Below are positions 1 to 64,000 of a stretch of DNA of 64,000 nt, piece after piece. The position numbers were made by a program, and so were the translations under genes. The stretch is taken from the NCBI RefSeq assembly GCF_022788635.1, contig NZ_CP076024.1:4193503-4257502 (forward strand), read 5' to 3'. How positions within the stretch are numbered: the first letter of the stretch is position 1; each line of letters opens with the position of its first letter. Under the pieces are notes generated by a model, which ran no database searches, was not told the origin of the DNA, and saw only the letters and a program-made list of their open reading frames with translations. Source of the stretch: Methylobacter sp. S3L5C (lineage in GTDB: Bacteria; Pseudomonadota; Gammaproteobacteria; Methylococcales; Methylomonadaceae).

Positions 1-252
1 CTGGTAGAGAGACAACCGATTTTATTATCGGCAAGGGAATATGGCGTATTGGAGATTTTATTGCTACAAGCCGGAAAAGTCGTTACCAAAGATAGTATTG
101 CACAACGCTTATCGGTTGATGGTGATGCATTAACCGACAATGCCATTGAGATTTATATTTACCGCCTCCGTAAACGCATAGAACCTTATGGAGGAGTAAT
201 TCGCACCGTACGCGGCTTAGGCTATCTATTGGAGAAATCAACGGATGAATAA
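1..252 (+). CDS. OmpR/PhoB-type response regulator, C-terminal part only
   Basis: The window opens inside this gene. The frame is open from base 1 and ends in TAA at 250-252, giving 83 residues of a winged-helix DNA-binding domain. The segment LSAREYGVLEILL is the usual start of the Trans_reg_C domain and RTVRGLGYLLE is its C-terminal wing. The receiver domain lies upstream of the window. The stop overlaps the start of the following sensor kinase by 8 bases, so the two form a translationally coupled two-component operon. The regulated genes cannot be told from this sequence. Confidence 0.93.
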   Translation: MVERQPILLSAREYGVLEILLLQAGKVVTKDSIAQRLSVDGDALTDNAIEIYIYRLRKRIEPYGGVIRTVRGLGYLLEKSTDE

Positions 253-1618
253 AAACAAAAGTCTCAAAACGGAAATGCTTTTCCGGTTGGTTATTCCGCT
301 TATTTTTTTCGTGATAGTTGATGCCACCCTGTCTTATTTCGTAACCCTGAATTATGTCGATGAAGCGTATGATCGGTGGTTACTCGATTCTGCCAAATCC
401 TTAACGCAGGAAATCAAAGTACGGGAAGGCAAGATAATTATTGAGTTGCCAACCATTGCCTTGAAGATTTTCAACTGGGATGAGCAAGATAAAACTTATT
501 TTAAAATAACCTCTTCAGCGCAGGAAATACTGGCGGGCGATAATCTGGTTCCCGAGCCCGAAGATCTAAAAAAAGATTGGTCACATCCGGTTTATTTTAA
601 CGACAAGATGAACGGGCAATCAGTCAGAGTTGTGTCCATGTTAATTCCTCTGGATCAAACATCAGAAAAAGTTTTTGTACATGTCGCAGAAACCATGAAC
701 AAGCGCCAGACAATGATGATTGATATATTATTATCCGATCTGATTCCGCAAATAATATTAATTCTGCTAACCGGCATTTATCTGTTGAAGGGCTTGAAAA
801 AAGGTCTGGAGCCCCTGCGGTTATTGGCTAATCAAATCAGTCAGCGGTCATCTCGTGACCATAGCCCCATACCGGAAACACATGTTTTTATCGAAGTGCG
901 CACACTGACAGATACTATTAATGATTTGCTGGCAGCACACACGCTGGCTATTGCTACCCAGCAGCGTTTTATTGCCAATGCCGCACATCAACTACGTACA
1001 CCGCTGGCAGGTTTGAAATTACAGGCTGAACGTGCACTGCGTGAACAGGATTTATCGGCAATGCAACCCGCACTCAAACAAATCCAAAACAGTGCTGATC
1101 GCATGTCCCATTTAACGACACAATTATTGGTTCTTGCCAGATCAGAGCCCATCAATGGTGGATACGAGTTGCTGCCGGTAAATCTTTGCAAACTGGCTAA
1201 AAAAACCTGTATAGATTGGGTACCTAAAGCCTTACAGCGAAACATGGAGTTGAGCTTTGAAAGCACGGAAGACGTGATTTACGTCCAGGGCGATGAAATA
1301 CTACTGGGGGAATTATTAACTAATCTTTTGGATAACGCTATTTTTTATGGCTACGATAACGGTAACATTGCCGTCAAAATTTGCCGCTATCCTGTTCCGT
1401 GCCTGACAGTAGAAGATGATGGTCCCGGCATACCCGACATTGAAATAAACAGGGTTTTTGAGCGCTTTTACCGTATCCCCGGAAGCACGGGCAATGGTTG
1501 CGGCCTGGGATTAGCCATTGTTAAGGAAATTGCTGATCTGCATAAAGCACGTTTTGAAATGGGTAAATCAAGTATCGAAGGCGGAACCCGCATTAATTTA
1601 CTCTTTGAAAAAACTTAA
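245..1618 (+). CDS. Sensor histidine kinase (TctE/QseC-like)
   Basis: A 457-residue inner-membrane kinase. There is a transmembrane helix near residues 14-33, a periplasmic sensor region of about 125 residues and a second helix near 159-182. The dimerisation/H-box follows, with AAHQLRTPL (His about 247). The ATPase domain carries an N-box (LLDNAIFYG, about 360), a G1 box (EDDGPGIP, about 390) and a G2 box (GCGLGLAIVKE, about 418). All catalytic motifs are intact. It presumably phosphorylates the overlapping regulator. The periplasmic region resembles the 2CSK_N type found in TctE-like kinases, which often sense small organic acids or metals. The ligand is not known. Confidence 0.92.
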   Translation: MNKNKSLKTEMLFRLVIPLIFFVIVDATLSYFVTLNYVDEAYDRWLLDSAKSLTQEIKVREGKIIIELPTIALKIFNWDEQDKTYFKITSSAQEILAGDNLVPEPEDLKKDWSHPVYFNDKMNGQSVRVVSMLIPLDQTSEKVFVHVAETMNKRQTMMIDILLSDLIPQIILILLTGIYLLKGLKKGLEPLRLLANQISQRSSRDHSPIPETHVFIEVRTLTDTINDLLAAHTLAIATQQRFIANAAHQLRTPLAGLKLQAERALREQDLSAMQPALKQIQNSADRMSHLTTQLLVLARSEPINGGYELLPVNLCKLAKKTCIDWVPKALQRNMELSFESTEDVIYVQGDEILLGELLTNLLDNAIFYGYDNGNIAVKICRYPVPCLTVEDDGPGIPDIEINRVFERFYRIPGSTGNGCGLGLAIVKEIADLHKARFEMGKSSIEGGTRINLLFEKT

Positions 1619-1784
1619 AATCACCAACAGTGAAAGCATAAGATAATATCGAAATAGTTGACATTTTTTTATCAAAAATGCGTAACAATCCCGGTAGGCA
1701 GGTCAGGCGCCACCCCTAACTCGAAACACAGACTTTGATTTTCCGGGGTTACGTTATTGCGTCACCCCGAATCCTTTATAAAAG

Positions 1785-2813
1785 CTATCGTCTTGCAGGA
1801 CTGTGGTTTCTAGGTTCTCTTCTGGGATTATGGCCTTTGGTTTCCGGCTTGCCTTTTATTACTTCAGGCTCATTTCTTTCTAGTCCGGCAAATTCAAATA
1901 ACAAATCCAGTTCTTTATCCGTCAATTCATAAAACGTACAGGCTTTTAGACGTTCAGGTAAAACTACCGGCCCGTAGCGAACACGCATTAAGCGGCTAAC
2001 AACAACTTCCTGAGACTCCCATAAGCGCCTGACCAGTCGGTTACGTCCTTCACTAACGATAACGTGATACCATTTATTGGCACCTTCACCGCCAAAAAAC
2101 CGAATGGCATCGAATTTGGCTTTACCATCCTCAAGCTCTACACCTTGCTTGAGTTTTTCCAGCGTTGCCTCTGACACATCACCTAAAATACGCACCGCAT
2201 ATTCACGTTCAACTTCCGTGGAGGGGTGCATTAATTGATTGGCCAGCTCACCATTATTGGTAACCAATAATAATCCCGAGGTGTTAATATCCAACCGGCC
2301 TACTGAAATCCAGCGAGCGGTAGTCAGTGTCGGCAACTGCGTAAATACCACCGGACGACCTTCAGGATCGCGACGAGTTACCACTTCACCAGTAGGTTTG
2401 TGGTAAAGCAGTACCCGCGTGGGTTGTACCGCAAATTTTTCCCAATGAACCACCCGTTCATTGAGCTGCAAATAATCACGCTCTTTTAAACGGTCACCCA
2501 GTTTAACAATCTCACCGTTTAACTTTAACCGGCCTTCAGCTATCCAGCGTTCAATTTCCCTACGCGAACCGACACCGCCGCGTGCCAGCACTTTTTGTAT
2601 GCGCTCGCCTGCATCGGGCTGATTTTTGTTAACTTTTTTTGCTACCTTGATTTCATCCGGCTGTTTCGCTGAACTGCCGGCCGGTTTGTAACCCGTTTCT
2701 TTCGGCGCATTTCTTTCCTTGTTTTTACGCTGTTGTTTGGGTGACCTTTTTATTGTCTTCGGCGAGTTGCCCGGCTGCTTCGATGAATCGTTGGTTGGTT
2801 TCTTGCTTTTCAC
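1785..2813 (-). CDS. rluB: 23S rRNA pseudouridine synthase RluB
   Basis: 342 residues. A lysine-rich, low-complexity N-terminal tail of about 65 residues precedes an S4 RNA-binding domain (RIQKVLARGGVGSRREIE). The RsuA/RluB catalytic domain follows, with the motif GRLDINTSGLLLV holding the catalytic Asp (about 173). The family isomerises a uridine in helix 89-92 of 23S rRNA (U2605 in E. coli). The start is GTG at 2813, preceded by AGG six bases upstream. It overlaps the 3' end of scpB by 89 bases, which suggests coupled translation. The basic tails at both ends are common in RluB and probably bind RNA. Confidence 0.93.
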   Translation of the reverse strand: MKSKKPTNDSSKQPGNSPKTIKRSPKQQRKNKERNAPKETGYKPAGSSAKQPDEIKVAKKVNKNQPDAGERIQKVLARGGVGSRREIERWIAEGRLKLNGEIVKLGDRLKERDYLQLNERVVHWEKFAVQPTRVLLYHKPTGEVVTRRDPEGRPVVFTQLPTLTTARWISVGRLDINTSGLLLVTNNGELANQLMHPSTEVEREYAVRILGDVSEATLEKLKQGVELEDGKAKFDAIRFFGGEGANKWYHVIVSEGRNRLVRRLWESQEVVVSRLMRVRYGPVVLPERLKACTFYELTDKELDLLFEFAGLERNEPEVIKGKPETKGHNPRREPRNHSPARR

Positions 2814-3480
2814 TCGTTACCTGCATAGGTTGTTGCGTATTATCTAACGACTCATCAAGATGTTGTATATCCTGCAAAGTTGGTAGTTCATTTAATGACG
2901 TAATATTAAAATAATCCAGAAATTGTTTGGTCGTGCCATATAAGCCGGGTCTACCCGGCGTTTCTTTATATGCTACTACTCTGACCCACTCACGTTCAAG
3001 TAAAGTCTGAATAATACTTGAGCTGACACTGACACCGCGTATATCTTCAATATCGGCACGAGTCACCGGTTGCCGGTAGGCAATAATTGCCAAGGTTTCC
3101 AGTAATGCCCGTGAATATTTTGGTGGTTTCTCTTCAAATAAACGCGATACCCAGCGGGATAAATCCTGTTTAATTTGAAATCGATAACCACTGGCTACCT
3201 GTTTTAATTCAATGGGCCTGGATTTGTAATCTTCCGTAATAGCCTCTATTGCCAATTGTATTTCCTGCAGTTCCGGTTGTTCCAGTTCAGGAAAAACGTG
3301 TAATACTTGTTTAGCCGTCATCGGACGCTTGGCAACAAATAGAATTGCTTCAACTATACGCTTGGTTTTTACGTTGATGTCAGGTTGTTCAGTCACAGAT
3401 GGAAGTGTGTTCAATGTTGTTGGTCTTAACGGTTTATGTCGTTTTCTAAACTTGCCAAAAGGACGCAGCCTGATTGGCAC
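2725..3480 (-). CDS. scpB: Segregation and condensation protein B (ScpB)
   Basis: ScpB is the winged-helix partner of ScpA in the Smc condensin that compacts and segregates chromosomes. The conserved domain begins at TKRIVEAILFVAKRPMT and includes LLETLAIIAYRQPVTRADIE and the recognition segment near VVAYKETPGRPGLYGTT. The frame is open back to an ATG at 3798, but that start would overlap scpA by more than 200 bases and add an unrelated leader. I chose GTG 3480, which has GAAGAG nine bases upstream; GTG 3396 is an alternative. The C-terminal tail of about 40 residues is polar and low-complexity, and it overlaps rluB. Confidence 0.88.
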   Translation of the reverse strand: MPIRLRPFGKFRKRHKPLRPTTLNTLPSVTEQPDINVKTKRIVEAILFVAKRPMTAKQVLHVFPELEQPELQEIQLAIEAITEDYKSRPIELKQVASGYRFQIKQDLSRWVSRLFEEKPPKYSRALLETLAIIAYRQPVTRADIEDIRGVSVSSSIIQTLLEREWVRVVAYKETPGRPGLYGTTKQFLDYFNITSLNELPTLQDIQHLDESLDNTQQPMQVTSEKQETNQRFIEAAGQLAEDNKKVTQTTA

Positions 3481-3577
3481 AACAAACCGCTCTTCGACAA
3501 AGCCCTTTTGGGCAAAGTTGATGGGTACATCATGGTCAGCTACGATTAAGTCAACAACAGCAGGCTTTACCGATACT

Positions 3578-4408
3578 TTAGTTTCCCGTTTCGATGGCGA
3601 TGTAACCGGCACCTCTAACTCGTATTTCGGTAAAGGGTTCTGACTGAATGATTTCGATAAGTCCTTCTTTACCAAGTTCGAGGATGGCCAGAAACGCGAC
3701 AACAACTCCGGGTCGACCTTCTTTTCGGATAAATAATTGCGAGAAAAGGAGACTATCTTGTCCTTTAAGGTTTGCCAAAATGGTTGCCATTCGTTCACGG
3801 ACAGATAACGCTTCTTTGGTAATTTGATGATGACTGAGTTGGTCTACCCGTTTAAGAACATCCTGAAAAGCCAGTAACATGTCTCTTAACTGAATATCCG
3901 GTAATTGCTGCACAATATCCAATGCTGAAATATCAATATCTACTGCAAATATATCACGTTCAACTCTGGGTAAAAAATCCATCTCTTCAGCAGCGGCCTT
4001 AATACATTCATATTCCTGTAATCTGCGAATTAATGTAGCCCGGGGATCGTCTTCGCCATCATCTTGCTCAGACTGCCTGGGTAAAAGCATTCTTGACTTT
4101 ATTTCTGCCAGGAGCGCTGCCATAACCAAATATTCAGCGGCCAATTCCAGGTTTAATTCCCCCATTAGTTGAATATAAGTAATGTATTGTTTGGTAATCT
4201 GGGCAATAGGGATATTTACAATATCCAGATTTTGCCTTCTGATTAAATACAGTAGTAAATCCAGCGGCCCTTCAAATAAGTCCAGAAACACTTCCAGTGC
4301 ATCCGGCGGAATATAAAGATCATCCGGTAATTTATTAAAAGCCGCACCGTTAACCATGGCAAACACCGGCACATGATCCATAACAGCAGTCGTTATGTTA
4401 GTAGTCAT
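3578..4408 (-). CDS. scpA: Segregation and condensation protein A (ScpA)
   Basis: 276 residues, the kleisin subunit that bridges the Smc heads. The N-terminal kleisin signature FEGPLDLLLYLIRRQNLDI is clear at about residues 45-63. It is followed by the helix with AEYLVMAALLAEIKSRMLLP. The C-terminal winged helix (VVAFLAILELGKEGLI) contacts the Smc head. The gene lies in the usual gammaproteobacterial order yciO, M50 protease, scpA, scpB, rluB, all on the minus strand and probably one transcript. Confidence 0.94.
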   Translation of the reverse strand: MTTNITTAVMDHVPVFAMVNGAAFNKLPDDLYIPPDALEVFLDLFEGPLDLLLYLIRRQNLDIVNIPIAQITKQYITYIQLMGELNLELAAEYLVMAALLAEIKSRMLLPRQSEQDDGEDDPRATLIRRLQEYECIKAAAEEMDFLPRVERDIFAVDIDISALDIVQQLPDIQLRDMLLAFQDVLKRVDQLSHHQITKEALSVRERMATILANLKGQDSLLFSQLFIRKEGRPGVVVAFLAILELGKEGLIEIIQSEPFTEIRVRGAGYIAIETGN

Positions 4409-4488
4409 TTTATTGCCGTTGGTATCGCGTCAGGTTAAAATGATTGGCAGGATCGTCCAAAACAAGATTCAAGAGTAATTCATGAAAA

Positions 4489-5148
4489 TCATAAGCCGGC
4501 AATTGAAAAAAACAATTTCTGGGCGATAAACAGAGGGTATTCTAAAAGTACGTTTAAAACTTTAGTGTAGAGCAATATGATCAAAATAATAAACCCGTAC
4601 CGTTCCAGGCGATTATATTGCCGAGCCCAATAAGTCGGTAAAATACCTGTCAAAATACGACTGCCATCAAGCGGCGGAATCGGTAACAAATTAATCAACG
4701 CCAAAACCAGGTTAATTGAAATACCGGCAACACCTGAATAAATCAACGGATGTGAGATCGCTTCATTGCCCGCGCCGATAGTAACACCCAAGCGAATAAT
4801 TAGCGCCCAAAAGACCGCCATCAACAAATTTGAAACAGGCCCGGCCAAAGCCACTATAGCCATATCCTGCAAGGGATTTTTAAAATTTCGCGGATCAACA
4901 GGAACCGGTTTTGCCCAGCCAAAAATAAAACCGGTACCGGTAATCAGTAACAGTCCTGGAAGAATAATCGTACCAAACAGATCGATATGCTTGATCGGAT
5001 TTAAGGTTAACCGACCCAAACTGGAGGCAGTATTATCGCCGTATTTTTTGGCAACCCAACCGTGTGCTACTTCATGTACGGTAATCGCAAAAATCACCGG
5101 CAATATCCAAACCGCTATGCGCTGAATTAACGTTAAATTATCCATCAT
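4489..5148 (-). CDS. Site-2-protease-like M50 membrane metallopeptidase
   Basis: 219 residues with about five or six membrane helices. The zinc motif HEVAHG sits at residues 25-30 in the first helix. The second family motif, NLLPIPPLDGSRIL (about residues 152-165), supplies the third ligand Asp. It is of the short YwhC/YdhO-like rhomboid-neighbour type, without PDZ domains, so it is not RseP. Its substrate is unknown. It sits between yciO and scpA as in many gammaproteobacteria. Confidence 0.9.
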   Translation of the reverse strand: MMDNLTLIQRIAVWILPVIFAITVHEVAHGWVAKKYGDNTASSLGRLTLNPIKHIDLFGTIILPGLLLITGTGFIFGWAKPVPVDPRNFKNPLQDMAIVALAGPVSNLLMAVFWALIIRLGVTIGAGNEAISHPLIYSGVAGISINLVLALINLLPIPPLDGSRILTGILPTYWARQYNRLERYGFIILIILLYTKVLNVLLEYPLFIAQKLFFSIAGL

Positions 5149-5163
5149 ATTATATATTCTCTA

Positions 5164-5784
5164 TCAATCCAGCATGGGAGCAAGACCCTTGCCCTGGCGG
5201 ATGATCTCTGCACCGTCATTGGAAAACTCGATCATGGTCGTTTCTCCACCGTCAATAATGCCGGCATCAATGATTAAATCCAATTCATTTTCAAGCTGGT
5301 TTTTAATGTCGTAAGGATCGGTCATAGGCTCGGTTTCTCCCGGCAATATCAAAGTCGCACTGAACAAAGCTTCGCCCAACTCCTGAAGCAACAATTGTGC
5401 AACCGGATGATTGGGAATACGTACACCGATAGTTTTTTTCTTGGGATGTTGAAGCCGGCGCGGCACTTCTCGCGTGGCATCCAGAATAAAAGTAAAAGGC
5501 CCCGGCGTTAATATTTTAATCAACCGATAAGCATCATTACCGATTTTAGTAAATGTTGATACTTGCGTCAGATCTTTGCACACGAGCGTAAAGTTGTGTT
5601 TATCATCCAATTGTCTGATACGCCGTATCCTGTCCAGTGCCTGTTTGTCATCCAATTGACAGGCAAGCGCATAGGATGAATCTGTCGGATAAACAATAAC
5701 GCCACCCTTGCGAATAATTTCCACAGCACGGTGAATCAATCGCAATTGCGGATTTTCTGGATGTATTTCAAAAAACTGAGCCAT
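5164..5784 (-). CDS. yciO: YciO family protein (Sua5/YrdC fold)
   Basis: 206 residues made of a single YrdC-type domain. The N-terminal FFEIHPENPQLRLIHRAVEI and VIVYPTDSSYALAC closely resemble E. coli YciO. This family has the threonylcarbamoyl-AMP synthase fold. YciO itself is not the main tRNA t6A enzyme in E. coli, and its natural role is unsettled, so a t6A role should not be assumed here. It is the first gene of the run leading to scpA, scpB and rluB, 15 bases before the M50 protease. Confidence 0.9.
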   Translation of the reverse strand: MAQFFEIHPENPQLRLIHRAVEIIRKGGVIVYPTDSSYALACQLDDKQALDRIRRIRQLDDKHNFTLVCKDLTQVSTFTKIGNDAYRLIKILTPGPFTFILDATREVPRRLQHPKKKTIGVRIPNHPVAQLLLQELGEALFSATLILPGETEPMTDPYDIKNQLENELDLIIDAGIIDGGETTMIEFSNDGAEIIRQGKGLAPMLD

Positions 5785-5818
5785 CGTGGATGCTAAAGTG
5801 AAATTAAATAGACGCGCA

Positions 5819-6001
5819 TTATACCTTACATCCCCGAATGATCGCGTTTAAAAATACTTGAAAATAGAATTTAAATAGGGATAAAACCGCTATCAACATT
5901 AATAATAAGGCGACTGAGGGAACACTCCATAAAGTAAATCCAAGATAAATATTTTTACTTTCACCAGAATCAAGAGTCTGCCCGAGAAAAGATACCTTCA
6001 T
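5819..6001 (-). CDS. Possible small membrane protein, unrecognised
   Basis: A 60-residue frame starting at ATG 6001 with a weak upstream ribosome site. It has one long hydrophobic stretch (VPSVALLLMLIAVLSLF) that could span the membrane and a short basic C-terminus. It belongs to no family I recognise. It fills the gap between yciO and the TPR gene on the same strand. It could be a chance frame; nothing but hydrophobicity supports it. Confidence 0.3.
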   Translation of the reverse strand: MKVSFLGQTLDSGESKNIYLGFTLWSVPSVALLLMLIAVLSLFKFYFQVFLNAIIRGCKV

Positions 6002-6108
6002 TAATTAAGCGACATTATTTTCTGTAGGGTCTGCCGTGTGGATCTTGAAAGCTAAAATGCACGGGCTTATTTAATCCAGAAATCTATAACTATCATCCTT
6101 AATTTTGG

Positions 6109-7152
6109 CTATTTTTTTGTATCCACGAGATCATGTCTGACGCTTTCTTTTTGCTGGGTGTTTTTCGAACTATTTAGATAGTTTATTTCAGCCCAATTGA
6201 TAACTTTCTCGCGCGCTTGCTTTAAACGCATGTCATCTTCTTTTTCGTTGCGTCCTTTCATATACTGATGCAATGTTAACCTGTCTTTTGAAAATCTATA
6301 GGCATTAGAAAAACAGGCTACCGCCTTATTGACTTCACCCTTTTTTCCGAATACTTCGCCTAAATTTTCCCATGCTGTTGTTCGCCCTGGAGACAATGTT
6401 AAGGCGCTGGTTATTGCTTGTTGGGCCGCATTAATATCACCTTGTCTTAAGTAAGAAAACCCCAAATTATTGATAACTTCAACATCCGACCGATCTAATT
6501 TATTGGCTTTTTCAAACAGCTCTACCGCCTTATTAAAACCACCTTCTTTTAGTGCCACCAAACCTTTAAAGTTAACTGCTCTCGCCGCCTTCTTGTTACC
6601 TTGCTCTGGTTTGGATGAATTTTCTATTTGCTGCTTTAGTTGTTGTAGTGCTGATTCGTGACTTAATCCACCAGCATTTAACGCATATTCAAGCATCTGC
6701 ACAACCATTGTTTGCGATATATTTGCTGAGGAAATATTCCCGGCTTTATCTTGCTGCTCGAGCAACTCCTGCTTGGGTAGTTCCTGGATTGCCGGTGATT
6801 TTGGCAGTATTTGTAGCACTGACTGTTCAGGTGTTTTTGATGCCTCTTCTGCGACGCTATCCAATAACAAGGATTGCGCTGATGAGGATTGCCTGGAATT
6901 AACTATTTGCTTGACTTTATCCACAACAGCAACTTTATTTTCGTTTATTTGAGCTTTTTCAGGTGGTTGATAACCAGCAATTTCATGCCTTGTAACAACA
7001 AATATCCCCAGGCAAATCATCAATACCAAAACGAACAAGCCCACACGGCGATTACTATCAATAACCCCAGGATTATTAATTCCACAATACGGGCAAGTTT
7101 TAGCTTCTGTTGAAATTTCTTTTCTACATTCTTTACAGTTATTTAATGCCAT
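6109..7152 (-). CDS. Zinc-ribbon, single-pass membrane, TPR protein
   Basis: 347 residues. A zinc ribbon occupies residues 6-23 (Cys6, Cys9, Cys20, Cys23 in CKEC and CPYC). One membrane helix lies near 36-54 (VGLFVLVLMICLGIFVV). A polar linker leads to at least two or three TPR units near residues 190-290 (FNKAVELFEKANKL, GDINAAQQAITSALTL, GEVNKAVACFSNAYRF). The domain order suggests a cytoplasmic ribbon and a periplasmic TPR scaffold. The specific role is unknown. It stands alone, with no operon partner. Confidence 0.8.
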   Translation of the reverse strand: MALNNCKECRKEISTEAKTCPYCGINNPGVIDSNRRVGLFVLVLMICLGIFVVTRHEIAGYQPPEKAQINENKVAVVDKVKQIVNSRQSSSAQSLLLDSVAEEASKTPEQSVLQILPKSPAIQELPKQELLEQQDKAGNISSANISQTMVVQMLEYALNAGGLSHESALQQLKQQIENSSKPEQGNKKAARAVNFKGLVALKEGGFNKAVELFEKANKLDRSDVEVINNLGFSYLRQGDINAAQQAITSALTLSPGRTTAWENLGEVFGKKGEVNKAVACFSNAYRFSKDRLTLHQYMKGRNEKEDDMRLKQAREKVINWAEINYLNSSKNTQQKESVRHDLVDTKK

Positions 7153-7401
7153 GGGCCTTACTTCATTAATAATTACAGGCGAATTTTTTAGTCAAGCAAA
7201 TATCCTGTGTTGTCAGTGTCATGACAGGCGCTTATTAGAAATAAATAACCTGAAAACCATTCTAAATCGACGTATCTTTAAGCGTTAACATTGCTTCTCT
7301 CAGGTAATGTCAAAAAATCAATAGCCTCAAGTGACGCAGGATTTTTGTTTATTTACATCGACGGCAAGGTTATAAAAAGTAGGACAATGCAGGAAATAAC
7401 C

Positions 7402-7539
7402 TTATGGATGCGCTAACCCCAAGATACCCACAACAATCAAATATACCGCTACGAAGTAATTTAAAAACCTTGGCATTAACAAAATCAATACCCCCATTAC
7501 AATAGCCAGTATGGGTGCGATGGCGACATTCATAATCAT
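7402..7539 (-). CDS. DUF3096-like small membrane protein
   Basis: A 45-residue frame too short for routine calling. It starts at ATG 7539 (or ATG 7533) with AAGGA upstream and ends TAA at 7402. It is almost wholly hydrophobic, with a central MPRFLNY turn between two membrane helices (APILAIVMGVLILL and VAVYLIVVGILGL). This two-helix layout around a PR-LNY turn matches the DUF3096 family, whose function is unknown. The strong ribosome site and family-like sequence support a real gene. Confidence 0.72.
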   Translation of the reverse strand: MIMNVAIAPILAIVMGVLILLMPRFLNYFVAVYLIVVGILGLAHP

Positions 7540-7574
7540 GATAATTTTTCCTTAGAAATTTAAGTCAAAGGCAA

Positions 7575-7673
7575 CTAGTACTCAGTCAATCTGATAATGT
7601 CGGATGCCATGTCAGTAATTTCGTTATTACAGGGCTACTTTTATCCGACATATCAACGCTGACTGAGTACTAG
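7575..7673. repeat. 99-bp palindromic element (MITE-like)
   Basis: The two ends are perfect 14-base inverted repeats, CTAGTACTCAGTCA at 7575-7588 and its complement at 7660-7673. The arms continue as an imperfect palindrome (ATGTCGGAT against ATCCGACAT), so the transcript would fold into one long hairpin. It has no coding capacity. It may be a MITE or a repetitive extragenic palindrome. No second copy was seen in the window. Confidence 0.6.
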
Positions 7674-7781
7674 CTTATATCGCTTTGCGTTTCGCTATTG
7701 ATGTCGTTACCTATTCCGGCTACCAACTTTCAGAGGGAAAGTCTTAACTAGCAAAAATACTTTTTAGGGTATCACATATTT

Positions 7782-7798
7782 TTACATGAAACATGTAA
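7782..7798. promoter_or_regulatory. Operator-like palindrome
   Basis: TTACATG-AAA-CATGTAA is a perfect 7-base inverted repeat with a 3-base spacer. It lies in AT-rich intergenic DNA between the DUF3096 gene and the IS200 remnant. It has the form of a dimeric regulator site, but it is not next to an obvious promoter. Confidence 0.3.
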
Positions 7799-7893
7799 CC
7801 TTGAAACTCTAATTCGTAGAGATAGTGTTTACAAATTAACGATAAACCAACGAACAAGATTTAATGCCGGCAATCTCGTTTCCTGTAATAGTC

Positions 7894-7919
7894 AAAAACC
7901 TCCGGCAAAGCCGGAGGCT
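7894..7919 (-). terminator. Hairpin with T-run at the 3' side of the IS200 remnant
   Basis: On the minus strand CCTCCGGC-TTT-GCCGGAGG is followed by TTTTT. It is a strong rho-independent terminator-like hairpin directly after the degenerate transposase, and may double as part of the element's end. Confidence 0.6.
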
Positions 7920-7926
7920 TGAAAAT

Positions 7927-8444
7927 GTGAACCGCTCAAAGCGGATTAATAATTGTGCCACCTAAAGGTGACAATGCCTTAAAATAAATCGAGTTGTTCT
8001 ATTCGTTTATCCTCTTCTTCTTGATGCCTGATATAGTTTCGTACAGTGACTTCATCCCTGCCCACTGTTGAAACATAATATCCTCTTGCCCAAAAACTTT
8101 GTCCGGTGAAATTCTTTCTTCGCCCCATAAAAGTTCATGCAATGGATATAGCGCTTTTACCCTTAATAAAGCCAACAACCTGTGATACTGAATATTTGGC
8201 TGTAATTGAGATTAGAATATGGACATGATCTGACATCAAATATCCTTCCTCAATCTTGCATTCCTTTTGTAAGGCTAAATCTTTTAGTATTGATCCCAGA
8301 TATTGCCTCAACTCCTTATAAAGGCTTTTTTTCTATACTTTGGAATCCAGATTATATGGTATTTACATTCCCATTTTGTATGACTTAAACTCTCTGGTGA
8401 ATTCATCGTTTGTTTCCTTATCTTTTGAACTTTAGGCGGTTCAC
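7927..8444 (-). mobile_element. IS200/IS605-type element, degenerate
   Basis: An approximately 520-bp element bounded by near-matching inverted sequences: GTGAACCGCTCAAAG at 7927-7941 and CTTTAGGCGGTTCAC at 8430-8444 (13 of 15 bases pair). It contains a broken Y1 transposase reading on the minus strand. True IS200 ends are subterminal hairpins, so the exact borders are uncertain. Confidence 0.6.
7979..8406 (-). pseudogene. tnpA: IS200-type TnpA transposase, broken
   Basis: Reading from ATG 8406 gives SLSHTKWECKYHIIWIPKYR, the classical start of a Y1-type TnpA. A frameshift near 8325-8335 follows, after which the proper frame resumes with LYKELRQYLGSILKDL and MSDHVHILISI (the HUH motif). There is then an in-frame TGA where the family has Arg (SIA-stop-TFMGRR), and the C-terminal half (SFWARGYYVSTVGRDE) runs to TAA at 7979. 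The catalytic Tyr of YYVST is still present. With a frameshift and a nonsense codon it cannot make an active protein. Confidence 0.82.
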
Positions 8445-8650
8445 AGATAGGGAGACTCTCGATGATTCCCGTAATTGTCAAACTTTATGAGTCCACCAGC
8501 AGAGTTGGGGGGTTTACTTATGATTAATTACCGCTGATATACTTATTCTGGTCACTATAGCCAGTTATAATCATCAGGCTTAATAAACTCCAATGAAAAA
8601 TACCATATACTTAAGCACGAATATTATCACGCCACCTTAACTCTTAAATA

Positions 8651-9664
8651 ATGACAAATCACTATCCCATCGGTCCGGTTATGCTGGATGTTGAAGGCTT
8701 AACCCTTGCCCCCCATGAACAGGAAAAAATAAACCATCCCAATACCGGAGCGGTTATTCTTTTTTCCCGTAATTTCCAAAACCCACCGCAAGTTAGCGAA
8801 CTGATTAACAGTATTCGTGCAGCACGAAAGGGCGACATTCTGATTGCGGTGGATCAAGAAGGCGGCAGGGTTCAGCGGTTTCAAACCGGCTTTACGCGGT
8901 TGCCGCCTGCGTCTTATTATGCTGAAATTCCTGAGCTTGCAGAATCGGCAGGTTGGTTGATGGCGACTGAATTATTGGCAGTGGGTGTTGATTTCAGTTT
9001 TGCGCCGGTACTGGATATTGATTGCGGTATTAGTCAAATTATCGGCAATCGCTCCTTTTCAACCGACCCGGAACTGGCAACACACCTTGCAAGTTTGTTT
9101 AGAAAAGGAATGAACACAGCAGGCATGGCAGCGACTGGCAAACATTTCCCAGGACATGGCGCAGTCGCGCTGGACTCACACCTGACGCTGCCGACAGATG
9201 ACCGCGACTTGGAGAGCCTTCGCGCAAAAGATTTCCTGCCGTTTAAGCAACTGATAAAAGAAGGCTTGGAAGGTATTATGCCTGCACATGTTGTTTATCC
9301 AAACATTAATCCTTATCCCGCCGGTTTTTCAACTTTCTGGATACAACAAATTTTACGTCAGGAATTAAACTTTAACGGGGCCGTATTCAGTGATGATTTA
9401 AGCATGGCGGGTGCGGCATCGGTGGGGGATTTTACTGAACGCGCCAGACTGGCACAAATTGCTGGTTGTGATATGTTATTAGTCTGCAATAATCCACTTG
9501 CGGCTGAACAGGTTTTGGAGGCATTGCCGGTTAAACCAGATCCCGTCAGGGAACAACGACTTAAGCGAATGCAAGGCAAACGGAAACCGGCAACACACAA
9601 AAATACTGAAAAATGGCAACAAATTTCTGATCTTATTAACCAACTGATGCAAAAATATGCTTAA
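8651..9664 (+). CDS. nagZ: Beta-N-acetylhexosaminidase NagZ
   Basis: 337 residues, a cytoplasmic GH3 enzyme. It removes GlcNAc from anhydro-muropeptides during peptidoglycan recycling. The family signature KHFPGHG (His-containing acid/base loop) is at about residue 164. The nucleophile motif FSDDLSMAG lies near residue 247. VDQEGGRVQRF is the substrate-binding segment near 75. Its length is normal. The stop overlaps the next gene by 8 bases, so nagZ, hpt and the phosphorylase form a coupled three-gene operon. Confidence 0.95.
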   Translation: MTNHYPIGPVMLDVEGLTLAPHEQEKINHPNTGAVILFSRNFQNPPQVSELINSIRAARKGDILIAVDQEGGRVQRFQTGFTRLPPASYYAEIPELAESAGWLMATELLAVGVDFSFAPVLDIDCGISQIIGNRSFSTDPELATHLASLFRKGMNTAGMAATGKHFPGHGAVALDSHLTLPTDDRDLESLRAKDFLPFKQLIKEGLEGIMPAHVVYPNINPYPAGFSTFWIQQILRQELNFNGAVFSDDLSMAGAASVGDFTERARLAQIAGCDMLLVCNNPLAAEQVLEALPVKPDPVREQRLKRMQGKRKPATHKNTEKWQQISDLINQLMQKYA

Positions 9665-10214
9665 AGAAATAAACTACATTCAGACAAATGCCGATTTGTT
9701 GTTCAGCGAACAGGAGGTAGAGGCCGCTCTGGATAAAATGGCTGACCAAATTAATGTGTTGCTGGCTGGCCGTAATCCTTTACTACTTTGTGTTATGAAT
9801 GGTGGCATAGTCGTTGCCGGTAAATTAATTACCCGCTTGACTATCCCTCTCAATATAGATGCAATTAACGCCAGTCGTTATCAAAACAAAACCGCAGGCG
9901 GCAGCATCGAATGGATATTGAAACCGGGATTACCTCTTAAAAACCGGACGATATTAATTATTGATGATATTTTGGATGAAGGCATAACCTTGGCGGCAAT
10001 TTATCGTTATTGCCTGGAACAGGGCGCGACATCGGTTTACAGCGCGGTATTAGTAGACAAAATGCTGGATCATGAAAAACCGGTAACCGCTGATTTTGTT
10101 GGTCTTAAAGTAGCAGACCGTTATTTGTTCGGTTATGGCATGGATTACAAAGGTTATTTACGCAACGCATCCGGCATTTATGCCTGCAGAGAAATAAAAG
10201 AGGACATAATATAA
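9657..10214 (+). CDS. hpt: Hypoxanthine-guanine phosphoribosyltransferase
   Basis: 185 residues of the type I PRTase fold. The PRPP-binding motif ILIIDDILDEGITLA is at about residues 101-115, and VMNGGIVVAGKL forms the PPi loop near residue 43. It salvages hypoxanthine or guanine to IMP or GMP. It overlaps nagZ by 8 bases and its stop shares a base with the start of the next gene. Coupling to a methylthioinosine phosphorylase makes sense, because that enzyme releases hypoxanthine, the substrate for this one. Confidence 0.9.
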   Translation: MLKEINYIQTNADLLFSEQEVEAALDKMADQINVLLAGRNPLLLCVMNGGIVVAGKLITRLTIPLNIDAINASRYQNKTAGGSIEWILKPGLPLKNRTILIIDDILDEGITLAAIYRYCLEQGATSVYSAVLVDKMLDHEKPVTADFVGLKVADRYLFGYGMDYKGYLRNASGIYACREIKEDII

Positions 10215-10954
10215 TGACCAAGCTTGCAATTATTGGCGGCACAGGACTGACCCAACTTAGTGACTTAACCATCATCAAACGTGACAAACTGACCACTCCT
10301 TATGGTGAGCCTTCAGCTGACTTTATTACTGGCGAGCTCAACCAAAAAGAAGTGATTTTTTTGGCCCGACATGGTAATCCGCACACTATCGCACCACATA
10401 AAATAAATTATCGAGCCAATATCTGGGGACTTAAACATCTGGGCGTTGAACAGATTATTGCGGTTGCCGCCGTGGGCGGTATTACCGAAGCCATGAGACC
10501 TGCACATATCGCCATTCCCGATCAAATCATTGATTATAGCCATAGCCGCCTGCATACTTTTTTTGAAGACGAAAACTACCCTGTCACGCATATAGACTTT
10601 AGCTATCCTTATTGTCAAAAATTGCGCTCCGCTTTAATTATAGCGGCCACTAATGCTGATATTACCATCAGTCCAATAGGCACTTATGGTTGTACCCAAG
10701 GTCCTCGCCTCGAAACCGTTGCAGAAATTAATCGCCTTGAAAGGGATGGTTGCGATGTAGTGGGCATGACTGGTATGCCGGAAGCGGCTTTAGCTAGAGA
10801 ACTTGACATGAGTTATGCCGCTATTTCTGTTGTTGCCAACTGGGCAGCAGGCAAAACTGAAGGTGAAATTACCATGGCTGAAATTGAGCAGCATCTCCAT
10901 GTTGGTATGGCCAATATGGCGAAATTGCTAAAAGTTTTTATCGCTCAGGCGTAA
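10214..10954 (+). CDS. S-methyl-5'-thioinosine phosphorylase (PNP/MTAP family)
   Basis: 246 residues of the trimeric purine-nucleoside phosphorylase fold. GGTGL at residues 8-12 and ARHGNPHTIAPHKINYRAN form the phosphate and ribose site. MTGMPEAALARELDM is the family core near residue 187. In MTA phosphorylases the base-binding Asp lies in SVATDYD-like sequence; here it reads VVANWAAGK, with Asn in place of Asp, as in enzymes that prefer 6-oxopurines. With nagZ and hpt upstream, as in Pseudomonas, thioinosine rather than methylthioadenosine is the likely substrate. That choice is an inference. Confidence 0.83.
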   Translation: MTKLAIIGGTGLTQLSDLTIIKRDKLTTPYGEPSADFITGELNQKEVIFLARHGNPHTIAPHKINYRANIWGLKHLGVEQIIAVAAVGGITEAMRPAHIAIPDQIIDYSHSRLHTFFEDENYPVTHIDFSYPYCQKLRSALIIAATNADITISPIGTYGCTQGPRLETVAEINRLERDGCDVVGMTGMPEAALARELDMSYAAISVVANWAAGKTEGEITMAEIEQHLHVGMANMAKLLKVFIAQA

Positions 10955-11093
10955 GGCAATTTTCTACAAAGGCTTTACGCACCTATAGACTCCCGGATAG
11001 TAATTTCGATGTCAAGAGATAACCATCTCTTCAAGGCATAGTCACCCATACAAATTTTTTTCATAGTAAAAACAATAAGTTAAGAAAAAACAC

Positions 11094-11111
11094 CCTCTCC
11101 TATTGGAGAGG
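11094..11111. repeat. Short perfect hairpin
   Basis: CCTCTCC-TATT-GGAGAGG forms a 7-bp stem between the convergent phosphorylase and DUF2306 genes. There is no T-run, so it is a weak terminator candidate at best. Similar hairpins are common intergenic repeats. Confidence 0.4.
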
Positions 11112-11169
11112 ACTGGGTGATGACTATATGGACATAGGGTGACTTTAACCTGCTGAGAAAAGCGGGCTT

Positions 11170-11808
11170 TCAAGATAATTGCCTACGGCGCTCTCGCGAA
11201 ATTAACCATTCAGCCACCGCAAGGTTGATAGCCCAGCCCGCTCCCATGCATAGTGTCCTTGCCAGCTCCCCTTGTATGCTCGTAAACAGGAACATGGGGA
11301 TATGAGTAAAGACCTGTGTACCGGCACCCAAGCCGAGAGCATAGCCGCGTATCATCCAGGCTCGGTGATGAGGAATATCCCGTTTGCAGATAGCAGTAAA
11401 GCCGAGACATAGACACAAGACCATCGCCGAACCTACCAGAAGCCTTATGCCGTAAAGGAACGGGCCGTCAAAATTGACTGGTGGATAGAAATAGGTCATC
11501 CACAGGCCGGAAAGCGCGACGACTAGTCCGCAAGGGATAAGTATCCGCCCGGCCGCACGGTGCCAATTGGGTTTGCGGCTACGGAAGCTGGGGGAAAACT
11601 GGAAAGCGCCGAGAACGCAGTAGATCACGGCATTGATAATATGCAACACCACCGGCAAGGGAGCCGCGAAGAACCGTGCATTATCTGGAGTGATCTCGAT
11701 ACCGCTGGCGAGTCCAATCACGCGAAAAGTGCCGGCAACAATCGGGATAAAACCAAGCGCTATTAACCCTGTGGGTATGAGCCATTCAGATTTGGCGGTG
11801 AAGTTCAT
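11170..11808 (-). CDS. DUF2306-type multi-pass membrane protein
   Basis: About 212 residues from ATG 11808, which has AAGGA ten bases upstream. The frame is open further to TTG 11847 without a good ribosome site. It has six or so hydrophobic helices. PNWHRAAGRILIPCGLV and RDIPHHRAWMIRGYAL, with conserved His residues in the loops, are typical of the DUF2306 family, which recalls b-type haem proteins. No function is established. It is a single gene that faces the nagZ operon. Confidence 0.78.
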   Translation of the reverse strand: MNFTAKSEWLIPTGLIALGFIPIVAGTFRVIGLASGIEITPDNARFFAAPLPVVLHIINAVIYCVLGAFQFSPSFRSRKPNWHRAAGRILIPCGLVVALSGLWMTYFYPPVNFDGPFLYGIRLLVGSAMVLCLCLGFTAICKRDIPHHRAWMIRGYALGLGAGTQVFTHIPMFLFTSIQGELARTLCMGAGWAINLAVAEWLISRERRRQLS

Positions 11809-11847
11809 TATTAAAGGTTCCTTATGTCTACTGCCCGAGAATAGCAA

Positions 11848-12289
11848 TTGTAGCGAAGGAAAGCCGTTTTGAGTCAGATTTTTTAGTCGTTTGCGGCAAA
11901 CAGTTGTTCTATCTAACGAAAATTAGCGGTAAATCTGGCAAAAATGGCTTTTCCGCAGTCGGTTTTCTATTCTCGGACAGCCTCTAAACAGTCGACATTG
12001 CCAAAAATACTGACACAGCAACGTATCCAAGGATACAGGAGTTACCCAATGTTTGGGACCTGTAACTCATCAAGTAGCAAATAACACTAAGGTGCAATAG
12101 TTGTAATATTACACAGGGTAACATCAGGTGTTTTCACGAAAGCGAAACGAACAATTGAGTGGTGGAAAATAGTCACCACAAACGCAAGCCTTAGGTCTTT
12201 TCACAATACGTTTTTTGAGTAATGCAAATGTCGAAGCATAATGAACAGCGTCAAGTCATTGACGTGCACGGTTATGGGCATCGCCTTGT
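11848..12289. other. Non-coding stretch, possible decayed mobile DNA
   Basis: About 440 bases without a convincing gene. It holds an imperfect inverted sequence (AGGAGTTACCCA against TGTAACTC near 12047-12070). On the minus strand there is a short stop-bounded peptide with two CxC-like cysteines (KACVCGDYF). It runs straight into a solitary IS end at 12290, so it may be the worn-out body of an insertion sequence. Confidence 0.35.
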
Positions 12290-12309
12290 TGTCTGGACAG
12301 AGAGGTCCA
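12290..12309 (-). repeat. Solitary IS terminal inverted repeat
   Basis: Read on the minus strand this is TGGACCTCTCTGTCCAGACA. The left end of the IS3-type element at 15761 is TGGACCCCATTGTCCAGACA, a match at 16 of 20 positions, and both are preceded by TAAAG. It points so that the lost element body would lie to the left, away from the rlmN-like gene. Confidence 0.65.
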
Positions 12310-12345
12310 CTTTAGTAATCTATTAATATTGTCAGGAGATAATTT

Positions 12346-13401
12346 TTGAAACAATCCTTTTATGACCTAAATTATTCTGACTTGGGAATGATTATAAATC
12401 AGAATAATTTAAACAATTCAGGAGCGTCGGTTCTGTTTAATTGGCATTATAAGAAAAAAGAAACGGCTCAATGCACTGATAAAATAGCCAAATGCTCATT
12501 GGCCTTTTTTCAAAATAATTTCGACTTTTCTTTACCCGAAATCGATACGGTTCATGAATCAAAAAATGATCGAACAGTAAAATTTCTTTTTAAGCTTAAA
12601 GACAACCATAAAATTGAAACTGTCCTTATTCCGTTTCATAAAAAATATTCTATTTGCCTTTCATCGCAGGTTGGCTGTGCAATGAATTGTTCTTTTTGTT
12701 TTACCGGAAAACAAGGGCTTAAAAGAAATTTGACTACCAGTGAAATTGTTGGCCAATTTATTCAGGCTTGGCGCTGGTTAGCGGCAAACAGGCCTGGAGA
12801 AGAAAGAATTTTAAATATAGTTTTTATGGGACAAGGCGAACCTTTACATAATTTCGATGCGGTTAAAAAAGCGTGCGAAATATTTTTATCCAAACACGGA
12901 ACATCAATTGGCGTTCAAAAAATTACTATTTCAACGGCGGGGTATATTCCCGGACTTAAAAGATGGAGCGAGGAAATTCCTGGAGTAAACCTTGCGTTAT
13001 CTCTTCATTCACCCTTTGAAGAAAAGAGAAATGAACTTATTCCCATTAATAAAAAATATCCGCTAGATGAAGTGCTGGCCACTATTGACAAAATTCCTTT
13101 AAATAAAAAGCAGTTTATAACTTATGAATATATTCTGATAAAAGATTTTAACGATTCTCCAGAGGATGCTCAAAAATTGGGCGCGATACTGATGGGTAAA
13201 AGTGCTTATATCAACTTGATCCCTTTTAACTCATTCCCCGGATCACATTACCAGCGACCGGATTTGGATAAAATTGAAAAATTTAAAGAAGTTTTAGATA
13301 CTTTTAAAATCCCGACTCTAATAAGAAGTGTTAAAGGTGATGATGTATTAGCAGCATGTGGACAACTTAATTCTAAAAATAAAATAGTTTTTGTGAGTTA
13401 A
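12346..13401 (+). CDS. RlmN/Cfr-family radical SAM RNA methyltransferase
   Basis: 351 residues starting at TTG 12346, with AGGAGAT just upstream. The radical-SAM triad is CAMNCSFC (Cys about 111, 115 and 118). The SAM-binding GEP motif occurs as FMGQGEPLHNF, and the C-terminal AACGQL holds the Cys used in the methylation mechanism. The C-terminal half (INLIPFNSFPGSHYQRP) is more RlmN-like than Cfr-like. It is AT-rich and lysine-rich compared with its surroundings, and it stands next to decayed mobile DNA. It is probably an acquired paralogue rather than the housekeeping rlmN, which normally sits elsewhere. Whether it modifies A2503 of 23S rRNA, a tRNA, or both is unknown. Confidence 0.85.
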   Translation: MKQSFYDLNYSDLGMIINQNNLNNSGASVLFNWHYKKKETAQCTDKIAKCSLAFFQNNFDFSLPEIDTVHESKNDRTVKFLFKLKDNHKIETVLIPFHKKYSICLSSQVGCAMNCSFCFTGKQGLKRNLTTSEIVGQFIQAWRWLAANRPGEERILNIVFMGQGEPLHNFDAVKKACEIFLSKHGTSIGVQKITISTAGYIPGLKRWSEEIPGVNLALSLHSPFEEKRNELIPINKKYPLDEVLATIDKIPLNKKQFITYEYILIKDFNDSPEDAQKLGAILMGKSAYINLIPFNSFPGSHYQRPDLDKIEKFKEVLDTFKIPTLIRSVKGDDVLAACGQLNSKNKIVFVS

Positions 13402-13446
13402 AACGATTTTTCTAAGATGCTTAGTGAATAACGATTTTAAGTGTTT

Positions 13447-15080
13447 TTAATTTAGTGCCTTTCTCTGTATTAAAAGCAACAACCAAAACAGCATCATAGC
13501 GAACAGCAATTCCTGCCATGGGCCAAAGGCAGGAACTTGTTGTGGCGTAGCGGTGACTGTTTCGCTAATAGCCACCGACGTATTTCCGGCATTATTACGG
13601 TGCCAGAGGGAGATGCGCCGGTTACGGTTGCGATCAAGGTAAGGCTTTGTCCAGCCATAATAGTAGACTCCGAAACAGTAACGGTAATGGTAGTTGCGGC
13701 AATCACGGTCTCGGATAGCGCAGTTGAAATGCTGGTGAGGTTATTACTGTCTCCGGCATAAACCGCAATAATCAAGCCGACACCTGGGGAGGTCAAGGCG
13801 CTGGTGGTCAGCGTGGCCACGCCGCCACTTAAAACTGAAGTCCCTAGCGATACGTCGTTATTATTGAATTGGACACTGCCGGTAGGCATAAAACCGCTGA
13901 CCGTTGCGGTAAACGTGACGGATTGGCCGCTAACAAGATTGGCCAAAGAACTACTTAACCCGACACTGGTCGAACCGGGGTTTAAATTGCGCCATTGTGT
14001 TATCAAAAGATTGGCATCGACCGAGCCCAAGCCGGTTGCCGGATTATAGCCAGAACCGTTAGCAATAAAGCCGACTTGACCGGGTACCGAGTTGCTGCCG
14101 GAAAGCGTAGGATGGAAATAAGCATAACTGCCGCCGTTGGCCTGCATTTGGTATAGCCCATAAAGGGTCGGGTTGATATTGCCTTGACGGCCAAGGTTAT
14201 ATTGCTCCAGTAACGCGACAATCCCTGCCAGTGATGGCGTAGAGGCGGAGGTTCCACCAACCACTTACTGAGAGCCGCTCACATAAATGATATAACCGTC
14301 ATGACCGGATGCCGACTGCGAAACGTCAGGAACATATCTGGCATTATCCACAGGTACGCCTGGTGAAACCTGCCAGACGGGTTTAGACAAGTAGCGACTT
14401 TTACCGCCACCAGAAGCATATAAATTACTGCCGCTTTCATTCCAAACCGTTTCCGGAATATAACTCAAGGCGGATACCGTTCCGCTAGATTGCCAATAGA
14501 GCGACGGATTACTAGTGTTATTAAACTGTGTGCCGCCCACGCAGGTACTGTATGGCGAACTGCATAAGCCGTTGACGCCAGCGCCGCCAACAGCAGTCGC
14601 CTGGCTGGAGATGTCACAGCCTGCGACACCGCTATCGCCTGAAGACACCAGCACTGTTTGCCCCTGTGTTTGAGCTTGCTGCCAAAGACTGCTCCAATAA
14701 TTTACGCCCGATCGGCTAATGGATTTTTCACAAGAACCATAACTCAAACTAATGATATCCCCGATATTGTTACTCACCGCATATTGTGCAGAAAGTTGAA
14801 TGCCATCGGCAGTTGTTGTGGAAGCCGAGGTGATGAATTTTTCCGTGGCACTGGGCGCGATTCCACTTGCCCACTCGACATCCAGACTGGATTCCATCTG
14901 ATCGCCATTGACCAAATCCGGATCTGGTCCATTAATAATGGTTTGTATTGGATTCGACGGCAAGCCGGAAAAGCTTTGGAAAGTGGCGATGTCGCCGGGA
15001 ACGATATTACTACGTCCAATAACGGCAATAGTAACGCCGCTACCTTTCACAGATGCCGCATAAAGGGGATTACACGCCAT
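13447..15080 (-). pseudogene. S53 (sedolisin) serine-carboxyl peptidase, broken
   Basis: The upstream part (15080-14268) encodes an S53 catalytic domain, with the Glu/Asp pair in MESSLDVEWASG and the oxyanion segment SSGDSGVAG. An in-frame TAA at 14265-14267 stops it just before GGTSASTPSLAG, which carries the catalytic Ser. The same frame then gives an Ig-like repeat (TGSVQFNNNDVSLGT). A second Ig-like repeat is cut short near 13590-13600, and the frame shifts. After the shift the end reads VPAFGPWQELLFAMMLFW with a basic tail, a PEP/IPTL-CTERM-like sorting signal, and stops at 13447. The propeptide is also missing. It would have been a secreted, exosortase-processed protease. Confidence 0.85.
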
Positions 15081-15117
15081 AATCCCCAGGCGTTAAAAAT
15101 GGCTACCGCCAGAGGTC

Positions 15118-15646
15118 ATGTCTGAATTTCGCAAAATAGTGATGGATTTCGGTATGGCTACAATGCACCGTATTTGCAGGCTGTTATACACTGCTCAATT
15201 ACGGTTATTTTAAGATTTCGAACGAGCTATTCATAAATGTTATTTACTACCATGGCGTAGTGACTATTTGCGCCGATCTGATTAACATGCTCGCTCCGTT
15301 GGAACAGGTTTTGCCGCAGCAGAATCATTTACTTTCAGTTAAAGCTAATTTGGAGATCGTTCGCGGCTGCGATGGAGCTGGTGTGTTGTTTTTGATGGTG
15401 TCGGCCATTGTTGCTTTTCCATCAACATGGCGGCGAAAATTGATCGGGCTGCTCTTGAGCATCGGCTTAATCTATCTGCTCAATCTACTGCGTATTATCA
15501 CCTTGTATTTTATCATTGCTTACCAACCCGACTGGTTTTTGTTGGTTCATGCTTATCTGGCACCGACCTTGATGATAATCGTGGGTTGTGTCTATTTCGT
15601 CTGGTGGGCATTCGGTTCAACGGAAAAGATTCATAAACCGGCGTGA
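15118..15646 (+). pseudogene. Exosortase H-like (XrtH) membrane cysteine peptidase, frameshifted
   Basis: The core from GTG 15260 has the exosortase active residues: Cys in RGCDGAG, Arg in NLLRI and His in VHAYLAP. Membrane helices lie between them. The frame is open only back to 15143. An apparent ATG start at 15118 (EFRKIV) reads into it only if one base is removed near 15141, so the N-terminal helix is lost by a single-base frameshift. A shortened protein from GTG 15260 (128 residues) remains possible. Exosortases cut C-terminal sorting signals, and the signal-bearing S53 gene lies divergently next door. Confidence 0.75.
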
Positions 15647-15760
15647 GCTGATTTTCCTCAGTTTGAAAGACCTACTGGCATGGCTGGTCTTATCCGGCTT
15701 GGTTTGGTATTTTGGGGAGTGGTTGTTAAAAGTGCTATTCCCCTTGTTTGAGGTGTAAAG
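15647..15760 (+). pseudogene. Truncated gene after the exosortase, cut by the IS
   Basis: From 15653 the frame reads FLSLKDLLAWLVLSGLVWYF followed by a hydrophobic stretch, and it meets a stop within the junction with the IS3-type element at 15761. It looks like the N-terminal membrane helix of the small membrane protein that often follows exosortase H genes. The remainder is not found on the other side of the IS, so it was removed rather than merely split. Confidence 0.45.
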
Positions 15761-15794
15761 TGGACCCCATTGTCCAGACAATATTTAAGCTTAA

Positions 15795-16682
15795 TTAAGA
15801 GGGCATCGATTCCGTTACAGCAGATTGGCGCTGTCCCACTTCTTCTTTTGAAGAAACCCGTTTGTCACTAAAATGATCAACTACTTTTACGCCGCCGCCG
15901 ATGCCTGTCCGATAAACTTCATTGGGCGTTTTATAGCTCAATGCCTGGTGAAACCGCTCACTGTTATAGAATATAAAGTACGCGGTCAGACCCAACAACA
16001 ATTCAGGCACAATGACATAGTTTTTCGGGTAAATGTCCTCGTATTTGACACTACGCCATAGCCGTTCAACAAAAATATTGTCCAAGGCACGACCCCGATC
16101 GTCCATACTAATCTTACAGCTGTGTTCCAGTAATTTATTGACCCATAAGGTGCTGGTAAACTGCGATCCCTGATCGGTGTTAAAAATTTCTGGTGCGTCA
16201 TATTGATTAAGCGCCTCAGTCAAACAGTCCAGGCAAAAACCAACATCCATGGTGTTTGAAACCTTCCACGCCAACACTTTACGACTGTACCAATCAATGA
16301 TTGCGACCAGATACATAACGCCATGCGCGAGTCGTATATAAGTTATATCCGTACTCCAGACCTGATTCGGTCGGACAATAGCTAATCCTCTGAGTAAATA
16401 CGGATAAACCTTATGTTGCGGATGTTTTTTACTGGTATTAGGACCAGGCACCATGGCAACCAACCCCAGTATTTGCATCAAACGCTGCACTCGTTTTCGG
16501 TTCACGCCATGCCCTTGTCCGCGTAGCCAGACTGTCATTTTCCTGCTGCCATAAAAAGGATGGCGGGTATATTCTTCATCCAGCAAGCGCAGCAATAACA
16601 GCTCGTATTCATTCACAACTACTGTCTTGTTAGCGTAGACGGTGGATCGGGCAATACTCGCTAATTTACACTGCCGAACCAA
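15795..16682 (-). CDS. IS3-family transposase OrfB (DDE integrase domain)
   Basis: 295 residues from the first GTG. The catalytic triad is present: Asp in STDITY, Asp in NTDQGSQF and Glu in NIFVERLWRSVKYE. The helix HPFYGSRKMTVWLR is the HTH_21 segment upstream of the rve domain. The frame is open about 22 further codons upstream (FLSERQSWIDPHDELALVRQ, part of the family sequence), up to the TAG that ends orfA. orfB is therefore in the same frame as orfA and separated from it by one amber codon. Confidence 0.92.
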   Translation of the reverse strand: MVRQCKLASIARSTVYANKTVVVNEYELLLLRLLDEEYTRHPFYGSRKMTVWLRGQGHGVNRKRVQRLMQILGLVAMVPGPNTSKKHPQHKVYPYLLRGLAIVRPNQVWSTDITYIRLAHGVMYLVAIIDWYSRKVLAWKVSNTMDVGFCLDCLTEALNQYDAPEIFNTDQGSQFTSTLWVNKLLEHSCKISMDDRGRALDNIFVERLWRSVKYEDIYPKNYVIVPELLLGLTAYFIFYNSERFHQALSYKTPNEVYRTGIGGGVKVVDHFSDKRVSSKEEVGQRQSAVTESMPS

Positions 16683-16748
16683 CGCCAGTTCATCATGGGG
16701 ATCGATCCAGCTCTGTCTTTCGCTTAAAAACTGATTCCTGACTTTTTT

Positions 16749-17036
16749 CTAGTGCCCCGTGCGGGTATTAAGCCAGTCCAGTTCCATATTAAGCTGACCA
16801 ATCTTGGCATACAATCGTACCGGATCGCTCTGAGGATCAAGGGGCTTCGAGCCACGCTTTACCTCAAACAGTTGGCTGGCATTTTCTAATAAGGCCTTCT
16901 TCCATAAACCAATTTGGGTAGGATGAACGCCATACTCTTGAGCAATCTCATTTACCGTTTTTTGCTCCTTCAAAGCTTCTAACGCTATTTTAGCTTTTTG
17001 TGCCCCCGTCAAAATCTTACGTTTTTTTTCACTCAT
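16749..17036 (-). CDS. IS3-family transposase OrfA
   Basis: 95 residues with an N-terminal helix-turn-helix (KAKIALEALKEQKTVNEIAQ and YGVHPTQIGLWKK) that binds the IS ends. A C-terminal leucine-rich helix (IGQLNMELDWL) probably dimerises. It ends at TAG 16749-16751. Immediately after is an A-run (AGAAAAAAGTC) like the slippery site of IS3 elements, but here it lies behind the stop. Confidence 0.9.
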   Translation of the reverse strand: MSEKKRKILTGAQKAKIALEALKEQKTVNEIAQEYGVHPTQIGLWKKALLENASQLFEVKRGSKPLDPQSDPVRLYAKIGQLNMELDWLNTRTGH

Positions 17037-17068
17037 TCCTGTCTACTTTTTTTATGGAAGACACCATC

Positions 17069-19450
17069 TTAATCGACTGTCCGGATTTTGGGGTCCACTA
17101 TATGGGTAGGTAACGTAAAATAAAAAGAACTACCCTTTTCATGCCGGCTATTGAAATACAAATTACCATCATGGGCTTCAATAATTGAACGACTGATAGA
17201 TAATCCCATACCCATGCCCTCAGTTTTGGTTGTATAAAAAGGCATTAATATTTTTTGTTTTTGGTCTTCAGCAATACCGGAGCCATTATCTTTTACCCTG
17301 ACTTCTAGCCTATTATTGAAAAGCAATCGACTATAGATAGATATCTTGCGCTGCTGGTTTGCAGGAGAGTTTTCCAAGGCTTCAACACTATTTTCGATCA
17401 GATTTATAATGACCAGTTCAATTTGGGCAATATCAACATTAACAACGGGTAAATCATCCTCAAGTTCAAACAAGATTGTTATATTTCCGCGCTTAAGATC
17501 AAACAAATACAAATCGACAGATTTTTGAATTAACTCATTAAGGTTACTGATTACCTTATGATGCACATTAGGATTAGCACATTTCATAATTTTATGAATA
17601 ATCTGCCCTACTCTTAACGCCTCTTTCTGTGTTTTTTGGATAACCTCTGTCAGCTTTGCCAAGTCAGGACTTGCAGCCTCAAGCAGATTTAAACTAACTC
17701 CTGAATAGGCAACAATCGCATCCAGTGGTTGATCAACTTCACGAGCAATACCTGATACTATTTCTTCTATCAGGCTAAGGCGAGCGACATGGGAAAGCCG
17801 CTTGAGATGCCTTCTGGATTTCTGTTCCTGATATTTACGCGAGGTAATATCCTGCATACTGCCCACCAGGCGTAGCGGTTTGTTCATGGTGTCGTATTGC
17901 AATTTACCACTGCTACAGATAAAACGAATGCTGTCATCCGGTAATCTGATACGAAAAATGAGTTCTTGCATCGTGATCCCCTTCAGGCAATCATTAAACC
18001 AACTATTTTTTAATTCCAGATCGTCGGGAAGCATTAAAGCATTAATTGCTGTAACGGTATGTCCGAAGGTTTTCGGAGAAACGCCAAAAATTCGGTACAT
18101 TTCATCTGACCAGGTCAGGTAACCCGTTGTCACATTTAAAGACCAACTACCAATACCGCCGATGCGTTGTGATTGGGACAATATTTGCTCTTTTTCCCGC
18201 GAGGCTTCCTGTATTTGTTTTCGCTCGGTAATATCGGTATGTGTACCAATCATACGTAAGGGCTTTCCATCTTTGCAGCGACTAACCAGCATACCTCGAC
18301 CCAAAATCCATTTATAACTACTATCCTTACAGCGCAGACGATATTCAACATGGTAAATCTCCGTTTGCCCTTCCAAATACTCTTGCATTATATTTGCAAC
18401 AGTTATCTGATCATCTGGATGAATACGATCCAGCCATTCTTGGTGGGCAGGTAAAATATCTTCTTGACTATAGCCCAGCATTGCAAGCCAGATAGGGGAA
18501 TAAGTCGCTTGCCGGGTCTGAAGATTACAGTCCCATACGCCAAAATTAGCGCCTTCTATGGCAAATTTCAACAGAAACTCACTCTCCTGTAGCGCTTTTT
18601 CTATTCGTTTTCGTTCGGTGATATCGGAGGTATAGCCATGCCAGAGCGTGGAGCCATCAGCTTCTCGTTGTGGTACTGAATTACTAAATAACCAACGCTC
18701 CGTACCATCATTGTCTATTACTCGATATTCATGGCTGAAGAGGCTCAAATCTTGAAGTGATTTGCGCATAACCTCAATAATTCCATCGCTGTCTTCCGGG
18801 TGGAATCGGGAGAATAATTTGGAGGCATCCTCGCGAACTTCTTCCGGACTGAGTTGATGAACATTATTGAGACCTTCACTGGCGTAAGGAAAACAACAAC
18901 TACCATCGGGGCGCACACGAAATTGATAGACAACTCCCGGTACTTGACTGGCGATTTTCTGCAAACGGTCAAGAGACTCTTCCAAGAGTTTATTTTCGGT
19001 GATATCAGTAAAGTTGATGCGCACCAGCAGATTTTGGTCATTAGCTGGTATAAGTCGACAGCTGAGCCGAGAATGACATTCAGATCCATCACCGACTTGA
19101 AAAGATAATTCGGCGCTAAAGACTTCTTCGTTTCGCATCAACTTCATAAAGAGAATATGCCAGTGATCGCGATCTTTAACAGTAACCAAAGCGGTGAAAA
19201 GATGATTAATCAGAGCCTCGCGCTCTATGCCGAAGATACGGGTACCCGATAAGTTAATCTTTGCGATTCGGCCTTCGCGAGTTAGCGTCAGATAACCATT
19301 GGGAGAAAATTCATAAAGATCAACATAGCGGTAATGAGATTCACTAAGCGCAATTTGAGTGCGCCTTAATTCTTCATTTTGAATCTCAAGTTCAATTTGA
19401 TGAAGCTCGAGTGTATGAAATAGTTTTTCTTTGTTTTTGGAATCTGCCAA
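17069..19450 (-). CDS. Multi-PAS sensor histidine kinase without the phospho-acceptor His
   Basis: 793 residues without clear membrane helices, so cytoplasmic. Four PAS units lie near residues 40-155, 165-285, 295-415 and 430-550, most ending in DITERK-type linkers. The dimerisation helix reads SGIAREVDQPLDAI where the family has SGIAHELNQPL. The His is Arg570 (CGT, one transition from CAT). The ATPase part is intact: INLIENSVEAL, KDNGSGI, FYTTKTEGMGMGLSI. The last eight or so residues (VDPKIRTVD) come from the inverted repeat of the inserted IS, so the native C-terminus is lost. There is no neighbouring regulator partner. Confidence 0.88.
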   Translation of the reverse strand: MADSKNKEKLFHTLELHQIELEIQNEELRRTQIALSESHYRYVDLYEFSPNGYLTLTREGRIAKINLSGTRIFGIEREALINHLFTALVTVKDRDHWHILFMKLMRNEEVFSAELSFQVGDGSECHSRLSCRLIPANDQNLLVRINFTDITENKLLEESLDRLQKIASQVPGVVYQFRVRPDGSCCFPYASEGLNNVHQLSPEEVREDASKLFSRFHPEDSDGIIEVMRKSLQDLSLFSHEYRVIDNDGTERWLFSNSVPQREADGSTLWHGYTSDITERKRIEKALQESEFLLKFAIEGANFGVWDCNLQTRQATYSPIWLAMLGYSQEDILPAHQEWLDRIHPDDQITVANIMQEYLEGQTEIYHVEYRLRCKDSSYKWILGRGMLVSRCKDGKPLRMIGTHTDITERKQIQEASREKEQILSQSQRIGGIGSWSLNVTTGYLTWSDEMYRIFGVSPKTFGHTVTAINALMLPDDLELKNSWFNDCLKGITMQELIFRIRLPDDSIRFICSSGKLQYDTMNKPLRLVGSMQDITSRKYQEQKSRRHLKRLSHVARLSLIEEIVSGIAREVDQPLDAIVAYSGVSLNLLEAASPDLAKLTEVIQKTQKEALRVGQIIHKIMKCANPNVHHKVISNLNELIQKSVDLYLFDLKRGNITILFELEDDLPVVNVDIAQIELVIINLIENSVEALENSPANQQRKISIYSRLLFNNRLEVRVKDNGSGIAEDQKQKILMPFYTTKTEGMGMGLSISRSIIEAHDGNLYFNSRHEKGSSFYFTLPTHIVDPKIRTVD

Positions 19451-20057
19451 TAGTTATATCTCGGTAGTTAACTTTTTAGCCATCCCCGTTAGGTACTTCC
19501 GTTTGGTTCTATTGATTTTTGATTTTACTCTTAAAATTACCATGGAAAATGACAGAATCATCATGCAATTAATAGTCTTTTTTCTATCTCGTAACAATTC
19601 TGCGAGAGTATTTAAGCCTACTAAATATGCATTCAATGCATGTTTTCTTTTATAATAACATACATAACACTTACAACTTCTTTCCGGTTCGATTTATATA
19701 CTTTTGATAAACAACTGCGATGTTGACAGATACCACTCCTTAGGTGATTTCCTGCGAAGAATATACCCAATTTACTGGTCTTTTTATTTGTTTTCTGCGT
19801 TGTCAAAATAGTTACGTAGCCAGCTACGTGCCTATTTTGCCGCCTTGAAAATAAAAAAAATCCTGCGCCACTTGGGTATATTCATTCTTGGATATCGCCT
19901 TAAAGGATATTATCTATCAAAGCTTTGAACGATATACAGCTGAAATAACTGTTTTTGCCTGACTATTTATGCATCTTATCGTTGCACGACAAAGGGGTTT
20001 TTATTGTGATGATAAACTTTTTTGTAAAATGATATGCTTGGCTCTCCTGCTAAATAT
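19451..20057. other. 607-bp intergenic region
   Basis: There is no convincing gene between the PAS kinase and glmS. The stretch is AT-rich and holds the 125-bp palindromic element at 19759-19883. The kinase promoter should lie near 19455-19700, since the kinase reads leftward. The downstream end of glmS has no clear hairpin-plus-T terminator. Confidence 0.5.
19759..19883. repeat. 125-bp palindromic repeat element
   Basis: GAATATACCCAA at 19759-19770 is repeated inverted at 19872-19883 (TTGGGTATATTC). Nested inside is a second inverted pair, AAAATAGTTACGTAGC against GCTACGTGCCTATTTT. The whole would fold as a cruciform-like double hairpin. It has no coding capacity. It looks like a dispersed intergenic repeat or MITE; no second copy was seen here. 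Confidence 0.62.
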
Positions 20058-21911
20058 CTATTCGACGGTAACAGACTTTGCAAGATTTCTCGGCTGATCC
20101 ACATCAGTGCCTTTTAAAACAGCGACATGGTAAGACAGCAATTGTAATGGAATGGTATAGATAATCGGTGAAATTTCATTCTTAACTTGCGGTATTTTTA
20201 TAATTTGTACGTTGTCATCGGCTGTCGTAGCTAATGTTTCATCCATAAAAACAATTAACTGCCCACCTCTTGCGCTAACCTCCTGAATATTTGATTTCAA
20301 TTTTTCAAGCAGATTATTGTTTGGCGCTACGGTAATAACCGGCATATCCGCATCAATTAATGCCAAGGGGCCGTGCTTTAACTCACCTGCGGGATAGGCC
20401 TCGGCATGAATATAAGATATTTCTTTTAATTTTAATGCACCTTCCATGGCTATAGGATAATGACTGCCTCTACCCAAAAACAAGGCATGCTGTTTTTCTG
20501 AAAATTGTTCGGCCAACAATTTAATCTCATTATCCAACTGCAACACTGCTTCAATTTTTCCGGGTAAACCAAATAATTCCGAAGTAATTTTCTTCTCCAT
20601 TGTTTCAGTCAACTCAAATCGCCTGCCAACAGCTATCACCAACAGCATCAATGCTGTTAACTGTGTTGTAAACGCCTTGGTCGAGGCAACACCAATTTCA
20701 GGCCCTGCACGCGTAATCAAGACCAGATCAGATTCCCTGATCAAAGAACTCTCGGGAACATTGCATATCGCCAAGGAATATTTGGCGCCCAGTTTTTTGG
20801 CTTCCTGCAATGCAGCCAAAGTATCAGCGGTTTCACCCGATTGCGAAATGGTAACAACCAGGGTATCGGCTGCCAAGACCGGACTTCTGTAACGAAACTC
20901 ACTGGCGACTTCAATATTGCAAGGTACGCGAGCCAGCTTTTCAAACCAATAGTGTGCGACCATGCCGGCATGATAACTGGTACCACAAGCGATAATCTGT
21001 ATCGATTTTATGCTGTCAAATACTTCAGGAGCCTTATGTCCAAAGGCACTATCTTGCAAGCGATCATTTATAAATCGTCCTTCCAAAGTCTGAGAAATTG
21101 CAAACGGCTGCTCATAAATTTCTTTTAACATAAAATGGCGATAGTCACCCTCCTCAACCGAATCTGCGGTTAATCGACTTTCTCTGGCAGGACGATTAAC
21201 AACATTGTCATCTGCATCATAAATAACCAATTTATCTATACTGATAGAGGCTATATCGCCCTCCTCCAGAAACATAAAACGTCGCGTAACAGGGAGCAAA
21301 GCGGCAACATCCGAAGCGATAAAATATTCACCAATACCTACGCCAATAACCAGCGGACTGCCTTTTCTGCAGGCTATCAAGATATCCGGTTCTGAGGTAC
21401 TGATTATCCCCAAGGCGTAAGCACCTTTCAGTTTTTTTACCGCCAGCTTAACTGCATTTAACAAACCATCAGTATCCTGCCCTGAGCCAAGCCGAAGGGA
21501 TTCCATAGCCTGATAAATTTCATGCACAATAACTTCGGTATCAGTTTCTGAAGTAAACTCGTAGCCATTTTTTATCAGTGCGCTACGCAGCACCTCATGA
21601 TTTTCAATAATACCGTTATGCACTACCGCAATTTTATTCCGACAAATATGTGGATGGGCATTGGCTGTACTGGGTTTACCATGTGTTGCCCACCGGGTAT
21701 GTGCAATGCCGATCTTGCCACAAACAGGATCAGCCAGTAACAATGCCTCAAGACCGTTAACTTTACCCAACTCCCTTTTGCGATATATCGTCTGGTCGTT
21801 AATAACTGCCAATCCTGCTGAATCATAACCACGATATTCCAGCCTTTTTAAGCCTTCCATCAATATTGGTACGACATTTCGTTGCGCTATTCCACCTACT
21901 ATTCCACACAT
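20058..21911 (-). CDS. glmS: Glutamine-fructose-6-phosphate aminotransferase (isomerizing)
   Basis: 617 residues, the normal length. The N-terminal glutaminase domain starts MCGIVGG, so Cys becomes the nucleophile after Met removal, with RGYDSAG and HTRWATHGKP following. Two SIS domains (ACGTSYHAGM near 310, LGRGSHYPIAMEGALKLKE near 475) bind fructose-6-phosphate. The C-terminal DQPRNLAKSVTVE is canonical. It makes glucosamine-6-phosphate, the source of UDP-GlcNAc for peptidoglycan and probably for the exopolysaccharide locus next door. It lies 8 bases after an atypical response regulator gene and is probably cotranscribed with it. I saw no glmS riboswitch. Confidence 0.96.
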   Translation of the reverse strand: MCGIVGGIAQRNVVPILMEGLKRLEYRGYDSAGLAVINDQTIYRKRELGKVNGLEALLLADPVCGKIGIAHTRWATHGKPSTANAHPHICRNKIAVVHNGIIENHEVLRSALIKNGYEFTSETDTEVIVHEIYQAMESLRLGSGQDTDGLLNAVKLAVKKLKGAYALGIISTSEPDILIACRKGSPLVIGVGIGEYFIASDVAALLPVTRRFMFLEEGDIASISIDKLVIYDADDNVVNRPARESRLTADSVEEGDYRHFMLKEIYEQPFAISQTLEGRFINDRLQDSAFGHKAPEVFDSIKSIQIIACGTSYHAGMVAHYWFEKLARVPCNIEVASEFRYRSPVLAADTLVVTISQSGETADTLAALQEAKKLGAKYSLAICNVPESSLIRESDLVLITRAGPEIGVASTKAFTTQLTALMLLVIAVGRRFELTETMEKKITSELFGLPGKIEAVLQLDNEIKLLAEQFSEKQHALFLGRGSHYPIAMEGALKLKEISYIHAEAYPAGELKHGPLALIDADMPVITVAPNNNLLEKLKSNIQEVSARGGQLIVFMDETLATTADDNVQIIKIPQVKNEISPIIYTIPLQLLSYHVAVLKGTDVDQPRNLAKSVTVE

Positions 21912-21919
21912 ATAATTAA

Positions 21920-22648
21920 TTATTGTCTAATAAGAAGTTTATTGGTGAGTGCATAGCCAACAGCATGCACCGTTTTGATAGGCAATTCACGATTCAACAT
22001 GGTGAGGGATTTTTTTCTAAGCCTGCCCAGAATTAAATCAAGTTTACGACAGCCATGTTGATTAAATTCACCAAATATTTTTTTGGAAAAACAATTTTTA
22101 TTAATAACTTGATCAGAATTTTCCTGGATATAGCAAAGAAAAGAAAACTCTCTCGATGTCAATGTCATTAACTGATTGTCCGGTGCAATTAATGTCCAGT
22201 TTGAATGAGATAAATACCAAATAAAATCAGTTGGTTCAACTGGTTCAACTGGTTCAACTGGTTCAACTGGTTCAACTGGTTCAAAATGCAGATCAATGGC
22301 TTTTTGTGTACGATAAATCGCATTGATATTGGCGAATAATTCTTCTGAAACAATAGGTGCATTTAAGGTTCTATTAACCCCCATATTAATTAGTGTGGTT
22401 TTATCTGCATGATCCAAATCAGGGTTAACCATAGAAATAATGATTAATTTAGGATTTACTTTCAAAAACTTATCAATACAAGGATTAGTATCATTTAAAA
22501 ACTCAACATCAACAACCAAAACATCTATTGTCGATGCCAACAATAATCTGAAGTAGTCAATCGGCTTAGTCAGGATGGTAACAGGAAGATTAATAAAATC
22601 ATTTGCTACAATTAAGCTGGATGTAAGTATTGTAATTTCAGGCTTCAT
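21920..22648 (-). CDS. Atypical OmpR-like response regulator with VEP-repeat linker
   Basis: 242 residues. The N-terminal half has the receiver fold with the beta-3 Asp (DVLVVDVEF). The acidic pair that binds magnesium is absent (ILTSSLIV), and the beta-5 Lys is replaced (TLNAPIV), so normal phosphorylation is doubtful. A linker of five to six VEP tripeptides (bases about 22232-22285) follows. A winged-helix domain completes the protein (LTSREFSFLCYIQE and KTVHAVGYALTN). It sits between glmS and the exopolysaccharide locus, and reads away from that locus, so it could regulate either. Its target is not shown by the sequence. Confidence 0.82.
   Translation of the reverse strand: MKPEITILTSSLIVANDFINLPVTILTKPIDYFRLLLASTIDVLVVDVEFLNDTNPCIDKFLKVNPKLIIISMVNPDLDHADKTTLINMGVNRTLNAPIVSEELFANINAIYRTQKAIDLHFEPVEPVEPVEPVEPVEPTDFIWYLSHSNWTLIAPDNQLMTLTSREFSFLCYIQENSDQVINKNCFSKKIFGEFNQHGCRKLDLILGRLRKKSLTMLNRELPIKTVHAVGYALTNKLLIRQ
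22232..22285 (-). repeat. 9-bp tandem repeat, about six copies
   Basis: The unit GGTTCAACT repeats in near-perfect tandem and encodes Val-Glu-Pro in the linker of the response regulator. Because the unit is three codons, slippage would lengthen or shorten the linker without breaking the frame. Confidence 0.85.
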
Positions 22649-22982
22649 TACTTTGTTTAATGGACGTTAGCTGTAATTTTTAATATTACTATAAATAATA
22701 AAAAATTAAACTATCTGAGTTATTTTGATGCAATTTGCAGTAAATGAGCCATTTTGATGCATTTTGATACTACCTAAAAGACATGAAATATATAATAATT
22801 AAATATCAAAAAATTATTGGCACTACAAAAGCAAAAAAAAGATAACTTAAACCGTTAGAACCAATAACATAAATCGGCACAAGCGCACTGACCATTTTAT
22901 TTTATAGAATAAATACCTGTCGTTCGTTTAGTACTGAATTTATGTCAACTATTATTAACTGCCATTAATGAGTGATTGAAAC
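22649..22982. other. Divergent intergenic region
   Basis: About 330 very AT-rich bases between the leftward regulator and the rightward Ala-rich repeat gene. It must carry promoters for both. ATTTTGATGCA-like sequence occurs twice (about 22722-22735 and 22751-22765) and could be a regulator site. No other structure was seen. Confidence 0.4.
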
Positions 22983-23870
22983 ATGAATACGCCAAAAAAT
23001 TATTTAAAACTAGCTCTGATAAGCGCTGCCTTATCTACTCCACTGGCAGCAATTGCTGCAGATGTTGCCTCTACTGCTATTACACTCAACGCTGATCAAA
23101 CTGACATACTCAGTAACATCTCAGCAGCAATCACAGCCAATCCTGATCAGGCAGCGGCTATTATCACAGCAGCAATTGCAGCATCGCCTACCCTGGCAGC
23201 CGCTATTACCACCGCAGCCGTTACTGCAGCACCTGATTATGCAGCCGCTATCACCACCGCCGCTATTACCGCTGCACCAAGCTTCGCAGCCGCCATTACC
23301 ACCGCAGCTATTACCGCTGCACCAAGCTTCGCAGCTGCCATTACCTCCGCAGCTATTACCGCTGCACCAAGCTTCGCAGCTGCCATTACCTCCGCAGCCG
23401 TTTCCGCAGCACCAGGCTCGGCAACTGCCATTACCTCCGCAGCCGTTTCCGCAGCACCAGGCTCGGCAACTGCCATTACCACTGCAGCCGTTACGGCAGC
23501 ACCAGGTTTTGCAGCCGCAATTGTTACCGCCGCCATTGCTGCAGCACCAAGTTCTACATCTGCCATTAGCAATGCAGCAGTTACCGCAGCGCCAAGCTCT
23601 GCAGCGACTATCACCACAGCAATAGTAACAGAATTGGTTTCAGCATCAACTCCCACAGCCTCAGTATCAGAAGCAACAGTAAACAATACTGCTACTGTGA
23701 CAGAGGTAATAGTAAGTTCTTTTACAAAAACAGTGGATGCCTGTAATGGTAACAGTGCATGTATAGACACGGCTATCAATACTGCGGTAAATCAGGCCAC
23801 CAGTTCGGGTACAGGTTCATCTGTAATTGAAGAAATCAACACCATAGCAGCGACTGTCAGTCCTAATTAA
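22983..23870 (+). CDS. Secreted Ala-rich 15-residue-repeat protein
   Basis: 295 residues with a Sec signal peptide ending near AAIAAD (residues 1-26). Residues about 60-215 are roughly ten tandem copies of a 15-residue unit of the form AAPSFAAAITTAAIT, encoded by near-identical 45-bp DNA repeats. A Thr/Ser/Val-rich segment follows. The C-terminal part has two Cys (DACNGNSACIDTAINTA) that could form a disulphide. No known domain is recognised. It is the first gene before the outer-membrane barrel and Wza-like genes, so a role in the exopolysaccharide matrix or its export is plausible but unproven. Confidence 0.8.
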   Translation: MNTPKNYLKLALISAALSTPLAAIAADVASTAITLNADQTDILSNISAAITANPDQAAAIITAAIAASPTLAAAITTAAVTAAPDYAAAITTAAITAAPSFAAAITTAAITAAPSFAAAITSAAITAAPSFAAAITSAAVSAAPGSATAITSAAVSAAPGSATAITTAAVTAAPGFAAAIVTAAIAAAPSSTSAISNAAVTAAPSSAATITTAIVTELVSASTPTASVSEATVNNTATVTEVIVSSFTKTVDACNGNSACIDTAINTAVNQATSSGTGSSVIEEINTIAATVSPN

Positions 23871-23910
23871 TCAATTTATCTGTAAATCAATTTCTTCGAG
23901 TTGAAAAATC

Positions 23911-25206
23911 ATGTTTAAAAACAAAATTTTAGCAGCTTCACTTATCGGAATATCGAGCGCAGGCGGTGCTTTGGCTACTGAACGCTCTGATTATGATCTG
24001 CAATCATCTCAATATTATCAAGAAGGTGTACATGCGGGTGCTTTCACTCTTCTACCCAAACTGGGTTTTAATAATGAGTACAATTCCAATATTTTTATGC
24101 GCGATAAAAGCCTTGCCCAGCCCATAAGTGATAGCTACATTGCACATTTCAGACCCGGCCTTCAAGCAAAATCAAACTGGAACCGACACGCACTTAATTT
24201 AAAGTTTGATACCGATCTGGCCCAATATGTGACCTTGCCTGACCAAAGTAATTACAATGATCTGATGACTCAAGTTAATGGCCGACTGGATGTCGTTCGT
24301 GATAGCCACCTGGATGGTTCCTTTGCTTATAACAGCGTGCATGAAAATAGAGCGTCGCCTGATCAGATTGCCGGTATCGGCCCGACTTTTTATGATACCA
24401 AAGTCATTGATACCTTTTATACCCATAAGTTAAACCGGGTGTCCGTTAATGCGGGTTTAAATGCTATCCGTTATGACTATCAGGATGTCGCCACCGCTGC
24501 ATCAAATACGCCTCTGTTGATGAGCACCAGAAACCATTGGGAGTATTTGCCCTCAATCCGTTTAGGTTATGAAATTCAGCCGGCTTATGAAGCCTTTGTA
24601 AAATTTGTTTATAAAGACTCAACTTATGATTCACTGGTACTTTCTAATGGCGTCGGCACTGCCTATAACCGTAATGCAACCGGTTACAACGCTTTGGGTG
24701 GCATGGCCTTTCAATTAACCGATCTGGTAACCGCAGATGCTTCGGTGGGTTATTTGCAACGCACTTATGAAGATTCCCGTTTAAGTCAAATTTCCGGTGT
24801 TAACGGTTTTATCAATTTAAAATGGCGCCCCACCATGCTAACTACTGTCAACGGCAGATTTAGTCGTGATATCAACGAAACCACTCAGCAAGCTGTTTCC
24901 GGAGTTTTTGCATCCGCCGTAGCGCTGGATATGGAGCATGAACTGATGCGCAACATATTTCTTATGGCGGGTGCTGATTATACCAATAACGACTACCAAG
25001 GCTATGTGCAAAACAATGCACCGGGTGCCACCAACCAACAAAATCGTACCGATAATATTTATGGTGCTAATGTCGGTGCCAAGTACTTGTTAAACAAAAA
25101 TTTTTCTACCGACCTGACATATATGTACCACAATCGTGATGTTAATTATGTAAACAATAATTATGAAGTCAATCAAGTAATGCTTAATTTAAGAGGCCAG
25201 TATTAA
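23911..25206 (+). CDS. Outer-membrane beta-barrel protein of the exopolysaccharide locus
   Basis: 431 residues. A signal peptide (KNKILAASLIGISSAGGALA) is followed by a body of alternating aromatic/polar strands (LNLKFDTDLAQYV, RLGYEIQPAYEAFVKFVYKD, NLKWRPTMLTTVNGRFSRD). It ends in a strand finishing MLNLRGQY, with an aromatic last residue as barrels need. It resembles the outer_membrane beta-barrel proteins (BBP2 type) found with PEP-CTERM/EPS gene clusters. It probably helps polysaccharide cross or attach to the outer membrane. It starts 40 bases after the repeat protein. Confidence 0.8.
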   Translation: MFKNKILAASLIGISSAGGALATERSDYDLQSSQYYQEGVHAGAFTLLPKLGFNNEYNSNIFMRDKSLAQPISDSYIAHFRPGLQAKSNWNRHALNLKFDTDLAQYVTLPDQSNYNDLMTQVNGRLDVVRDSHLDGSFAYNSVHENRASPDQIAGIGPTFYDTKVIDTFYTHKLNRVSVNAGLNAIRYDYQDVATAASNTPLLMSTRNHWEYLPSIRLGYEIQPAYEAFVKFVYKDSTYDSLVLSNGVGTAYNRNATGYNALGGMAFQLTDLVTADASVGYLQRTYEDSRLSQISGVNGFINLKWRPTMLTTVNGRFSRDINETTQQAVSGVFASAVALDMEHELMRNIFLMAGADYTNNDYQGYVQNNAPGATNQQNRTDNIYGANVGAKYLLNKNFSTDLTYMYHNRDVNYVNNNYEVNQVMLNLRGQY

Positions 25207-25364
25207 GCTATCTTTGCTTTGATGTTTCACATTCCTGTACTCTAGATTCCGGCCAACTCTCGCTTCGCTCTCCCTGCCGGATTTACGCTGCTTTTACGAA
25301 TGAAGATATCTATGCCCGGAGGGTGTAACCCGACAAAGATTATGTAGTTTATAAAATGTTTATC

Positions 25365-25385
25365 AGGGTGGATATCACCCTTTCT
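25365..25385 (+). terminator. Hairpin before the wza-like gene
   Basis: AGGGTG-GATAT-CACCCT followed by TTCTT. It is a modest terminator or attenuator between the barrel gene and the Wza-like gene, about 30 bases before the latter's start. Confidence 0.5.
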
Positions 25386-25412
25386 TAACCGCCTTTTTCT
25401 CTGTAAGAAAAA

Positions 25413-25991
25413 ATGAGTCCATATCGTAATAAAGTTGTTTCCACCCTTTTGCTGTGCATTGTGTGTTTTTGCACGACCTTATTTGCTGACAACAACAACG
25501 AGACACTATCTAAAAGCCAAAATTTGATTAATGAAGAATATAAACTGGGATCAGGTGATTTAATAAAAATCACCGTCTTTAATCAAGAAGATTTGTCCGG
25601 TGAATACACAATTAATGGCGCCGGCAAAATAGCTTTGCCGTTAATTGGCGATGTTGAAACTAAAGACTTAACGGTAAAGCAGGTAGAAGAAGGTATTGCC
25701 AATAAATTAAAGCCGGATTATTTACTTAATCCTCGCGTTAATGTGCAAGTATTAAATTATCGACCCTTTTATATCCTCGGTGAAGTAAAAGGCCCACAGT
25801 CTTATCCATATGTCGATGGCATGACCTACCTTAACGCGGTCGCAATCGCCGGTGGTTACACTTATCGCGCCAAAGAAAATCATGTGATAGTTATCCGCAT
25901 GAATGATCGACAAAAAAAAGAGCTAAGACTCAACATGAATGAAAAGGTATTACCGGGTGATGTTATTCACGTAGAAGAGCGTTTTTTTTAA
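25413..25991 (+). CDS. Wza-type polysaccharide export protein
   Basis: 192 residues, shorter than Wza (about 380) and typical of the short exporters in EPS loci. A hydrophobic signal segment (VSTLLLCIVCFCTTLFA) opens it. The Poly_export domain follows (YKLGSGDLIKITVFNQEDLSGEYTI), then an SLBB domain (FYILGEVKGPQSYPYVDGMT). It forms the periplasmic/outer-membrane channel for polymer export with the Wzc-like protein encoded next. It lacks the C-terminal membrane helix of E. coli Wza. Confidence 0.9.
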   Translation: MSPYRNKVVSTLLLCIVCFCTTLFADNNNETLSKSQNLINEEYKLGSGDLIKITVFNQEDLSGEYTINGAGKIALPLIGDVETKDLTVKQVEEGIANKLKPDYLLNPRVNVQVLNYRPFYILGEVKGPQSYPYVDGMTYLNAVAIAGGYTYRAKENHVIVIRMNDRQKKELRLNMNEKVLPGDVIHVEERFF

Positions 25992-26048
25992 AGCCAATAC
26001 AAACGCATCCTTTTAGAACTTTATTAATCAATACCCATCGAGAAAACT

Positions 26049-28292
26049 GTGTACGATTTAAAAGAAAAACAGATAACATCTATCGACTTACCAAACAATG
26101 ACAACACAGAAATATCGCTGAGCCATATTTTTAATACGCTGTGGCTAAAAAAACGTTTATTAATAAGCGTTACTGTTTTTATCAGTGTATTAGCCTATTT
26201 ATACGTATCCCAGTTAGTGCCCCGCTACACGGCAACATCACAATTACTGGTTGGCATTAATGCGGCCAAGGTAGTCGATATCCAAGAAGTAATATCAGGT
26301 AACTTAACTGGCGATTCAGCAGTGATAGGTGAAATGGAGGTTATTAAATCGCGTGAACTGGCGCGTAAAATTATCAGCCATTTACACTTGGCTCAATCCG
26401 AAGAATTTAATCCAAAACATAAAGAACCGGGTTTTTTTGCACAGTTTAGCGTCAACAATTTATTGCCTGATACCTGGAAAGAAGCTATGGGACTGGTAAA
26501 AATAGACAATACCACAACCGAGGAAAAGGAAGAGTCAACGTTAACTAATTTAATCGATAACTTTCTGCTCAAACTAACCGTTTCACAAGTCAAGCGTTCA
26601 CAAGTGATTAATTTAACTTATGAATCTGAAGACCCAAAATTAGCAGCAAGAATAGTTAACGATCTGGCTGATCAATATATAGTCGGGCAAATGCAAGCCA
26701 AATTTGATGCCACTAAAAAAGCCACGGATTGGTTAAATGATCAACTGGGCGAATTAAAACAAAAAGTAGAATCATCAGAACGCATCGTAGAAAATTACCG
26801 CAAAACCCATGCCTTGCAAGAAGTTTCCAAAGGCTTGGGCGTAACACAGCAACAATTGTCAGAAATAAATAGCCAGTTAATTATCTCGCGTGCCTTTCGG
26901 GCCGAAGCCGAAGCCAAATATCAACAAGTAGAATCCATAACCAGAAGTGGACATGATATTGACAGTGTTTCCGATGTGTTAAATTCACCTTTAATCTCAA
27001 GTTTACGCGGTCAAGAATCAGAAGTGCAACGCAGGTATTCTGAAATGTTGGTGGAATACGGCATCCGTCATCCACGCATGATTCAAATGCAGGCAGAACT
27101 GGAAGACATCAAAAATAAAATCAACCAGGAAGTTAAAAAAATTGCCGCCGGCTTGCGCCACAATTTGGACGTTGCCATCGCACGTGAAGGTTCACTATCC
27201 GGCAGTTTGAGGCAGATGGAATCAAAAACCAGCGGCAACAGTCAGGCGGAGGTTGAACTCCATGCTTTGGAACGTGAAGCCACTGCCAACAAAGTATTAT
27301 TTGAAACCTTTTTGGGGCGTTTTAAAGAAACCGCCTCAACTCAAGGTATCGAACAAGCGAACGCCCGGGTTATTTCCTTTGCAGAAACCCCACAGAATGC
27401 CTCCTTCCCCAAGAAAAAGTTAATGCTCGCCGTCAGCTTTATTGGCGCACTGTTTTTTGGTATTGCTCTGGTTTTTGTGCTGGAAATGCTCAACCCTGGT
27501 GTGCGCTCACCAGAGCAAATTCAGGCGCTCTTTACTCTGAGCACCTTGGGTATCATCCCTAAAATAATGGATAACAAAATCTTGCCACATAGCTATTTGC
27601 TGGCTAAACCGCACTCCGCTTTGGCAGAGGCCATTAATACCTTACGGGTTTCATTGTCTTTGCTTAATCCGGATGCCGAAGTTAAATCATTAATGGTTAC
27701 CTCATCGGTACCCGGTGAGGGCAAAAGCACTTTATGTGTTTTGTTGTCCAGACATTCGGCTGCTGCGGGCAAAAAAGTGGTATTAATTGATGCCGACTTA
27801 CGCCGCCCAAGCATAGGCAAAATCTTTAACCTTAACGAAAACACACCCGGCTTAACCGATTTATTAATGAATCATGATCTGGTACTTAATGATGTACTGG
27901 TTACTGACCCCGAAACCGGCATGCAAATTTTAACCCGAGGTAAATCGGCTTTTATTAACCCGCTTGATTTATTTGCCTCGCATAGAATGCAGGCCATAGT
28001 TAATCAATTACGCAAGCAATTTGATTTAGTTGTTATAGATACAGCCCCCCTTATGCTCATATCTGATACCAGAGTTTTGGCAGGTCTGGTTGATAAAACT
28101 ATTTTCGTTGTAAAGTGGGACTACACGCCCAAAAAAGTGATAACCAGTGCTTTGGAGATTTTAAATAAAGATGGCCATAACAACCTGGCCGGCATTGTGT
28201 TACAAAAAGTTAACCTGAAACAATATGGCCGTTATGGTGAATCGGGTTATTACCATTCTTATGGCCGTTATAATAAATATTACACCAGTTGA
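26049..28292 (+). CDS. Wzc-type polysaccharide copolymerase and tyrosine autokinase
   Basis: 747 residues starting at GTG 26049. A Wzz domain with a membrane helix near 36-56 is followed by long periplasmic coiled-coil (about 215-420). A second helix lies near 455-478, and a cytoplasmic BY-kinase domain completes the protein. Walker A is SVPGEGKST (about 552), Walker A' is VVLIDADLRRP and Walker B is LVVIDTAPLML. The last 23 residues contain eight tyrosines, the autophosphorylated cluster. It controls chain length and couples polymerisation to the Wza-like channel. Confidence 0.93.
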   Translation: MYDLKEKQITSIDLPNNDNTEISLSHIFNTLWLKKRLLISVTVFISVLAYLYVSQLVPRYTATSQLLVGINAAKVVDIQEVISGNLTGDSAVIGEMEVIKSRELARKIISHLHLAQSEEFNPKHKEPGFFAQFSVNNLLPDTWKEAMGLVKIDNTTTEEKEESTLTNLIDNFLLKLTVSQVKRSQVINLTYESEDPKLAARIVNDLADQYIVGQMQAKFDATKKATDWLNDQLGELKQKVESSERIVENYRKTHALQEVSKGLGVTQQQLSEINSQLIISRAFRAEAEAKYQQVESITRSGHDIDSVSDVLNSPLISSLRGQESEVQRRYSEMLVEYGIRHPRMIQMQAELEDIKNKINQEVKKIAAGLRHNLDVAIAREGSLSGSLRQMESKTSGNSQAEVELHALEREATANKVLFETFLGRFKETASTQGIEQANARVISFAETPQNASFPKKKLMLAVSFIGALFFGIALVFVLEMLNPGVRSPEQIQALFTLSTLGIIPKIMDNKILPHSYLLAKPHSALAEAINTLRVSLSLLNPDAEVKSLMVTSSVPGEGKSTLCVLLSRHSAAAGKKVVLIDADLRRPSIGKIFNLNENTPGLTDLLMNHDLVLNDVLVTDPETGMQILTRGKSAFINPLDLFASHRMQAIVNQLRKQFDLVVIDTAPLMLISDTRVLAGLVDKTIFVVKWDYTPKKVITSALEILNKDGHNNLAGIVLQKVNLKQYGRYGESGYYHSYGRYNKYYTS

Positions 28293-28294
28293 TT

Positions 28295-28990
28295 ATGAGT
28301 AAGCCAAACACCAAGCTCCTAAATAATCAGCAAATCTTTGCACTTATAGGCATAGCAGTTTGTTGCGGACTATTAATATTGGCGGTACCACGTTTTATTG
28401 CCAGTTTATATGCGCTCTATCCTGAAGCCGCATTTAAGCAAATGCCACAAACCCTGCCGACTGAAGTTTATGAAAAAAGTATTGCCGATTTAAGTAAGGC
28501 TTTGTCTTGGTATCAAAACCCGGACTATTGGCAAACCCAGGGAGGGTTTTATTTACAGCTTTTTAATAACCGACCTTTGCAAACTCCGGCCCAAAAACAG
28601 GCATATCTTAAACAAGCCAAGACCGCCATTACACGGGGCTTAAGCTTATCCCCTGTTGATCCACGCGGCTGGTTGCAATTAGCCGTAGTTGACAGCCTGC
28701 TTAAGATGCCTAAGCAACAGATTATTTCAGCTTTGCGCCTATCTTTTTACGCCGGGCGCGTAGAACCAGAGTTGGTAATACCCCGCTTACGCTTTAGTTA
28801 TACTTATTACGCTGATTTTACTGAAGACATGCAGCAGCTGTGGCAAAAGCAAATACCGGTTGCCTGGGCATTTAAAGCGCCGCAACTGGTTAAATTTATT
28901 ACCGCACATCCTGAAGCTAAACAGCCGGCTTTAAAAGCCTTCATTTATTCACCTGAGGAGGCTGATAAATTTTTAAGCCGGTTTAAGTAA
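28295..28990 (+). CDS. VpsP-like EPS locus protein
   Basis: About 231 residues. ATG 28295 is used; it follows the wzc-like stop directly. A TTG six bases earlier is also in frame. One membrane helix lies near residues 17-38 (IGIAVCCGLLILAVP), and the rest is predicted helical and probably periplasmic, with TPR-like content (TRGLSLSPVDPRGWLQLAVV). The pattern resembles VpsP-type proteins of polysaccharide loci. Function unknown. Confidence 0.65.
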   Translation: MSKPNTKLLNNQQIFALIGIAVCCGLLILAVPRFIASLYALYPEAAFKQMPQTLPTEVYEKSIADLSKALSWYQNPDYWQTQGGFYLQLFNNRPLQTPAQKQAYLKQAKTAITRGLSLSPVDPRGWLQLAVVDSLLKMPKQQIISALRLSFYAGRVEPELVIPRLRFSYTYYADFTEDMQQLWQKQIPVAWAFKAPQLVKFITAHPEAKQPALKAFIYSPEEADKFLSRFK

Positions 28991-29040
28991 ATGGGCAAAG
29001 CAACGCTTACTCATGAGGGATTTATGGTGGCTACGCCAAA

Positions 29041-29420
29041 CCGAATTTCATTTCTAAAATAACCTGATGCGTGCGGAATATATTGACAATGAATCAAGAA
29101 AAAAAAACTGTCTATAGTAAAAACTTTAGAGCCTCTTCGATCAAGATAGCACTGGATTCGGACCAGCCACTGGCTCAGGTAGCGAGAGCTTTAGGTATTA
29201 AGTCTACCCTGTTGTATACCTGGATTAATTCCTATAAGCAACCAATGAAACCCGGCACATGCAGGCGAACAGACAATTATCTTTACGATGAATTAAAGCG
29301 GCTAAAGAACGAAAACAGCCTTTTAATGGAGGAGCGTGATCTTTTAAAAAAAGCAACAGCTTACTTTGCAAGTAAGCAATGATGAAATACAAAAAATTGA
29401 TAGTAAACTCCTCACTGTGA
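29041..29420 (+). mobile_element. IS3-family remnant inside the EPS locus
   Basis: This short piece holds an intact-looking orfA and only the first dozen codons of orfB. Downstream the frame MKYKKLIVNSS ends at TGA, and no integrase domain follows. The terminal repeats were not found. It is probably a leftover from the exchange of the DNA between the export genes and the sugar genes. Confidence 0.65.
29089..29382 (+). CDS. IS3-type OrfA, orphan
   Basis: About 97 residues from ATG 29089. The helix-turn-helix is KNFRASSIKIALDSDQPLAQ, with VARALGIKSTLLYTWIN as the recognition part. A C-terminal leucine-zipper-like helix (YDELKRLKNENSLLMEERD) and LLKKATAYFASKQ are typical of OrfA in the IS3/IS1400 group. 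OrfB is missing, so the protein cannot transpose on its own. It differs from the OrfA at 16749. Confidence 0.75.
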   Translation: MNQEKKTVYSKNFRASSIKIALDSDQPLAQVARALGIKSTLLYTWINSYKQPMKPGTCRRTDNYLYDELKRLKNENSLLMEERDLLKKATAYFASKQ

Positions 29421-29436
29421 AAATTAAAAAACGATT

Positions 29437-30486
29437 ATGTCAATCAACTTGTTTTTAACCTCCTTATTTTTGACAATAATTTTTATTCTTGTCTTGTTTC
29501 CTTGCGCTTTAAAATTAGGGTTTGTTGACAAACCCTGTATTAGAAAACAGCATACCAATCCGACACCACCGATCGGCGGCATTGCCATATTTTTGAGTGT
29601 GTTGCTAACCCTGTGGTTTTATAACATCAACCTGCCTCATAAAACCGCTTTTATTCTGGCAATGACATTACTGGTAATAGTCGGAGCCATTGATGACCAT
29701 GTAAACCTTAATGTAAAAATACGCTTAACTGTACAAATTTTTGCCGCCCTTATTATGACCGAAATTGCCGATATAAAAATAATCGATATGGGCACTTTAT
29801 TTGGTAATGGCACCGTAAATTTGGAGGGTTTTTCAACGGTACTGACAGTCTTTGCGGTGGTCGGCGGCATCAATGCCTTTAACATGATTGATGGCATTGA
29901 CGGCCTTTCGGGTAGCTCATCACTTATCTCGATTAGCTTGGTTGCCTTACTGTCAGAATTTTACAATCAGCCGTTAATTTTTCATATCAGCCTTATTTTT
30001 ATAGGCGCCATCAGCGCATTTTTAATTTTTAACTTACGCATTTTTGGCCGTAAAAAAGGCCTGATTTTTTTGGGTGATTCGGGGAGCACACTGCTGGGCT
30101 ATGTTATCTGTTGGTTAATTATCTCTGCATCACAAGGCGAAGAGCGTATTATGCCGCCAGTTCTGGTCTTATGGCTTATTGCCGTTCCCTTATTTGACTC
30201 TATTTGCATCATGCTGCGGCGCATACAGAAAGGCCAGTCACCTTTTGCTCCGGATCGTGAACATTTACACCATATCTTGCCACTTAAAGGCTTTAGCGTT
30301 AACCAAACCCTGGTCACTATTCTGACAGTTTCTTTAGTTATGGCGATTACCGCCATTACCGCAAGCTTATTTTTCATGGTACCCGACCAGCTATTATTTG
30401 TGGTTTTTTTACTCTGCTTTGCGCTGTTTTATTGGGCTATGCATCAAAGCACAAAAATGATAACTGATGAATTATCTAAAAAATGA
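29437..30486 (+). CDS. WecA/MraY-family undecaprenyl-phosphate sugar-1-phosphate transferase
   Basis: 349 residues with about ten or eleven membrane helices. The cytoplasmic-loop motifs are present: VGAIDDHVNLN (Asp pair near 85), NAFNMIDGIDGLSG near 147-160, LGDSGSTLLGY near 210, and HLHHIL near 276-281. It transfers a HexNAc-1-phosphate, probably GlcNAc-1-P as in WecA, to the lipid carrier and so starts repeat-unit assembly. It is the only initiating transferase seen in the locus. Confidence 0.9.
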   Translation: MSINLFLTSLFLTIIFILVLFPCALKLGFVDKPCIRKQHTNPTPPIGGIAIFLSVLLTLWFYNINLPHKTAFILAMTLLVIVGAIDDHVNLNVKIRLTVQIFAALIMTEIADIKIIDMGTLFGNGTVNLEGFSTVLTVFAVVGGINAFNMIDGIDGLSGSSSLISISLVALLSEFYNQPLIFHISLIFIGAISAFLIFNLRIFGRKKGLIFLGDSGSTLLGYVICWLIISASQGEERIMPPVLVLWLIAVPLFDSICIMLRRIQKGQSPFAPDREHLHHILPLKGFSVNQTLVTILTVSLVMAITAITASLFFMVPDQLLFVVFLLCFALFYWAMHQSTKMITDELSKK

Positions 30487-30689
30487 AGTTGCTAACAATA
30501 AATAATTTATGAAAGACATAAAAGTACGAAAAAAAAATGCTTAAAAAAATCTTCCAGCTCCCATGCTCAGTCGTGGAATAGCAGACAGTGATCGAACAGT
30601 AATAAACACTTACAAGCTAATTTTTTCATGCTGTTCGTGGATATGAGTCTTTTTAAAATTAACACAGCTAATAACTTATAAATAATTAA

Positions 30690-32018
30690 ATGAAAATCAG
30701 TGTAATCGGTAGTGGCTATGTTGGCCTGGTGAGTGGTGCCTGTTTTGCCCAAATGGGCAATACCGTCACTTGTGTCGATATTAACGAAAACAAAATAGCC
30801 AAGCTGCAACAAGGCATTGTGCCTATTTATGAGCCTGGTCTGGAAGAAATGATCCAGGAAAACCTGAAAATAAATACCTTACATTTTACTACCGATAGCC
30901 AAACAGCCATTGCCGAAGCCACCGTTATCTTTATTGCCGTAGGCACACCAATGGGTGAGGACGGAAGTGCCGATCTGCAATACATCTTGGCAGTTGCAAA
31001 AAGTATTGGCCAACACATGCAAGGCCACCTTATTGTCGTTGATAAATCAACCGTACCAGTCGGCACCGCTAACAAAGTACGTGCAACCATTCAAACCGAA
31101 CTCAAACTACGTGCCAGCAAGTTGACGTTTGATGTCGTATCAAACCCCGAGTTTCTTAAAGAAGGGGCGGCCATCGATGACTTTATGAAGCCAAACCGGG
31201 TGGTGATAGGTGCTGATAACACCAACGCAATGGACATAATGCATGAGCTCTACACCCCCTTCATGACAAAAAATGACCGGTTTATCGGCATGGACATTAA
31301 AAGCGCGGAAATGACCAAGTATGCGGCCAATGCCATGTTGGCCACCAAAATTTCGTTTATGAATGAAATCGCCAATATCTGTGAACAAGTCGGCGCTGAT
31401 GTTAATCAGGTCAGACACGGCATTGGTTCTGATAGCCGCATCGGCTACAGCTTTATTTATCCGGGCTGTGGTTACGGTGGCAGCTGCTTCCCTAAAGATG
31501 TACAAGCCCTGGTTAAAACCGCCAAAAATAATGGCTATACCCCAAGGCTTTTAGAAGCAGTGGAAGCCGTTAATACCGATCAGAAATCCGTACTCGCCTA
31601 TAAAGTTATCCAACGATTGGGGACAGATTTAACCGGCAAAACCCTTGCCGTCTGGGGACTGGCCTTTAAGCCGGAAACCGATGACATGCGCGCCGCCGCC
31701 TCTATTACCATTATTAATATGCTAACTGCACACGGTGCAAAAATAGTCGCTTATGACCCCAAAGCCCGGCATGAAGCAGAAAGTTGTTACCTTAAAGACA
31801 ATAACAACGTCAGCTATGTTGACAGCAAATACGAAGCACTAAAAAATGCCGATGCCATGTTATTAATAACAGAATGGCAAGAATTTAGAAGCCCTGATTT
31901 TGATGAAATAAAAAAACTACTCAAAGCTCCTTTATTTTTTGATGGCCGCAACCAGTTTAAACAACAGCGAATGGAAGCCATGGGCTTTGAATATATCCAA
32001 ATTGGCGTAACAGCATAA
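30690..32018 (+). CDS. ugd: UDP-glucose 6-dehydrogenase
   Basis: 442 residues. The NAD-binding motif is GSGYVGLVSGACFAQMG at residues 7-23. Catalytic Cys is in YGGSCFPKDVQAL (about 266), and VSNPEFLKEG is the substrate segment near 152. It oxidises UDP-glucose twice to UDP-glucuronate, the substrate for the epimerase encoded seven bases downstream. Normal length. A 200-base gap before it shows no further gene. Confidence 0.95.
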   Translation: MKISVIGSGYVGLVSGACFAQMGNTVTCVDINENKIAKLQQGIVPIYEPGLEEMIQENLKINTLHFTTDSQTAIAEATVIFIAVGTPMGEDGSADLQYILAVAKSIGQHMQGHLIVVDKSTVPVGTANKVRATIQTELKLRASKLTFDVVSNPEFLKEGAAIDDFMKPNRVVIGADNTNAMDIMHELYTPFMTKNDRFIGMDIKSAEMTKYAANAMLATKISFMNEIANICEQVGADVNQVRHGIGSDSRIGYSFIYPGCGYGGSCFPKDVQALVKTAKNNGYTPRLLEAVEAVNTDQKSVLAYKVIQRLGTDLTGKTLAVWGLAFKPETDDMRAAASITIINMLTAHGAKIVAYDPKARHEAESCYLKDNNNVSYVDSKYEALKNADAMLLITEWQEFRSPDFDEIKKLLKAPLFFDGRNQFKQQRMEAMGFEYIQIGVTA

Positions 32019-32025
32019 AATAAAC

Positions 32026-33081
32026 ATGAAAATATTAGTTACCGGCACCGCAGGTTTTATTGGCTCATATGTAGCTCAACGCTTACTGAAAAGAGGCGAT
32101 GAAGTCGTAGGCATTGACAACATAAACGATTATTACGATGTCAACCTAAAACACGGTCGCCTGGAAAAAGCCGGTATTAAAAAAGACCAACTGGCTTGGT
32201 ATAAATTTGTACAAAGTGATAAATATCCCAATTACCGCTTTATTCAAATGAACTTGGAAGACAAACAAGCGCTGCAAATGCTGTTTGCCAATGAAAAGTT
32301 CGACAAGGTTTGTCATTTAGCCGCCCAAGCCGGTGTGCGTTATTCCATTGAAAATCCGCAGGCTTATATACAAAGTAATATTGACGGCTTTTTAAATATC
32401 TTGGAAGCTTGCCGCTGGAACGCAATAGAGCATTTAGTCTATGCCAGTTCTAGCAGTGTTTATGGCTTAAACAGCAAAGTACCCTTTTCAGAAAAGGATT
32501 CAATTGCACACCCGGTAAGTCTTTATGCTGCGACCAAAAAAAGCAATGAGTTAATGGCCCACGCTTACAGCCATCTTTATAACTTACCCACAACTGGCTT
32601 ACGATTTTTTACCGTATATGGCCCGTGGGGACGACCCGATATGTCGCCGTTTTTATTTACAGACGCCATTTTAAATAACCGGCCTATCAAGGTATTTAAT
32701 AACGGTAACATGCTGCGCGACTTTACCTATATTGATGACATTATAGAAGGCGTCATTCGCTGCATAGACAAAGTGGCGTTGCCTGCCAAGGAATGGGATG
32801 CACAACACCCGAATCCAAGCCGCTCTTTGGCACCCTATCGACTTTATAATATTGGTAATTCATCCCCTGTCAAATTAATGGATTTTATACAAGCAATAGA
32901 ATCAGCATGCGGAAAAGTAGCGGTAAAACATTATCTGCCGATGCAGCCAGGTGACGTCTATCAAACCGATGCAGATACAACTGCATTAGAACAAGACATG
33001 AGCTATAAACCGGCTACAAACCTTTATGAAGGTATTAAAGAAACCGTAGAGTGGTTTAAAGAATATTACAAATTACAGTGA
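32026..33081 (+). CDS. UDP-glucuronate 4-epimerase
   Basis: 351 residues, an extended short-chain dehydrogenase. The NAD-binding motif is GTAGFIGSYVAQ at residues 7-18. The catalytic pair is YAATK (Tyr about 167, Lys about 171), and YASSSSVYG supplies the Ser/Thr. NINDYYDVNLKHGRL is typical of the GlcA epimerase (CapI-like) family. It converts UDP-GlcA to UDP-GalA, so the polymer likely contains galacturonic and/or glucuronic acid and is acidic. Confidence 0.93.
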   Translation: MKILVTGTAGFIGSYVAQRLLKRGDEVVGIDNINDYYDVNLKHGRLEKAGIKKDQLAWYKFVQSDKYPNYRFIQMNLEDKQALQMLFANEKFDKVCHLAAQAGVRYSIENPQAYIQSNIDGFLNILEACRWNAIEHLVYASSSSVYGLNSKVPFSEKDSIAHPVSLYAATKKSNELMAHAYSHLYNLPTTGLRFFTVYGPWGRPDMSPFLFTDAILNNRPIKVFNNGNMLRDFTYIDDIIEGVIRCIDKVALPAKEWDAQHPNPSRSLAPYRLYNIGNSSPVKLMDFIQAIESACGKVAVKHYLPMQPGDVYQTDADTTALEQDMSYKPATNLYEGIKETVEWFKEYYKLQ

Positions 33082-33090
33082 ATTTTTTAT

Positions 33091-33121
33091 AAACCGTAAA
33101 ACCTCATGATTTGCGGTTTTT
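33091..33121 (+). terminator. Weak terminator-like hairpin after the epimerase gene
   Basis: AAACCGTAAA and TTTGCGGTTT pair at nine of ten positions around a loop of about nine bases and run into TTTAA. It marks the border between the ugd/epimerase pair and the AT-rich flippase/polymerase block. Confidence 0.45.
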
Positions 33122-33260
33122 AAAGCATCGTTACCATCTAAATATATATCCATATAAATATTTATAAATTTATTAACACAATTAGTAATTTTCACAACCA
33201 GAAAATCTAATAAAGGTTCTTTTATTCCACCTTTATCTTTAAACAAATTATAGTTACTAA

Positions 33261-34817
33261 ATGTCCAATACCGCAAATAATAAAAGAATTGCCAAGAATA
33301 CAATACTCTTGTATTTCAGAATGATACTGACAATGCTGGTATCATTTTATACAGTACGAGTCGTGTTTAACGAACTGGGTTTAGTTGATTACGGGCTTTA
33401 TAATGTTGTTGGCGGCATTGTGATGATGTTTTCTTTTTTCAGCGACTCTATGGCTACTACATCACAACGTTTTTTTTCAATTGAACTGGGAAGAAACGAT
33501 AAACGACAGCTTAAACAAATATTTAGCCTGACTATTATCATTTATATCGCAATTTCTGTGATAGTTCTGTTGTTGGCTGAAACTCTGGGACTTTGGTTTT
33601 TGAATACTCAAATGGTTATTCCTATTGAAAGAATCAATGTTGCAAATTGGATATACCAATTTTCAATTTTATCTTTTATTATCAAAATCATGACCATTCC
33701 CTATAATGCGACGATTATTGCCCGTGAAAACATGAGCGTTTATGCTTATGTCAGTATTATTGAAGTATTATTAAAACTCCTTATCGTCTATCTTTTAGTT
33801 TTCTTTTCGATTGATAAATTAAAGCTATATGCTGTTTTTATGTTCATATCAACGTGCATAATTAGTATTATTTATCTAATTATTTGCATACGAAAATATG
33901 AAGAATCCCGCTTTAATTTTTATTGGAATACAGAATTGTTTAACGCAATGTTTAGCTTTTCTGCCTGGAAATTAATAGGCTCAATATCTGGGTTATTTGG
34001 CAATTACGGACTGAATATTCTTCTTAATATTTTCTTTGGACCAGCTGTTAATGCGGCACGCGCCATATCATATCAAGTTAATAGCGCTTTAGTGTCTCTT
34101 TCTTCCAGTTTATACACCGCAGTGCGCCCACAAATTACAAAGTCTTATGCGATAGGTAATACCAATCATGCGCTGCTTTTAGTTTTCCAAAGCTCCAAAT
34201 TTTCATTCTATTTAATTCTACTTTTATCTATGCCAATAATACTGGAAGCACCTTTTTTATTGCATCTTTGGCTGAAAGATACAACTGAGTACATGATAAT
34301 ATTTACACGATTAATTATCATATTCTCATTGATAAACTGTTTGGAAAGCCCCTTATCCGATATGGTTCAGGCCACAGGAAAGATTAAAAAATATCAAATT
34401 TTGATTGGAAGCATTACTCTTTTATCTTTACCCTTGTCTTACACTTCTTTTAAATTAGGTTATCCCCCACAAATCTCTTTATATATATTAATTACTGTTT
34501 ATTTCTTAGCTCATTTTTTACGCGTATGGGTAGTACACAACTTAGTGGGAATGAGTATAAAAAAATACATAAGAGAAGTCATTTTTGTTATCGTAATGGT
34601 TGGTTTAATAGCTTTAATATTACCAATAACGTTAATGCACTACCTTAAAGAAGATAATTTGTACCGATTCATTTCAATAGGATTTAGTTGCGAATTTTCA
34701 TTACTGTTGACTGTATATTTTATTGGCTTAAATAAAAATGAACGAAAAATTGTTTTTGATTTTGCAAAAAAATCATTGTTCCGTAACCTGAGTTTTTTTA
34801 AAAAAGTTAAACCGTAG
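33261..34817 (+). CDS. Wzx-type polysaccharide flippase
   Basis: 518 residues with about twelve to fourteen membrane helices, starting TILLYFRMILTMLVSFYTVR, typical of polysaccharide transporters of the MOP superfamily. It flips lipid-linked repeat units across the inner membrane. There is no enzyme motif, as expected. Base composition is clearly lower in GC than the ugd region, marking the start of the exchangeable part of the locus. Confidence 0.88.
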   Translation: MSNTANNKRIAKNTILLYFRMILTMLVSFYTVRVVFNELGLVDYGLYNVVGGIVMMFSFFSDSMATTSQRFFSIELGRNDKRQLKQIFSLTIIIYIAISVIVLLLAETLGLWFLNTQMVIPIERINVANWIYQFSILSFIIKIMTIPYNATIIARENMSVYAYVSIIEVLLKLLIVYLLVFFSIDKLKLYAVFMFISTCIISIIYLIICIRKYEESRFNFYWNTELFNAMFSFSAWKLIGSISGLFGNYGLNILLNIFFGPAVNAARAISYQVNSALVSLSSSLYTAVRPQITKSYAIGNTNHALLLVFQSSKFSFYLILLLSMPIILEAPFLLHLWLKDTTEYMIIFTRLIIIFSLINCLESPLSDMVQATGKIKKYQILIGSITLLSLPLSYTSFKLGYPPQISLYILITVYFLAHFLRVWVVHNLVGMSIKKYIREVIFVIVMVGLIALILPITLMHYLKEDNLYRFISIGFSCEFSLLLTVYFIGLNKNERKIVFDFAKKSLFRNLSFFKKVKP

Positions 34818-34824
34818 TAAACAC

Positions 34825-36015
34825 ATGAACACTATACCCTACACACTATTTAAGTTCAGTTTACTGATACTGTTATTGTACTCAATGTTTGCTTGGTTTT
34901 TATGGGGATTGATACCTATACAGGTAATTTTTTTAAATGTAATTTTTTCTGGCGTATTTTTCTTTTCGTCAATAAATCTTTTTTCTCTGAACAAGTCGAA
35001 TTTGATTTCTATTATTTTTTTAATCAGCATTCAATTGTATGTTGTTATGGATCTCAATGCTAACGGCATGATTATAGCCATGTTACATGCTGCTATTCTT
35101 TCGTGTGTATTGCTGTTAAAAGACAAAATAAAAATCGATTTGTTTAATTTTTTTACATGCTCTTTTTCTATTATATTGTCCATATCTATTTTTACATGGA
35201 TACTCTTTTTAATCGGTATTTCTTTACCTAATTATTCAATAGATTTTAATAATGGCAATTACTATTACTACAACTATTATTTTTTTCTATTAAATTATGC
35301 TGATATCGATTTACCGATCCCGCGATTCTCTAGTATCTTCTTGGAACCAGGACATTTAGGAATGATTACCTCTTTTCTTCTATATGCTAATCAATTTGAT
35401 TTTAAGCGGAAAGAAGTTTGGATTCTTTTTGTTGCAACATTACTTACATTCTCACTAGCTGCTTATGTCCTATTACTTTTATCAGTGCTTATTCTGGCAT
35501 TTTTTAAATCTAAAAGACCTATGCTTAATTTATTATTATTATTAGCATTTTTATTTGCATTCTATTCCTATTTTTCAATTCTTGATAATGGAGATAATGT
35601 CGTAAATAATTTAATTCTTGAACGCTTACAAGTTAATGATGGAGAAGTATCAGGTAATAATCGCTCTTCTGCTGAATTGGATATTTATTTTGAACAATTT
35701 ATAAATTCGACTAATGCTTTTTTTGGAATAGGACCCACAAAATATACAGACTTATTCAGTGGGATTGGGACTGGAAATGCAGGGTATAAAGTTTTCATAT
35801 CGACGTATGGACTAATAGGAACCACATTATTGTTTATACTATATATAGCAATTACATCTTATAATCCATCAAAATTATCTATTATGCTTCTTATAATATA
35901 TATATTTAGTTTTTTACAACGTGCATACGCATTATGGGATGTTGAATTGTTAATTTTTATAACTGCCTTACCAGCACTATCATTAAATAGTAATAATAAA
36001 ACTTATGTTAAATAA
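34825..36015 (+). CDS. Putative Wzy-type O-unit polymerase
   Basis: 396 residues with about ten membrane helices, very Phe/Ile/Leu-rich and strongly AT-biased. A longer polar loop near residues 255-305 (ERLQVNDGEVSGNNRSSAE) is of the kind that carries the active site in Wzy. LEPGHLGM near 173 resembles the exo-polymerase family motif. Sequence conservation is low in this family, so the call rests on topology and on its place next to wzx. Confidence 0.7.
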   Translation: MNTIPYTLFKFSLLILLLYSMFAWFLWGLIPIQVIFLNVIFSGVFFFSSINLFSLNKSNLISIIFLISIQLYVVMDLNANGMIIAMLHAAILSCVLLLKDKIKIDLFNFFTCSFSIILSISIFTWILFLIGISLPNYSIDFNNGNYYYYNYYFFLLNYADIDLPIPRFSSIFLEPGHLGMITSFLLYANQFDFKRKEVWILFVATLLTFSLAAYVLLLLSVLILAFFKSKRPMLNLLLLLAFLFAFYSYFSILDNGDNVVNNLILERLQVNDGEVSGNNRSSAELDIYFEQFINSTNAFFGIGPTKYTDLFSGIGTGNAGYKVFISTYGLIGTTLLFILYIAITSYNPSKLSIMLLIIYIFSFLQRAYALWDVELLIFITALPALSLNSNNKTYVK

Positions 36016-37174
36016 TTTTAGAGTTCTATATGTATTAAATTCATCATCAAAACATGGTGGATCTAGCAAGTCTTTTTTAAACATGTTGGACGGTTTAATT
36101 GGAAAAGATATTACCCCCTTTGTAGTCATGCCAAATTATGGTGGCCTATGTGAAGAATTGAGTCAGAGAGATATTCAGTTTTTGTTAATGCCTTATGTCT
36201 ACTCAATTTACCCACCATTCAAAACAAATAAAAATAAGGTTATATTTCTAGCTCGACTGTTACGCACACTATATATCAATGCTAAAGCAACCAAACAGCT
36301 AATTAATTATATACAGGAAATTACCCCACATATAATCCATTCCAATGTTGGCCCTATATATATTGGTTATATGGCGGCTAAAAAACTTAAAATACCTCAC
36401 GTATGGCATATTAGAGAATACCAGACATTGGATTTTGAAATGCATCCGCTTTTTTCAATGAACGGCTTTATTCAGAAACTTCATACCTTCAACAATTATC
36501 CTATAGCTATCACTCGAGGTATTTATAACTATTTTTCAATGGACGATTCAGCAAGTGTTATTAATAACGCTATCTGTAAAACGAACTGTACACAATTTAT
36601 TACCCGTAAAAAGAATTATTTTTTATTTGCAGGCCGTTTGGAAAAAAACAAAGGCATTAACAATTTAATTATTGCTTTTATCGACTTTGCAAAAAAAAAC
36701 CCTGACTATTTATTGTATATAGCAGGCGAGACCACTGACTTAAATAATGAAAGAATACTTTTATCTCTTATTGAAAACGCTGGAATTAATGAACGGGTAA
36801 TGTTTCTTGGTATGAGAGATGACATTAATAGTTTGATGTCCCAGGCCACTGCTTTGATTGTTCCATCTATTCATGAGGGCTTTGGAAGAATTACTGTTGA
36901 AGCCATGTTTAATGGTTGCCTAGTTATAGGAAATAATTCAGCAGGTACTAAAGAAATCCTAGAACCAGAAAACTTGGGGATATTGTATTCCAAACATGAT
37001 GAATTGGTTGCAGCCATGCAAACCGTTATTGAAAAGGGTATAGAAAGTTATTTTCCAATGCTAATAAAAGCGCAAGAGCGGGCAGTAACTCTCTATTCTC
37101 AAGAGCAGAATATTGATGCTATATATAAGCTTTATAATAGAATTACAGATGCTCAAACAAAAACAATATTGTAG
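36005..37174 (+). CDS. Family 4 glycosyltransferase
   Basis: 389 residues of the GT-B fold. The N-terminal half has VLYVLNSSSKHGGSSKSFLN. The C-terminal half has LFAGRLEKNKGINNLI and the donor-binding motif VPSIHEGFGRITVEAMFNG, with the EX7E glutamates (E-GFGRITVE). It overlaps the polymerase gene by 11 bases. It adds one sugar to the repeat unit on the cytoplasmic face. Donor and linkage are unknown. Confidence 0.88.
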   Translation: MLNNFRVLYVLNSSSKHGGSSKSFLNMLDGLIGKDITPFVVMPNYGGLCEELSQRDIQFLLMPYVYSIYPPFKTNKNKVIFLARLLRTLYINAKATKQLINYIQEITPHIIHSNVGPIYIGYMAAKKLKIPHVWHIREYQTLDFEMHPLFSMNGFIQKLHTFNNYPIAITRGIYNYFSMDDSASVINNAICKTNCTQFITRKKNYFLFAGRLEKNKGINNLIIAFIDFAKKNPDYLLYIAGETTDLNNERILLSLIENAGINERVMFLGMRDDINSLMSQATALIVPSIHEGFGRITVEAMFNGCLVIGNNSAGTKEILEPENLGILYSKHDELVAAMQTVIEKGIESYFPMLIKAQERAVTLYSQEQNIDAIYKLYNRITDAQTKTIL

Positions 37175-37204
37175 ATAATAAAACATCATTAAGAAATAAT
37201 TGAT

Positions 37205-38326
37205 ATGGAAAACAAAAAAGCACGAATTATCGCGTTTTATTTACCACAGTTTCACCCAATCCCCGAAAATAACAAATGGTGGGGAAAAGGCTTTACCGAA
37301 TGGACGAATGTGGGTAAAGCTATACCCTTATTTAAAGGTCATTATCAGCCCAGAGTACCCGCAGACTTAGGTTATTACGATTTAAGAATGCCCGAAGTAA
37401 GAGAAGCACAAGCAGAAATGGCTCGTGAAGCAGGTATCGAAGGCTTTATGTATTGGCACTATTGGTTCGGGAACGGAAAAATGGTTCTTGAGCGACCTTT
37501 TAAAGAAGTTTTAAAAAGTGGTAAGCCAGACTTCCCCTTCGCTTTAGGTTGGGCTAATCATTTATGGCGAACGCATGACTGGAATCCAACATCATTGGAG
37601 CATAAAGAAGCCATTATTGCGGAACAATTATATCCTGGAGAAAAGGACTATACCGATCATTTCTTCTACGTTTTAGATGCTTTTAAAGATAAAAGATATT
37701 TAACGATAGATGGTAAACCTATTTTTTATATTTTTGATCCCACAGCATCTCCAGAGATATCCAAGTTTATTTCACTTTGGAGAAAGCTGGCATTAGAAAA
37801 TGGATTGCCTGGAATTCATTTTATAGGAAGATCACACGGATGGCTCAGTAAAAACAAAGTAATTCTTGATGTTGGCGTTGATAGCGTTAACTCTGTAGGA
37901 GAATGGAGAGCAGAAAGCATCGTTTCCGGCAAATGGCTCAATATGCTTAGACATACTATTGTCGAAAAATTTGGAGGGCTTATTTTAAAAAAATATTCCT
38001 ACAAAGAGATTAGTAAATATCTATTCACAAAAGAAGACGAAGCAGAGAACATTTATCCATCAATTGTACCTCAATGGGATAGAAGTCCTAGGTCGGGAAG
38101 AAAAGCAATCATTTACTACGGTAGCACTCCTGAATTATTTGGACAGCACTTAGAAGATGCACTTAATAGGATTAAGAATAAGCAAGATGAACATAAAATT
38201 ATTTTCTTAAAATCCTGGAATGAATGGGGTGAAGGAAATTATGTAGAACCCGATTTAAAATTTGGGAAGGGTTATCTCAATGAGATTAAAAAAAGAGTCT
38301 TAACAAACCATGATGAACAGCTATGA
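37205..38326 (+). CDS. WbsX-like (GH99-like) protein, copy 1
   Basis: 373 residues. The family hallmark RIIAFYLPQFHPIPENN opens the protein, then GKGFTEWTNV, EGFMYWHYWFGNGKM, and near the end FLKSWNEWGEGNYVEPD. This is the Glyco_tran_WbsX family, common in O-antigen and EPS loci and related to GH99 mannosidases. Whether it builds or trims the glycan is unsettled. The following gene overlaps by 4 bases and encodes a close relative. Confidence 0.87.
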   Translation: MENKKARIIAFYLPQFHPIPENNKWWGKGFTEWTNVGKAIPLFKGHYQPRVPADLGYYDLRMPEVREAQAEMAREAGIEGFMYWHYWFGNGKMVLERPFKEVLKSGKPDFPFALGWANHLWRTHDWNPTSLEHKEAIIAEQLYPGEKDYTDHFFYVLDAFKDKRYLTIDGKPIFYIFDPTASPEISKFISLWRKLALENGLPGIHFIGRSHGWLSKNKVILDVGVDSVNSVGEWRAESIVSGKWLNMLRHTIVEKFGGLILKKYSYKEISKYLFTKEDEAENIYPSIVPQWDRSPRSGRKAIIYYGSTPELFGQHLEDALNRIKNKQDEHKIIFLKSWNEWGEGNYVEPDLKFGKGYLNEIKKRVLTNHDEQL

Positions 38327-39423
38327 TACCTAAAGCAAGAGTTATTGCATTTTATTTGCCTCAATTTCACCCTATACCAGAAAATGATGAAACCTGGGGA
38401 AAAGGATTTACAGAATGGACAAATGTCGCTCAGGCAAAGCCTCTCTTCAAAGGGCACCATCAACCCAGAGTTCCTGCCGATCTTGGTTTTTATGATTTAA
38501 GACTTCCAGAAATACGAGATGCACAGGCAAAAATGGCACAAGAGTCCGGTGTAGAAGGATTTATGTATTGGCATTATTGGTTCGGTAATGGAAAAATGCT
38601 GTTGGAAAAGCCGTTCCAAGAAGTGCTAAAAACAGGCAAACCAGATTTCCCTTTCTGTTTAGGTTGGGCAAACCATTCGTGGTCAACAAAAACCTGGGTA
38701 AAGGGCAAGGCTCTTCAAAAAGACAAAATGATTGCAGAACAACTTTACTTAGGTGAAGAAGATTACAGAAAACATTTTGATTATGTACTGCCGGCACTGA
38801 AGGACAATAGGTATATAAAAGTTGATGGTTGTCCCATGTTTGTAATTTACGACCCTCTTGCAATACCTGACATGAAGTTATTCATAAAAATTTGGCGTGA
38901 TCTAGCAATTGAAAATGGATTAAAAGGCATCCATTTTGTTGGACTTAGATCTGGCAGAACATCCTCTTATGATAAATTAATGGATATGGGATTCGATGCC
39001 TTAAATTCAAGAGGAATGTGGGAAGCAGAGTGTGCTGCTGTTGGGAATAAATGGCTTAAGATATTAAGAAGTCAGATTTCGTTTAGGTTTAGAGGTGCGC
39101 TTCTACAGAAATATCAATATAAAGATATTATAAAATATCTATTCTCTGAAGAAGATAAAAAGGAAAATGTCTATCCGACCATTTTACCAGGATATGACCG
39201 AACAGCTAGATCAGCTAGAGAAGCTATCATTTATCACGGTAGCACCCCTGATCTTTTTGGAAAACACGTGAATATGGCTTTAGATCATATTAAAGACAAA
39301 CAAAACGAGCATAAGATTTTATTTCTTAAATCATGGAATGAATGGGGTGAGGCTAATTATATGGAACCAGATATTAAACATGGAAGGAAATATCTTAATG
39401 AGCTTAAAAAAAGAATCTTTTAA
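38323..39423 (+). CDS. WbsX-like (GH99-like) protein, copy 2
   Basis: 366 residues, collinear with copy 1 throughout. Long stretches are identical, such as EGFMYWHYWFGNGKM and FLKSWNEWGEANYMEPD, and the N-terminal 130 residues are about three-quarters identical by eye. The differences are concentrated in the middle (residues about 125-260). This fits a tandem duplication followed by divergence of the substrate part. It lies in an ATGA-type overlap with copy 1, so the two are translated together. Confidence 0.87.
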   Translation: MIPKARVIAFYLPQFHPIPENDETWGKGFTEWTNVAQAKPLFKGHHQPRVPADLGFYDLRLPEIRDAQAKMAQESGVEGFMYWHYWFGNGKMLLEKPFQEVLKTGKPDFPFCLGWANHSWSTKTWVKGKALQKDKMIAEQLYLGEEDYRKHFDYVLPALKDNRYIKVDGCPMFVIYDPLAIPDMKLFIKIWRDLAIENGLKGIHFVGLRSGRTSSYDKLMDMGFDALNSRGMWEAECAAVGNKWLKILRSQISFRFRGALLQKYQYKDIIKYLFSEEDKKENVYPTILPGYDRTARSAREAIIYHGSTPDLFGKHVNMALDHIKDKQNEHKILFLKSWNEWGEANYMEPDIKHGRKYLNELKKRIF

Positions 39424-39633
39424 TAATTTATATCCAGAATTCATCACACTATAGCCAAAGAAAACTTCTCCCTCAATCCACTTTTTCCAAAGGGGATTGA
39501 GATGAATAACTATCTTTCGTGTAGCTTTATACATAAATTGGTTTACAGAAACTGAAATAAAATAAATTTGGAAAAATACCTTCGATTCTTCTTTTATAAC
39601 TATGCGATCAGCATATTACAGCGTAGATAAACT

Positions 39634-40662
39634 ATGATTTTGAAAAGAATTACCCGCTTTATTGCATTATTGGCATGCAGCATTATCTGGCTGCCTCCTG
39701 CATTTTCAGAAAATGCACCAAAGCCCCAACCGGTACGCGCTTTGCATTTTGTGCTATCGGGCGCAACAACAGTCGATGCAAAACGCATTACTGATCTGGC
39801 TAGGTCATCAGGGTTTAATACACTGGTTATCTCGTTAGGAAATGCGGTTAAATTCAACAGTTTTCCGGGGAAATTGCGTCCAGGTGCATGGGGTATCGAT
39901 GAGTTGCTGACACTTGTAAACTATGCCAAGCAGCTCGATTTAAATGTCATACCTGAAATCATTTTATTAACCCATCAGGACATGTTTTTTGGCAATAGCC
40001 ATCCTGAATTAATGTTCAATAATAAAACCTATGATCCGCGTAAACCGGAAGTCTATAGCCTTATAACCACTTATATTGACGAGATCATTTCAACACTACA
40101 CCCTTCTGCAATTAATATCGGCCACGATGAGTTGAAAGGATTTATGGGACAAGATGCCCATACCCCAAATATAGCAATCGATTTATTACCTGACGAACAA
40201 ATTTTACCTGCCGAATTATTCTTGCAAGATGTGTTGTTTATACACGATTATTTGAGTAAACGCGGAATCGAAACAAGGATGTGGGGCGACATGTTGATTT
40301 CACCGAAAGAATTTCCTGACATGTTACATTGGCAACTACATGGAAGGCCACTTGGATATGGTAAAGCCTTGCGTGATAAATTACCGCGCGACATTGTGAT
40401 TTGCGATTGGCATTATAACGATGATCAAGCTGATTTCCCTTCACTTGCTACCATGCAAAATGAGGGGTTTCGCGTGCTTGGCTCGACATGGAAAAAATCG
40501 GCAACCATTCGGGCTTTCAGCCATTACGCCGCAAAACATAATGCCTATGGCATGATAGCGACGACATGGATTCAAATACCCAGTAAAGAATGGGATGTAA
40601 CCGAACGTATTATTCGCGAATCCGGAACGGCCTTTCGTAAAGATTTCCCCGATATCCAATAG
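39634..40662 (+). CDS. Secreted GH20-like TIM-barrel protein
   Basis: 342 residues with a signal peptide (ARFIALLACSII-like start, cleaved near AFSEN, residues 1-26). The barrel contains ILLTHQDMFF and the Asp-Glu pair in INIGHDELKGF (Asp about 164, Glu about 165), the catalytic pair of GH20 hexosaminidases. It acts in the periplasm or outside. It may trim or cut HexNAc-containing polymer made by this locus. A 200-base gap precedes it, and its base composition is less AT-rich than its neighbours. Confidence 0.72.
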   Translation: MILKRITRFIALLACSIIWLPPAFSENAPKPQPVRALHFVLSGATTVDAKRITDLARSSGFNTLVISLGNAVKFNSFPGKLRPGAWGIDELLTLVNYAKQLDLNVIPEIILLTHQDMFFGNSHPELMFNNKTYDPRKPEVYSLITTYIDEIISTLHPSAINIGHDELKGFMGQDAHTPNIAIDLLPDEQILPAELFLQDVLFIHDYLSKRGIETRMWGDMLISPKEFPDMLHWQLHGRPLGYGKALRDKLPRDIVICDWHYNDDQADFPSLATMQNEGFRVLGSTWKKSATIRAFSHYAAKHNAYGMIATTWIQIPSKEWDVTERIIRESGTAFRKDFPDIQ

Positions 40663-40738
40663 AATACCTACATAAATAATTAATTTCTTAGCATAATTTG
40701 GTGACACTACGCTATACCAACCTGACACAAAATTTAAA

Positions 40739-41803
40739 ATGACTAAAAAAATAGAAATACTTAGTAAGTACGATTCAGTGCAAAGCTTACGTTTTTTTGC
40801 TGCCAGCTTAGTAATGGTGACTCATATTACTTATCAGATTAACACACGACTTCTAGATCATAGTGGTGATTATTGGATGACAGGAAAATCGGGGGTAGAT
40901 ATATTTTTTGTTATCAGTGGTTTTGTTATGGCTTATACAACCAAAATCGGTGGGCGACGTGATTGGGCTAATTTTTTTATTCGCAGGATTATCCGTATTG
41001 CTCCCCTTTACTGGATAGCAACCGCACTTAAAATTTCATTAGTTTTTCTATTTGCGGAGCTAGTAATACAATCAAACAATAATCCAAATCACATAATAGC
41101 TTCTCTTGCATTTATTCCTTGGTATGATGCCGGTAAAGTACAATTACCAGTAGTTCCTGCAGGTTGGACACTTAATTTTGAAATGTTTTATTACGTAATA
41201 TTTTCTCTCGCCCTTTTCCTTAAATATAAACCTTTAATTTTCTGCAGCGCAATTTTTATTTTATATATTTTGTGCAATAAATTATTTTTGTTCGGTGGCA
41301 TAGCTGAATACTATGCAAATCCAATAATTATTGAATTTATTCTTGGAATGCTTATTGTACCTTTAATAAAAAAAGAATCAGGGTATTTTGACTTTTATAT
41401 TGGTATATTAATGATTTTTATTGGTTATTGTACTATTTTTTTTACACCTTATTTTTTCCTTGATAAATCGATAGAACATTATCGATGGCTAGTATGGGGA
41501 GGAGCCGGGGTAGCTTTAATTTATGGAGGAATACTTATAGAAAAAAAAGGAATTAATATTTATCCAAACTGGACTGTACATCTCGGCAACGCATCGTATT
41601 CTTTATATTTATTTCATGCCATGATAATACCTGCAATTATTGTGATATGCATAAAATCTGGCATTAAAAATAATTTGTTAATTTTTATTATCTCTGCATT
41701 TTCTTCTTATGTAATGGCCTATGTTAGTTACCTGTATATTGAGAAAAACATAATTAAATATTTCAAGCCTACAAACATCAACAACAACAAAATATCTGGT
41801 TAG
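40739..41803 (+). CDS. Acyltransferase 3 family membrane protein
   Basis: 354 residues with about ten membrane helices. Family motifs: SLRFFAASLVMVTHI (the His is the catalytic one), DIFFVISGFVMAY, and FIRRIIRIAPLYWI. It probably O-acetylates a sugar of the lipid-linked unit or of the finished polymer. AT-rich like the rest of the core. Confidence 0.88.
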   Translation: MTKKIEILSKYDSVQSLRFFAASLVMVTHITYQINTRLLDHSGDYWMTGKSGVDIFFVISGFVMAYTTKIGGRRDWANFFIRRIIRIAPLYWIATALKISLVFLFAELVIQSNNNPNHIIASLAFIPWYDAGKVQLPVVPAGWTLNFEMFYYVIFSLALFLKYKPLIFCSAIFILYILCNKLFLFGGIAEYYANPIIIEFILGMLIVPLIKKESGYFDFYIGILMIFIGYCTIFFTPYFFLDKSIEHYRWLVWGGAGVALIYGGILIEKKGINIYPNWTVHLGNASYSLYLFHAMIIPAIIVICIKSGIKNNLLIFIISAFSSYVMAYVSYLYIEKNIIKYFKPTNINNNKISG

Positions 41804-41810
41804 CAACACA

Positions 41811-42806
41811 GTGAAATCTAAACAAATGAAAATTTTATTCGTTACCAATTTATACCCTACTAAAGATACACCAGATTATGGCGTTTTTACTAAAGACCAA
41901 ATACAAAGTACCTTTGAAAAAGGCGTTACTGGCGATATTTTATTTATAAATGCCAGGGAAAATGGAATTGGAGAATACTTTAAAGCATTAAAACGAATAA
42001 ATGATGTCTATAAAGATTATGATCTAATACACTGTTTTCATGGACTATCGCTTATCGTCACATTTCTTGCTTCAAAAAAGAAACCAATTCTCGTTTCATT
42101 TTTGCTGCCAATAAAGTTTGAAAGTTTTAACAAAAATAAAGTTATTAATGGACTTTACTCCTTGACATATAGCACGATTATAAAATCCAAACGTGTATTC
42201 TCAATTTTTAAAGATAAATTACCTGACCATCTTGTTTCAAATGGCCGTTCCTTTTATTTACCCAATGGAGTGAATTTATCAACATTTTATCCTGTAAATA
42301 AAGCAGATTCGTGTAAAAAATTAAATCTAAATCCCAATAAGACATATATTTTATTTGCATCATCAAAAGATAGTTTTCGTCCGGTAAAACGTTACGATAT
42401 TTTTTCTAAAACACTTCAAATACTAAAAATTAATTCCAAATATCTAAACATTGAAGAATTAATACTTTCAAATGTTTCCAGAGAAGAATGTATCTATTAT
42501 TTTAATGTAGCATCTGTACATCTTCTTACATCTGATTATGAAGGATCACCAAACTCTGTTAAAGAAGCCATGAGTTGCAATACACCTGTTGTAAGTACGG
42601 ATGTTGGCAATGTAAAACAAATGTTTAATGGAGCATGCAATTGTTTTATATCACCTCAAGACCCCATCATTCTTGCTGAATATGTTTTAAAAGCCATAAT
42701 AGATCCTCCTTGTGATTTAAGAAATGTATTAACAGAAAACAAACTGACAGTTCAAGATAAAACCAATGAACTAATTAATATTTACAGAACAATAATTGGA
42801 AAATAA
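41811..42806 (+). CDS. GT-B glycosyltransferase
   Basis: 331 residues from GTG 41811; ATG 41826 is an equally possible start. MKILFVTNLYPTKDTPDYGVF is a typical start (21-residue region at 41826). LPNGVNLSTFYPV and SDYEGSPNSVKEAMSCNTPVV give the donor-binding motif with the EX7E Glu pair. A cytoplasmic transferase for the repeat unit; sugar unknown. Confidence 0.83.
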   Translation: MKSKQMKILFVTNLYPTKDTPDYGVFTKDQIQSTFEKGVTGDILFINARENGIGEYFKALKRINDVYKDYDLIHCFHGLSLIVTFLASKKKPILVSFLLPIKFESFNKNKVINGLYSLTYSTIIKSKRVFSIFKDKLPDHLVSNGRSFYLPNGVNLSTFYPVNKADSCKKLNLNPNKTYILFASSKDSFRPVKRYDIFSKTLQILKINSKYLNIEELILSNVSREECIYYFNVASVHLLTSDYEGSPNSVKEAMSCNTPVVSTDVGNVKQMFNGACNCFISPQDPIILAEYVLKAIIDPPCDLRNVLTENKLTVQDKTNELINIYRTIIGK

Positions 42807-43186
42807 ATTGATATTAAAATATGATTTTTCTATTAATAGAGTATTAAGGAAGGCGCGATTATATTTTACATCTTCATCGCTCAATACGTCGGACAGTTTT
42901 TATCAAATGACAGTCCGTAGAAAGATAACTATCTGAAAAAAAAACAACTTTATATTTTTAAGAAAAAATTTTAAAATTCTTTAAAATCAGGTATTTACAA
43001 AAATTATCCGAAGTATTGATAGTTACCCTGCCTTATTAATTACAAGAATAAAACAATATATATACTAAAAATAATAATTTTATTTCTATAGTATATTGAT
43101 GTGTAATATTTAAATAAAGTGCAGTTCCTTTCCTCTATTTTCGTGATGTTGAAGTCAATAACTCAAATAAATTCTAAGGATTTTGT
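42807..43186. other. AT-rich intergenic region
   Basis: 380 bases without a gene. A weak inverted pair (CGGAC and GTCCG, about 42889-42917) and long A/T runs are seen, but no clear terminator. It separates the low-GC cassette from the better-GC glycosyltransferase and rml genes, and probably holds a promoter for them. Confidence 0.4.
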
Positions 43187-44266
43187 GTGAATATAAAAAT
43201 TGCCATCATCGGCACTGTAGGCCTTCCGGCTATTTATGGCGGCTTTGAAACATTAGCCGAATATCTGACAAAATATTTAGGTAAAAACTATGCGATGACG
43301 GTCTATTGCAGCAGCAAAAGTTATAGCCAAAAAATAACTAAATACAATAATGCCAAGCTTGTTTATCTGCCATTAAATGCCAATGGTGTACAAAGTATCC
43401 CTTATGACATTTTAGCTATTTTAAAAGCCATTTGTTATGCCGATACGTTGTTAATACTAGGTGTATCCGGATGTATTATTTTGCCATTGATTAAATTAAT
43501 CAGCCAAAAAAAAATTATTGTTAATATTGATGGTATGGAATGGCGGCGTAACAAATGGAGCAAGTTTGCCAAGTGGTTTTTAAAGTTTTCTGAAAAACTG
43601 GCTGTTAACTATGCCGATACTGTTATCACCGATAATAAAGTGATTCAGGATTATGTATTATCAGAATACGGTATTGAAAGTACGTTGATTGCTTATGGTG
43701 GCGATCATGCGGTTGCTGCACCTTTAACCAAAAAAGTGTCATCACAATATCCCGTCCTGGATACTAATTATGCCTTTACGGTTTGTCGGATTGAACCGGA
43801 AAACAATATTAATCTTATTTTAGAAGCTGTTGCCAAACAAACTAAATTACCTTTAGTTTTGATCGGCAATTGGCAAGCAAGTCAATATGGTAAAGATTTA
43901 TATGCCAACTATGCCGGCATTACACATCTTCATTTACTTGATCCAATTTATGACCAAGGTCTGTTAAATCAGTTTAGGTCTAATTGCCTCGTTTATTTGC
44001 ATGGCCATAGTGCAGGTGGAACCAATCCATCGCTAGTTGAAGCCATGTGTTTAGGTTTGCCCATATTTGCTTTTGCTGCCAACTACAATAAAGAAACGAC
44101 TGAAAATTCCGCAGAGTATTTTTGTGATACTGATGAACTTATGCACTTAATAGTTAACGCAAATGCAGAATCATTATTAGCCAATGGCTTGGCTATGTCA
44201 GCCATTGCAACCCGCCGTTATCAATGGCAAGGCATTGTTGCGCAATATGCCGGGTTATTGGATTAG
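43187..44266 (+). CDS. DUF1972-type glycosyltransferase (rhamnosyltransferase-like)
   Basis: 359 residues from GTG 43187, with TAAGGA upstream. The DUF1972 domain opens it (IGTVGLPAIYGGFETLAEYL). A GT4 C-terminal domain follows (VYLHGHSAGGTNPSLVEAMC). Enzymes with this architecture often transfer rhamnose, and the dTDP-rhamnose genes follow directly. The rhamnose assignment is an inference from context. Confidence 0.85.
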   Translation: MNIKIAIIGTVGLPAIYGGFETLAEYLTKYLGKNYAMTVYCSSKSYSQKITKYNNAKLVYLPLNANGVQSIPYDILAILKAICYADTLLILGVSGCIILPLIKLISQKKIIVNIDGMEWRRNKWSKFAKWFLKFSEKLAVNYADTVITDNKVIQDYVLSEYGIESTLIAYGGDHAVAAPLTKKVSSQYPVLDTNYAFTVCRIEPENNINLILEAVAKQTKLPLVLIGNWQASQYGKDLYANYAGITHLHLLDPIYDQGLLNQFRSNCLVYLHGHSAGGTNPSLVEAMCLGLPIFAFAANYNKETTENSAEYFCDTDELMHLIVNANAESLLANGLAMSAIATRRYQWQGIVAQYAGLLD

Positions 44267-44493
44267 GGCAAATAGTCGGACTTATGACTTTAGTACCTTG
44301 GCGGTAGAACTTTGGGAACGATACGCTTGGATATTATCGTTTCTATCGCTCAAGATTAGGAATCAGGTAACTTTTTATCATGTCATTGCCTATTCACACT
44401 GTCCCGGCTTAAGCTGATCGGCTTTAAATCCACTCGATGCTGGCATGTCGCACTACAAATTCAACAATCAATTTATTTTTAATGGAGTATTAA

Positions 44494-45384
44494 ATGAAAG
44501 GTATTATTTTAGCGGGTGGCAGCGGAACCAGACTTTACCCGATTACCAAAGGCGTCAGTAAACAGCTAACACCGATTTACGACAAACCCATGATTTATTA
44601 TCCGCTGTCGGCCTTAATGCTTTCGGGCATTACAGAAATATTGATTATTTCTACGCCTAAAGACTTGCCCCGCTTTGAAGAATTATTGGGCGATGGTTCG
44701 GACATCGGCATGTCTTTTTCTTATAAGGTGCAACCATCGCCGGATGGCTTGGCTCAAGCATTTATTCTGGGCGCTGACTTTATTGGTGACGATGATGTGT
44801 GCATGGTGCTGGGCGATAATATCTTTTACGGGCATGGCTTGGTCGAGATGCTGGCTCATGCGGTTATTAATGTCACCGAGCATAAAAAAGCGACCGTGTT
44901 TGGCTATCATGTTAAAGACCCTGATCAATACGGCGTTGCCGAATTTGATGACAACGGTAATGTGCTGAGTATTGAAGAAAAGCCAGCCCAACCTAAAAGT
45001 AATTATGCCGTCGTAGGTTTATATTTTTATCCGAACAGTGTCATTGAGATTGCCAAAAATATTAAACCTTCGCACCGTGGTGAACTGGAAATTACTACTG
45101 TTAATCAGATTTACCTTGAACAAGGCAATTTAAAAGTTGAACTGATGGGCCGTGGTTATGCCTGGCTGGATACCGGCACCCATGAATCTTTACTGGAAGC
45201 CTCTAACTTTATTCAGACCATTGAAAATAGACAGGGCTTAAAAGTGGCGTGTATTGAAGAAATTGCCTATGAGATGGGCTATATTTCTCAACAACAATTA
45301 ATCAAACTGGCCCAGCCGCTGTTAAAAAACCAATACGGCCAATATTTGTTACGCCGCGCAGGCGAAGGTTTGGTAAGCGTATGA
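44494..45384 (+). CDS. rmlA: Glucose-1-phosphate thymidylyltransferase
   Basis: 296 residues. The nucleotide-binding signature [13 protein letters not shown] is at residues 8-20. [19 protein letters not shown] and [19 protein letters not shown] are standard RmlA segments. First step of dTDP-L-rhamnose synthesis. The stop overlaps the rmlC start (ATGA). Confidence 0.96.
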
Positions 45385-45953
45385 ATTTTATAAAAACTGC
45401 CATCCCCGATGTCATTATCATTAAACCCCGCGTTTTTGGTGATGAGCGAGGTTACTTTGTGGAAACGTTTCGCCAAGATAAACTAAATGCTTTTTTGGGT
45501 TTTAATGCTGATTTTATTCAGGATAACGAATCAAAATCGGGTTACGGCGTATTAAGAGGCTTGCATTATCAACTGGCACCGGCCTCACAAACCAAACTGG
45601 TACGGGTGATCAAAGGCAAGGTACTGGATGTCGCGGTAGATATTAGAGTCGGCAGCCCGACTTTTGGACAGCACGTGAGTGTCGAGTTATCTGAACAAAA
45701 CAAACGCCAACTATTTGTACCACGCGGTTTTGCTCATGGTTTTGTCGTGCTCGAAGATGACACCATTTTTGCTTATAAAGTGGACAATTATTACTCGCCG
45801 GAAAACGACCGGGGCTTGGCTTTTGATGATCCGTCTTTAGGCATTGATTGGCTGGTAACAAAGGAACAACTACAACTGTCCGCAAAAGATACCGTCCAAC
45901 CCACGCTGGATAAGGCGGAGTTGTTTGTTAATGCGGGTAGTCTTTATGCCTAA
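45381..45953 (+). CDS. rmlC: dTDP-4-dehydrorhamnose 3,5-epimerase
   Basis: 190 residues, a cupin enzyme. The catalytic His lies in RGLHYQLAP (about 63). [15 protein letters not shown] is the conserved second segment, with the Tyr in [13 protein letters not shown]. It overlaps rmlA by 4 bases and rmlD by 8. Confidence 0.95.
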
Positions 45954-46833
45954 AGCCATACTGGTGACCGGTGCAAATGGACAACTGGGCAGTGAGCTGC
46001 GCGAACTGAGTAACTTAAACACCGATTTTATCTTTACTTTTATCAGTCGGGACGAGCTGGATTTAAGTGACTCGGCGGCCATACAAAACTGGTTTGTTGA
46101 TAAAACCTTTGACGTCATTATTAATTGTGCCGCCTACACGGCTGTCGATAAAGCCCAAGCAGAGCCCGATCTGGCGAGAGCCATTAACAGCGTCGCCGTC
46201 GAAACGCTGGCGCGGATTGCCAAAGCCAAAAACAGCGCGTTGATTCATATCTCAACCGACTATGTGTTTAATGGTAAAAATTACCAACCTTATAACGAAA
46301 CAGACCTTACCGATCCGCAAGGCATTTACGGACAAACCAAGTTTGAAGGCGAACAGGCAATGCTGGCGATTAATCCGGCAAAATCCGTTATCATCCGCAC
46401 GTCCTGGGTGTATTCAAAATTTGGTAATAACTTTGTCAAGACCATGTTGCGCTTAGGCAAAGAACGTGAAGAGCTGGGCGTTATTTATGATCAGGTAGGG
46501 ACACCGACCTCGGCACGCGATTTGGCAGAAGCCATTCTGGCGATTATTCGACACCCGAAACTGGAGAGCGTGACTGACACCGAAGTTTATCACTTCAGTA
46601 ATGAAGGCGTTTGCAGTTGGTATGACTTTGCCAAAGCCATCTTTGCGCTTTCAGCGCTTACGTGCCGGGTTAAACCGATAGAAACCAAAGACTATCCAAC
46701 ACCGGCAAGCCGTCCGCATTACAGCTTGCTGAACAAAGCAAAAATCAAAAATACGTTTGACTTGACTATCCCTTATTGGAAAGACAGCTTAGCTGACTGC
46801 CTGAATAGCTTAACCGGAACCGAGCACTTATGA
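45946..46833 (+). CDS. rmlD: dTDP-4-dehydrorhamnose reductase
   Basis: 295 residues from ATG 45946, just inside the 3' end of rmlC. A farther upstream start at 45925 would add seven residues before the nucleotide-binding strand and is less likely. GANGQLGSEL binds NAD(P)H. The catalytic pair is in YGQTKFEGE, and STDYVFNG supplies the Thr. It reduces the last intermediate to dTDP-L-rhamnose. Confidence 0.95.
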   Translation: MPKAILVTGANGQLGSELRELSNLNTDFIFTFISRDELDLSDSAAIQNWFVDKTFDVIINCAAYTAVDKAQAEPDLARAINSVAVETLARIAKAKNSALIHISTDYVFNGKNYQPYNETDLTDPQGIYGQTKFEGEQAMLAINPAKSVIIRTSWVYSKFGNNFVKTMLRLGKEREELGVIYDQVGTPTSARDLAEAILAIIRHPKLESVTDTEVYHFSNEGVCSWYDFAKAIFALSALTCRVKPIETKDYPTPASRPHYSLLNKAKIKNTFDLTIPYWKDSLADCLNSLTGTEHL

Positions 46834-47837
46834 AATCTCTCTTAATCACCGGCTGCGCCGGTTTTATCGGCAGTAATTTTGCACCTTATTTTTTAGACAA
46901 GTATCCTGATTATCACTTGGTTAATCTTGATTTATTGACTTATGCAGGCAATCTTGAAAATCTTGACGAAATTGCCGGTAGTGACCGTTATACATTTATT
47001 CACGGCGACATTTGTGATCGTGACTTACTGGAGCAACTGTTTAGCCAGCATGATATTCGTGGGGTTATCCATTTTGCCGCAGAAAGTCATGTAGATAACT
47101 CCATTAAAAACCCCGGTGTTTTTGTGCAAACCAATGTTAACGGCACGTTTACCCTGATTGATGTGGCCTATAAATACTGGATGGAAAAACCGTTTGCCTT
47201 CAAATCCGGCTATGAGGCTTGTCGCTTTCATCATATCTCTACCGATGAAGTGTACGGAACGTTAGGGGAAACCGGCCTGTTTACTGAAGCCACACCTTAC
47301 GCGCCTAATTCTCCTTACTCGGCCAGTAAAGCCGGCAGCGATATGATTGTCCGCAGTTATTATCATACCTACGGCATGAACACCGTCATCACTAACTGCT
47401 CCAACAATTATGGCCCCAAACAACATAACGAAAAGCTGATTCCAACCATCATCCGCAAAGCAATTACCGGCGAAAATATCCCCATTTATGGCGACGGCAA
47501 AAATATACGTGACTGGCTTTATGTGCTGGATCACTGCAAAGGCATTGATCTGGTTTACCATAGCGGTAACGTCGGCGAAGTCTACAATATTGGCGGCAGA
47601 AATGAACGCAACAATAATTACATTGCCGATAAAGTCTGTGAAATTCTGGATGAACTGCGCCCCAAAGCCCAAGGCAGCTATAAAGATCAGCTTAACTATG
47701 TTGAAGACCGCGCCGGTCATGACAAACGTTATGCCATTGATGCCACAAAGATAGAAACAGAGCTCGGCTGGCAAGCCGATGAAAGTTTTGAAACAGGGAT
47801 TGTTAAGACGATTAAGTGGTATTTGACTAAGGCTTGA
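46830..47837 (+). CDS. rmlB: dTDP-glucose 4,6-dehydratase
   Basis: 335 residues, with GCAGFIGSNFAPYF (NAD binding) at residues 8-21. STDEVYGTLG holds the Thr-Asp-Glu catalytic set, and YSASKAGSD the Tyr/Lys pair. It is placed last in the order A-C-D-B and overlaps rmlD by 4 bases. With the other three it completes the dTDP-rhamnose pathway. Confidence 0.96.
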   Translation: MKSLLITGCAGFIGSNFAPYFLDKYPDYHLVNLDLLTYAGNLENLDEIAGSDRYTFIHGDICDRDLLEQLFSQHDIRGVIHFAAESHVDNSIKNPGVFVQTNVNGTFTLIDVAYKYWMEKPFAFKSGYEACRFHHISTDEVYGTLGETGLFTEATPYAPNSPYSASKAGSDMIVRSYYHTYGMNTVITNCSNNYGPKQHNEKLIPTIIRKAITGENIPIYGDGKNIRDWLYVLDHCKGIDLVYHSGNVGEVYNIGGRNERNNNYIADKVCEILDELRPKAQGSYKDQLNYVEDRAGHDKRYAIDATKIETELGWQADESFETGIVKTIKWYLTKA

Positions 47838-47939
47838 TTGCAAAATAACATAAGTATTGCGTACTACTGTGTGCCGGTAGACTCGACACTGGTGCAGTGA
47901 GAGTGATAATAATTTGTAGGCATATTTCAACAATAACCC

Positions 47940-48527
47940 ATGAAGCTTACTCTTGCTGTAACCGGTATTTTATTGTTATTGGTTGCCATTTTATTTTTAA
48001 ATCTTGGTCATTGGCTTTCTACACCTGCCAATACCTCTGTTAAGGCGGACTTGATTGTTACGTTAGGCGGCGGAGAAGTAGAAAGGGATAAAATGGCGGT
48101 GGAGCTTTATAAAGCCGGTTATGCCCCCAAAATTTTGTTAACGGGTATGTTTCCTAGCTTACGTGCCGGACAGAGCTATTATAAGTCTCCACGCTCTTTA
48201 TTTTTTCTTAAACAAGGTATTCCTCCTGAGGCATTATTATTTGATGGCTTATCAGTTAATACCCATCAAGAGGCTTTAAATCTTGCCACTTTATTAACAG
48301 TACATCATTGGCATAGTGTCTTGGTAGTCAGTGATCCACCGCATCTACGCCGCATTAATTTTTGCCTGCAACCCGTTTTTAAAAACGCCGGTTTGTCTTA
48401 TCGGGTAATACAAAGTACTACACCGACTTGGCAGGCTGATCGTTGGTGGCAAGATAAAAGATGGCGACAGTTTTGTCTGAATGAAATGGTAAAGCTGATT
48501 TTTTATGCGCTGGTTTATGGTGTGTAG
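47940..48527 (+). CDS. YdcF/SanA-type DUF218 protein
   Basis: 195 residues with an N-terminal membrane helix (TLAVTGILLLLVAILFLNLG). The DUF218 core follows: DLIVTLGGGEVERDK, ILLTGM and VVSDPPHLRR. Members occur in cell-envelope and polysaccharide loci and are thought to act on lipid-linked or nucleotide-sugar metabolites, without an established reaction. It ends the EPS locus, 100 bases after rmlB. Confidence 0.82.
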   Translation: MKLTLAVTGILLLLVAILFLNLGHWLSTPANTSVKADLIVTLGGGEVERDKMAVELYKAGYAPKILLTGMFPSLRAGQSYYKSPRSLFFLKQGIPPEALLFDGLSVNTHQEALNLATLLTVHHWHSVLVVSDPPHLRRINFCLQPVFKNAGLSYRVIQSTTPTWQADRWWQDKRWRQFCLNEMVKLIFYALVYGV

Positions 48528-48774
48528 GGCATGAGTGTTTCCCTTAAAGCCAAAGATAACAAGGAAATGCTCAGACCAACAGCTCTCTAAAAAGTGCTGT
48601 GAAGCTTTTCTTTGTATTTTACAAAATAGAGTGATGGCGACAAAAAGAAGGGGCAATTGATTCAAACATTAAATAAAAAAAATTACAATTCTAAAATAAA
48701 TTTTTTCGGATTTTACATTTTTTGACACTTGAATAGAAAATCTGCATAAATAATAATATCCCCCCTTAATGATT
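48528..48774. other. Intergenic gap after the EPS locus
   Basis: About 250 AT-rich bases with no gene, hairpin terminator or repeat recognised. Confidence 0.4.
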
Positions 48775-49470
48775 ACCTCCGTGACCACTGCAATGACAGT
48801 ATGGAAAGAGCGCGGTCACTTATATGTTGGAAGGGGCCATGTTGCCTAACGATCATTTGGGTAATGAAGGTCATTTGCGTGCTGGCCATGTGCAATGGAT
48901 GACCGCTGCCCATGGCATTATTCATTCTGAAATGCCGGAACAGGAAAATGGTCGGTTACACGGCTTTCAGTTATGGATTAACCTGCCTGCCAAAGAAAAA
49001 ATGCAGCCCCCACATTATCAGGAGTTTGCCGCTGCAAAAATTCCTCAGGTTAATCTGGCAGACAGTAGCTACCTTAAAATTATTGCCGGTGAATATGTTG
49101 CCAAAACCAAAAAAATAGCGGGTCCGATAACCGGCGTGACAACCCAACCGTTGTATTTTTATATTTGCTTAAGTTCACAGCAACAGCTTGATATACCGGT
49201 TTTTTTGCAGCATACGGTTTTAGTCTATGTTTACCAAGGTGAGTTGATTGTTGATCAACCGAACCAGGTTTTAAAATCCGGACAACTGGCACAGTTAATT
49301 AATGGTGATACCATATAGCTGATAACCCGTGATCAATCGGCGCGATTTTTGGTGTTAGCTGCGCGCCGTTAAAAGAGCCGGTGGTGCAATCAGGTCCGTT
49401 TGTAATGAACAGCATTGAAGAAATTGAACAAGCATTTCGTGATTACCGTAACGGTGTGTTGACGTTATAA
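48775..49470 (+). pseudogene. Pirin-family cupin, decayed
   Basis: The central part (48824-49315) is a good pirin: VTYMLEGAM-type start, GHVQWMTAAHGIIHSEMPE with the metal-binding His/Glu, and RLHGFQLWINLPA. The first 60 or so residues that should precede it are missing or shifted; a TGA lies in frame just upstream (near 48805). At 49316 a TAG replaces a sense codon. The frame continues as LITRDQSARFLVLAARR and then needs a frameshift near 49370 to reach the family ending PLKEPVVQSGPFVMNS and the stop at 49470. At least three disabling changes are present. Confidence 0.82.
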
Positions 49471-49501
49471 ATATTTATCTAATCAGACTAAGGAGACCAC
49501 T

Positions 49502-50104
49502 ATGCAAAATAAACCGGCAACAACCTCTGTACAAATCCACAATCTTATTGAAAAACGTTGGAGTCCAAGAGCTTTTGACCCTGACAAACGGGTAAGTCAT
49601 GATGATTTACTGGCATTGTTGGAAGCTGCTCGTTGGGCACCGTCCTCATCTAATGATCAGCCCTGGCGTTTTGTGGTGTGCGATAAAGCGACTGATGAAA
49701 GTGGCTGGCAAAATGCGCTGGCAGTAGTGGTTGAAAAAAACCGGCTATGGGCCAAAAATGCCCCGGTTTTGATACTGGCTGTTGCCATGGAAAATTTTAA
49801 TCATAATGGCCAGCCAAATCGTTGGGCCATGTATGACACTGGTGCCGCCAGTGTTAGTTTATGCTTGCAGGCCACAGCGTTAGAATTGATTGTGCATCAA
49901 ATGGGTGGTTTTGATGCGGAAAAAGCCCGAGAGGTTTTTCATCTGCCCGGTGATTGCAAGCCCATGGCGATGATCGCTGTTGGTTATCAAGCTGATGTTG
50001 ATGTCCTTGACGATACTTTTAAAGAAGCCGAGTTAGCTGCCCGTTCGCGTATTGCACTGAATGAACGGTTTTATGCCGGACAATGGGGCAAGGGCATCAA
50101 ATAA
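49502..50104 (+). CDS. Nitroreductase-family flavoprotein
   Basis: 200 residues. The FMN-binding signature RWSPRAFDPDKRV is at residues 19-31, and ARWAPSSSNDQPWRFVV at about 48-64. The C-terminal part (MIAVGYQADVD) completes the flavin site. An oxygen-insensitive NAD(P)H-dependent reductase of unknown physiological substrate. AAGGAG lies 7 bases upstream of ATG 49502. The pirin pseudogene just before it may once have shared the operon, since pirin and nitroreductase genes are often neighbours. Confidence 0.9.
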   Translation: MQNKPATTSVQIHNLIEKRWSPRAFDPDKRVSHDDLLALLEAARWAPSSSNDQPWRFVVCDKATDESGWQNALAVVVEKNRLWAKNAPVLILAVAMENFNHNGQPNRWAMYDTGAASVSLCLQATALELIVHQMGGFDAEKAREVFHLPGDCKPMAMIAVGYQADVDVLDDTFKEAELAARSRIALNERFYAGQWGKGIK

Positions 50105-50156
50105 TTAATGTATGGTCTTGGCTAGTTGGCAATCAATACAATACTAAAAATCAGTA

Positions 50157-50184
50157 CATCCCCTCTTTTTACAAAGAGGGGATG
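50157..50184. terminator. Strong hairpin between converging genes
   Basis: CATCCCCTCTTT and AAAGAGGGGATG form a perfect 12-bp stem with a 4-base loop between the nitroreductase (+) and the coiled-coil gene (-). It has partial T/A runs on either side and could stop transcription from both directions. Confidence 0.75.
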
Positions 50185-50190
50185 GCCGTT

Positions 50191-50469
50191 TTAATGTCCT
50201 GCCTGGTTGTCATTTTGTTGCGGAGCCAGATAAGTGAGTAATGCAGAAAGCTTATCAAGTTTTATGTTCAGGTCGACAACCTGTTGTTGAAGTTGCTTTA
50301 CTTCATTTTGTGATTCACGGATATTTTCATGAATATGTTGAAAATGAATCTGAAAATATTGGGTGAGATGAGCGTCAGTTACTTGATTATCCGGTTGTGA
50401 ATAGTGAAGGCCGGCAAATTTTATTGCCGGATGCTTATGTTGTTCTTGTAAAAGTTTTAGCGTGCTCAT
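50191..50469 (-). CDS. Small coiled-coil protein
   Basis: 92 residues from ATG 50469; a TTG 12 bases earlier is in frame. The C-terminal half (VKQLQQQVVDLNIKLDKLSA) has a heptad pattern typical of a coiled coil. The N-terminal half is His/Gln-rich. No membrane helix or known domain. It lies 67 bases after the bd-like operon on the same strand, so it may be cotranscribed. Function unknown. Confidence 0.6.
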   Translation of the reverse strand: MSTLKLLQEQHKHPAIKFAGLHYSQPDNQVTDAHLTQYFQIHFQHIHENIRESQNEVKQLQQQVVDLNIKLDKLSALLTYLAPQQNDNQAGH

Positions 50470-50535
50470 GGTGCTTCTCAATGGGTTAATGCGGCGAAGA
50501 GAACTATAACTTATGCTCTTCGCCTTAATGATTTC

Positions 50536-51840
50536 TTAATGGCTGAGCAGGTATTGACTTATTGCCGTTAACTCATCATCACTTAACTGCGAAAATCCAG
50601 GCATTTTCATAGTGTCTGGACGCTTTTTACCCGGCGCTTTAGTCCAGGCAGCAATTCCAGCAGGATTGTTGGCGTAGATTTCTTTAATTTCCTGTAATGC
50701 CGGGCCAACCGTAGTCAATGTTGGATGGTGACAAGCTGCGCAATTTAGGTTAAATGCACTTTCACCGGGAACCAATGTTTGGCTTTCCTGAGTTATTGCA
50801 GTCAATTGTGCTTGCTCCCCTGCGTCTTTAACGGCTGCCTGGTAGTTTGCTGTTTTTTCAGCAATTGCCGATTTATGATCAGCCAAGGCATTTTCCCGAT
50901 AATCATGGCGTGCTATACCCATGATAATGGCTGCACAGACAAAGCAGGTAGTGATTTCTTTTACGCGATCATCCAGGAGATGGCTGGGATAAGTCAGATT
51001 TTGCCACATCCACCACATGGCCGGTAAAACCAACAAGCCACCCAGCATGAGTAATAAAGTAAAGCCCCAGCTCATACCTTGCGGAGGCAATGACGCGAAT
51101 ACTACCAATCCGGTTAATATCTGAAAAACGGTGGCCCCAAATGCAAACGCATAAAAAAATCTGCGCACACTAATAACCCGTAGCCTGCTAAACCCGACTT
51201 CGTCTTGAAAAGATTTACGGCCGCTCCACCAGACAAAAAATAAAGAGCTAAACAGTATGGTGGCTGAAATAAAATGCAGATAACGCTGTAAAACATTGGG
51301 TAGCAACATGGCAGAAAAGAAGCCTTTGACTTGCGGCCAATATTCCGGAAACAGCATTAGATTAACATTGGTCATGAAAATCAGCGGAATAAATAAAAAT
51401 AATCCGGTCTCTAAGGCGGCAATGCCTATATGCAATTCTGGAATATTAATAAAGTGATTCCACCAGAATTTGTGCGCATAAGCCAATAAAAAAGCCACCG
51501 TTACCAAGGGAATAACGGCCATCCACATGTCACCAATTAATGCACTGGACGCATAAAATTGTGGAGCATAGAGTGTGTTGATAACCAACAGTGGCGCTAC
51601 GCCCATGACAACAGCCAGGCTTTTATTGACAGTGACCGTTTGCATGATGCGGTAGGCAAGCTTTTCATAATCGGGCGATTTCAACCCTCTTATTTGACAG
51701 ACGAGGCTGAACAAGGAGCCTCCAACCATTAAATGGACAAACAGGATATGTATCAGGAATGACACAATGAGCAATATTTCCAAAAACCCTTCCGGAGCTG
51801 GTAGAGGTAATGGAATATCGCGAGGGATAGGGGTTGTCAT
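50536..51840 (-). CDS. CydA-like membrane protein with C-terminal cytochrome c domain (subunit 2)
   Basis: 434 residues with about eight membrane helices and then a soluble cytochrome c domain with CAACH (about residues 366-370) and a distal Met in KMPGFSQLS. The first helices (IHILFVHLMVGGSLFSLV, followed by YEKLAYRIMQTVTVNKSLAV) resemble cytochrome bd oxidase subunit I, with His at the position of the first haem ligand. It shares a base with its upstream partner's stop, so the two are translated together. It probably transfers electrons from quinol in the inner membrane to a periplasmic c-haem. An oxidase role is not established. Confidence 0.72.
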   Translation of the reverse strand: MTTPIPRDIPLPLPAPEGFLEILLIVSFLIHILFVHLMVGGSLFSLVCQIRGLKSPDYEKLAYRIMQTVTVNKSLAVVMGVAPLLVINTLYAPQFYASSALIGDMWMAVIPLVTVAFLLAYAHKFWWNHFINIPELHIGIAALETGLFLFIPLIFMTNVNLMLFPEYWPQVKGFFSAMLLPNVLQRYLHFISATILFSSLFFVWWSGRKSFQDEVGFSRLRVISVRRFFYAFAFGATVFQILTGLVVFASLPPQGMSWGFTLLLMLGGLLVLPAMWWMWQNLTYPSHLLDDRVKEITTCFVCAAIIMGIARHDYRENALADHKSAIAEKTANYQAAVKDAGEQAQLTAITQESQTLVPGESAFNLNCAACHHPTLTTVGPALQEIKEIYANNPAGIAAWTKAPGKKRPDTMKMPGFSQLSDDELTAISQYLLSH

Positions 51841-53291
51841 TATTGAAGGTCTCCGTGGGTATTAGCCAGATTGGGTAAAGTGCCGTAAAAGGTTGAGGCT
51901 GAAATTTTGTCAGGTTTGGGGATGCCGTTAGTTTGCGCACCATTAAAGGCGGCTGCCCGTTTTTGTAGTGAGGAAAGGTAAACGGAAAGAGCGTCAAGTT
52001 CAGCTTTATTGCCTGGAAACGGCGGCATAAAATATCGTGCACCGTGCATATTTTCAACGTAGGCCGCAATAGCCTCTGATTGCCATGGTTTTTCGCCATA
52101 CATGTTTTTTAGTTGACCGCGTATGCTGTTAACGCCATTGACGGTATGGCAGCGTGTGCAGGCTTGTTCAAACACTTCGCGACCAGCACTGACCTGATTG
52201 TCAGCAGTGATTTCGCGGATACTTGCATAGGTGGCGTGTTGTAGAATGCCGTCACGTTGCAACAAGGGATAATCTTCTACACGGATACCGTTGGCATACA
52301 TGTACTGACCGATAATAAAGGGTTTGCGAATAAATTCCCGTACCCGTTCAAATTGTCCCAGCATGGCAAACAATAACAGCACCGAGACCAGATATTTTGC
52401 ACCATGTACTTTGCCCGGGTTCTTTACTGATAACCATAAAACCCGACTCACATAAAGTAAACCAACGATCAATATTAGTTTTAATCGGCCATTCCAGCTG
52501 GCATATTCTTGCGTGGCGAATGCGACGGGTATGTTTGCCAACATGTGCTGAGGTATTACTTGATAGTACCAGATTGAGGCGATTATCAGTCCTGCTAACC
52601 AGGCACTTGACCAGGTTGATATGGTGCGTAATACCATGGCGCGAAAAGCAAGATCATGCCGGGTAAATAAATACGTCAAACAGATCATGGTCATACTGCC
52701 CATCACCATAGCCAGTGTGGTTCTGAGTCCTAACTGCGGAAAATACATGGGGTTAAATAAGCCGGAAAGCAGTGTGCGCTTAGTCATCCAGTTACCGGGA
52801 TCCATCATAAAACCAAGAATGGCGACGATAATAGCCATGGTAATCCATGAGAAAGCGGCCAGAAAAATACCTAAACGTAAGTGCTTTAATTTAGCTTCTG
52901 GTGATTTACTGGCTGAGTGCCATCTTAAAAAATAGGCCATGATTAGGCTGACTTCAGTCACAAACACGACCCATTCGGTAAACCAGCCCCAGAAAAACAC
53001 CCGAATTAAGCTGCCAATGGCTGCTGGATTTATCAAGGATGCAGAAAACCAGATACCTACACCCGTTAACGCACCGACTGTTGTGGTAATAATAAATATT
53101 ATTTTTAACAGTCGATAGGCCAGATTGTCCCAGCGTAGGTCTTTACTGCGAATGCCAATAAGCTCCAGCAAGACAATTATCGGTAAAGCGCCAACAGCAA
53201 GCGCATGATTGATGATGACATGTAAGATCGCATCGACTGCGATCAGCATGCGATTACCGATAAAATCGATATGAAAAATAGGAAAATCCAT
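51840..53291 (-). CDS. CydA-like membrane protein with C-terminal cytochrome c domain (subunit 1)
   Basis: 483 residues with about eight or nine membrane helices, then a cytochrome c domain with CTRCH (about residues 375-379) and a Met-containing segment (YFMPPFPGN). The helices ILHVIINHALAVGALPIIV, then TVGALTGVGIWFSASLI and FFWGWFTEWVVFVTEVSLIM, follow the CydA order, including a conserved Glu in the FVTEVSLIM helix. The gene pair resembles the wider bd-oxidase superfamily with added c haems rather than the classic CydAB, because no CydB or CydX is present. Confidence 0.72.
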   Translation of the reverse strand: MDFPIFHIDFIGNRMLIAVDAILHVIINHALAVGALPIIVLLELIGIRSKDLRWDNLAYRLLKIIFIITTTVGALTGVGIWFSASLINPAAIGSLIRVFFWGWFTEWVVFVTEVSLIMAYFLRWHSASKSPEAKLKHLRLGIFLAAFSWITMAIIVAILGFMMDPGNWMTKRTLLSGLFNPMYFPQLGLRTTLAMVMGSMTMICLTYLFTRHDLAFRAMVLRTISTWSSAWLAGLIIASIWYYQVIPQHMLANIPVAFATQEYASWNGRLKLILIVGLLYVSRVLWLSVKNPGKVHGAKYLVSVLLLFAMLGQFERVREFIRKPFIIGQYMYANGIRVEDYPLLQRDGILQHATYASIREITADNQVSAGREVFEQACTRCHTVNGVNSIRGQLKNMYGEKPWQSEAIAAYVENMHGARYFMPPFPGNKAELDALSVYLSSLQKRAAAFNGAQTNGIPKPDKISASTFYGTLPNLANTHGDLQ

Positions 53292-53702
53292 AAATCCTCT
53301 TTGGTTAAGTAAGCTATCGGTTTATTGTCTTCGATAAATATTTCGTTATTTAACGAAATATTGACGACTCTCGCTAACAATGCAACAAATATGCCATCAC
53401 CTAAAAAATCAATAATATTTTTACATGTCTTGATTTTATTGACGTGGTGGTCTGGCGAGGCTGTTTTTTTAGCGATTAAATCGAGTAATTAGTCATTAAT
53501 AGACGTTCAATAAATAGACACTAGTCATAATTCAGACAGTTTCCCAAGCTTTTTTCCCGGGTTTTGTCGTAGATGGCAAGATAAAGCAATGCTTTGCAGG
53601 TTGTTTGTCGTTCTTGATCAGTACAGGTAAGACATGATCAATTAAGATGAAAGACCTATGGTTTTTTTAGCGCCTATTGAGCTAAAGACTGACTGCGACA
53701 GG

Positions 53703-53716
53703 TTGTCGCGCGACAA
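53703..53716. promoter_or_regulatory. 14-bp perfect palindrome, operator candidate
   Basis: TTGTCGCGCGACAA is a perfect dyad. A near copy, TTGTCGCGCGGCAA, starts 174 bases downstream at 53877-53890, and half-site GTCGC words occur between. This is the pattern of a regulator binding two sites before the phasin-like gene. Confidence 0.5.
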
Positions 53717-53804
53717 TATGCCCTGTTTTCTAAATGAAAATAACCAGTTAGAATTGTCGCAACTCTTGATTATCAGGACCTCCTAAAGGGTTTTAGAGTT
53801 TTTG

Positions 53805-53836
53805 TGCGACCAATGTAAATTGGTCGCATTTTTTTT
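53805..53836 (+). terminator. Rho-independent terminator
   Basis: TGCGACCAAT-GTAA-ATTGGTCGCA is a perfect 10-bp stem with a 4-base loop followed by eight T. No open reading frame ends just before it, so it should end a short non-coding transcript or a leader. Confidence 0.8.
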
Positions 53837-53876
53837 GCATACTGATTTATGCCCGTTTTTATTTTCTTGCGACACT

Positions 53877-53890
53877 TTGTCGCGCGGCAA
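53877..53890. promoter_or_regulatory. Near-copy of the 14-bp palindrome
   Basis: TTGTCGCGCGGCAA differs at one position from the perfect dyad at 53703. It lies 97 bases before the start of the phasin-like gene. Confidence 0.45.
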
Positions 53891-53986
53891 CTGGTCGCAT
53901 GTCAATTTTTTGTCAGTCAAGCTAGAATCAAGACTTATTACTTAGCGTTTTGTATACAGAATTTCTTAACTTTAGGAACATGCCTT

Positions 53987-54664
53987 ATGTTTAATCAACC
54001 TGATTTTTTTACTATTCGCCAGCTTGACCTGGAAAACAAGCTGATTTCTCCGTCAATAAAATTGTACGGTCAGGTTGGTTTTAAACTGAATGCCTTATAT
54101 CAGGATATTCAGACCGTATTGATTGATTTTCACAGCAAGGTAGCCATTGCTGGAAAGCAGCTTTACGACCATCCTGTTGAAACCCTGACTGTCTGGTATC
54201 AACAAACCGCTTATGCCGGCAATGCTTTATATACTCAGGTTCAAACATCGGTGTTGCCAATTTATCAGGACTGGCAAGTCAAGGTAAAGGCCGGTAAGGA
54301 TGCAACCAGCCAGTACTTACAGGCTTTTTGGGATAATCCTGATCAAGTGGCTTTGGCAACCATTGAACCAGTAACTCGTTATGTGGCAGCGATTGGTAAA
54401 CAGTCTGAGCATTACTGGCAGCTACTTTTGGACAATCCGGAACAATTGATGGCATCGGCATTCGCCCCCGTAACCGGTTATCTGGCTACGCTTACTCAAG
54501 ACGCAGAAGCGACTTTAATTAGTAGTTATTATGCCCTTGCAGAGTTATTTCGTTTGTTAATGACACAACCTTCAGTGACCTTGCAGGCTTTATATCACAA
54601 TACCTTGGCGGCTTTGCTGGAAATTTATTTTGATATTGTTTCGTCATTATTGGTAATGGCATAA
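53987..54664 (+). CDS. Phasin-like helical protein
   Basis: 225 residues from ATG 53987, preceded by AGGA. The frame is open 46 codons further, but that part is Cys/Phe-rich and overlaps the operator region. The protein is almost all amphipathic helix with no membrane segment, and it has repeating units: YDHPVETLTVWYQQ, WDNPDQVALATIEPVT and LDNPEQLMASAFAPVT, each about 30 residues apart. It resembles phasins or other granule/surface-coating proteins but I do not recognise a family. It is followed by two small genes on the same strand. Confidence 0.65.
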   Translation: MFNQPDFFTIRQLDLENKLISPSIKLYGQVGFKLNALYQDIQTVLIDFHSKVAIAGKQLYDHPVETLTVWYQQTAYAGNALYTQVQTSVLPIYQDWQVKVKAGKDATSQYLQAFWDNPDQVALATIEPVTRYVAAIGKQSEHYWQLLLDNPEQLMASAFAPVTGYLATLTQDAEATLISSYYALAELFRLLMTQPSVTLQALYHNTLAALLEIYFDIVSSLLVMA

Positions 54665-54714
54665 CGTTGATTCGACAATCATTATCCCAACCTGACTACT
54701 AAACAATTAACACT

Positions 54715-55371
54715 ATGATCGATAAAAAATTACTTCATAAACTGGCTATCGAGCTGGATAAATGCGTACCAGAAAATGAACATCTAACACCTGACGGACT
54801 TAGTGGTTTTTTTTATGCCTTGGCAATCACACCGGCCATTATTGATCCCGCTGACTGGATGGCCGAGCTGTTTTTTGGTGAACGCCCTCAGCTTAACGGT
54901 AAGCAATCAAAAGACTTAAAAAAAGCCGTTACCGCAGTGGTTAAAGCCAGCAATAAAGCGCTATTAAAAAATGAACTCAGCTTCCCTTATGATTTTAGTG
55001 CGCTTGATGATAGCGGGTTTGATCAATTGTGGCATTGGAGTTCTGGATTCTTGCAAGGCTTGTATTTACGACTGGCTTTTTGGAAAAGCGGAATTATCGC
55101 CAACGAAACACAACAAGCTTTGGATGTCGTTGCAAATAGTGTCGATATTATTTTTGCTTTGGTTGAGGGCAACGTATCCGTTCTTAAAAATCTCGACCAG
55201 TTAAAAGCACAGTTGCAATTAGCGGGCAAAGAGCCGACAGATGAATTAATTATGGCCTCTTTACTGCAAGCTTTACCAGAAGCTTATGAGTGTATTCGAT
55301 TATTTGCCGACCGGATGTCCATACGATTGCTGGCAAGACAAAAAACGCCCAAAGTTATGGCTAAAACGTAG
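54715..55371 (+). CDS. UPF0149 (YecA/YgfB-like) protein
   Basis: 218 residues. The family start is clear: LTPDGLSGFFYALAITPAII, then DWMAELFF, and WSSGFLQGLYLRLAFW further on. There is no SEC-C zinc motif at the C-terminus, so it is of the shorter YgfB type. The family's function is poorly known. It is soluble and cytoplasmic, lies 50 bases after the phasin-like gene and 9 bases before the next, so the three are probably one operon. Confidence 0.8.
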   Translation: MIDKKLLHKLAIELDKCVPENEHLTPDGLSGFFYALAITPAIIDPADWMAELFFGERPQLNGKQSKDLKKAVTAVVKASNKALLKNELSFPYDFSALDDSGFDQLWHWSSGFLQGLYLRLAFWKSGIIANETQQALDVVANSVDIIFALVEGNVSVLKNLDQLKAQLQLAGKEPTDELIMASLLQALPEAYECIRLFADRMSIRLLARQKTPKVMAKT

Positions 55372-55380
55372 CGCCAAGTA

Positions 55381-55776
55381 ATGAATGCAGTCGAGTTGTT
55401 AAGATTAATCAAGACGCAAGGCTTTGATATTAAGCTTCAGGAACAGGTAATTTCTTTGGCTGATGCAGAATTGGCATATCGGTTTGCGCATGATTTACTG
55501 GAGGCAGATATGGACCGGCTTGAATTAGTCATTGTCACCGCAAAAATGCCGCGTATTGCTTATGAGTTTGCCTTAATTAAGGCGGCTCGAGGTGGGAATA
55601 TTGAAAAGCTACAGGATATGATTATCCGTTCTGCTGACGGGGGCTTGATGCTTTTATTTGCTGCCGATGTTCAAGGTGCAGACATCGAGCTGTTTGAAGA
55701 AGCCATTCGTTGTCATCCTGAAGCTAAATTCAGCCAACTTTTTGAAGCAGAAATGCGCCAAAAAGGTTTTTATTAG
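55381..55776 (+). CDS. Small helical-repeat protein
   Basis: 131 residues. At least three units of about 25 residues repeat a pattern of the form LAYRFAHDLLEADMDRLE, then IAYEFALIKAARGGNIEKLQ and LMLLFAADVQGADIELFE. This looks like a short alpha-solenoid of the kind that binds another protein. No family recognised. Last gene of the phasin-like/UPF0149 run. Confidence 0.65.
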   Translation: MNAVELLRLIKTQGFDIKLQEQVISLADAELAYRFAHDLLEADMDRLELVIVTAKMPRIAYEFALIKAARGGNIEKLQDMIIRSADGGLMLLFAADVQGADIELFEEAIRCHPEAKFSQLFEAEMRQKGFY

Positions 55777-55822
55777 CACTAATCGAGTAAAGACTTATCC
55801 AAGCCGGAAAGTTCGGTAATAC

Positions 55823-56791
55823 TCAATTTTTTTTTGAAATAGTTTTGGGTGAAATACCGAAGTGTTTTATGAAGGCATTACTAAAATTACTGGCATGGTT
55901 GTAACCAACAAAATCTGCGGCAACACTAACTTGGCAGCAGGTAGATTCAAGCAACTGATAGGCTTTATTCATCCTGAATTCCAGTAACAAACCATAAGGT
56001 GTATTCTTAAAAAAGTGGTGAAACAGTTTTTTTAATTTAAATTGATTGGTTCCTACGCGGATTGATAACATTTCTACAGAGGGCGGATTTTTAAATTCAT
56101 CAAACAGAATGTCGCGAGCCAACTTTGCCATTCTCTGGTCTTTTTCATTAATTAGCCCACCATCTTCAGGTCGTGCTTGGCATAGCGGTGTTAATTCCGC
56201 AGCCAAGAGCGACATGGCTTGGCCATGCATAAATATCGATTTTATTTCTCTTGATACGTTACACGTCAATAACTGTTGTGCCGCACACATTCCTTGATGG
56301 GATATAGGGTGATAGCTGACTTGTTGAATGTTGCCTTTATTAAATAAATGCGTAAATTTATTTTCGCCAAAATATCTATCCAACCATTTTTTTCCGATGG
56401 AAAAACGCAGTTGGGTTATCGGTTTATTGGCTTCGTATTGTCGTTCACCGATGCTTGAATTGACTGTGGTAATGGAGGTAAAGCCTTCATTAAAAATAAT
56501 CTTGTTGCCTTGCCCCCCAGAAAAACCCGAGCGTCCCTTTAAGCCAACAGTAACGATCATTCGTGGTTCCTGAAAATCTACTCGGCTTAAAATAGCCAAG
56601 TCTTTAGCGGGTGTATAGAGTGTTTCAATATAGCTCAAATCTTTATCAAGCTGGAATATATTGGAATGGCCGGATCCAGCCTCTTTTGGTAAAGACTGGT
56701 GCAAACAATTATTTGTTTTTTGGAGTTGTAACGGCAAATCACTGGCATTGATGCTCCATTTTCGGGCCGTTAGCTGTTGTATTTTTTTCAT
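55823..56791 (-). CDS. AraC-family regulator (PchR-like)
   Basis: 322 residues. The last 100 residues form the double helix-turn-helix: PPSVEMLSIRVGTNQFKLKK and VSVAADFVGYNHASNFSNAF. The N-terminal part (MIVTVGLKGRSGF, then the ligand region) is of the PchR/siderophore-receptor regulator kind. It reads divergently from the first TonB receptor with about 350 bases between, and the 47-bp inverted repeat there is its likely operator. It probably senses the metallophore taken up by the receptors. Confidence 0.87.
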   Translation of the reverse strand: MKKIQQLTARKWSINASDLPLQLQKTNNCLHQSLPKEAGSGHSNIFQLDKDLSYIETLYTPAKDLAILSRVDFQEPRMIVTVGLKGRSGFSGGQGNKIIFNEGFTSITTVNSSIGERQYEANKPITQLRFSIGKKWLDRYFGENKFTHLFNKGNIQQVSYHPISHQGMCAAQQLLTCNVSREIKSIFMHGQAMSLLAAELTPLCQARPEDGGLINEKDQRMAKLARDILFDEFKNPPSVEMLSIRVGTNQFKLKKLFHHFFKNTPYGLLLEFRMNKAYQLLESTCCQVSVAADFVGYNHASNFSNAFIKHFGISPKTISKKN

Positions 56792-56923
56792 TACCCGAAT
56801 TTTCCTTTACTATAAAACGCTTTAGAAATTAAGCATGAAGTATGCCTTTGTTTATTAGTGACTGATTTTTAATATAAATAATTGTTTTTTATTAAAATAA
56901 GGCAAGGTTTATTCTAATAAAAA

Positions 56924-56970
56924 TACGTCATATCACACACTAAACAAGAAAAAATAAGGGATATGACGCA
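56924..56970. promoter_or_regulatory. 47-bp inverted-repeat operator candidate, copy 1
   Basis: The block begins TACGTCATAT and ends ATATGACGCA, inverted repeats with one mismatch, spaced 27 bases. The inner AAAAATAAGGGATATG is shared with copy 2 at 61161. It lies between the AraC regulator and the first TonB receptor. Confidence 0.72.
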
Positions 56971-57148
56971 ATCCTACTTTTAGCATAAGAAATAATCTTT
57001 TTTGCATATGAATTGGCGAAGAATTAGCGGTTATTATTCGCTACTATCATCGCCAGTTTTTAGTCATGTCCAACAATGGATTTAATGACTGAATAAAAAA
57101 TTCTCAGTCAATGCTGAGGTGTATTTTCTTGCTATGTTGGATTTTAAT

Positions 57149-59410
57149 ATGAAACTCTTACGCTCTAATCGGCCGGTTAAACTTTTAAGATTAACCCGTC
57201 CACTATTGATGTCCTTTTTATTATTTAATTCCAGTTCTGCTGTGATGGCAACAGAGCAGCCAGATAGTGCTACTGAAACGGCAAAGGCGACGGGTAAAAA
57301 AGTCAAGCCGGCATCTGATAAAAGTGCGGCACTGCCTGTTACACTTAAGACAATGGAAGTGACGGAAAAAAGCGATCCACAACTTGCGGCGACAACTGCT
57401 GAAGTGGCGCTTACACCCGGTGGCGTTAGCTTGATTAACATTGATGAGTTGCGTGATCGTAATGTCTCCAGTATTGCAGATTTTTTCCGTTATGCACCAG
57501 GTGTTTGGGCACCTAGTCAAAGTGGTAATGATGAAGTATTTATTTCCAGTCGTGGTTCAAATCTGGATTCTAACAACTATGCGGGCAGTGGTATCAAGCT
57601 TCTGCAAGATGGGTTGCCGGTTACTGCCGCTGATGGTAATAATCATAATCGCATGATCGATCCGCTGGCTTCGAGTTTTGCAACCGTTGCACGCGGAGCC
57701 AATGCTTTTAAATATGGCGCCAGCACTTTAGGTGGCGCGGTCAATTTTACCTCGCCTACGGCTCATGATAGTCCCGAAATGAGATTATCCCTTAGTGGCG
57801 GTAGTTTTGGTCAGTTTCTTGGGCGGGGTACGGTCAGTAAGGTTTTTAATGACAGTCTTGACGGTTTGTTGACTGTCGAAGGCAAAGAATGGGATGGTTA
57901 TCGTGGCCATAACAAGCAGGATCGCTTTGGTCTTTATAGTAATTTTGGCTGGCAAATTTCTGACGATGTCGTTAATCGTACCTTTGTCAGTTATATTAAA
58001 AACAATCAGCAGTTACCGGGCCAGTTGAACCGGGCACAATTCACGGCAGATCCTTATCAGGCTAGCACCCAAGCTATTGACGGTAACTATCAATTAAATA
58101 CTGAAACAGAGCGCGTTGCCAACAAAACAACGTGGACTATTGATGATAAAAGCTCTCTGGATATTGGTTTTTCTTTTGAAAACCAACAGCTTTATCATCC
58201 GATAGTATCCAAGGTGATGTTGCCGAATGTTAAGGGCGGCCAAAATGATATGTTCAGTATGTTGGTCGATACCAACCAGCAAGACTGGGGTACGTCGGCT
58301 CGCTATAATCGGCGTATGGATAACCATGAATTATTAGTGGGTTTGAATTTTGGTACCAATTCGGATAAAGGTGGCAACTATACCAATAATGGCGGTCAGC
58401 GTGGTGCGATGACTAATGACATTACCAAGAAAGCCGATAATATCGAAATTTTTGCTCAGGATCATTGGCATCTAACGGATAAATGGACGTTAACACCGGC
58501 GTTGCAAGGCGTATTTGCACATCGTGAAGTCAATAACAAACGTTTATCTATTCCTCAAGACGGACAACCTAATTTTATTTTTGCACCCACGCCCAATTTT
58601 TATCCCCAAGGCGGTAATCCCAGTAACGACTATGCCGGTATTAATCCCAGTTTAGGCTTAATGTATAACGTGACCCAGAACTCCAGTCTGTATGGTAACG
58701 TCAGTCGTTTATTTGCGCCACCAACCAACTATAACATCTCGGATAATATCACTGCAGGTTCAGGTAGTACCAATCTTAAAGCAATGGAAGGAACTTCTAT
58801 TGAAATAGGTACACGCGGCTTGCAAAAAATCGGTAACCTGAATAATGTAAATTGGGATTTGGCGCTGTATTATTCCTGGCTTAATAATGAAATTCTGTCG
58901 ACTACTCCTCCGGGCGGTTCACCCATAGCAACAAATTTTAATAATACCATCCATGCCGGTGTTGAAGGTTTAATCGGGGGCTCTTTTGCCCTGGATAAAA
59001 ATGGCACACATACCATCAAACCGGTATTGAGCTACACCGTCAACCATTTCAATTTTGATGGTGATGCCACTTATGGTAATAATGCTTTACCGGCAGCCCC
59101 CGATTATTTCTTGAAAGGCGAGGTGATGTATAACCATGCCAACGGCTACTTTATTGGGCCGACTTTTGACGTGGTCGGTAAGCGCTGGGGAGATTATGCC
59201 AATACTTATGCTGTTGACGCCTACAATTTGTTGGGTATGCGTACCGGCTGGTCTAACAGTCATTATAAGGTTTTTGTCGAAGGCCGGAATTTGCTTGATA
59301 CTGTCTATGTTGCCAATACCAATATTTTGAATACAGCAACATCCGCTGACGCCATGTTAAACGCTGGCGCACCTTTAGCATTCTATGGTGGCGTAGAAAT
59401 TACTTACTAA
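57149..59410 (+). CDS. TonB-dependent outer-membrane receptor 1 (FecA-like)
   Basis: About 753 residues from ATG 57149. ATG 57134 and GTG 57119 are alternative starts. A signal peptide (PLLMSFLLFNSSSAVMA) is followed by the plug domain (VSSIADFFRYAPGVWAPSQ and VFISSRGSNLDSNNYAGSG), then a 22-strand barrel ending YGGVEITY, with aromatic last residue. The TonB box region lies near residue 65-90 (LKTMEVTEK). It imports a metal chelate across the outer membrane. It resembles FecA-like receptors for siderophores or related ligands. The ligand is not known. A terminator follows the gene. Confidence 0.93.
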   Translation: MKLLRSNRPVKLLRLTRPLLMSFLLFNSSSAVMATEQPDSATETAKATGKKVKPASDKSAALPVTLKTMEVTEKSDPQLAATTAEVALTPGGVSLINIDELRDRNVSSIADFFRYAPGVWAPSQSGNDEVFISSRGSNLDSNNYAGSGIKLLQDGLPVTAADGNNHNRMIDPLASSFATVARGANAFKYGASTLGGAVNFTSPTAHDSPEMRLSLSGGSFGQFLGRGTVSKVFNDSLDGLLTVEGKEWDGYRGHNKQDRFGLYSNFGWQISDDVVNRTFVSYIKNNQQLPGQLNRAQFTADPYQASTQAIDGNYQLNTETERVANKTTWTIDDKSSLDIGFSFENQQLYHPIVSKVMLPNVKGGQNDMFSMLVDTNQQDWGTSARYNRRMDNHELLVGLNFGTNSDKGGNYTNNGGQRGAMTNDITKKADNIEIFAQDHWHLTDKWTLTPALQGVFAHREVNNKRLSIPQDGQPNFIFAPTPNFYPQGGNPSNDYAGINPSLGLMYNVTQNSSLYGNVSRLFAPPTNYNISDNITAGSGSTNLKAMEGTSIEIGTRGLQKIGNLNNVNWDLALYYSWLNNEILSTTPPGGSPIATNFNNTIHAGVEGLIGGSFALDKNGTHTIKPVLSYTVNHFNFDGDATYGNNALPAAPDYFLKGEVMYNHANGYFIGPTFDVVGKRWGDYANTYAVDAYNLLGMRTGWSNSHYKVFVEGRNLLDTVYVANTNILNTATSADAMLNAGAPLAFYGGVEITY

Positions 59411-59431
59411 GGGTTTATCTGTAAATAGTTG

Positions 59432-59467
59432 ACGGCATCAGTAAAAAATATTGATGCCGTTTTTTTT
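59432..59467 (+). terminator. Rho-independent terminator after receptor 1
   Basis: ACGGCATCA and TGATGCCGT pair perfectly around a loop of AT-rich sequence and are followed by seven T. It separates receptor 1 from the amidohydrolase gene 30 bases later. Confidence 0.9.
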
Positions 59468-59499
59468 ATATCAATTTGCCACTATAACGCTTTTCCTTT

Positions 59500-60777
59500 A
59501 TGAAAATACTCTTGAAATTATTTTTGAAAATTATATTGTTACGATTTTTATTTTTGGCGGCTATTGTCTCATCTCCGGTAATGGCTTTGGAAACGGAGCA
59601 AACTCCTTTACTTATTCATGCCGCCCGGGTTTTTGATGGCACCAACATGAGAACCAATACTTCGGTATTAGTCATTAATGGAAAAGTGGCGCAAATCGAT
59701 TCGCGTGACGTATTTAAGTCCAGTCCTGTTAAAGTCATTGATTTAGGCGATGCAACCTTGCTGCCTGGTTTTATTGAGCTACACGCGCATCTTGCTTTTC
59801 AACATATTCCGGCTGACATTGTTCTACGACATGGGATTACCACGCTTCGAGATGTTGGCGGGCCTTTGCACCAACCTTATGGTGGTGACGGCAGTTTGCG
59901 TGTTTTGACGTCAGGCCCGATTATTACTGCAGTAAATGGTTATCCCATTCCCGGTATGGGAGCCGATAATATTGCTGTTCCTGTTGCTACAGAAGAGCAG
60001 GCGCGAGCAACCGTGAACAAGTTAATTGCTGGCGGCGCGGTAGTGATTAAGGTGGCTTTGGAACCGGGCGGTGAAGTCGGTGCACCGTGGGCATCAGGTC
60101 ACGGGCATGGTCATGAAGATAAACCGGTTGCGGAGCATGATGATCCTCATCATCAACCTGCACATAAAACGACTGATTCAAAAATGGCATGGCCGTTATT
60201 GCCGGAAAATATAGTTAAAGCGATTGTCGATGAAGCGCATAAACATCACCGTAAAGTGGCCGCACATATTGGTGAAGAAAAAGGTGCCGAGCTTGCCATC
60301 AATGCCGGTATTGATGAATGGGCGCACGTTCCTTGTGATGTTATTCCTGAGCCTTTACTAAAGAAAGCCGTCGCTCAACAGGTAAAAATAGTCACTACCA
60401 TAGATACCTTATCAAAATGTCCGGGTATCACTCACAACGTTAACCGATTGGCAGCGCTGGGTGCCGAGTTTTTATATGGCGCTGAAGTTGCCCATCCCGA
60501 CATTCCCTGGGGTATTGATGCACAAGAGCTTATGTATATGATGCACATGGCAAAAATGCAGCCGCTGGAGGTTTTGCATACAGCAACACAAAAAGCCGGT
60601 CGCTATCTGAATATACCACTGCTGGGAACCATACAAAGCGGTGCACCGGCCGATATGATTGCCGTAAAAGGTGATCTTGCTCACAGTTTTAAAACCTTGG
60701 AGTATCCCGATCTGGTTATGTCCGGCGGCAAGATTATCGTCAATAATTTTGTTAAGGAACTGCCTGTTTTACGCTGA
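59500..60777 (+). CDS. Secreted amidohydrolase with His-rich insert
   Basis: 425 residues with a signal peptide (IILLRFLFLAAIVSSPVMA). Amidohydrolase metal motifs are present: ELHAHLAF (about 93-98), VVIKVALEPGG (a Lys that may be carboxylated), KVAAHIGEEKG (His about 257) and EWAHVPCD (His about 276). The usual last Asp motif is replaced by YGAEVAHPDIPWG. Residues about 199-224 form an insert rich in His, with GHGHGHEDKP and HDDPHHQPAHK, a likely metal-binding loop. Between two TonB receptors it may process a periplasmic peptide-like chelator or store metal. The substrate is not known. Confidence 0.85.
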   Translation: MKILLKLFLKIILLRFLFLAAIVSSPVMALETEQTPLLIHAARVFDGTNMRTNTSVLVINGKVAQIDSRDVFKSSPVKVIDLGDATLLPGFIELHAHLAFQHIPADIVLRHGITTLRDVGGPLHQPYGGDGSLRVLTSGPIITAVNGYPIPGMGADNIAVPVATEEQARATVNKLIAGGAVVIKVALEPGGEVGAPWASGHGHGHEDKPVAEHDDPHHQPAHKTTDSKMAWPLLPENIVKAIVDEAHKHHRKVAAHIGEEKGAELAINAGIDEWAHVPCDVIPEPLLKKAVAQQVKIVTTIDTLSKCPGITHNVNRLAALGAEFLYGAEVAHPDIPWGIDAQELMYMMHMAKMQPLEVLHTATQKAGRYLNIPLLGTIQSGAPADMIAVKGDLAHSFKTLEYPDLVMSGGKIIVNNFVKELPVLR

Positions 60778-61160
60778 TATAGGGTAGCTTCTCATTAGCT
60801 GCAGGTATATTATAAATCAATGGCTTACATGGAAATAAAATTTAAACACCATGCATTTTCTTATAAGAATTCATCGCAACTCGATTTGATTTCTGATTGT
60901 CCGGCACTAAAAAAGCGAGTTTTAGTGAATTTCAAGTGCGCTAACTTATTGAAAAATAAGCTTACCTGTGACTAATGAGAAGTTGCGATATAGGTAGTGA
61001 AGCTTCGATGGGTAATCAATCCGGTATGCCTTGCTTGCCTGATTAATTAATTCATGATCCTATTAATCTTTGAATAACAATTATTAATACATTTAATGCC
61101 CTTCGGGGCATTTTTTTTGCCGATATTTTGGCTACCTACAAACTCTGTCGATCACACAAA
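60778..61160. other. Intergenic region with hairpins
   Basis: No gene. CTTCTCATTAG (60788-60798) is repeated inverted at 60972-60982, and a strong terminator lies at 61095. The rest is AT-rich. The sequence leads to the second operator candidate. Confidence 0.45.
61095..61118 (+). terminator. Rho-independent terminator
   Basis: AATGCCC-TTCG-GGGCATT with a UUCG-type tetraloop followed by eight T. It ends transcription from the amidohydrolase side before the second receptor. Confidence 0.9.
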
Positions 61161-61207
61161 TGCGTTATATGACACTATTTGTGTCAAAAAATAGGGGATA
61201 TGGCGCA
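61161..61207. promoter_or_regulatory. 47-bp inverted-repeat operator candidate, copy 2
   Basis: It begins TGCGTTATAT and ends ATATGGCGCA, with the same 27-base spacing as copy 1 and the shared AAAAATAGGGGATATG. It lies about 190 bases before the second TonB receptor. Confidence 0.72.
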
Positions 61208-61393
61208 TTTATTTAATGTAATCCATGGATTACATGACTTTTGTCTAGGATGTATTGCTGTCAGCCAGCCAGAACAGTACGCTGGCGCTGTTCTGGCATG
61301 TACTTTGCTGATAATTTATGACTTGTCTGTTTTATAGAATATGCAGGCAATAAAAGCGCACAAATTATCACTAAACATAGACAATTGCAAAAA

Positions 61394-63520
61394 ATGAAAA
61401 CTAAAAATCAAATGGTCACCGGCATTCTGGTAGTGGCCGCTATTACCGTTACGCCAATGATTGCCGAGTCCGCCGATGAGCAGAAAGCCTCATCAGCTAA
61501 AGTACCGTCAGTTAAAGCTCCGTCAGTTAAAAAAAGCACAGAAGTACCGGATAAAAAATTGCCGGCTGATAATACGGTCTTTGAATTGGGCCAAATGGTG
61601 GTGACAGCGGCATCCACACAAAAATTACAAAGTACGGATATTATTACTTCGGTGGATGTTTTAAATGCCGATAAAATCCAAAACCAAAATGTACTGACCA
61701 GTTATGATTTATTTCACCGTATGCCGGGTGTGCAGGTTACCCAATTTAATCAAGGAACTACGACCGGAAAATTTTCTTTCCGGGGCTTCAACGGTGAAGG
61801 TAACATTAATGGTGTCAAGCTGTTAATCGATGGCATTCCCAGTAACAGTAATGATGGCAATATGCCTTTTATTGATGCGATATTCCCGTTGGATATTGAA
61901 TCAATTGAAGTACTTCGCGGCACCAACGATCCTCGCTATGGCCTGCATGCCATTGCGGGTAATGCCAATATATTCACAACTCAGGGCGGCAATTACCTTA
62001 AAGGTCGAGTGAGTTATGGCAGCTTTGATACCCATGACATTCAAACCGGTGCAGGTTACGAATCAGGTGGTTTTTCACAAAACTATACGGTGTCATATCG
62101 GGCGACCAATGGTTATCGCGATCATGCCTCTTCGGAAAAAAACAGTTTTTCAGGTAAATGGTTTTATACGCCTGAAAGTGAAAAAATTAAAGTAGGGCTG
62201 ATTGCCAGATGGAGTGAAGCTGAAGCACAAGAATCCGGATATTTGACGCTCGAACAAGCTAAAGCCAATCCAACCCAGTCCATGGCTCATAATGCCAACG
62301 ATAGTGGTACCCGGCAAGTTGGCCAACTGAGTGGCCATCTGGATGTTAATTTAACGGATGATCTGTTTTGGTCGACTAAAAGTTATGCCAATACCCTTGA
62401 TGATCAGCGTTGGGTACGCTATAGCGTTGTCGAATCGCAGCAAGAACGAGATACCAATGAAGTCCAGTATGGCGGTATTACTTCACTGACCTACCACCCC
62501 GATATTTCCTGGTTGGATGATTTCTCCCTGGAATCGGGTTTTGATGTTCAGCAACAAGATAACAAAAGCTGGCGGTACAGAAATTTAAATCGTGCCAGAA
62601 CATCGCAAACCCGCAATCAGGATTTTAATTTCAATGTTTATGGCGGCTATTTGACGGCCATGGTTAAACCTTTTAAATGGTTAAAATTGACGCCAGGTTT
62701 TCGTGCTGACAAGGTTAGCGGTGATTATACCAATAAGTTGGTTAATAAATCGTATGAGGTCAATGATTACGGTACTATCTGGCAACCTAAAATGGGCGCG
62801 ATTATTACTCCAATAGAAGGTTACAGTCTTTATGGTAATTGGGGGCGGACTTTTCAGGTTGCCGTTGGTGCCGGTGCTTATAATACCAATCCCAATCCTG
62901 TTGATATTGCGCCGTCAATTAATGATGGCTGGGAAGTGGGTGTTAAAGTCGAGCCTGTCGATTGGGCCGAAGGACGTGTAGCGTACTGGAAGCAAACAGC
63001 GACTAATGAGTCGAGTCGGGTTCTTAACAGTGCGGGTAACGATTCCACACTTGTTGGTGCCACTGATCGGCAAGGGGTTGATATACAGCTTAAAGTCCAA
63101 CCAATTAAGTTGGTTAGTGTGTGGACTGCTTTTTCCTTACAGGAAGCTATTGTTGCTACACCCAAAAGTAATCCGGCACTGGCAGGAACCCAAATTTTCA
63201 ATACGCCAAATTACTTGTTTTCCGGCGGTATAGATTATCAAATAATGCCCAAGCTAAAATCATCCCTGTGGACAACAGGACAGAGTAGCTATTATGTTGA
63301 TGAGGCAAATAAAAAAGGTAAATTTGGTGAATATGCCTTGTTAAATCTGGATATCGGTTATCAGGTAAACAAGCTGGTTGATTTACAGTTTCAGGTGAAA
63401 AACCTGACAGATACCTATTGGGAATACGTTTGGTATAATACGACCGCCAATCAAACTGCCCATGCGCCCGGTGATGGTCGTGCCTTTTATGGGGCCATTA
63501 ATGTTAAATACGATTTATAA
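61394..63520 (+). CDS. TonB-dependent outer-membrane receptor 2
   Basis: About 708 residues from ATG 61394 (a TTG nine bases upstream is also in frame). A signal peptide (TGILVVAAITVTPMIAESA) is followed by a short Lys/Ser/Val-rich tract with PSVKAPSVKK, then the TonB box region (LGQMVVTAAS) and the plug (VLTSYDLFHRMPGVQV). The barrel ends YGAINVKYDL. It is only distantly similar to receptor 1 and shares its putative operator. The downstream PepSY gene is typical of iron-siderophore loci. Confidence 0.93.
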   Translation: MKTKNQMVTGILVVAAITVTPMIAESADEQKASSAKVPSVKAPSVKKSTEVPDKKLPADNTVFELGQMVVTAASTQKLQSTDIITSVDVLNADKIQNQNVLTSYDLFHRMPGVQVTQFNQGTTTGKFSFRGFNGEGNINGVKLLIDGIPSNSNDGNMPFIDAIFPLDIESIEVLRGTNDPRYGLHAIAGNANIFTTQGGNYLKGRVSYGSFDTHDIQTGAGYESGGFSQNYTVSYRATNGYRDHASSEKNSFSGKWFYTPESEKIKVGLIARWSEAEAQESGYLTLEQAKANPTQSMAHNANDSGTRQVGQLSGHLDVNLTDDLFWSTKSYANTLDDQRWVRYSVVESQQERDTNEVQYGGITSLTYHPDISWLDDFSLESGFDVQQQDNKSWRYRNLNRARTSQTRNQDFNFNVYGGYLTAMVKPFKWLKLTPGFRADKVSGDYTNKLVNKSYEVNDYGTIWQPKMGAIITPIEGYSLYGNWGRTFQVAVGAGAYNTNPNPVDIAPSINDGWEVGVKVEPVDWAEGRVAYWKQTATNESSRVLNSAGNDSTLVGATDRQGVDIQLKVQPIKLVSVWTAFSLQEAIVATPKSNPALAGTQIFNTPNYLFSGGIDYQIMPKLKSSLWTTGQSSYYVDEANKKGKFGEYALLNLDIGYQVNKLVDLQFQVKNLTDTYWEYVWYNTTANQTAHAPGDGRAFYGAINVKYDL

Positions 63521-63531
63521 CCGATAAAATC

Positions 63532-64000
63532 ATGTCGACAGGAAAAAATCCAGGCAATAAGATGCCACTAAGTCATAATCACTGGCGTAAGCGTTGGTTG
63601 AGCCTTCATCTTTATTTGGGATTGAGTCTGGGTCTGGTGTTTGTGCTGGCAGGATTAACCGGCAGCTTACTGGTTTTTTACGTGGAGCTTGATGAAATTA
63701 TCAATCCACAGTTGCAAGTCTCGGCTGCGCTGGCTGAGCAGGAACCGCAGTCTTATGAGGCTGTCTTTCAGGCTCTTCGTCAAGCGCATCCGCAACGAAG
63801 TGCTGCCTGGCGGTTGGAAATACCGCGTCATAAACAAGCCTTGTTAATGGCGCGTTATTACAAGCCGGTCGAAAAAGCAGGTCTGTCTTTTGCTCCGCTG
63901 ATTGTTTGGGTTAATCCATATAACGCAGAAGTCGCCAGTAGCCGTTTTTGGGGCGAGTTTGTAATGACCTGGTTGTTTGATCTGCATTATGAGTTATTGC
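63532..64000 (+). CDS. PepSY-associated membrane protein, N-terminal part
   Basis: The frame from ATG 63532 is open to the window end (156 codons), so the gene is cut. LSHNHWRKRWLSLHLYLG and VFVLAGLTGSLLVFYVELDE are the first helix of PepSY_TM proteins, which act as ferric-siderophore reductases or related partners. It starts 12 bases after receptor 2 and is surely in the same operon. Confidence 0.88.
   Translation, partial: MSTGKNPGNKMPLSHNHWRKRWLSLHLYLGLSLGLVFVLAGLTGSLLVFYVELDEIINPQLQVSAALAEQEPQSYEAVFQALRQAHPQRSAAWRLEIPRHKQALLMARYYKPVEKAGLSFAPLIVWVNPYNAEVASSRFWGEFVMTWLFDLHYELL

Follow-up and report, generated by a model that had tools for sequence, protein, structure and literature searches.

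The two 47-bp blocks of our window, by which we mean the whole 64,000-nucleotide stretch of Methylobacter DNA analysed, are best read as tandem upstream activator sequences of a single sigma-54 enhancer-binding protein (EBP), with block 1 predicted to serve araC and block 2 to serve receptor 2 and the PepSY gene; we put the probability of this reading at about 0.85. The blocks themselves are real, non-random and correctly placed. Both are intergenic, one before each TonB-dependent receptor gene (Table 1), and they agree in 33 of their 47 bases; for 47-mers drawn at random from the window, coding or not, 20,000 pairs gave a mean of 12.2 matches and a maximum of 26. The sequence-only reading, which had reported the same 47-bp block before both receptors, was right in this, and its inner run and spacing are as it described. 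The ends agree less well: block 2 fits the proposed TGCGYYATAT, while block 1 has TACGTCATAT at its left end instead, so that the pattern, taken exactly, finds block 2 only.

Two 16-bp near-palindromes with the core TGTGTCATATGACACA, set in tandem, make up each block. Since each arm is itself near-palindromic, and the pair may be direct or inverted across relatives, the term 'inverted repeat' is one reading among several. A matrix for the 16-bp unit, trained on 66 half-sites taken from these same loci, finds exactly four sites scoring at least 9 in the window, two per block; blocks 1 and 2 score 38.2 and 31.5 and are the sole tandems there, and 100 mononucleotide shuffles of the window gave none. 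Block 2 is conserved in the closest relative (G039), and its conservation across receptor-2 loci is not deep: among the 30 read, the full tandem is kept only in the window's genome and G039, and the counterparts at two others (L086 and L077) score 26 and 25 of 32.

Table 1. Features of the araC-PepSY region, in window coordinates
Feature	Position	Strand	Remarks
AraC regulator, presumably PchR-like, 322 aa	55823..56791	-	HTH_18, PF12833
araC promoter, putative sigma-54	56832..56848	-	AAGGCATACTTCATGCT; 75 bp from block 1
Block 1, putative tandem activator site	56924..56970	.	units 56924-56939 and 56955-56970, 31 bp centre to centre
AraC operator, probable	56977..57016	+	direct repeat CTTTTAGCATAAGAAATA / TTTTTTGCATATGAA, 21-bp register, GCATA
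Weak GG-N10-GC match	57013..57029	+	faces receptor 1; score 20; 42 bp from block 1
TonB-dependent receptor 1	57119..59410	+	plug and beta-barrel; start may be later ATG
Amidohydrolase, His-rich insert, probably exported	59500..60777	+	PF01979; export and insert judged by eye
Block 2, putative tandem activator site	61161..61207	.	units 61161-61176 and 61192-61207, 31 bp centre to centre
TonB receptor 2 promoter, putative sigma-54	61293..61309	+	CTGGCATGTACTTTGCT; 85 bp below block 2
TonB-dependent receptor 2	61385..63520	+	plug and beta-barrel; likely direct target of block 2
PepSY_TM protein, 393 aa	63532..64000	+	PF03929; extends beyond window end, full length read there

Searching the genome with up to three mismatches and fixed spacing returns the two window blocks only, but a profile search (R1, built from 21 blocks, both window blocks among them) finds further tandems elsewhere, at promoters in this Methylobacter genome and in its relatives. 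These, some of them weak, lie before or beside genes for a cytochrome-containing protein, sulfotransferases, an ECF sigma factor, and adhesin-like and PEP-CTERM proteins, and regulon genes in the loci read include cytochromes, TonB/ExbBD and secreted proteins. The earlier notion of a small regulon, with further copies only before TonB or metallophore genes, is therefore not supported. R1 has matches at E <= 1 in all 237 genomes; the hits picked in relatives were therefore limited to E below about 4e-6, and part of those listed was read, while the reading of the window's genome and of G039 extended to weaker hits. Open reading frames came from a simple script, no gene finder being used, and many gene names in relatives were assigned by eye. 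Of the 120 distinct tandems in the loci read, 118 are intergenic, in sequence of which open reading frames of at least 150 aa cover 79%. Among 122 pairs of units lying within 8-70 bp, the spacing is 29-32 bp in 111, 21-23 bp in nine and 24-28 bp in none, counts that are biased by the selection of loci through R1 hits (spacing near 31 bp) or through araC.

It is the sequence next to the tandems that points to sigma-54. A GG-N10-GC element scoring at least 20, on a scale set by hand from the textbook consensus and separately from the unit matrix, accompanies 80 of the 112 distinct tandems that have a gene-facing side, or 91 of 177 such sides; among control genes from these loci, 50 of 650 have one. 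A putative -24 GG / -12 GC promoter lies downstream of the site at most tandems, both window blocks included, and the site stands in helical phase with it: the distance from block to element is periodic, with a best fit of 10.8-11.2 bp, about one helix turn, and of the 91 distances 68 form clusters in the range 42-108 bp and 23 are longer. When one gene is taken per homology cluster (35 clusters) the phasing persists (R = 0.66), and none of 1000 random sets was as strong. Linked elements and a distance repeat of about 11 bp fit the tandem activator site of a sigma-54 EBP. One DNA-binding protein probably serves both blocks, as had been supposed.

There are exceptions, in that 32 of these 112 tandems have no element scoring 20 or more, and some gene groups never have one (HEAGH-peptidase-like, 0/4; a 449-aa protein, 0/3). 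Such tandems would suit a dimeric regulator independent of sigma-54, CRP/FNR- or Fur-like, with the sigma-54 matches incidental, and 16-bp palindromes 31 bp apart do also fit tandem CRP-type sites; we nevertheless consider this unlikely, given the excess of elements over controls and a helical phasing that holds with one gene per family. It is hardly credible that a mobile or structural repeat, devoid of regulatory function, gave rise to the blocks. There are several copies per genome, some fully palindromic, yet their position before orthologous araC genes is conserved across species, and the spacer between units diverges while the phasing stays. The proposal that the neighbouring AraC binds both blocks and so co-regulates the two receptors, which was the original suggestion, draws on the position of block 1 in the araC-receptor 1 intergenic region and on the resemblance of its unit cores to GCATA half-sites. 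We find it improbable, because a sigma-54-like element faces araC itself, tandems with such elements precede many unrelated genes, and the units are palindromic, unlike the direct repeats that AraC proteins usually bind. Nor does the block occur wherever the regulator and receptor promoter do: a tandem scoring at least 25 is present in 24 of 41 araC loci and the full block is absent from 17, seven of which keep GCATA and a few of which hold a single half-site related to the block unit. (There are 43 araC places in relatives, of which 40 were fetched and three partial ones left out, two in G130 and one in G114.)

The pattern of conservation suggests that AraC's own site is more likely the GCATA repeat beside receptor 1 than the block. 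A GCATA pair at exactly 21 bp occurs in 23 of the 41 araC loci, with and without the block, and a pair at 19-23 bp in 1 of 2050 shuffles; by eye, no such repeat was seen beside block 2. Regulators of the PchR/AlcR type are divergent from a TonB receptor gene and have a direct-repeat operator near the receptor promoter. The araC-receptor 1 pair is like these systems in both respects, and unlike them in that araC is apparently under sigma-54 control through a separate enhancer. For araC is itself the probable target of block 1: a GG-N10-GC element faces it in 24 of 24 block-bearing araC loci, at a gap of 71-75 bp in 13. The scores of these elements are modest (15-24) because most start with AAGG. 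For random 260-bp windows the 95th percentile is 21.4, and a score of at least 16 is seen at 29% of control genes, so the case for araC rests on position, among related loci. The receptor 2 element scores 29.4, the maximum of the scale, and has one change in G039. The weak match facing receptor 1 is probably due to chance; G039 has GT there where the window has GC.

The amidohydrolase and the PepSY protein had both been suggested to belong to the same uptake system, and here the picture is mixed. An amidohydrolase homologue lies beside araC in 27 of 41 loci, but the sequel of receptor 2 and the PepSY gene is present in just 2 of the 41, where some loci end at contig ends, and a strong terminator-like hairpin parts the amidohydrolase gene from receptor 1. 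The PepSY gene is probably co-transcribed with receptor 2.

We propose a model in which each 16-bp palindrome would be occupied by an EBP dimer, the two dimers sharing a helical face since 31 bp is about three turns, and DNA looping would bring them to sigma-54 polymerase at a -24/-12 promoter that is mostly 40-110 bp away and in the correct helical phase. Block 1 would in this way drive expression of araC, and a ligand-sensing AraC would in turn switch on TonB receptor 1 by way of the GCATA repeat adjoining the receptor's promoter, while block 2 would act directly on receptor 2 and the PepSY gene. Both receptors would be members of a single, larger sigma-54 regulon concerned with the cell surface and metal uptake, for which we infer a signal of metal limitation, perhaps of copper.

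The leading candidate for the EBP, although unproven, is an orphan of about 319 aa that lacks a sensor domain and whose gene lies beside that of a DsbD_2 membrane protein. In G080 a second DsbD_2-EBP pair itself has a near-consensus block upstream, together with a sigma-54 element, and G012 encodes a paralogue a few kb away from araC and from a gene for a TonB receptor. The short EBP has no match in 19 genomes; among 11 of these that were rechecked, two hold orthologue fragments and nine hold none, and it is absent from G040 (97% complete) and G229 (92%), both of which have strong blocks. Such assemblies favour another EBP as the binder within the same sigma-54 scheme, either of the two-component L298 type or NtrC, an NtrX-like protein or NifA, and this we regard as a real possibility, well short of even odds. 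NtrC-like and L298-type EBPs are present in all four positive genomes whose EBP sets were read (G000, G012, G062 and G088), together with one weaker PF00158 protein in each that we take for NtrX, both the NtrC and NtrX names being guesses; incidentally, no block tied to an L298-type gene was noticed. Upstream activator sequences of the NifA/NtrC type combine a 16-bp TGT-N10-ACA, the textbook NifA site, with tandem arrangement and a -24/-12 promoter, and the block is like them in its geometry, its tandem arrangement and its promoter, its unit fitting TGT-N10-ACA. It differs in that no NifA is among the EBPs read from G062 and G088, both with strong blocks, whose best EBPs are 44% and 42% against the NifA of the window's genome. 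As a NifA regulon requires NifA in genomes with the site, we rejected it; no nif genes were recognised among the block targets read, and the usual NtrC site differs from the block. A PAS-EBP (L292) was also rejected, having no match at E <= 1e-105 in G142, G173 and G175 (98-99% complete, strong blocks), a search in which a gene split over contigs could be missed.

PrsR, the sigma-54 regulator of PEP-CTERM genes, would be the binder if the block were its motif 1, which we judge very improbable. The likenesses are genuine: the consulted sections of Haft 2006 (PMC1569441) describe secreted surface proteins behind sigma-54 promoters with an activator motif about 60 nt upstream (motif 1 at a mean of 63 nt), and in the genome of the window a PrsR passes the cut-off and one target carries PEP-CTERM. 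However, PrsR passes its curated cut-off in 96 of 237 genomes with a distribution that does not follow the block, since strong blocks occur without it (G169, G080, G062, G088, G144, G110) and it occurs without strong blocks (G006, G033, G060). Motif 1 is also given in those sections as 17 nt ending in TTTACA, an end that the block consensus lacks when compared with this text description, and, unlike the PrsR/PrsK regulon, block targets include TonB receptors, araC, ECF-type sigma factors and cytochromes. The PrsR/PEP-CTERM regulon was rejected on its phylogenetic profile and motif end.

It is not settled in what way methane oxidisers perceive a lack of metals, copper in particular, and adjust their cell surface, and the copper switch mechanisms are described as not yet fully elucidated in the abstract of PMC4831470. 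A tentative and on balance doubtful reading is that the block marks an undescribed copper-starvation regulon of Methylomonadaceae, run by the sensor-less orphan EBP with its DsbD_2 protein, with AraC as a second-tier, metallophore-dependent switch; if true, it would turn on TonB receptors, TonB/ExbBD, MauG-type peroxidases, surface cytochromes and secreted proteins. Block targets, assigned partly by eye, do include examples of a MauG-type peroxidase, multihaem cytochromes and TonB receptors, a content that may resemble the copper-limitation response of Methylococcus, although this is unproven. In the passages of PMC4831470 consulted, copper-responding clusters of Methylococcus capsulatus Bath have multihaem cytochromes, MauG-family and TonB proteins, as the block regulon seems to, and putative sigma-54 promoters noted by the authors; these passages name Fur and IHF boxes, and no shared activator motif. 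A predicted N-terminal histidine, by a home-made signal-peptide rule, occurs in 6 of 27 secreted targets versus 14 of 156 (Fisher p = 0.086, not significant), and three secreted proteins from block loci had no match in PDB sequences at E <= 1 when homology to CorA/MopE was sought. As to a lanthanide reading, neither AraC nor amidohydrolase occurs in the main text of PMC12482762.

We found no paper on the block motif in the literature searched, which excludes most subscription journals; the palindrome-core word TGTCATATGACA is absent from it, and one or the other of two further 12-letter words occurs in four papers, whose titles are all on other subjects. With an operator, a promoter class and a handful of candidate regulators in hand, the question of metal sensing can be tested in one strain, and the arrangement suggests how a siderophore-type AraC switch can nest under sigma-54 master control. 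With the paired site before many cell-surface and metal-uptake genes of methane-eating bacteria, a wider regulatory network becomes testable too. A PhoB-like response regulator has the block upstream in four loci; a relative of this PhoB-type regulator is matched in 222 of 237 genomes (E <= 1e-45), and, rejected as the binder, it is taken as a target at most.

The two blocks that precede the TonB receptor genes match at 33 of 47 positions in an ungapped alignment, and 20,000 random pairs of 47-mers from the window gave at most 26 matches. The shared block of the sequence-only reading is thus upheld, although the left end of block 1 is one letter off the formula proposed for it. The conserved unit is a near-palindrome of about 16 bp, found as a pair (here a tandem, counted at 25 or more of 32) upstream of araC in 24 of 41 loci, with a spacing of 29-32 bp and in direct or inverted orientation. 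Besides the window's own locus, the set takes in 40 of 43 araC places detected in relatives, which are members of the window's family (Methylomonadaceae, as we read it); the tandems of L064, L069 and L070 are barely at the threshold. Upstream of araC the unit is TGYGGCATATCACRCA in many genomes, and a half-site matrix (66 half-sites, both orientations counted) yields the symmetric consensus TGTGTCATATGACACA.

A -24/-12 element of the sigma-54 kind is found downstream of the blocks. An element scoring at least 20 occurs on at least one gene-facing side of 80 of 112 distinct tandems (91 of 177 sides), against 50 of 650 other genes of the same loci that served as a control. Block-to-element distances cluster at 42-44, 49-54, 60-66, 72-76, 83-87 and 105-108 bp in 68 of the 91 cases, the remaining 23 being scattered from 117 to 232 bp. 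When each homology cluster contributes a single gene (35 of the 61 have such an element), periodicity is strongest at 11.2 bp, with an R of 0.66 that 0 of 1000 random sets equalled; a period of 10.5 bp gives R = 0.42. The spacing of the units is itself quantised, at 29-32 or 21-23 bp, in loci collected using a 31-bp model, and 118 of 120 tandems are intergenic, although ORFs of at least 150 aa cover 79%. From the elements, their periodic distances, the quantised spacing and the intergenic placement we infer that this layout is the anatomy of a sigma-54 activator's enhancer. Judged from sequence, the tandem is a real operator with a mechanism of known kind; no description of it was found in the literature searched.

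Features of the window, which spans bases 4193503-4257502 of a 4.82-Mb genome in a single contig
Feature	Position	Strand	Remark
Neighbouring membrane-like proteins of 434 and 483 aa	50536-53291	-	C-terminal CxxCH haem motif in each (by eye)
Putative sigma-54 element of araC, AAGGCATACTTCATGCT	56832-56848	-	75 bp from start of block 1
Block 1	56924-56970		Between araC and receptor 1
Weak GG-N10-GC facing receptor 1	57013-57029	+	Not kept in the closest relative (G039)
Strong terminator-like hairpin	59431-59467		13-pair stem and T run, between receptor 1 and amidohydrolase gene
Block 2	61161-61207		Before receptor 2
Hairpin	61268-61297		11 pairs; 3' arm overlaps -24 element of receptor 2; sequence partly changed in G039
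Putative sigma-54 element of receptor 2, CTGGCATGTACTTTGCT	61293-61309	+	85 bp past block 2 end; maximum on the scale used

AraC of the window is 96% identical to its counterpart in G039. A GG-N10-GC facing araC is present in all 24 block-bearing loci, at a gap of 71-75 bp in 13 and of 42-44, 53 or 62 bp in nine, with outliers at L064 (21) and L039 (135). These elements score 15 to 24, values that are common in random 260-bp windows (95th percentile 21.4), and the argument is therefore one of fixed position, in loci that share ancestry; where the block is missing (17 loci), the best matches range from 5 to 22, with three at 20 or more. A separate repeat, CTTTTRGCATAAGAAAT, stands in a 21-bp register on the receptor-1 side, both where the block is present (16 of 24 loci) and where it is missing (7 of 17), the pair arising in 1 of 2050 shuffles; being kept in both kinds of locus, it would suit the role of AraC operator. 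A cascade may be envisaged in which an enhancer-binding protein (EBP) activates araC, and AraC in turn receptor 1. Given the hairpin that follows receptor 1, expression of the amidohydrolase gene may depend on a separate promoter or on read-through.

The proposal that the amidohydrolase and the PepSY protein belong to one uptake system is borne out in part: 27 of the 41 loci combine araC with a homologue of the amidohydrolase (36-100% identity), but G039 is the one genome besides the window's own in which receptor 2 and PepSY continue the araC locus. Homologues of receptor 2 occur in 52 of 237 genomes (E <= 1e-100), yet the full tandem is confined to the same two genomes among 30 loci read, which suggests that receptor 2 came under tandem-type control recently; several other receptor-2 loci retain a single half-site, matching at 13-15 of 16 positions. 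The pair of haem-motif proteins encoded elsewhere in the window is possibly oxidase-like.

Searches of the window's genome with a sequence-only profile built from 21 blocks (R1) placed additional copies between a divergent pair of TonB receptors (1114479, E 2.6e-8) and before a 449-aa protein (774164, E 2.0e-4). Weaker matches (E 0.004 to 0.2) lie near a 1678-aa DUF4347/cadherin-like protein, a PEP-CTERM protein, a cytochrome c domain protein, sulfotransferases and an ECF sigma factor; because tandems also stand at these other gene types, the expectation of copies only at TonB or metallophore genes failed. In relatives, Pfam matches add a multihaem cytochrome and an operon of TonB, ExbB and ExbD, and reading by eye adds ECF-type sigma factors and PepSY-like proteins. 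In the 449-aa protein loci (L182:5406-6755, L168:3611-4960) a good tandem lies upstream but a sigma-54 match is absent; the protein has no Pfam match, and its neighbours resemble Pvc16 and tail-sheath genes by eye. A HEAGH-motif peptidase-like gene adjoining the tandem had a sigma-54 match in none of four loci (L184, L162, L164, L057). One stretch of G169 (L161-L162; contig C14, 74001-114000) carries at least seven tandems in 35 kb, adjoining secreted proteins, a PhoB-like regulator and a MauG-type peroxidase homologue (by eye), and is a regulon island.

As to the activator, the textbook NifA site has the same TGT-N10-ACA frame as the tandem unit; the EBP sets read for G062 and G088, both with strong blocks, contain no NifA, and PAS-EBPs of the L292 type are unmatched in three near-complete genomes bearing strong blocks. 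PrsR was the obvious candidate because PEP-CTERM genes share the sigma-54 and enhancer layout, an arrangement described by Haft et al. (PMC1569441); it exceeds the cut-off in 96 of 237 genomes, including the window's, a distribution that differs from the block's. The candidates left are an L298-type response regulator, the EBPs taken for NtrC and NtrX, and a short EBP of 319 aa, confined to AAA+ and HTH domains and encoded beside a DsbD_2 gene.

That the short EBP binds the tandem is suggested by G080, where a second DsbD_2-EBP pair follows a block scoring 50.9 and a sigma-54 element scoring 25.0, and by G012, where 2 kb separates an additional copy from araC and an equal distance separates it from a TonB-receptor gene. 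Its distribution is near-universal (218 of 237 genomes, E <= 1e-90) and hence little informative. The awkward cases are G040, 97% complete with a block at E 4.6e-9, and G229, 92% complete with one at 1.2e-7, which lack it; G064, G160, G165 and G210 also combine strong blocks with its absence, yet are only 65-83% complete. When 11 of the 19 negative genomes were rechecked, G173 and G185 held fragments of apparent orthologues, and the other nine, which include these six, gave no match above 51% identity.

With regard to the signal, copper limitation induces CorA and MEALZ_0810-0811 in Methylotuvimicrobium alcaliphilum, according to PMC11784148. For three secreted proteins from block-bearing loci, PDB sequences gave no hit (E <= 1) and no link to CorA/MopE, and a test for N-terminal histidine on secreted targets, using predicted N-termini, was not significant. 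The list of tandem targets resembles in gene content the copper-responding clusters of Methylococcus capsulatus, which PMC4831470 describes as holding multihaem cytochromes, MauG-family proteins and TonB proteins, and for which its authors note putative sigma-54 promoters. We tentatively name copper as the signal, at somewhat less than even odds.
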